A DNA stretch of 21,413 nt, from IMG/VR virus record IMGVR_UViG_3300020203_000110, positions 1 through 21,413 of that record; one strand, written 5' to 3'. This DNA comes from a virus. Below the pieces are notes generated by a model. It saw only the letters and a program-made list of their open reading frames with translations. It was not told where the DNA came from and did no database searches. Made by a program: the position numbers and the translations under genes. Positions 1 to 21,413 of the stretch are shown piece by piece (within the stretch, counting starts at the first letter, position 1; each line of letters begins with the position of its first letter).

Positions 1-2
1 CT

Positions 3-1028
3 GACGATCCGATTAACCCGCTTCGCCCTACCGTCTTTATCAAGTTTATGGGGAAGGACCGCAGCGTCCCCTTCACTGACCGTGACGGGCGTAAGATTCT
101 GACCGACGAAGTACGTGAAGTCCAACTCTACTACTTCTACAGCGATGACGAAATTATCATCGTCGATTCAGAAGGCCAGTACCGCGAAGACCGGATGCAG
201 AGCCGCAGCCTAGACGGCGTCAACCCCCTCGGCCGTATCCCTTTCGTCTATATCAACCGTTCGGACTTCAGGCTTATCCCTGTGCCGGATACGGACACGC
301 TTGAGAATACGATTCTTATTCCAAAGCTGCTAGCTGACCTCAACTACGCGGTCCAGTTCCAGTCGCATTCGATCTTCGTAGCTACTGACCTTGACGTACC
401 CGCCGATATGGCTATCGCGCCAGACACGGTTTGGGAACTCAAGAGTAGCGAGGAAGGTAAGCAAGGCCGTATCGACGCTATCAAGCCCTCAGTCGATATC
501 GACCAGGTCATTACGCTTATCAAGGCTACGCTCTCCATCTGGCTAGAGTCTCGTAACATCAAGGCCGGCGACATGGGCTCCCAGGCCGTGGGAGACGCAG
601 CGTCAGGCGTTGCCCGGATCATTGACGAGGCAGATGCTACCCAAGACCGTCAGATTCAAGCGGGCCGCTTTGCGGACGCAGAGCGAGACCTCTGGAACCT
701 TGTTAGCGTCATCCATAATCACTGGGTTGACACTAAGCAGATTGAGGGGGGCGGGGCTAAGTTTAGCGATGCCTTCGACATCTCCATCCGCTTCGGAGAC
801 CAGAAGCCGGTTGTTAGCGATAGAGAGCGCGCCGACACAATTCAGATTAAGCGTCAGGCAGGACTCATGACCCGCCGCCAAGCGGTACGGGAGATGTACC
901 CCCACCTTACGGACGAACAAACGACGGACTACGTAGCCGAGCTAGTAGCCGAGGAGCAGGCCGATGGCAACATTCAACGCCCAGCTCCAATCGGTCCTGA
1001 AGCGGATAACGGACAAGAAAATACTTGA
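3..1028 (+). CDS. Portal protein, 5' end cut by window edge
   Basis: The reading frame is open from base 3 and continues through the ATG at 48, so this is the C-terminal part (about 341 codons) of a longer gene. In tailed phages the portal forms the dodecameric ring at one capsid vertex, through which DNA enters and to which the connector binds. The visible part has a beta-rich region containing NPLGRIPFVYINRSDF and then long amphipathic helices (including DLNYAVQFQSHSIFV and the SQAVGDAASGVARIIDEAD segment), as expected for portal stem and crown. The C-terminal tail is acidic and polar. It is followed by morphogenesis, scaffold and capsid genes, the usual order. The end overlaps the next gene by 65 bases. 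The family call rests on overall pattern and gene order, not on one diagnostic motif. Confidence 0.8.
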   Translation, partial: DDPINPLRPTVFIKFMGKDRSVPFTDRDGRKILTDEVREVQLYYFYSDDEIIIVDSEGQYREDRMQSRSLDGVNPLGRIPFVYINRSDFRLIPVPDTDTLENTILIPKLLADLNYAVQFQSHSIFVATDLDVPADMAIAPDTVWELKSSEEGKQGRIDAIKPSVDIDQVITLIKATLSIWLESRNIKAGDMGSQAVGDAASGVARIIDEADATQDRQIQAGRFADAERDLWNLVSVIHNHWVDTKQIEGGGAKFSDAFDISIRFGDQKPVVSDRERADTIQIKRQAGLMTRRQAVREMYPHLTDEQTTDYVAELVAEEQADGNIQRPAPIGPEADNGQENT

Positions 1029-1401
1029 GGAGATCGGCGAATTCGTCGTACAGCTTCTCATGGATCGAGTCCGAGGCGAAGGTAAGGGCGTTAAGCGTGA
1101 GGACGGTAATAAGGGGAACCTCAAACCCCTTACGCCGGGCTACATCGCACAACGTAAACGCGACAGGGACCTCCATCCCGACACGACTCCTAACACCAGT
1201 AACCTAACCCGAACTGGCGAGATGCTTGATAGCCTCCGCTACCGAGTCAAGGGCGGGAAGCTAGAGGTCTACGTGCAAGGGCAGAAGGCCATACTCAAAG
1301 CTACCTACACTAACGAAGCCCGCCCCTGGGTAAACTTAGGTAGGGCTGAGAAGACTCAGATAAGTAAGCTTCTAGAGAAGCTTATTAAAGATCAACTATG
1401 A
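964..1401 (+). CDS. gpG / HK97 gp10-like virion morphogenesis protein
   Basis: A 145-residue protein starting inside the portal gene; GAGGAG seven bases upstream of ATG 964 supports this start. Residues 1-40 are helical; 48-70 are basic and contain the pattern LKPLTPGYIAQRK; 79-91 read SNLTRTGEMLDSL; and RPWVNLG occurs at 120-126. The combination of an 'LxxTGxMLxSL' block with a late 'RPW/F' block is characteristic of phage morphogenesis proteins of the Mu gpG and HK97 gp10 (tail completion/neck) groups. In those families the protein joins or completes head and tail. Its place directly after the portal rather than after the capsid gene is less usual but occurs. Specific role, neck versus tail completion, is inferred. 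Confidence 0.65.
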   Translation: MATFNAQLQSVLKRITDKKILEEIGEFVVQLLMDRVRGEGKGVKREDGNKGNLKPLTPGYIAQRKRDRDLHPDTTPNTSNLTRTGEMLDSLRYRVKGGKLEVYVQGQKAILKATYTNEARPWVNLGRAEKTQISKLLEKLIKDQL

Positions 1402-1429
1402 GGCTTGTAGCCTCGCAAAAGGGGAACGA

Positions 1430-2020
1430 ATGGGCATCAACGCTGGTAGCGGAGATGGACACGAGGGCGCTGGTAGCGCAGAAGCTAAGGTAGAAACGGT
1501 AGCGTATGAGACTTATCAGAAGGCGCTAGACCAGCGTAAGGCGGACCAAGCTAGAACTAGAGAGCTTCAAGCCCAGCTTGACGCGTTCAAGTCGCAGCAG
1601 ACGGAAGCTGAGCAGACTCGGCTAGCTGAGCAATCTGAATTTAAGAAACTGTACGAAACCGAGAAGGCCGAACGGACTAAGCTAGCCGACAACCTTAAAA
1701 CGGTTACCACGGCACAAGTTGAATCCCGTAAGAAGGAAGCACTTAAGGCTGAGCTTGGGGGCGTCCGCAAGGATGATTACCTCAAGTTCGCGGACCTTGG
1801 CATGATTCAAGTTAACGACGACGGGTCGGTGGACATGGATTCGGTCAAGCTCACGGCCAATAGGTTCCGGGAGTCCTTCCCTGAGCTAGTCGCTTCTAAG
1901 CAGACTTCTAAACTCCCCCACGAGGCAGCCGGAGGCTTTCAACCTCCACCTAAGAAATCTCTATCGGAAATGTCTTCGATGGAACTGCGGGCCGAATACG
2001 TCCGCACACAAAAGAAATAA
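1430..2020 (+). CDS. Scaffolding protein
   Basis: A 196-residue, strongly charged protein directly upstream of the major capsid gene. After a glycine-rich start (residues 1-18), residues about 25-108 are Lys/Glu/Gln/Ala-rich with heptad-like spacing, predicting a long coiled coil. Residues 110-150 form a small domain (KDDYLKFADLGMIQVNDDGS), and the C-terminus is basic (ends VRTQKK) after a proline-rich linker at 171-176. Long coiled coil, a basic C-terminal capsid-binding tail and position just before the coat gene are the signature of phage scaffolding proteins, which template prohead assembly and then leave. No protease motif is visible, so a protease-scaffold fusion is unlikely. An AAGGGGA ribosome site precedes ATG 1430. 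Confidence 0.75.
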   Translation: MGINAGSGDGHEGAGSAEAKVETVAYETYQKALDQRKADQARTRELQAQLDAFKSQQTEAEQTRLAEQSEFKKLYETEKAERTKLADNLKTVTTAQVESRKKEALKAELGGVRKDDYLKFADLGMIQVNDDGSVDMDSVKLTANRFRESFPELVASKQTSKLPHEAAGGFQPPPKKSLSEMSSMELRAEYVRTQKK

Positions 2021-2032
2021 GAGGATACTTAA

Positions 2033-2887
2033 ATGGCAGATGTTGATATGGGCGTTACCGAGACCAGCGCAAGCGGCCAAGCAATTGTCGCCGCGATGGT
2101 CCAGAAGCAGCTTATCGCCAAAGCTAAGATCATGTTCACGGTCATGGACGAGTCTGGCCGCGCAGGTAAAGGGGCCAAGTCGGTCGCCTTCCCACGCGCA
2201 GGCGACCTTACCCCAGTCGCCAAGGCTGAGAACACGGCTTCCGAGTCGATCGCTCTCACCTACGCGGTTGACACTCTGACCCTTGACCAGCATTTCCAAA
2301 CCTATGTCCGTCTCGAAGACAAGGCCGAAGTGCAGAGCGTTCTGGACATTGAAAGCGACATCCTTGAGCGCGCCGGTTCGGGTATGGCTAAGAAGATGGA
2401 CTCGTACGTTTACGACGTCCTGGTTGCAGGCGCTTCGGCGTCCAGTCCCGACCATATCATCGACCAGTTCGGCTCTAGCGGCACTCTGACCCTCGCCAAG
2501 ATTCTCAACGCACGCCGTCTCCTCGATAACCAAGACGTCCCGGAAGACGACCGTTTCATGCTCATCAACCCCGAGCAAGAGTCGGAGCTTCTGGCACTCC
2601 AAGCCTTTTATGACGCCTCGCAGTATGGCGCTCGTGAAGGCCTCATGAACGGTGAGATCGGCCGCGTCTACGGCTTCAGCGTTATCAAGTCCACGGTCTG
2701 TGCAGCGGACGTTGCCTTGTACTACCATCGTTCGGCTTGCGCCTTCGCGCGTCAAGTTGAGCCAAAGTGGGAGCAAGACCGTAACCTCAGCAAGCTCGCG
2801 AACGAGTACAGCTTGAGCTGCCTCTACGGCGCGAAGATCTTGGATAGCGGTAAGCGCAACGTTACGGCCAACGCCTCGGGTAGCTAA
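2033..2887 (+). CDS. Major capsid protein (HK97-fold)
   Basis: A 284-residue protein with the composition and layout of a compact HK97-fold coat: an N-terminal helical arm (MADVDMGVTETSASGQAIVA), a stretch in E-loop position around KSVAFPRAGDLTPVAKAE, the spine helix region DIESDILERAGSGMAKKMD, and a C-terminal axial part with DVALYYHRSACAFARQVEPK. The pattern 'F.LINPEQESELLAL' followed by 'G.IGRVYGFSVIKST' is typical of coat proteins of this class. Codon choice is the most C-ending and uniform in the window, fitting a highly expressed product. GAGG sits eight bases before ATG 2033. Scaffold lies just upstream and a strong terminator just downstream, which would set the boundary of the head transcript. 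Confidence 0.85.
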   Translation: MADVDMGVTETSASGQAIVAAMVQKQLIAKAKIMFTVMDESGRAGKGAKSVAFPRAGDLTPVAKAENTASESIALTYAVDTLTLDQHFQTYVRLEDKAEVQSVLDIESDILERAGSGMAKKMDSYVYDVLVAGASASSPDHIIDQFGSSGTLTLAKILNARRLLDNQDVPEDDRFMLINPEQESELLALQAFYDASQYGAREGLMNGEIGRVYGFSVIKSTVCAADVALYYHRSACAFARQVEPKWEQDRNLSKLANEYSLSCLYGAKILDSGKRNVTANASGS

Positions 2888-2905
2888 TACCAACCTAAAG
2901 ACGTG

Positions 2906-2931
2906 GGGGGCTTCGGCCCCCTTCGTTTTTT
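2906..2931 (+). terminator. Rho-independent terminator with UUCG loop after the capsid gene
   Basis: GGGGGC (2906-2911) pairs perfectly with GCCCCC (2916-2921) across a TTCG loop closed by C-G, the extra-stable UUCG tetraloop. The run TTCGTTTTTT follows. Only 18 bases separate it from the capsid stop codon. Confidence 0.92.
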
Positions 2932-2949
2932 CCACGCCTGAGGTTGGTT

Positions 2950-3126
2950 ATGGATCTTACTACAATCTATACTGAAATCCTCGCCCTCCGTAAAGACGTT
3001 CAACGCTATCACTCGCAAACGATTACTAATCACACCGATATCGCCTGGCTTAAGCGGGTAGTTATCGGCGGGTTCAGCTTCGTCTTTACTATCATTGGCG
3101 GGGTTATCCTCGCTACGATCGCCTAA
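2950..3126 (+). CDS. Small coiled-coil/transmembrane protein (XhlA-like)
   Basis: A 58-residue protein. ATG 2950 is chosen over an in-frame TTG at 2944 because GAGG lies six bases before it. Residues 1-35 are polar and helical with heptad-like leucines and isoleucines (TTIYTEILALRKDVQRY), and residues about 37-57 form one hydrophobic membrane span (VVIGGFSFVFTIIGGVILAT) at the very C-terminus. The short coiled coil followed by a C-terminal membrane anchor resembles the XhlA/hemolysin family of phage lysis-associated proteins, but that match is by layout only. It lies right after the capsid terminator and before the head-tail adaptor gene, an unexpected place for a lysis gene. A membrane protein of other function is possible. 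Confidence 0.6.
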   Translation: MDLTTIYTEILALRKDVQRYHSQTITNHTDIAWLKRVVIGGFSFVFTIIGGVILATIA

Positions 3127-3143
3127 TCAGAAGGGACTTATCC

Positions 3144-3986
3144 ATGTTCAATAAGTTTATCCTTAGTGATAACTCCGTATTGTCGGATAAGTCCCTTGCC
3201 CTTGAAGACTATCACGCCAGTAACGTCGCGCTAACCCTCGTGGCCGGCGAAGACGTACTGTACGTGGGCAGTAAATACCCCATTACCCGTAAGTTCCTTA
3301 AGGTCAGTACGGCCAACGCCTCTGCAGCCTCGGTTGCCGTGCGGTATTGGGACGGCTCGGCTTGGCGTAGCGCGGTCAACGTACAGGACGGAACGGCCTC
3401 TGCCGGAGCCCCCTTAGCCGTGTCCGGTCAGCTCGCCTGGGAGACGGATAAGCGCTTCCCCTGGACTCGCGACGATACGACAGTCGGCGGTAATAATAAG
3501 ATAACCGGCTTCGGCACGACGACGTATCAAGACTACTTCTGGCTTGAAATCTCCTTTAGCGCCAACGTTACGGCCTCCCTAGCCTGGGCGGGAGACGTAC
3601 TATGCTCTGACGCAAGGGTTGGAGACGAGTACCCCGACCTCCTTCGCGCGAACGTCCTCGAAGCCTTCGAGACGGGTAAGACGACGTGGGAGGCTCAACG
3701 GGTAGCGGCATCTAAGATCATCTCGCAGGACCTCAAGCGCCTGTGGAGTCCTGCCGGTGCATCGGCGGTCCTCGAATCTGACCAGCTCGCTCTGGCTTGT
3801 GTCTCTAAGACGGCAGAGATCGTCTTCAGGGGCCTTGGACAGGGGTATGCCGATAGCATGGCTGCCGCCCGCAAGGAATACGATGCACGCATGGATAAGC
3901 GGCATTTCGCAGGCGACGACAACGCTAACGGTCGGGCTGACGTTGCGGACGTCTCGACGATCCGAGTCACGAGGCTTTACAGATGA
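3144..3986 (+). CDS. Head-tail adaptor with N-terminal beta domain
   Basis: A 280-residue protein of two parts. Residues about 1-155 are beta-rich with many small and aromatic residues (VAVRYWDGSAWRSAVNV), resembling a carbohydrate-binding or decoration-type beta-sandwich. Residues about 160-280 are helical, beginning DEYPDLLRANVLEAFETG, and look like a connector/adaptor helix bundle of the HK97 gp6/SPP1 gp15 kind. Near the end, residues 258-270 read DDNANGRADVADV, a DxNxNGxxDxxD loop resembling the calcium loop of dockerins and EF-hands. The gene lies between the capsid and tail-completion genes, which it overlaps by ATGA, so a head-completion role is likely. The role is inferred from position and the helical half; the beta domain is unassigned. 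Confidence 0.6.
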   Translation: MFNKFILSDNSVLSDKSLALEDYHASNVALTLVAGEDVLYVGSKYPITRKFLKVSTANASAASVAVRYWDGSAWRSAVNVQDGTASAGAPLAVSGQLAWETDKRFPWTRDDTTVGGNNKITGFGTTTYQDYFWLEISFSANVTASLAWAGDVLCSDARVGDEYPDLLRANVLEAFETGKTTWEAQRVAASKIISQDLKRLWSPAGASAVLESDQLALACVSKTAEIVFRGLGQGYADSMAAARKEYDARMDKRHFAGDDNANGRADVADVSTIRVTRLYR

Positions 3987-4444
3987 GTAACTTCAGTACG
4001 GTGCTAGACGCACTTCGGACTAAGGTACCGCTGATTACCGGCTTCACGACTAAGAAGGAGCTACCCAACCCCTACTCCCCTGAGGATAACCCCAAGGGTA
4101 TCCTAAGGAACGGCTGGGGACTTACGGTGGGGCTAAGCGGCTCGGGACCTGCGGAGTTCAACTCCGTCGTGGACCAGCATTCCCTAGGCCTAGTCCTCAC
4201 TAGGGAGTGGGTCGCTACTGAGAACAACCCGGACTCAGTGCATACCGTCATCAAGCTCCTGAAGGATGACGCCTCCCTACTCCAAAGGGAACTAGAGCGC
4301 GGAGACCTACTAAACGTAGCCGCCGCCCTAGAGAATCTAACTTATGTATCTACGAGCGAAGTAGCCTTCGGTGAAGGCGACAGGGAACGGTGGGTTTACC
4401 TCACGGTTAGCTTTATCGCGTCGATAAGAGAAGAATTAACTTAA
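3983..4444 (+). CDS. Tail completion / tail terminator protein
   Basis: A 153-residue protein starting in the stop codon of the adaptor gene (ATGA) and ending 13 bases before the tube protein gene. It begins with a helix (NFSTVLDALRTKVPLITGF), then beta segments (WGLTVGLSGSG, HSLGLVLTREWVAT), a helix (VHTVIKLLKDDASLLQREL), and a last beta strand (RERWVYLTVSFIASI). This helix-sheet order, the size near 150 residues and the place directly before the major tail protein match tail terminator/completion proteins (lambda gpU, SPP1 gp17 class), which stop tube growth and join the tail to the head. No residue motif is diagnostic, so the call is positional plus fold pattern. Confidence 0.6.
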   Translation: MSNFSTVLDALRTKVPLITGFTTKKELPNPYSPEDNPKGILRNGWGLTVGLSGSGPAEFNSVVDQHSLGLVLTREWVATENNPDSVHTVIKLLKDDASLLQRELERGDLLNVAAALENLTYVSTSEVAFGEGDRERWVYLTVSFIASIREELT

Positions 4445-4457
4445 TAGGAGTTACCCT

Positions 4458-5975
4458 GTGGCCAAGCAAACCCGTAGCGCGGTATTCGCGATCCGTAAAG
4501 AGACTACTGAAGGCACTTACATCGCCATTAGTGCAGCTACCCAATTCACTGTTCTACGGGACGGCTTCTCCTTCCAGTCGGGCGTTGAGACGGTAGACTC
4601 GGACGAACTCGTCAATGACATTGGAGCCTCGGAAGGCTTCGTTAGCCGTGAGTCCCCATCCGCTAGCATCCCTAAGTACTTCAAGCATAGTGGCGTCGAA
4701 GGCCAGGCCCCAGACTGGTCTGTGCTTATGGAGTCGGCAATCGGTAGTGTCGCTACCCATGGTACCGAACACTTCACGGCAGCCAGTTCGACGGCGGGTA
4801 CCTCGGCAGTTCGCGCCCTTATCAAAGGTGACTCGGGCACCGGAGCCGATGCCCCAGTCGGTAAGGCGGTTCTGATTAAGGACGGCACTAACGGCTACTC
4901 CATCCGTAACGTTCAGGCCGTATCGACGAACGATCTTAGCCTTAACTTCAACCTGTCTGCCGCTCCTGGTACGACGGTTGGCCTCGGTAAGGCGATTCAC
5001 TTCGTACCCGTCGCAACGGGACATCCTACCTACACGGCCCACTTGTACCAGGCTAGCAGCTCAAGCGCCCTCCATCAGGCGATGACTGGCTGCCGTACCA
5101 CGGGTATGCAGATTGAGTTCCCAGCGAACGACCTAGCCCAGATTACTTTCGATATCGAAGGTATCGGCTACTACATGAATCCAATCACGATCTCGGCGTC
5201 TAATAAAAGCATCGACTTCGATATCGGCGCGTCCGCTCTCCTGGCAACGCTGACTGAGAAGACGTACAAGAGCCCTAAGGACCTCGCTCGCGAAATCGCC
5301 ACTAAGATGAGCGCTATCTCGGGCGCGACGATCTCGTGCTCCTACGGTACGAACGGTAAGTTTACGATCTCGAAGGCAGCCGGCACGCTGGGGCTTGACT
5401 TCGCAACAGGCCCTAACCTCGCGACAAGCGCCGCCGTAACCCTCGGCTACGCTGCAACGGACCTCTCCGGATCCTTGACCTACACGAGCACCACGGCGCA
5501 GACCTACAGCCCTTCCTATACCCCAACCTTTGACGACAACGGCGCGACGATCGTTCGGTATAACGAGCTGCTTATCGGCTCCTACGATCGTACTGACAAC
5601 CGCCAAGCCTCGAATGTCAGCATGAGCGTATCGACGCCTAAGACGGACGTTGAGGACCTCACGGCAGAGACGGGCGTCTCTGAGTCGGTCGTACTTGAGC
5701 GGGAAGTTACGCTTAGCTGCACGCTGGTCTTTAAAGAGCACGACGTTGAGCAGCTCGACAACTTGCTTAATAACACGACTCAGTCGGTCATGTTCAACCA
5801 TGGGCCTAAGAGCAACGGTAACTGGGTAGCCGGTAAGTGCGTGAACTGCTACATGCCAAACGCCAAGGTTACGTCGAACGTTATCGCGGACCAGGACGGC
5901 CTCGTTATTGTTGAGTGCGAGTTCAAGGGCTTTGTCTCTACCTCGCAAAAAGACGTCCATATCAACCTCGTTTAA
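4458..5975 (+). CDS. Major tail (tube) protein with inserted domain
   Basis: A 505-residue protein with a GTG start at 4458, preceded by TAGGAG. The outer parts (residues 1-240 and 350-505) fit a phage tail tube protein: N-terminal TRSAVFAIRKETTEGTYI, a paired 'DSDELVNDIGASEGF' segment, and the C-terminal sheet around SNVSMSVSTPKTDVEDLTAE and LVIVECEFKGF. It polymerises into the hollow tail tube around the tape measure. At about 350 residues without it, the core is already at the larger end; residues about 245-345 are an extra module (SIDFDIGASA..., then CSYGTNGKFTISKAAGT and a final LGY) that also occurs in the product of 10156-11268. Such an insert probably decorates the tail surface. Confidence 0.8.
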   Translation: MAKQTRSAVFAIRKETTEGTYIAISAATQFTVLRDGFSFQSGVETVDSDELVNDIGASEGFVSRESPSASIPKYFKHSGVEGQAPDWSVLMESAIGSVATHGTEHFTAASSTAGTSAVRALIKGDSGTGADAPVGKAVLIKDGTNGYSIRNVQAVSTNDLSLNFNLSAAPGTTVGLGKAIHFVPVATGHPTYTAHLYQASSSSALHQAMTGCRTTGMQIEFPANDLAQITFDIEGIGYYMNPITISASNKSIDFDIGASALLATLTEKTYKSPKDLAREIATKMSAISGATISCSYGTNGKFTISKAAGTLGLDFATGPNLATSAAVTLGYAATDLSGSLTYTSTTAQTYSPSYTPTFDDNGATIVRYNELLIGSYDRTDNRQASNVSMSVSTPKTDVEDLTAETGVSESVVLEREVTLSCTLVFKEHDVEQLDNLLNNTTQSVMFNHGPKSNGNWVAGKCVNCYMPNAKVTSNVIADQDGLVIVECEFKGFVSTSQKDVHINLV

Positions 5976-5990
5976 TAAGGAGCCGGTCCC

Positions 5991-6875
5991 ATGGGTTTTA
6001 TACACGATTCGGTTCTTAATAAACGGCCAATGTCGGCTACGGCTTCGACGGTTATGGACCTTGGGAATTCCTCGGTTTACGCCCTTCAAGTTGTAGTGGA
6101 AGCCTCCCCTACTGCTAAGACATTTGACTCGGCAGCATCGGCATCCCTTGTAGTTGGCGACCTTACTTTTTCAGCTGTATCCCCTGGCTCGGAGGGTAAC
6201 TCAATTACCCTCGCACTTATCGTGGGCGGGACGGCAGGGGCTGAAGTCGTCTCCGTTGTCGGCAATGCTATCTCGGTATCTATTGAGTCCACCGTCTCTA
6301 CGGCTACTCAAGTTAAAGCTGCTTATGACGCCTCCGCCGCATCCGTTGCGCTGGCTACCGTCGCTATCTCGGGAACGGCGGGGAATGCTCAGTCAGCGGC
6401 GACGGTAGCGCCTCTAGCGGGCGGCGTAACCTCCGAGATCGATTTGACCTTGGATACTGTTAGCATCCCCACACACGGCATGTACACAGGCCTCAAAGTC
6501 CAGGCGTCTACAACGGGCGCGCTCCCTACCGGGCTTGCGGTAACCACGGATTACTGGGTTATCAAGCTTGGAGTGTCCTCGATTGCTTTAGCCTCAAGTC
6601 TTAGTAACGCGGACGCAGGTACCAAGATTAACCTTACGGCTGAAGGTACGGGCGTCCATACCCTTACCTCCACGGCAGGGGTACTATCCCACTCCCTACA
6701 GCTTCAGAAGTCTAACGACATATTGAACTGGACGAATGAGGGGAGCGCAACGGCAATCTCAACTACAGGCAGTACGTGGTTTGAGAGTGCAGATAAGGGG
6801 TATCGTTTCATTAGGTTGGTTAATACGGTTACGACGGGTCAGGCTCTGTACTCCGCCGCCTTAGTCGGTAAGTAA
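5991..6875 (+). CDS. Beta-rich minor tail protein with two inserted modules
   Basis: A 294-residue protein with AAGGAG before ATG 5991. The ends seem to form one beta domain: residues 1-45 (VMDLGNSSVYALQVVVEA) and 232-294 (HSLQLQKSNDILNWTNEGSA, then GYRFIRLVNTVTTGQALYSA). Between them lie two modules. Residues about 57-145 contain GNSITLALIVGGTAGAEVVS, a helix with AAYDASAASVALATV, and end in PLAGG. Residues about 148-226 contain LPTGLAVTTDYWVIK, ALASSLSNADAGTKI and GTGVHTL. Both patterns recur, to my knowledge, in structural proteins of many phages as mobile add-on modules. It sits between the tube protein and the tail assembly chaperone, so it is probably a tail-decorating or minor tail component. 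No enzymatic motif is seen. Confidence 0.55.
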   Translation: MGFIHDSVLNKRPMSATASTVMDLGNSSVYALQVVVEASPTAKTFDSAASASLVVGDLTFSAVSPGSEGNSITLALIVGGTAGAEVVSVVGNAISVSIESTVSTATQVKAAYDASAASVALATVAISGTAGNAQSAATVAPLAGGVTSEIDLTLDTVSIPTHGMYTGLKVQASTTGALPTGLAVTTDYWVIKLGVSSIALASSLSNADAGTKINLTAEGTGVHTLTSTAGVLSHSLQLQKSNDILNWTNEGSATAISTTGSTWFESADKGYRFIRLVNTVTTGQALYSAALVGK

Positions 6876-6884
6876 GTAGTTTCA

Positions 6885-7037
6885 GGGAGCCGCGCGGGAC
6901 CGTATACCTGCGCGCCCTTGTTAGCCTGGACGCAGGCCTAGGCGTCACATGCCGTAGTTGTGAGCTGGTCAGCTAGACTATAAGGTGTCACCTACCCAAC
7001 TTAAGTGGTGAGAATGAGCACGCCGTGCTCACCTTAA
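6885..7037 (+). other. Hairpin-rich non-coding leader before the chaperone gene
   Basis: Bases 6876-7054 contain no credible gene. Four stems can be drawn: 6891-6898 with 6907-6914 (8 bp with one G-T), enclosed by GGG/CCC at 6885-6887 and 6915-6917; GACGC 6929-6933 with GCGTC 6942-6946; AGGTG/CACCT around 6983-6993; and TGAGCAC 7015-7021 with GTGCTCA 7025-7031. The last competes with a longer pairing, TTAAG+GTGAG (7001-7005, 7008-7012) with CTCAC+CTTAA (7028-7037). No uridine run follows any stem, so these are not ordinary terminators. The last stems end six bases before the AGGAG of the chaperone gene, suggesting translational control, RNA processing or an independent small RNA. Confidence 0.5.
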
Positions 7038-7054
7038 ACCTTTAGGAGACGTAT

Positions 7055-7381
7055 ATGAAAATCAAAGAATTCTCACTTGGAGTCGTCCATTACCGGATGC
7101 CCAACGTGGTTGAGAGCATGAGACTACTCGGTAAGCTTGGCATCGGCAGCGATGGGACGGTCCCTAGCGGCTCTGAGCTTTTGCTTATGGCTAACCTGAT
7201 TGAGAATATGCAGCCCTTCGTGTCCAAGATCGACGCCTCAAAAGACGGCGTAGCAATCGAGACATGGGAGGACGCCCTTAATCATCCCGAGTTCCTTCAG
7301 CCCCTCTCGCAGATTGGCTCCGAGATCCTAGGCCAGTTCGGCGCTAAGGACCAGAAGGCCGTTAAAAGAAAAAAATCCTAA
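7055..7381 (+). CDS. Tail assembly chaperone (zero-frame product)
   Basis: A 108-residue, mostly helical protein (MKIKEFSLGVVHYRMPNVVE) lying between tube and tape measure genes, the standard position of the lambda gpG-type tail assembly chaperone. AGGAG lies seven to eight bases before ATG 7055. Its last codons are lysine-rich (VKRKKS) because they contain a run of seven A at 7369-7375, placed exactly as A AAA AAA in the zero frame three bases before the stop region. This is the canonical slippery site for a -1 frameshift, which makes the longer form described separately. The chaperone binds the tape measure and recruits tube subunits; it is not expected in the mature particle. Confidence 0.8.
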   Translation: MKIKEFSLGVVHYRMPNVVESMRLLGKLGIGSDGTVPSGSELLLMANLIENMQPFVSKIDASKDGVAIETWEDALNHPEFLQPLSQIGSEILGQFGAKDQKAVKRKKS

Positions 7382-7617
7382 GGGTAGCTGCCAACCTTTG
7401 GACGTCAGGATTCTCGCTTGAGACGGGGTTAGATCCTGAGGACGTTGCGGAGGCCTACCCCTTCCTCACGGCATATCAATACTTCCTCAAGTGTAAAAAC
7501 CTTGGGGTAGTTATCAATGCATCGGACCTCGATACCGAGATGCTAGATGCTATGTACGCTATTTACGAATCCGTCGAAGACATGAATAATAAGAAGGGCT
7601 CAAAGCATGGCAAATAA
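7055..7617 (+). CDS. Tail assembly chaperone, -1 frameshift extended form
   Basis: If ribosomes slip back one base on A AAA AAA (7369-7375), translation continues from codon ATC at 7375 through an open -1 frame to TAA 7615-7617, adding 80 residues to the first 107 for 187 in all. The added part reads ILRVAANLWTSGFSLETGLD and then EDVAEAYPFLTAYQYFLK and ends NNKKGSKHGK. It has no start codon with a ribosome site of its own in the early part and fully occupies the otherwise empty 225 bases before the tape measure, which it overlaps by 11. This equals the lambda gpG-gpGT arrangement in which T-domain extension contacts the tube protein. The frameshift itself is inferred, but the site, open frame and position agree. 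Confidence 0.82.
7369..7400 (+). promoter_or_regulatory. Programmed -1 frameshift site A AAA AAA with possible stimulator
   Basis: Heptamer A AAA AAA at 7369-7375 is in the zero frame of the chaperone gene. Three bases further, 7379-7385 (TAAGGGT) can pair with 7394-7400 (ACCTTTG) around an 8-base loop, using two G-T pairs. The stem is weak and close, so it may or may not stimulate slippage. Confidence 0.75.
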
Positions 7618-10159
7618 TTCTGTGGTCATCGACCTTCTGCTACAGGATGCCAAGTTTAAGCTATCGATCGATAGGGCTACGGATAGCGCTAAGGACCTAA
7701 AGAAGGCAGTCGAGAACGTCGATAGCCCGGTAGGTCGCTTGCGGGACGGATTCAAGGGCCTTGCGGGCGGTATCGGTGGGGCTCTAGACTCCGTCTTTAG
7801 CCTTAAGGGGGCCCTCGTAGGGATAGCCGGCGCTATCGCCTTCGATAAGATCATCGGCGCGGCAGCCGAGGCCGATGCAGCCATCGCAGGCGCAGCCAAC
7901 TCCCTCCGCTTGTCCGGGGAGTATTCTAAAGACGCACATATCGCAGTTCAAGACTTCGCCAGCGCGCTTCAAGACACGACGGGTGTAGGCGACGACGTTG
8001 CGCTATCCATGTTCTCCCTCGCTCAGAGCTTCGGCCTGAGTAGCAAGGCAGCTAAGGACGTAGTCAAGGCAGCGGCGGATCTCTCCGCAGCTACCGGGGT
8101 TGACCTCCAAACGGCGGTTAACAACCTCTCCGCAGCATATAACGGGAACATCGGTAAGCTGGGTAAGCTCAACCCCGCCCTCAAAGACCTAACTAAAGAG
8201 CAGCTTGCAGCCGGTGCGGCTACTAAGATCTTGGCGGACCAGTTCGGCGGCTCAGCGGCAGCCAAGCTTGATACGTTCGCCGGGGCTCTAGACGCAGCCA
8301 AGGGACGCTTTGGCGACATAGTCGAGGAGATCGGCTTCCTAGTCGTCCGTAACTCGACCGTTGTCGAGTCTCTGAAGACCGTGGGCGATGCCTTTAAGAT
8401 CTTAAACACGTTCCTCGGTAAGAACTCTGACGGTCTCAAAGACCTAATTAATAAGCCTATCAAGGGGTTCCTTAAAGAGCTTCCTAATATGATCCGTTCG
8501 GTCGGAGCCCTTGGAGAGGCCTTCCTTCTCCTTATCGGCGTCGATCCATTCACGGCCCTAACCGACTCCGCTAAGGACACTGCCGAGACCTTTGACGACG
8601 TAGCCAGTAAGTCTGTCGAGATCGCTGACGGCATCCTTCAGATTGTCCAAGGCTATTACAACCTAAAGCGGATCGTCGGGCAGAATTCCGCCCTCGTGCA
8701 GATATTCGCGCCAGAGGAAGTAGAGGAATCTAAGAAGCAGCTTGAGGCTATCGAAGCCATCAGGCAGAAGCTTGCGGACCGCTCTACTAAGATCGCCTTC
8801 GCCGACAATATCTCAAAGGACCTTAAGCCGGCTAAGACGCTTATAGACGATCTCGCGGACTCCTTCGAGGACCTCGCGAGTAAGATCGATAAGCTCCCCG
8901 CCACTATTGAGCTAGACTTTAAGACGAGCTCGCCGGGCGGCGGGGGGGACGGCGGGCGCGGTCCTTCAACCGTTAAGGGTAACGCTGGGGACTTCGGACC
9001 GGCTAAGCCTGCCGGCCCTTCGGATACATTCGGTGGTACGGATCTCGACATCCTCCAAGGCTTTAAGGATTCGTTCTCTAAAGGCCTTGCAGAAGTCGGC
9101 GCTAGCACGGCTAAATCCTTCGCCTCCAACGTACTTGGCGGTAAAGAAGGGGCTCGTAAGTTCCTTGGAGCAGCAGCAGCGGCAGCAGCGGACGCATTCC
9201 TACCCGGCCTAGGCGCGGTTGTAGGCCCCTTCGTAGAAGCCCTTACCATGGGTAAGGAGTACGTCAAGGCTCAGGTAACCGCTTTTGCAGAGGCCCTCCC
9301 AGAATTGATAGATGCCCTCGTGGAGGCCGTACCCGTATTTATCGAGGTACTCGTAGACAAGGCCGATGAGATTATCATAGCCCTCGTCAACGGGGCTCCG
9401 AGAATCACGGCGGCAGTCGCGCTAGCTTTTGCCAATCCCCAACTCTACGTTGGCTTCGCACTAGCCATCGGTACCGCAGCTTATGAGGGTATCGTCTACC
9501 AGTTCCAACAGCTAGGCGGGTTCTTTACTACGCTGTTCACTCAGCTCGGTAACTCCGCAGCCGGAGCCTTGACGGGTAACATAAACTCCTACTTCAAGGA
9601 TAAGTTCCCTGACATTCTGGGAGCAGCGGCTAGAACGTTTATGGAGATCTTTGGGGCTCCCCTCGACAATATTGAGAATGCAGGCGCGGCCTTTTACGAT
9701 AAGATCGTGAACGGCGCTACCGCCTTTATTAATAAGTTGAAGGAAGAGATTAACGACGCCTTGGGTACCGGCGAAGGCGGGTTCACTAGCGGCAGTACTG
9801 GTTATAGCTACCCCGGTAAGACTCGCCCTAGCCCTAATAACCCTCTTGGCCTGGCTACGGGGGGTATGGTTGAGGGGATTGGTAACCGAGACTCGGTTAG
9901 CGCTCTCCTCTCTCCTGGGGAGCTTGTGGTTGACCGTACTACCGGGCCTCGGCTCCTGGCAGCGGCGGACGCGATTAACCAAGGTAAGGTTGGCGGGCAG
10001 GGGGGCGACCCCCTAGTTACGGCCCTCCTGGCTAAAGTCATTGAGCTGCTTCAACAGCCCGTTGGCGTGGTTCGCTCTACCGTCGATATCGAAGGCAGGA
10101 CCATTGGCGAGATCGTTCTAGAACTTAACCGTAACAATCAGAGGTTGAACATCGCATGA
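7607..10159 (+). CDS. Tail tape measure protein
   Basis: An 850-residue protein, the longest in the window, directly after the chaperone pair. It starts with VVIDLLLQDAKFKLSIDRAT and contains long Ala/Lys/Asp-rich helices, a hydrophobic Gly/Ala region near residues 45-90, a Gly-rich linker around 443-452 (SSPGGGGDGGRG), and hydrophobic stretches near 515-550 and 595-625 (ALAFANPQLYVGFALAIGTA) that could insert in the host membrane during DNA ejection. The C-terminal part has LATGGMVEGIGNRDSVSALL, the conserved 'ATGG.V.G.G..DSV...LSPGE.V' segment common at the end of tape measure proteins. This protein sets tail length; at 0.15 nm per residue it predicts about 127 nm. No peptidase domain is seen. 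Confidence 0.92.
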   Translation: MANNSVVIDLLLQDAKFKLSIDRATDSAKDLKKAVENVDSPVGRLRDGFKGLAGGIGGALDSVFSLKGALVGIAGAIAFDKIIGAAAEADAAIAGAANSLRLSGEYSKDAHIAVQDFASALQDTTGVGDDVALSMFSLAQSFGLSSKAAKDVVKAAADLSAATGVDLQTAVNNLSAAYNGNIGKLGKLNPALKDLTKEQLAAGAATKILADQFGGSAAAKLDTFAGALDAAKGRFGDIVEEIGFLVVRNSTVVESLKTVGDAFKILNTFLGKNSDGLKDLINKPIKGFLKELPNMIRSVGALGEAFLLLIGVDPFTALTDSAKDTAETFDDVASKSVEIADGILQIVQGYYNLKRIVGQNSALVQIFAPEEVEESKKQLEAIEAIRQKLADRSTKIAFADNISKDLKPAKTLIDDLADSFEDLASKIDKLPATIELDFKTSSPGGGGDGGRGPSTVKGNAGDFGPAKPAGPSDTFGGTDLDILQGFKDSFSKGLAEVGASTAKSFASNVLGGKEGARKFLGAAAAAAADAFLPGLGAVVGPFVEALTMGKEYVKAQVTAFAEALPELIDALVEAVPVFIEVLVDKADEIIIALVNGAPRITAAVALAFANPQLYVGFALAIGTAAYEGIVYQFQQLGGFFTTLFTQLGNSAAGALTGNINSYFKDKFPDILGAAARTFMEIFGAPLDNIENAGAAFYDKIVNGATAFINKLKEEINDALGTGEGGFTSGSTGYSYPGKTRPSPNNPLGLATGGMVEGIGNRDSVSALLSPGELVVDRTTGPRLLAAADAINQGKVGGQGGDPLVTALLAKVIELLQQPVGVVRSTVDIEGRTIGEIVLELNRNNQRLNIA

Positions 10160-11268
10160 CACGCAACCATCGGGTACGGTTCTGCGCTAACAACCTGGCT
10201 GCCGGGACCGGAGCGACGTTAACAGCGTCCTCTGCTCTCGCGTCCTTCCCCGCTTCCAACCTACAGAACGATCAGCGCTTCAGGATTCACAAGACGGCCG
10301 GTAACTTCACTATCGACGCCACGAATAATAAGCTCTATATCGACGACGGCTCAACTAAGACCGTTACGCTCACCAGCGCTAACTACACGTATGCTACGCT
10401 GGCCTCCCACATTCAGACCCAGCTCAACGCCAGCTCAACCCTCTGGACTTGTACCTACTCCACTACCACGTTTAAGTTTACTATCGCACGCTCTAGCGGT
10501 ACGAAGCTCCTACGCTTCTCCCAGACGACGACGGCGGTATGGGATACCCTGGGGTATACCGGCAGCGTAGACGCAATCACGGCAGCGGCAGACGTCCAGA
10601 GGAACCATACGAGCGAGTACATCGACGTGGACCTCGGAGTAGCCCAGGCCGTAACGTTCGCCAGTCTCCTAGGCCCCCTAGGCGAAATCTTCTCCATCAG
10701 CTCCACGGCCACCGTGACGCTGCTAGGCAATACGACCTCAACCATGACGACTCCGGCCCTCACGGTAACGCTGACGCGGGACACCTACGGGATCTATAAA
10801 TTCCTAGATGACTTGGTTGACACGACCTACCGCTACTGGCGTCTCAAGATCGTGGACCGGACGAATCCTCTAGGCCCGGAAGGCTTCCGGTTCGGCGTCC
10901 TCTACCTAGGGGACTACGAGACAATCGAGCGGCGAAACGTAGCCAGCGGGTTTAGTAAGAAGCAGACGGACTCCTCTCAGACTTTCGAGTCCGAAGGCGG
11001 GGCTCTCTACTTCCAGACCGGACTCAAGTATATGGAGTTCGAGAATATCGAAGTCGCATACATGGACGCTGCGGACCGTAGAGCGCTTGAGCAGATAGGG
11101 TACGACCTCGGTAAGTCTACGCCGTTCTTTGTGGCGCTTGACCCTACAGAGATCGTCTCTACGGCATCTGAGCTGACGCGCTACGTCGTCTTCTCTAGCC
11201 TGCCCTCCTTCACTCATATTAAGTCAGATATCTATTCCGTAAGAATGGCATTCCGCGAGGTAATGTAA
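10156..11268 (+). CDS. Distal-tail-like protein with inserted beta module
   Basis: A 370-residue protein that starts in the tape measure stop (ATGA), the usual slot for the distal tail protein. Residues 1-50 and 150-245 resemble a discoidin-like beta-sandwich (PASNLQNDQRFR, then YIDVDLGVAQAVTFASLLGP and YRYWRLKIVDRTNPLGPEGF). Residues about 250-370 contain LGDYETIERRNVASGFSKK and end in a sheet (SDIYSVRMAFREVM), like the ring-forming part of tail tip proteins. Residues about 50-142 are an inserted module (LYIDDGSTKTVTLTSANYTY ... FKFTIARSSGTKLLRF ... LGYTGS) matching the insert in the tube protein. Probably joins the tube to the tip complex. The Dit assignment is by position and fold pattern. 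Confidence 0.55.
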   Translation: MTRNHRVRFCANNLAAGTGATLTASSALASFPASNLQNDQRFRIHKTAGNFTIDATNNKLYIDDGSTKTVTLTSANYTYATLASHIQTQLNASSTLWTCTYSTTTFKFTIARSSGTKLLRFSQTTTAVWDTLGYTGSVDAITAAADVQRNHTSEYIDVDLGVAQAVTFASLLGPLGEIFSISSTATVTLLGNTTSTMTTPALTVTLTRDTYGIYKFLDDLVDTTYRYWRLKIVDRTNPLGPEGFRFGVLYLGDYETIERRNVASGFSKKQTDSSQTFESEGGALYFQTGLKYMEFENIEVAYMDAADRRALEQIGYDLGKSTPFFVALDPTEIVSTASELTRYVVFSSLPSFTHIKSDIYSVRMAFREVM

Positions 11269-11270
11269 GC

Positions 11271-11720
11271 ATGGCAATTCTACTTCCATCCGTAGCTAAT
11301 GTTTTTACGCTTCCGATGGGGGTAGAACTCCCTTGCGGGGGCCTGGACACGACGGCAGCTACCGAGATCGCTTACCTCCGTATCCTCCTATTCAAGCATG
11401 GAGCGCTTGGAGGCTCGGAGCGGGTACGGGCTAAGCTCTACACTGACAATGCTCGTACGCGGCTATATGCTACGTCGGCATGGTCTAGCGTGGCGTCCAT
11501 AGCAGGCCTGTCCACCTACTGGTGGGGCTGGTTTAGGCTCGACTTCGCTCGTGAGAATATCAGTAAAGAATTCGTCTACTACGTGACAATCGAGGCCGAT
11601 AACTACACGCCCTCCACTAACGTCTATTTAAGTGTCAGCTTAGATTGGCCTCTCTCTCAGAACACGCAAGCGGCAGCCCGTAATGGGGTAGCTATGCAGC
11701 TTTACGGCTATAGGGATTAA
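11271..11720 (+). CDS. Small beta-rich tail protein, unknown
   Basis: A 149-residue protein between two tail-tip genes, two bases after the stop of the upstream gene and two bases before the start of the next. It is rich in Tyr, Trp, Ser and Thr with alternating hydrophobic residues (EIAYLRILLFKHGALGGSER, TYWWGWFRLDFARENISKEF, YYVTIEADNYTPSTNVYLSV), which predicts a jelly-roll or similar beta-sandwich. The segment LYTDNARTRLYATSAW suggests an exposed loop domain. Its close coupling with its neighbours implies a stoichiometric tail-tip or baseplate component, possibly an accessory or carbohydrate-binding part. No known family can be assigned from sequence alone. Confidence 0.6.
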   Translation: MAILLPSVANVFTLPMGVELPCGGLDTTAATEIAYLRILLFKHGALGGSERVRAKLYTDNARTRLYATSAWSSVASIAGLSTYWWGWFRLDFARENISKEFVYYVTIEADNYTPSTNVYLSVSLDWPLSQNTQAAARNGVAMQLYGYRD

Positions 11721-11722
11721 CA

Positions 11723-13888
11723 ATGGCTATCAGTACAACGGCTAAGACTCTTAGAGCTTCAGAGCGGTTTATGCTGATTCGCCTAACCCCCCGGCGCTGT
11801 ATAAGTACGACATGGACCTACCTCGGAGGCTTTGTCTACGAGTTGTCTATGCCCGGTCCTATAGCCTCGCTCGTGCGGTACGACAACCCGACGCTTTACC
11901 CTACTCAGACGACCCCCCTGACCCTCACGGCGGTTACGGCTACGCCCACCGTTAACGATACGTACTACTACAATGACGCAACGGGAGTCCTTCAAGTCAA
12001 GTCGTCGGTCGGCACTGACACGTTCTACGCGGACTACTATCTATTCTACACTGGCCACCGCACTCGCGAAGTTAGCCAGAATCCCGACGACTCCGCTACC
12101 CAAGTGCGCGAGTGGCAGCCCCGGCTAGCTGGTTACCCGACCGTCCGCCAGTCTTTTAAGAACCTCATCAGCGGCGTCTTCTCGACTGAGGCCAGCTCTA
12201 TTGAGATTATTAACGGGGATCATACGTTTGAGGCCCTCCTCACTACTAACGACTCCTTCTACCGTAAGCCGGTAGAGATATGGCTTGGCGTCAATGACAC
12301 GTCGAACCTGCAAAAGATTTATACGGGCTACGTCAGCCGGATACGCCTCTCTCGCGGTACGGCTACGGTCTCCTTCACAGATTCCTTTGCTAAACTCAAT
12401 GAGCCTGCGACGATGGGGGATACGAGCGATACGGTGCACTTCTACCGTAGCTCGGGCAGCTTCTCTGCGCTTGACCCGGCCCACGCGGGTAAGCCGATAC
12501 CCCTAATCCTAGCTAAATACTCTCCGTACACCTATCGTAACTCCCCCTGGGGAGCCGGCTACGAGGACCTTAATCCGGTTAACTGCTACCAGGCCGTTTG
12601 TACTAACTACTCGGCATCCCCCGGTACGTCGTCTAATAGACGCTGGGGCTTGTGTCGTATACCTGCGGTAGGCCTCCGTACTCCGGTACTTAGCATCGGC
12701 GCTAAGCTAGACGTATCGTCAGGCGGCAATTCTACGATTATTGAGTACACTCAAGCGGTTTGGGATGCAGCGGACCCAACGCGCGACATTCAGATCGGCG
12801 ATCTTGTACGTATAGTAGAGGGGGCTAATACGCGGTACGGTCGTTTGATTAGTCTGCCTCTAGACTACGGCGCTACGGTCGGCATTGTTATCGGTACGTT
12901 CGGTAACACGGCAGCCTTTACGACGGCCTGCGTACTTACTTGGCTCCCCGATCCGGCGCTTGTCATTACGTCCGGTAAGACGACATTCCTACCCGCACCG
13001 ATCCGGGACTATACCTACTCACTAACGACGTTAGCGGGAGGTAATAAGTACCTAGATATTACGTTTGTAAATAACTTTGAGGCCGGTATCACTGGCCACA
13101 CTGAGACGGGAACGGGCACCTACAGCTCTGCAACGTTGACGACTTTAGACCCGGCTATCCATCAGATTAACTACCGGGTATCGGTGGCTACGTCGTCGAT
13201 GAATCATGCCGACGTCCTAAAATCGATCCTGGAAGTGGCGGGCCTAACGGTGGACGCGACGACGTTCGCAGCCACTAAGGCGGCTCTCGCAGTTAATACA
13301 TGGTTCTCCATCCCGTTTAAGGGGGAGAGTACCTACGGAAGCTACCGGAATTACGCCGAAGCGATCCTCACATCGTCTGCCGGGTACGTCTACCTCAATG
13401 CCGCAGGAGCGGTTGAGTACAAGCTACTTGCGGTCCCTAGTTCCACTAACGCTGTAGACGACAATACCATCCTTAAGAACTCAATCAGTATTGATATCGA
13501 TTATAACGATATCATAACCGAACTTACCGTATCCAATATGCATAATATAGGTACGGAGGCTCTCGACACTGCCAAACCTGCGACTAAGACAGAGTACGAC
13601 GGACGCGGTAGGTACCTACATGGACTCGTTAAGTCGCTTAAGCTTGAGCACGTTCTAGAGCACGCAATTGACCGTATATATGCCCTACTGTACGTCCGCT
13701 CAAAGCGCCGTGCTACCTACGAGCTTACGACGGCTACGGAGCATATCGACAGCCTACTAGGTCAAGACTTGCAGCTAGAGTCGGATCAAGTCCTAGGGGG
13801 CTCAGGTGTGGCGGACCTAAAGATTATCGGTATCGACCGTAACGCAGACAAGACAACCCTTACGGTTACTGACTTTGAAGACATTTAA
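11723..13888 (+). CDS. Large tail tip / hub protein candidate
   Basis: A 721-residue protein between the distal-tail region and the tail fibre gene. The N-terminal half has a repeated beta-rich character with SSIEIINGDHTFEALLTTND and KPVEIWLGVNDTSNLQKIYT followed by GYVSRIRLSRGTATVSFTDS: a segment that defines a surface element and its offset, as seen in siphophage tip/hub proteins. The middle (residues about 240-470) includes KPIPLILAKYSPYTYRNSPW. The C-terminal part (about 490-721) has HADVLKSILEVAGLTVDATT and GSYRNYAEAILTSSAGYVYL, typical of hub-domain helices that sit under the tube, and ends in a small sheet (LKIIGIDRNADKTTLTVTDF). No lysozyme or peptidase motif was found. The general tip/hub role is likely, the precise homologue is not known. 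Confidence 0.55.
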   Translation: MAISTTAKTLRASERFMLIRLTPRRCISTTWTYLGGFVYELSMPGPIASLVRYDNPTLYPTQTTPLTLTAVTATPTVNDTYYYNDATGVLQVKSSVGTDTFYADYYLFYTGHRTREVSQNPDDSATQVREWQPRLAGYPTVRQSFKNLISGVFSTEASSIEIINGDHTFEALLTTNDSFYRKPVEIWLGVNDTSNLQKIYTGYVSRIRLSRGTATVSFTDSFAKLNEPATMGDTSDTVHFYRSSGSFSALDPAHAGKPIPLILAKYSPYTYRNSPWGAGYEDLNPVNCYQAVCTNYSASPGTSSNRRWGLCRIPAVGLRTPVLSIGAKLDVSSGGNSTIIEYTQAVWDAADPTRDIQIGDLVRIVEGANTRYGRLISLPLDYGATVGIVIGTFGNTAAFTTACVLTWLPDPALVITSGKTTFLPAPIRDYTYSLTTLAGGNKYLDITFVNNFEAGITGHTETGTGTYSSATLTTLDPAIHQINYRVSVATSSMNHADVLKSILEVAGLTVDATTFAATKAALAVNTWFSIPFKGESTYGSYRNYAEAILTSSAGYVYLNAAGAVEYKLLAVPSSTNAVDDNTILKNSISIDIDYNDIITELTVSNMHNIGTEALDTAKPATKTEYDGRGRYLHGLVKSLKLEHVLEHAIDRIYALLYVRSKRRATYELTTATEHIDSLLGQDLQLESDQVLGGSGVADLKIIGIDRNADKTTLTVTDFEDI

Positions 13889-13897
13889 GGAGACCCT

Positions 13898-15073
13898 ATG
13901 ACCGTTGGACGTATTAAGAGCTTGGCATTCTCGGAAGGTACTACGGTTACCGCCCCCACCGTGCTCCCAATGGACGCGGCGGGTTTCGTCGTCTACGCTG
14001 ACGATGCCGCCTTTGTCACTGGCAAGGGCTCGGCGGCGGCGGCGGGTGACGTCTATTACAACTCGACCGATAACGTCGTTAGGAAGTACAGCACTACGTG
14101 GCGGACCATCGTGACTAGGGACCGTGCCGAGACGCTGACTAATAAGACGCTCACCTCGCCAGTGATGACCGCCCCTGCTCTCGGCACGCCGGCAAGCGGC
14201 GTCGCGACGAACCTAACGGGCCTTCCACTCACTACGGGTGTCACGGGCACGCTCCCTGTGGCCAACGGCGGCACTGGACAAGTGACAGCTAACGCGGCGC
14301 TGAATGCACTGCTCCCGTCACAGGGAACGCATGCGAACAAAGTCCTGACAACGGATGGCACCGCCACGACATCGTGGGTCTCTGCGGCGACTACGGTCAC
14401 CACGACCCGAGGGGACTTGATTAGGCGTAGCTCGTCTGCGGATGAGCGAGTTGCTCTCGGCAGCGCAGGGACTGTGCTTCGTTCAGACGGCACCGATCCG
14501 GTGTGGGCTCAAATAATCAACGCAGATGTTAACGCATCTGCTGCGATTGATGGCTCTAAGATTGTCTCCGCTACGGCAGCGGTCTCCGGTGTAATCACTA
14601 CTGCGGCGCAGAGCTTTGCCGGCGCTAAAACGTTCAACGATGGCTTGAAACTCGACGATGCCGCCGAGCAAGACGTGCTTTCGTTCTATGCCGAGGACAC
14701 ACACGCCTCATCGTTTACATTCAACGGCACAGGCTCCCCAGGGACTACCAGCTCCGTCACAATAAATATTACGCGGATTGGAAAGATTGTGCTTTTGCGT
14801 GTGCCATCGGCAACCGCAACTACTGGAACAAACTCTACACGTCTCTCGTCGAACACAGCGCTGCCGTCATGGGCTAGGCCGGCAACTGAGTGCTACATAA
14901 GCGGCGTCAGAACGCGCAACAACGGCGGCACGCTCACAACCTGTGGTCTGTGGCAGGTCGAGACCTCTGGAATCATCCGCTTGTATCGCCTCCAAGACCT
15001 TGCAACGGCGTTTACAGACGGAGCGTCATGCGGATTCGACGCTACGCAAACTCTCGTTTATGACGTGAACTAA
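13898..15073 (+). CDS. Tail fibre protein
   Basis: A 391-residue protein preceded by AAGGAG. Residues about 30-75 hold [20 protein letters not shown] and KYSTTWRTI, and residues about 76-130 contain [20 protein letters not shown] then [16 protein letters not shown] and [12 protein letters not shown], a series of short collagen-like/shaft repeats found in fibres of many unrelated phages. Residues about 255-391 are a separate C-terminal beta domain ([40 protein letters not shown]), the likely receptor-binding tip. Base use changes here: GGCAAG (14022) is used where neighbours use GGTAAG, and 14755-14830 is AT-richer. This fits recent exchange of the host-range gene. A terminator follows after about 95 bases. 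Confidence 0.8.
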
Positions 15074-15169
15074 GACAGAGAGGCGTAGGTACGTTCAGCC
15101 ACCGACTCCGATGACCTACGAAGCCAAAGCCCGCACAGTCTCCTTTCCATAAGCCCTTAGGGGCCTTTA

Positions 15170-15222
15170 GTACCTCTACCCTGGGAATTGTCTCCCCTGG
15201 GGTAGGGGTACTTCTTTCTTTT
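15170..15222 (+). terminator. Rho-independent terminator after the tail operon
   Basis: GTACCTCTACCC (15170-15181) pairs with GGGTAGGGGTAC (15200-15211), 12 bp with one G-T, followed by TTCTTTCTTTT. The 18-base loop can pair further (GGG with CCC). The remaining bases 15074-15169 show only a weaker hairpin near 15150-15167 and no gene. Confidence 0.85.
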
Positions 15223-15232
15223 GAGGTATCCC

Positions 15233-15424
15233 ATGTCCCCCGTCCTACTTAAGATCGGTCAAACCCTCCTAGGGGTAGGCGCGTCTATGTTTTGGCAGCT
15301 CCTGTCCGAAGGCCTCGTTAAGGGGCTTGTGGTCCGAGGCCTTGAGTCCCTCGCTAAGCGGACTAAGACGGACCAGGACGATAAGATCCTAGCGGAAGTA
15401 AAGAAGGCTTGGGGTATCGACTAG
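15233..15424 (+). CDS. Small amphipathic protein, unknown
   Basis: A 63-residue protein. ATG 15233 is preferred over in-frame TTG 15221 because GAGG lies six bases before it and the TTG is inside the terminator tail. Residues 4-37 are hydrophobic/amphipathic (VLLKIGQTLLGVGASMFWQL, then LVKGLVVRGLESLAK) and residues 41-63 are charged (KRTKTDQDDKILAEVKKAWG). The layout, a membrane-interacting helix followed by 'KRTKTxxDDKxxxEVKKA', resembles small phage proteins that often sit close to lysis genes. It could be a holin-like or membrane-associated protein, but the hydrophobic stretch contains Lys and Glu and is not a confident membrane span. First gene after the tail-operon terminator. Confidence 0.6.
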   Translation: MSPVLLKIGQTLLGVGASMFWQLLSEGLVKGLVVRGLESLAKRTKTDQDDKILAEVKKAWGID

Positions 15425-15455
15425 TTCCGCTATTGTCAAGTAACAACTACTTAAG

Positions 15456-15472
15456 CCGATAAGTATACTAAG
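15456..15472 (+). promoter_or_regulatory. Candidate promoter motif CCGATAAGTATACTAAG
   Basis: This 17-mer differs at only two positions from 16292-16308 and contains TATACT (15464-15469), a five-of-six match to a -10 box. GTAACA lies 18 bases upstream at 15440-15445 and matches -35 at four of six. It precedes the GNAT gene by 15 bases. Confidence 0.4.
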
Positions 15473-15487
15473 CACCGGGAGACCCAT

Positions 15488-15913
15488 ATGCACGTCCGTA
15501 AGACCACTAACATCGAAGTTGTTCGGCGCTTAGACGATAAGCTATTCAAAGAAGACGCGGGGGATAAGCTATCAGGTAGCGCCAATCACATCTGGTGGCT
15601 GGCATACGTAGACGGTAAGATTGCAGGCTTCGCGGGCCTCCAAGTCTTCGCGTCTCAGAATTACGGCTACCTCCTGAGAGCCGGGGTACTCCCCGAGTTC
15701 CGGGGCCTCGGACTTCAGAAAGCCCTTATCGACGCTAGGGATCGGGAAGCCAAGCGGCTCAAGCTAGAGTGCAATATTACGTATACGGCGGCCTGGAATC
15801 ACGCAAGCTCAAACAACCTCATCGCTTGCGGTTACAGACTGTATACGCCTCAATATGCCTGGGGGCTTAAGCACGCCCTCTACTTTATGAAACAGTTTAA
15901 GTATCGGAGCTAA
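15488..15913 (+). CDS. GNAT-family N-acetyltransferase
   Basis: A 141-residue protein with the GNAT layout: a beta hairpin with DGKIAGFAGLQVF (residues 42-54), strand beta-4 and the acetyl-CoA loop at YLLRAGVLPEFRGLGLQKAL (61-80), and a motif-B region with NHASSNNLIACGYRLY (104-119). The pyrophosphate loop R72-G-L-G-L-Q77 fits RxxGxG/A except at the last position. GNAT enzymes transfer an acetyl or acyl group from CoA to amines on proteins, RNA, small molecules, or (Mu Mom and relatives) DNA bases. The substrate here cannot be read from sequence. It lies alone among lysis-region genes, preceded by a promoter-like motif and GGGAGA. Confidence 0.8.
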   Translation: MHVRKTTNIEVVRRLDDKLFKEDAGDKLSGSANHIWWLAYVDGKIAGFAGLQVFASQNYGYLLRAGVLPEFRGLGLQKALIDARDREAKRLKLECNITYTAAWNHASSNNLIACGYRLYTPQYAWGLKHALYFMKQFKYRS

Positions 15914-15915
15914 GC

Positions 15916-16230
15916 ATGTTTAAGTTTATCCTGGTCATTGCCGCCCTTATGTCCCCCGCCGCCTTCGGTAAGGGTATCCCTGAGTGCAACGCGATTGCAG
16001 AGCAGGCCAACGCCGAAGCCCAGAAGGACGGCTTTAAGTATATTGGCCAGCGCGGTCTTCCAGACGGTCAAGCCTTCCTCTGGGCTAACAAAGAGTCCTC
16101 CCGTATCCTCGTCTTCAAGCTTGAGAAGCTCCCAGCGTCTTCTAAGTTCCGCGACCTAGGCCAGTGTAAGGGCGGCAATGACGTCCTCGCCCACGTCTAC
16201 TCCGCCGAAGCTAAGAATGACGAGGCCTAA
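15916..16230 (+). CDS. Exported periplasmic protein, unknown
   Basis: A 104-residue protein that starts two bases after the GNAT stop. Residues 1-18 form a Sec signal peptide (MFKFILVIAALMSPAAFG) with likely cleavage after AFG. The mature part is about 86 residues and contains two cysteines (PECNAIAEQAN, LGQCKGGNDV) that could form a disulphide in the periplasm, a helix rich in Ala, Glu and Gln, and a beta part (QAFLWANKESSRILVFKLEK). I do not recognise the family. Its codon use resembles the capsid gene more than the tail genes (GCC, GTC, CTC rich), perhaps meaning good expression. A strong terminator follows ten bases after the stop, ending the transcript. Confidence 0.65.
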   Translation: MFKFILVIAALMSPAAFGKGIPECNAIAEQANAEAQKDGFKYIGQRGLPDGQAFLWANKESSRILVFKLEKLPASSKFRDLGQCKGGNDVLAHVYSAEAKNDEA

Positions 16231-16240
16231 GAGCCAATAT

Positions 16241-16274
16241 CCCCCGCCCTTAATTGGGCGGGGGTTTATTTTTA
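16241..16274 (+). terminator. Rho-independent terminator
   Basis: CCCCCGCCC (16241-16249) pairs perfectly with GGGCGGGGG (16256-16264) around TTAATT; TTTATTTTTA follows. Confidence 0.93.
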
Positions 16275-16291
16275 AGTTCTGCGTAAGTAGT

Positions 16292-16308
16292 CCGATAAGT
16301 AGAATAAG
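16292..16308 (+). promoter_or_regulatory. Candidate promoter motif CCGATAAGTAGAATAAG
   Basis: Second copy of the 15456-15472 motif, two mismatches. It contains TAGAAT (16300-16305), five of six to a -10 box, and lies between a strong terminator and ATG 16323, exactly where a promoter is needed. The -35 region is poor (TTCTGC), so a phage-specific factor or activator is possible. Confidence 0.45.
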
Positions 16309-16322
16309 GGGGTAAAGAATCG

Positions 16323-16832
16323 ATGCATGCCGCGCTAGACAAACTATTTAGGGGGTTCGTAGTGGCCTGGGTCCTCGTCATACTATTGCTTATCGCGGAC
16401 CGTGCTTCAGCCTATACCCCTAGCGAAGGGCTCCGGCTGCTTGAGCCCAGCCTCCTCACGCTAGAGTATTACAAGATCGCTAACAACCGAGATGAGTACC
16501 TAGCAATTAACGACCGGGGCTCGTCTAAGTACGGCCCGTCCGATGGGGAGTCGTGGCGCTACGGTACAGCAGTTCGATTCAATATCGAACTGATTAAGTA
16601 CGGGGAGTACGGCCTGTACTGGAATAACCACGTCCATATGGCGGCTACTCAATGCTGCGTCCGGCATGTAGGCTGGGAGTTCGAGTGGGGGGCTCACGTC
16701 TCCAAGCATCTTGACCTCTTTTACTACCATCATAGTGAGCATATCATGGACGTCGAACGTCCGGCCCGTCGCTACCCCCTCGTTAATCAGTATGGCGTCC
16801 GTTTTATCATGATTCAGGAGGCACGTAAGTAA
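16323..16832 (+). CDS. Exported beta-rich protein, possibly outer-membrane (PagL-like)
   Basis: A 169-residue protein with a signal peptide (VVAWVLVILLLIADRASA, cleavage likely after residue 30). The mature part has alternating aromatic/polar segments typical of beta-barrel strands: GLYWNNHVHMAATQ, HVGWEFEWGAHVSKHLDLFY, and a final strand YGVRFIMIQ. It is unusually rich in His, Tyr and Trp. H136-H-S138-E-H, followed by IMD, resembles the His-x-Ser of outer-membrane lipid A deacylases (PagL), but the third catalytic residue and barrel length cannot be confirmed, and the protein is short. C111-C112 is a vicinal cysteine pair. It overlaps the collagen-like lipoprotein gene by TAATG, so the two are likely co-translated at the cell envelope. 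Confidence 0.6.
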   Translation: MHAALDKLFRGFVVAWVLVILLLIADRASAYTPSEGLRLLEPSLLTLEYYKIANNRDEYLAINDRGSSKYGPSDGESWRYGTAVRFNIELIKYGEYGLYWNNHVHMAATQCCVRHVGWEFEWGAHVSKHLDLFYYHHSEHIMDVERPARRYPLVNQYGVRFIMIQEARK

Positions 16833-17353
16833 TGGACATTATCAAGATTGTACTTAAGAGGGCCGGCTTTGAACTACTCATCCTCCTACTGTTTGTAACG
16901 GTCCTGCTTATGACCGGCTGCGGCGGGGAGAAGCAGGGACCGGCTGGAAGGCCTGGGGGCGATGGTGAGCGGGGAGATACCGGAGAGCCTGGTACCGAAG
17001 GCCCGGTAGGGGGTTCAGGCCAACCCGGCCAGGACGGGCGTAAAGGCCCCTCAGGCGCTTCCGGACCTAAAGGGGAGGACGGAGGCCAGGGGGAGATGGG
17101 ACCTCAAGGCTCGATGGGTCCTGAAGGCCCTGCCGGGGAGAACGGGGAGAACGGCGCGGACGCGATTATCGAGGTAATCGACCCATGCGGCCCCAGCGGC
17201 GACGGCGTTGACGAGATCCTATTCCGCCTCGGGACTGGGGAGATCGTGGCTTGGTATACGGGGGTAGGCCTCGTAGCACTCAGAGACGGTACATACGTAA
17301 CGACCGATAAGCAAAAGTGCCTATTCACAATCCAAGATGGAGACCTTCTCTAA
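16832..17353 (+). CDS. Collagen-like lipoprotein
   Basis: A 173-residue protein starting in the preceding stop (TAATG). Residues 13-29 are hydrophobic and end in the lipobox M-T-G-C30, so Cys30 would be lipidated. From G36 to residue 110 there are 25 uninterrupted Gly-X-Y triplets (for example QGPAGRPGGDGERGD), the collagen triple-helix pattern. Residues 111-173 are a small globular domain (IIEVIDPCGPSGDGVDEILF, then VALRDGTYVTTDKQKCLFTI) with two cysteines that may pair. The expected product is a trimeric rod about 20 nm long tethered to a membrane, with a head domain. Collagen repeats are common in phage fibres but rare in phage lipoproteins. It could act in superinfection exclusion, envelope spanning or surface modification; none is proven. 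Confidence 0.8.
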   Translation: MDIIKIVLKRAGFELLILLLFVTVLLMTGCGGEKQGPAGRPGGDGERGDTGEPGTEGPVGGSGQPGQDGRKGPSGASGPKGEDGGQGEMGPQGSMGPEGPAGENGENGADAIIEVIDPCGPSGDGVDEILFRLGTGEIVAWYTGVGLVALRDGTYVTTDKQKCLFTIQDGDLL

Positions 17354-17565
17354 TGCCAACGTACACCTATCAGTGTCAGAGCTGCGCCGCTATGCTCGAC
17401 GTCTTCCGTAAGATCGTCGATATGGACTTAGCCCCCGACCGTTGCGAGGCCTGCGGTAAAGAGCAGATGAGCCGGATCATGACGGCCCCTGCCGGCTTCT
17501 TTAGGGACGGCGGGCATAACGGCGAATATAACAAGACCGGGCCAAGGAAGGGGAACCGTAAATGA
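17353..17565 (+). CDS. FmdB-type zinc ribbon protein
   Basis: A 70-residue protein, MPTYTYQCQSCAAMLDVFRK at the start. ATG 17353 overlaps the preceding stop (TAATG). Cys8-x2-Cys11 and Cys31-x2-Cys34 form a four-cysteine zinc ribbon, with the 'P.Y.Y.C..C' opening and an APAGFFR segment near residue 46 that are typical of the FmdB family (putative regulatory zinc ribbons named after a formamidase-linked protein). The C-terminal 15 residues are basic and glycine-rich (KTGPRKGNRK) and could bind nucleic acid. Its role in phages is not known to me. The gene ends in ATGA overlap with the endolysin gene, suggesting translational coupling. Confidence 0.82.
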   Translation: MPTYTYQCQSCAAMLDVFRKIVDMDLAPDRCEACGKEQMSRIMTAPAGFFRDGGHNGEYNKTGPRKGNRK

Positions 17566-17993
17566 ACGTTAGTAACCTAGGCCTGCGCCTTATCCGCAAG
17601 TTCGAGGGCTGCCGGCTTAAGGCCTATCGCTGCCCAGCCGGCGTCCTGACGATCGGCTACGGCCACACAGGCCTCGACGTGGTTGAGGGTCTGGCTATCT
17701 CGGACTCTAAAGCGGACGCCCTCCTATCAGCGGACCTAGCCGTATTCGAGAAGGGAGTGCTCTCGGCAGTAGGTAAGACGGTCCTTACCCAAGGCCAGTT
17801 TGACGCCCTCGTGAGCTTCGCCTTCAACCTAGGCCTCGAAGCCCTCCGCAGGTCTACCCTACTCAAGCTCCTTAAGAAGGGGGAGATCCAAGCCGCTGCT
17901 AATGAGTTCCTCCTCTGGACTAAGGCAGCCGGTAGGGTACTCCCAGGCCTCGTAACGCGACGTAACGACGAACGTACCCGCTTTCTCAACTAA
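17562..17993 (+). CDS. Endolysin, GH24 (T4-type) lysozyme
   Basis: A 143-residue single-domain muramidase that cleaves the N-acetylmuramic acid to N-acetylglucosamine bond of peptidoglycan. The catalytic signature is E15-(8 residues)-C24-(5 residues)-T30, within KFEGCRLKAYRCPAGVLTIG; T4 has Asp where this protein has Cys, a variant known from other phage lysozymes. GYGHTG follows at 32-37, and the C-terminal lobe has QGQFDALVSFAFNLGLEALR and ends with TRRNDERTRFL, both conserved in the family. No signal peptide, SAR anchor or cell-wall binding domain is visible, so release should need a holin. It starts in the stop of the zinc-ribbon gene. Confidence 0.95.
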   Translation: MNVSNLGLRLIRKFEGCRLKAYRCPAGVLTIGYGHTGLDVVEGLAISDSKADALLSADLAVFEKGVLSAVGKTVLTQGQFDALVSFAFNLGLEALRRSTLLKLLKKGEIQAAANEFLLWTKAAGRVLPGLVTRRNDERTRFLN

Positions 17994-18076
17994 GGAGACG
18001 CCTACTGAACTGGATGTCTTTTATGGGTAGTTGCTCAGGTTCAAATGGGGCCGACATGGACAGACACTCCTCGGTT

Positions 18077-18113
18077 TTTGTGAATGGTACACCCCCTATC
18101 CACCATTCACAAA
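18077..18113. repeat. 12-bp perfect inverted repeat, with a further direct copy
   Basis: TTTGTGAATGGT (18077-18088) is the exact reverse complement of ACCATTCACAAA (18102-18113), with a 13-base spacer. The core ATTCACAAA (18105-18113) occurs again at 18136-18144. It lies in the gene-poor stretch after the endolysin. It may be an operator, a hairpin or a replication/recombination site. Confidence 0.8.
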
Positions 18114-18344
18114 CTGAGTAACGTGGAGTGTGCGATTCACAAAGCTGGCGTCCCCTTGGATCTCTCAACTGAGATGCTTGAGGAGAATCCCGGAATGACT
18201 GAGGAGTGTCTGCTACTTATGTTTGACGCTGTGTATGAAACTAACCGGCAGCTCGCCAACGCACTCCTTAAGGTAAGGAAAGCAGAGCAAGGTAAGGTAA
18301 TCCTCTCCGAGACTTATACGAAACCCTCAAGTATTCTAAAATAG
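18084..18344 (+). CDS. Small hypothetical protein, start uncertain
   Basis: Given as the maximal ORF (86 residues). ATG 18084 lies inside the first arm of the inverted repeat and has no ribosome site, so translation more likely begins at ATG 18195, where GAGGAG stands nine bases upstream, giving a 49-residue protein (MTEECLLLMFDAVYETNRQL onward). That C-terminal part is a convincing helical, charged segment (LLKVRKAEQGKVILSETY) with the same GGTAAG usage as the phage genes. The upstream 37 codons are less typical of the phage and contain the repeats. No family recognised. It ends with TAG. Confidence 0.5.
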   Translation: MVHPLSTIHKLSNVECAIHKAGVPLDLSTEMLEENPGMTEECLLLMFDAVYETNRQLANALLKVRKAEQGKVILSETYTKPSSILK

Positions 18345-18374
18345 TCCCGTTAAACTATATGTAGGTAGTGAGTT

Positions 18375-18391
18375 CATACTAAGTAAAGAGG
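18375..18391 (+). promoter_or_regulatory. Weak promoter-like motif CATACTAAGTAAAGAGG
   Basis: CATACTAAG resembles the second half of the 15456-15472 motif (TATACTAAG) and is four of six to a -10 box; it runs into the ribosome site of the next gene, which would make a very short leader. Low confidence. Confidence 0.25.
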
Positions 18392-18396
18392 TAAGT

Positions 18397-18570
18397 ATGC
18401 AAGTCCTGAACGCTAAGATTGTAAGGGGTAAACAGTGTGGGATGGAGGTTTACCGCCTTCTCGTCTTCCGTAATGGGGTGCTAACCCTCCTGAAGACCCA
18501 TATGAGCGAGGCCGCAGCCCGCTACCAATGGGAGGCTATCAAGTGCCGGGTAGGTATTGCCGCCCTATGA
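18397..18570 (+). CDS. Small hypothetical protein (57 aa)
   Basis: ATG 18397 preceded by AGAGG; 57 residues, beginning MQVLNAKIVRGKQCGMEVYR and ending CRVGIAAL, stop TGA. It alternates beta-type segments (MEVYRLLVFRNGVLTLL) and a helix (MSEAAARYQWEAIKC), suggesting a small alpha/beta fold. Two cysteines. Codon use fits the phage (GCT AAG, GGT AAA). It lies alone between two short intergenic regions. No family recognised; typical of the short accessory genes at phage genome ends. Confidence 0.6.
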   Translation: MQVLNAKIVRGKQCGMEVYRLLVFRNGVLTLLKTHMSEAAARYQWEAIKCRVGIAAL

Positions 18571-18579
18571 TAGGTAAGT

Positions 18580-18605
18580 ACTGCTTATTTACGCGGCTAA
18601 GCAGT
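18580..18605. repeat. 8-bp perfect inverted repeat upstream of 18629
   Basis: ACTGCTTA (18580-18587) pairs with TAAGCAGT (18598-18605) around TTTACGCGGC. No uridine run follows, so it is either a weak terminator, an operator, or a leader hairpin 12 bases before the ribosome site of the next gene. Confidence 0.55.
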
Positions 18606-18628
18606 CGCGCTAAGATCGGAGAGTGCTC

Positions 18629-18895
18629 ATGATTAACGTGATTACCTTACCCTGGTCAATCGAGAATCGGAGATACGTAGCCCGTACCATATACGGGAAG
18701 GTAGAACTGATAGCCCTTCAGGAGCCCTCTACTTCGGCCTGGTCGATCCGAAACCCCTTGGGTAAGCCTCGCCTAGGCTGGGGGATCTACCTCAAGGGAC
18801 TTAGAATTAGCTGGGTACTCGACCTGAAGGACGCAGCCCACTTCGCAACAGCGCACATAACGCAGCTCGCTAACAAAGCAAGGGGACTCAAATGA
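18629..18895 (+). CDS. Hypothetical protein (88 aa)
   Basis: ATG 18629 is chosen over in-frame GTG 18623 because GGAG (18618-18621) is seven bases from the ATG and would overlap the GTG start. Sequence begins MINVITLPWSIENRRYVART and holds a beta-rich first half (KVELIALQEPSTSAWSI) and a helical end (LKDAAHFATAHITQLANKAR). The two Trp-rich turns (SAWSIRNPL, LGWGIYLKG) are notable. It overlaps the next gene by ATGA. I do not recognise the family. Confidence 0.65.
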   Translation: MINVITLPWSIENRRYVARTIYGKVELIALQEPSTSAWSIRNPLGKPRLGWGIYLKGLRISWVLDLKDAAHFATAHITQLANKARGLK

Positions 18896-19128
18896 GAATG
18901 ATTTACATCGTCAATGTCTTCGCCATGGGTAGCTCCGACATCTGTAAGTCCTTTGAAGTCGAGAGCGCCGACGAGGCCTCCCGCATCGACTCCCTCTACA
19001 GCGTCATGGGTCACGACGTCAGCATTGAGCCTGACATTATGGCTTATCTCGATAAGTACCTCCCGCCCGTCAAACGTATCCGCCGCACGAAAGCGGAGAT
19101 GGAACGTTCCCGCGCCCTCGCAGCCTAA
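18892..19128 (+). CDS. Hypothetical protein (78 aa)
   Basis: Starts in the stop codon of the upstream gene (ATGA), so probably translationally coupled to it. It begins MRMIYIVNVFAMGSSDICKS, then an acidic helix (FEVESADEASRIDSLYSVMG), and ends in a basic segment (KRIRRTKAEMERSRALAA) that could bind nucleic acid or a partner. Ratio and layout suggest a small alpha/beta protein. A terminator follows after about 30 bases. No family recognised. Confidence 0.65.
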   Translation: MRMIYIVNVFAMGSSDICKSFEVESADEASRIDSLYSVMGHDVSIEPDIMAYLDKYLPPVKRIRRTKAEMERSRALAA

Positions 19129-19159
19129 CCCCATATCCCCCACAATTCCCCCCACATAA

Positions 19160-19195
19160 AAGGCTCCCTACGGGGGGCCTTCCTTATTTTTATTC
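19160..19195 (+). terminator. Rho-independent terminator
   Basis: AAGGCTCCC (19160-19168) pairs with GGGGGCCTT (19173-19181), one G-T, loop TACG, followed by CCTTATTTTTATT. Confidence 0.9.
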
Positions 19196-19226
19196 TACCC
19201 CCTAAAGTTTTTGCTTCCAAAGTCCG

Positions 19227-19274
19227 AGTAGTGTGATGTAAGTTAACTGGGCAGTGATTGCCTAACACACCACT
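19227..19274. promoter_or_regulatory. Interrupted inverted repeat before the HTH gene
   Basis: AGTAGTGTG (19227-19235) and CACACCACT (19266-19274) are reverse complements except at one position, 14 bases before ATG 19288. AGTCCGAGTAG at 19221-19231 resembles the start of the 16289-16308 promoter motif. Possible operator/promoter for the HTH protein; no good -10/-35 pair found. Confidence 0.3.
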
Positions 19275-19287
19275 CTTGGGGTTTGAT

Positions 19288-19656
19288 ATGACAATGAATC
19301 TAGCAGCAGCCAAAGCAGTAATGGTCAAGATGAAAGCGGAAGGCCTTAGTAATGCAGAGATCGCCAAGCGATTGCAGGATAAGGGCTACGTGAACTCGCG
19401 TAACCCCGAGAAGGGGCCTATCAATGCATTTGGAGTCGGATACCACCTGCGGACGATAAACGCTAAGAAGGCCCCCGCCGTCAAGCTAGCCGCCACTAGG
19501 ACGGACCCTCTAAGAGAGGCCGGCCCAACCTCCCCAGGACACGCCACTAGCAAGCCTAGGTCTAAGATCGACCTAGCGCTTGAGATCATGATGGCCTCGG
19601 AGATTGGTGACGTGGAAGTCCGCAAGGAGATCGCTAAGCGCATTCTTAACGCCTAA
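19288..19656 (+). CDS. Helix-turn-helix protein, possible regulator
   Basis: ATG 19288 is preferred to the in-frame TTG 19258, which lies in the intergenic region. The 122-residue product has a recombinase/resolvase-like HTH at residues about 12-56: MKAEGLSNAEIAKRLQDKGY, then a wing-like segment up to FGVGYHLRTINAKK. The pattern 'GLSxxEIAxxLxxxGY' is typical of DNA-binding HTH domains. The middle (60-95) is a basic, proline-rich linker, and residues 96-122 form an acidic helix (IDLALEIMMASEIGDVEVRK) that may dimerise. No catalytic serine recombinase domain is present. It may regulate this accessory region, or bind its own upstream repeat; this is inference. Confidence 0.65.
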   Translation: MTMNLAAAKAVMVKMKAEGLSNAEIAKRLQDKGYVNSRNPEKGPINAFGVGYHLRTINAKKAPAVKLAATRTDPLREAGPTSPGHATSKPRSKIDLALEIMMASEIGDVEVRKEIAKRILNA

Positions 19657-19665
19657 TCTCAAGTG

Positions 19666-19693
19666 TCGGGCATGGAAGCCCGATATTACTTCT
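19666..19693 (+). terminator. Weak hairpin, possible terminator
   Basis: TCGGGC (19666-19671) pairs with GCCCGA (19678-19683), loop ATGGAA, followed by TATTACTTCT, a poor uridine tract. It may attenuate rather than stop transcription. Confidence 0.45.
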
Positions 19694-19707
19694 AAGGAGG
19701 CCCCTTT

Positions 19708-19908
19708 ATGTATAGAATCCTAGCCGCTCTAGTCCTGTGTAGTAGTCTTAGCCGGTGTAGTGGGGAGAGCGAGGCCCAGGAGGTCTTACCCTACGCTATG
19801 ACGTGTGAGCCAGCCCCCGCCGATGGGACGGCCGTTCGACGCTGCTTTAATACCGAGGTCGTGTGCTATATCCTTAACGAGAGTATTAGTTGTAGGGGGA
19901 CGGAATGA
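19708..19908 (+). CDS. Small exported cysteine-rich protein
   Basis: A 66-residue protein with AAGGAGG nine bases upstream. Residues 1-15 form a signal-like hydrophobic segment (MYRILAALVLCSSLSRC). Cys17 follows S-R, which is a poor lipobox, so either signal peptidase I cleavage or an atypical lipoprotein is possible. Four further cysteines (MTCEPAPADGTAVRRCFN, EVVCYILNESISCRG) could make two disulphides in the periplasm. No family recognised. It overlaps the next gene by ATGA. Small Cys-rich exported proteins are frequent among phage accessory genes of unknown role. Confidence 0.6.
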   Translation: MYRILAALVLCSSLSRCSGESEAQEVLPYAMTCEPAPADGTAVRRCFNTEVVCYILNESISCRGTE

Positions 19909-20159
19909 GAGGATACGAAGACGGGAACCTACGCCTTGAGCACGTAGACGGTAAGATCCGCGTAACAGTCGAAGACGATACAACCCACCACATAGCCATT
20001 ACCGACCTCCCATCGGGGTTGGCCTGGCTAATAGGCAGCGCTCTAATACGGATGAGCGGTGAGCACTACGAAGAACCGACGACGGCCCTACGTAGGTATA
20101 TAGACGCTAAGGCAGGTACAAAGGCCGTAAAGGCCCCTACAATCGATGATGAGACCTAG
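19905..20159 (+). CDS. Hypothetical protein (84 aa)
   Basis: Starts in the stop of the exported protein gene (ATGA). Begins MRGYEDGNLRLEHVDGKIRV with a beta-rich acidic first half (TVEDDTTHHIAITDLPSG), a helix (LAWLIGSALIRMSGEHYEE), and a lysine-rich end. It is cytosolic by composition. Stop is TAG. No family recognised. Confidence 0.6.
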   Translation: MRGYEDGNLRLEHVDGKIRVTVEDDTTHHIAITDLPSGLAWLIGSALIRMSGEHYEEPTTALRRYIDAKAGTKAVKAPTIDDET

Positions 20160-20172
20160 GGGAGGGGTAGAC

Positions 20173-20280
20173 ATGGGGGCGATACTAGAGGGCGTCATAC
20201 TGGGGATTGGTTGGGGAGGCCTTATAGGAGGTCTAAGCGTAGCAGCGTGGACCTTACTAAGGATTATCCGGGATCTATAG
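20173..20280 (+). CDS. Tiny single-span membrane protein (35 aa)
   Basis: ATG 20173 with GGAGGGG six to eight bases upstream; the product MGAILEGVILGIGWGGLIGG is followed by LSVAAWTLLRIIRDL. It is almost wholly one glycine-rich hydrophobic helix ending in Arg-Asp, oriented with a short charged C-terminus. It could be a membrane effector or a holin-like protein, but no family is recognised. Stop TAG; a terminator begins 28 bases later. Confidence 0.5.
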   Translation: MGAILEGVILGIGWGGLIGGLSVAAWTLLRIIRDL

Positions 20281-20307
20281 TCTACCACCTTAATATGTAC
20301 TAAAGAG

Positions 20308-20340
20308 AGGCCCCACTTATAGTAGGGCCTTTACTTAGTT
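20308..20340 (+). terminator. Probable Rho-independent terminator
   Basis: AGGCCC (20308-20313) pairs with GGGCCT (20325-20330), extendable by AC/GT (20315-20316 with 20322-20323) across one mismatch, followed by TTACTTAGTT. Confidence 0.65.
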
Positions 20341-20356
20341 GTACGATAGTGCTAAA

Positions 20357-20365
20357 GATAAGTAT
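20357..20365 (+). promoter_or_regulatory. Third partial copy of the GATAAGTA motif
   Basis: GATAAGTAT matches the core of 15456-15472 exactly and follows a terminator, as does the copy at 16292. The second half (GGGGAG) diverges. TTGTAC at 20339-20344 lies 15 bases upstream. Confidence 0.3.
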
Positions 20366-20425
20366 GGGGAGTGCCGAGAAGGGGTATGTAAGTAGTGAGA
20401 CACTAACCCAACTCGGAGGCCCTAC

Positions 20426-20647
20426 ATGCTCAGCCAAACCCAGACCCGTCAGATTGCCAAGTCCTTCTACGAGGGCATCCTTGCCCAGCGTAATGTAGGA
20501 GCCCTCGCATGCGCTCTTAACCTGTCGGGAGAGGAGTGCCTGGTAACGGAGCTGTTTACGGTACGCGGGTTTAAGGACCTTCTCTCGGCAGCGTTGCCCC
20601 CCGAGCAACGGGATATAGGCCACCTTGGACGGGTCGCTCGTGGGTAA
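20426..20647 (+). CDS. Hypothetical protein (73 aa)
   Basis: GGAGG lies six bases before ATG 20426. Mainly helical: MLSQTQTRQIAKSFYEGILA, then a leucine-rich segment around LACALNLSGEECLVTELFTV. Residues 38-39 area holds EEC, and the end (RDIGHLGRVARG) is basic. No family recognised. Codon use is phage-like. It is the first gene after the 20308-20340 terminator and probably starts a short transcript with the next three genes. Confidence 0.6.
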   Translation: MLSQTQTRQIAKSFYEGILAQRNVGALACALNLSGEECLVTELFTVRGFKDLLSAALPPEQRDIGHLGRVARG

Positions 20648-20666
20648 TAGGAGACGCGCGCCTTGG

Positions 20667-20885
20667 ATGCCAACCAAGGCCGAGGAGATGGAGAGAGAGC
20701 GGGCAGAGAAGGCCCGTACCTCATACGGAGTCTTCGTGTGGTCCGTATCTAATACGTACCGGGGGGTAGACGCCCTAGCCGTCTACAAGCATAAAGGCCC
20801 AGCGCAACGTAAGGCGGATAAACTCAATGAGGGGGATAACGTACATGTAGTACGTAAAGTGTATGCGGCACACACAAGCACCTAA
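20667..20885 (+). CDS. Hypothetical protein (72 aa), start uncertain
   Basis: From ATG 20667; AGGAGA at 20648-20653 is rather far (13 bases), and the in-frame TTG at 20625 or GTG at 20640 are alternatives without a better site. The product begins MPTKAEEMERERAEKARTSY, then a beta-rich portion (GVFVWSVSNTYRGVDALAVY) and KGPAQRKADKLNEGDNVHVV. This 'YK.KG.A.RKADKLNE...VVRK' pattern is an alpha/beta unit in small phage proteins that I cannot place. Start choice affects only the N-terminus. Confidence 0.55.
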   Translation: MPTKAEEMERERAEKARTSYGVFVWSVSNTYRGVDALAVYKHKGPAQRKADKLNEGDNVHVVRKVYAAHTST

Positions 20886-20904
20886 CCCAGACGGGAGATA
20901 CCAC

Positions 20905-21105
20905 ATGACACTCGCAGCCAACGCGGCAGCAATGAGAGCACACAGCCTTAAGAAGTAGTCTTCAGCATCCCTAGTAGTGCTTATGGAAGAGCAGGCGCTT
21001 AAGTACGGCGTGACCCTAGACGCCGTACTAACCCAGTACGACAAGCTATTCCCAGGAGTCCTGTACCCAACCTTAGTGTCTAAAAAGAAGACGCCTAAGA
21101 AGTAA
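20905..21105 (+). pseudogene. Small ORF interrupted by an in-frame amber codon
   Basis: ATG 20905 has a good ribosome site (GGGAGA, seven bases away). Codons 1-17 read MTLAANAAAMRAHSLKK, then TAG at 20956-20958. The same frame continues open for 48 more codons (SSASLVVLMEEQALKYGVTL, then DAVLTQYDKLFPGVLYPTLV) to TAA 21103-21105. The continuation has natural-looking composition and a 'KKKTPKK' end. Without the amber it would be a 66-residue gene matching its neighbours in size and spacing. An internal start at ATG 20983 has no ribosome site. It is either a nonsense-disrupted gene, a sequencing error, or a readthrough gene. Confidence 0.55.
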
Positions 21106-21125
21106 CCCACACAGGAGATACGCAT

Positions 21126-21377
21126 ATGACTATTAAGACCATAAGCAGAGAAGTATGGTTCGGCCTGGTAAACCAAGTATGTCCTATGTGGGGACGCCTA
21201 ACCGACAATACCTTAACCGCCAGCTTCTCCGGATATAAGTGTGAGAACTACCACATCGCACAGGAGGCATTGCTTAAGGCGGGGGGCATAGTGATGAGTG
21301 ATACCTGGGACTCGATAGGTGGTAGGACATACGTTACTATTAAGGAGCCTATGGGCCTTGAGAGCCCCGAGGAGTAA
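21126..21377 (+). CDS. Hypothetical protein (83 aa)
   Basis: GGAG eight bases before ATG 21126. The product begins MTIKTISREVWFGLVNQVCP and is alpha/beta: a helix (EVWFGLVNQVCPMWG), a strand region (NTLTASFSGYKCENYHIAQE) and TYVTIKEPMG. Two cysteines. No family recognised; probably a small cytosolic phage protein of the accessory cluster. A terminator follows the stop. Confidence 0.6.
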   Translation: MTIKTISREVWFGLVNQVCPMWGRLTDNTLTASFSGYKCENYHIAQEALLKAGGIVMSDTWDSIGGRTYVTIKEPMGLESPEE

Positions 21378-21385
21378 GACACAAG

Positions 21386-21412
21386 CCCCTGACCCGATGG
21401 TTGGGGGTTTTG
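21386..21412 (+). terminator. Probable Rho-independent terminator at window end
   Basis: CCCCTGACC (21386-21394) pairs with GGTTGGGGG (21399-21407), nine pairs with two G-T, loop CGAT, followed by TTTT; the window ends here. Confidence 0.75.
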
Positions 21413-21413
21413 C

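Follow-up and report, generated by a model that had tools for sequence, protein, structure and literature searches.

An uncurated C-terminal domain common to phages and Bdellovibrionota marks a family of predicted envelope lipoproteins, one with a collagen stalk encoded in a phage endolysin operon

A C-terminal domain that no curated collection describes is common to varied phages and to the chromosomes of Bdellovibrionota (the group of the predatory Bdellovibrio), and it suggests a host for viral contigs that otherwise stand as orphans. The member examined here is encoded at 16832-17353 of the window, by which we mean the whole stretch of DNA analyzed, a 21,413-base IMG/VR virus record with portal, scaffold, major capsid and tape-measure genes. 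Its product carries the motif that defines the domain (hereafter the cap), both of its cysteines and, by rule, the N-terminal lipobox of the family; between them runs a collagen-like repeat. These proteins form a real, conserved family of predicted envelope lipoproteins in phages and Bdellovibrionota, for which a role in lysis or in superinfection exclusion is plausible. The surprise lies in the family and its link to a host, more than in the collagen repeat. The features of the gene are these:

16816-16821, plus strand: Shine-Dalgarno-like AGGAGG, 10 nt 5' of the lipoprotein ATG, read from the sequence
16832-17353, plus strand: open reading frame of the predicted collagen-stalk lipoprotein, 173 aa, with a 1-nt overlap with the gene on each side
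16832-16918, plus strand: predicted lipoprotein signal peptide, residues 1-29 (hydropathy maximum 2.3 at residue 13)
16907-16921, plus strand: lipobox L-M-T-G-C, read from the sequence, with putative lipidation site Cys30 and Gly (not Asp) as the +2 residue
16937-17161, plus strand: 25 Gly-X-Y triplets, residues 36-110, from triplet count and Pfam Collagen (about 21 nm if triple-helical)
17162-17350, plus strand: cap domain (IDPCG...DEiL...YvTTDxxxCxF), residues 111-173, from a 43-sequence alignment and AlphaFold2

The reading frame, coordinates, strand and start are as the earlier note on this DNA gave them, with the AGGAGG before an ATG at 16832 that shares 1 nt with the upstream stop codon; the gene's own stop in turn shares 1 nt with the ATG of the downstream gene. 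A positively charged n-region and then a hydrophobic core precede the lipobox LMTG-C30, in which the Met at -3 is tolerated although other residues are commoner there. Lipidation of Cys30 is predicted by rule, and the lipobox is kept in homologues, in agreement with the lipobox cysteine that the note had named. In a six-frame scan under a relaxed rule this is the sole credible lipoprotein of the window; the two other matches were dismissed as antisense frames within structural genes. (At 19708-19908 a 66-aa, cysteine-rich predicted exported protein has an imperfect lipobox, LSRC.) The 173-aa sequence has no LPXTG cell-wall anchor of the kind found in Gram-positive Scl-type collagen adhesins. 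In enterobacteria, a +2 residue other than Asp is linked with sorting to the outer membrane, a rule not established for Bdellovibrionota. Of the 38 family lipoproteins detected by rule, 26 have Gly at +2 and just one has Asp, so that sorting to the outer membrane is suggested for the family by the enterobacterial rule, and the product of 16832-17353 probably resides there.

The twenty-five perfect triplets claimed earlier are indeed exactly 25 and consecutive, and no other Gly-X-Y run in the six frames of the window reaches six triplets. The chance expectation of such a run is about 1e-24, given that Gly makes up 7.8% of the remaining window proteins. The product matches Pfam Collagen at 43.6 bits, above the cut-off of 27.2; NCBIfam repeat models match the repeats only, far under cut-off. 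By analogy with other collagens, the stalk may form a triple-helical trimer. Known phage collagens are fiber proteins, those such as EPclA carrying tail-fiber domains and being proven trimers (PMC3368898), and most PHROG matches in the repeats are to tail fibers, which could point to a collagen component of the virion, in a tail or head fiber, despite the lipobox-like start. Those PHROG matches are restricted to the repeats and just beyond, however, and a PHROG search with the cap alone yields no tail match. A lipoprotein signal, kept through the family, stands where a fiber would have its N-terminal fiber domain; the cap genes lie outside tail modules in the relatives examined; and homologues are chromosomal in bacteria. 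A virion fiber is, on this evidence, highly improbable.

The columns of Cys119 and Cys163, spaced 44 residues apart, hold Cys in 43/43 aligned family sequences, which supports the earlier description of the C-terminal domain as disulfide-capable; the two probably form a disulfide. The AlphaFold2 model of the cap is a small six-stranded all-beta fold (pLDDT 86.5). Fold searches of PDB and BFVD return nothing at E<=0.001, the cap is without a model in Pfam, PHROGs or NCBIfam, and solved structures include no relative detectable by sequence or profile. The periplasmic protein CopK, considered as a fold relative, reached a best second-look Z of 4.2, too weak to use.

Neither the whole protein nor the cap found a significant match among phage records (as expected for the whole protein, given its low-complexity collagen part); the whole window found none among phages by megablast, and a single-sequence cap scan of viral contigs gave no relatives. 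A degenerate motif built on the final ~65 residues, by contrast, revealed further cap-bearing phage proteins, and alignment-based scans of viral contigs, run with closer subsets of the cap alignment, added further copies. The search for homologues and their neighbors that the earlier note had proposed thus uncovers a cap family in phages and Bdellovibrionota, with 28 distinct viral copies and carriage by 21 of 369 Bdellovibrionota genomes. A general scan of 84,980 bacterial and archaeal species, of limited sensitivity, produced just two confirmed matches, both in Bdellovibrionota, and at that sensitivity the cap may occur more rarely outside the group. A strict lipoprotein rule is passed by 38/53 cap proteins; the other 15 are mostly truncated at contig ends, masked in sequence, or possessed of a lipobox visible by eye that the rule missed, and nearly all full-length cap proteins therefore appear to be lipoproteins. 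The proposal of a membrane-anchored collagen lipoprotein encoded by a phage is supported, with the lipobox kept and the genes outside tail modules, but the protein is a family member rather than a singular case.

Judged from sequence, what defines the family, across phages and Bdellovibrionota chromosomes alike, is the C-terminal cap rather than the collagen. The stalk is collagen in the window, L003, L013, L021 and L103; it is coiled coil, as judged by eye, in L014, L085, L087, L088, L094, L095, L102 and L106; and L008 has almost none. The stalk of cap lipoproteins is interchangeable, with collagen as one option and the cap as the constant part. That either collagen or coiled coil can join the anchor to this unchanging cap amounts to a clean natural experiment on what the stalk must provide.

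The bacterial copies sit amid ordinary chromosomal genes, outside prophages, with neighbors (named from translations) that include clpA/clpS, rpoN, gcvT/gcvH, argG/argH, clpP/clpX/lon and msrA/msrB. In the chromosomal cap lipoproteins L060, L049, L042 and L046, all from Bdellovibrionota, collagen alternates with repeated SCxVxE..GAlIxCxDG modules, and L060 passes the cut-off for Pfam CFSR (collagen-flanked surface repeat). Bacterial adhesins often contain collagen-like repeats. Together with the NCBIfam repeat matches and the collagen and CFSR modules of the chromosomal lipoproteins, this could suggest a surface adhesin or fitness factor, in which the phage copy of a Bdellovibrionota surface lipoprotein would change how the infected cell attaches, aggregates or interacts with prey, or would keep progeny and debris in one place. 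Such a factor would bring little evident benefit to phages that mostly do not integrate, however, and the cap has no ligand-binding match, which leaves an adhesin decidedly unlikely. Lysogenic conversion as a general explanation was rejected, an integrase being present in just 1/27 cap-phage records.

A tree of 49 cap sequences, built on 71 columns only and with many forks unresolved, needs 5 changes between phage and bacterium labels against 16 in shuffles, which indicates that the phage copies belong for the most part to long-standing phage lineages; at least one clade is mixed. The window cap falls inside a viral clade (support 100/95) with L003, L008, L013, L082 and L100. Six cap-bearing records, the window included, have the window's capsid type at high score, and five of the six belong to this clade; in a seventh, G386, the capsid match is weak (E 2.6e-7). 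None of 38 further records that share the capsid type, several of them short fragments, has a cap gene, which makes the gene accessory. L151 (G162 C299:1-16875), probably a prophage within a Bdellovibrionota genome, has terminase, portal, scaffold and capsid in the order seen in the window's phage group, at 20-31% identity. This capsid relative lends modest support to a Bdellovibrionota host, which we infer for the window phage; few described Bdellovibrio phages were found in the literature searched. The window's 721-aa tail protein has no relatives found, and hence no close-relative locus was available for comparison.

The window opens with a portal gene cut at its 5' end, followed by the scaffold, major capsid and tail genes; an 850-aa tape-measure protein and further tail genes come next. 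After these stand a GNAT acetyltransferase, a pair of predicted exported proteins, the lipoprotein itself, then an FmdB-like zinc ribbon and a GH24 lysozyme. The acetyltransferase gene (15488-15913) lies directly upstream of the operon, in which the lipoprotein gene has these neighbors:

15916-16230, plus strand: 104-aa predicted exported protein, no family match
16323-16832, plus strand: 169-aa protein with an N-terminal hydrophobic helix, predicted exported
17353-17565, plus strand: FmdB-like zinc-ribbon protein (Pfam Zn_ribbon_8, 39 bits)
17562-17993, plus strand: GH24 phage lysozyme (endolysin), two genes downstream of the lipoprotein gene (Pfam Phage_lysozyme 4e-46, PHROG endolysin 3e-59)

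Start and stop codons overlap throughout the four genes from the 169-aa protein to the lysozyme, which makes co-translation of the lipoprotein with the endolysin very likely; such coupling implies late expression. The 169-aa neighbor, whose gene overlaps that of the lipoprotein, has a histidine- and aromatic-rich region, folds poorly from its single sequence apart from helix 2-29, and has no homologues in phages or in the 369 Bdellovibrionota genomes.

Against this setting we tentatively favor, at somewhat less than even confidence, a Bdellovibrionota-type outer-membrane lipoprotein that is made in the infected cell and acts on its envelope at the lysis stage. Lipidated Cys30 would be the anchor in the outer membrane, three chains would join through the collagen stalk into a rod of ~21 nm, and the small all-beta cap, shut by a Cys119-Cys163 disulfide, would top it. 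The protein would be produced in the infected cell as no part of the virion, with the cell envelope, and the outer membrane in particular, as its target; after peptidoglycan cleavage it may assist in disrupting or opening that membrane, and so do the work of a spanin while being another type of protein. What favors a lysis-stage role is the endolysin operon of the window, together with a transglycosylase and small membrane or exported neighbors in relatives. An SLT transglycosylase lies within 2 kb on the same strand as the cap gene in 6/11 contigs that have one above cut-off, against an expectation of 0.8 contigs (P ~4e-5, at a distance picked after the pattern was seen). Genes up to two places from a cap gene have a hydrophobic or signal-like segment in 31% of cases, against a background of 15% (permutation p 0.0012). 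The earlier suggestion that the protein might act in lysis has gained support from these neighborhoods, with the role itself a tentative reading of them.

Two further kinds of gene occur in cap-bearing phages. ClpP-like serine proteases are encoded at L068:1271-1969 and L070:10643-11365, with members also in L062, L082 and L094; the L068 and L070 copies start like signal peptides, so an exported protease may adjoin or lie near the cap gene. A predicted lipoprotein matching PF18894 (putative phage metallopeptidase) stands next to the cap gene or two genes away at L062:12293-12733 and, weakly, at L106:7088-7663.

Counting against a lysis role, a murein hydrolase is nearby in a minority of cap-phage records (six with SLT, plus the window); in several, among them L062 and L066, two of the window's nearest capsid relatives, an endolysin-like amidase is ~13 genes off, on the opposite strand. 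The stalk ranges from almost none to long, which ill suits a fixed ruler and so weakens the idea, raised in the earlier note, of a rod that spans the periplasm. The periplasmic length of spanins is itself highly variable (PMC6139136), and a variable stalk accordingly lowers the standing of a lysis role without removing it. The existence of chromosomal homologues means that the cap domain is not intrinsically a lysis protein.

Many cap genes sit amid replication or early genes, which likewise counts against lysis, and no neighbor is universal. This early context, in genomes mostly without integrase, sits well with the main rival to lysis, akin to the receptor block raised in the earlier note, in which the cap binds an outer-membrane receptor, as in superinfection exclusion or receptor modulation, and blocks the adsorption of further phage, or adsorption to debris. 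T5 Llp offers a precedent, a small phage lipoprotein with a Cys11-Cys58 disulfide that blocks FhuA from the periplasm (PMC9586334); the spacing of the cap cysteines resembles that of Llp, and the accessory distribution of the gene, missing as it is from the 38 further same-capsid records, fits equally. Yet the cap has neither a sequence or profile match to solved structures nor a clear fold match, the window gene is coupled to the endolysin operon with its implied late expression, and action of the Llp type needs no long stalk. We hold exclusion to be somewhat unlikely.

If either role is true, these viruses would possess a collagen-based envelope device. At its boldest, the lysis proposal posits a new class of lysis proteins that phages place in the outer membrane: homotrimers anchored by lipid, with a stalk of either collagen or coiled coil and a disulfide cap shared with the host, which replace the spanin in Bdellovibrionota phages; as a whole we think this unlikely. 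The gene does have one trait of an o-spanin, a predicted lipoprotein gene near an endolysin gene, but no clear type-II membrane coiled-coil protein, as for an i-spanin partner, adjoins it in the window (a fragment, in which the 169-aa neighbor has just an N-terminal helix). The lack of a C-terminal transmembrane segment, despite the lipobox, rules out a unimolecular spanin; the highest 19-residue hydropathy after Cys30 is 1.06.

Set beside known systems, the window protein resembles spanins (Rz/Rz1 and unimolecular) as a predicted phage outer-membrane lipoprotein, encoded close to an endolysin gene, with cysteines in its putative periplasmic part, but it differs from them in having, with no C-terminal transmembrane segment, a folded cap with bacterial homologues and a collagen stalk. 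With T5 Llp and T1 Cor it has in common a small phage lipoprotein with a disulfide-closed soluble domain (shown for Llp, and probable for the window protein), but it is stalked, bears no detectable relation to solved structures and lies in a late or lysis context. The EHEC prophage tail fibers EPclA/B likewise combine a Gly-X-Y stalk, sometimes a coiled coil, and a terminal globular domain; they carry phage tail-fiber N- and C-terminal domains, whereas the window protein bears a lipoprotein signal and a cap unlike theirs, and its gene is not part of the tail module. The MAT fibers of Bdellovibrio are also trimeric, fiber-like surface proteins of the same bacterial group (the window trimer being drawn by analogy), but they belong to a different family, of trimeric beta-prism fibers with a ~130-aa N-terminal beta-rich domain (PMC10769870); the main text of that paper mentions neither collagen nor lipoproteins. 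The closest counterparts are the chromosomal cap lipoproteins of Bdellovibrionota (L041, L049, L054 and L060, for example), which have a lipobox signal peptide, the same two-cysteine cap and, in most, Gly-X-Y segments, as the window protein does, and which differ in being longer in most cases, frequently with CFSR or DUF7151-like modules separating the collagen segments, and in sitting among housekeeping genes with no phage genes beside them.
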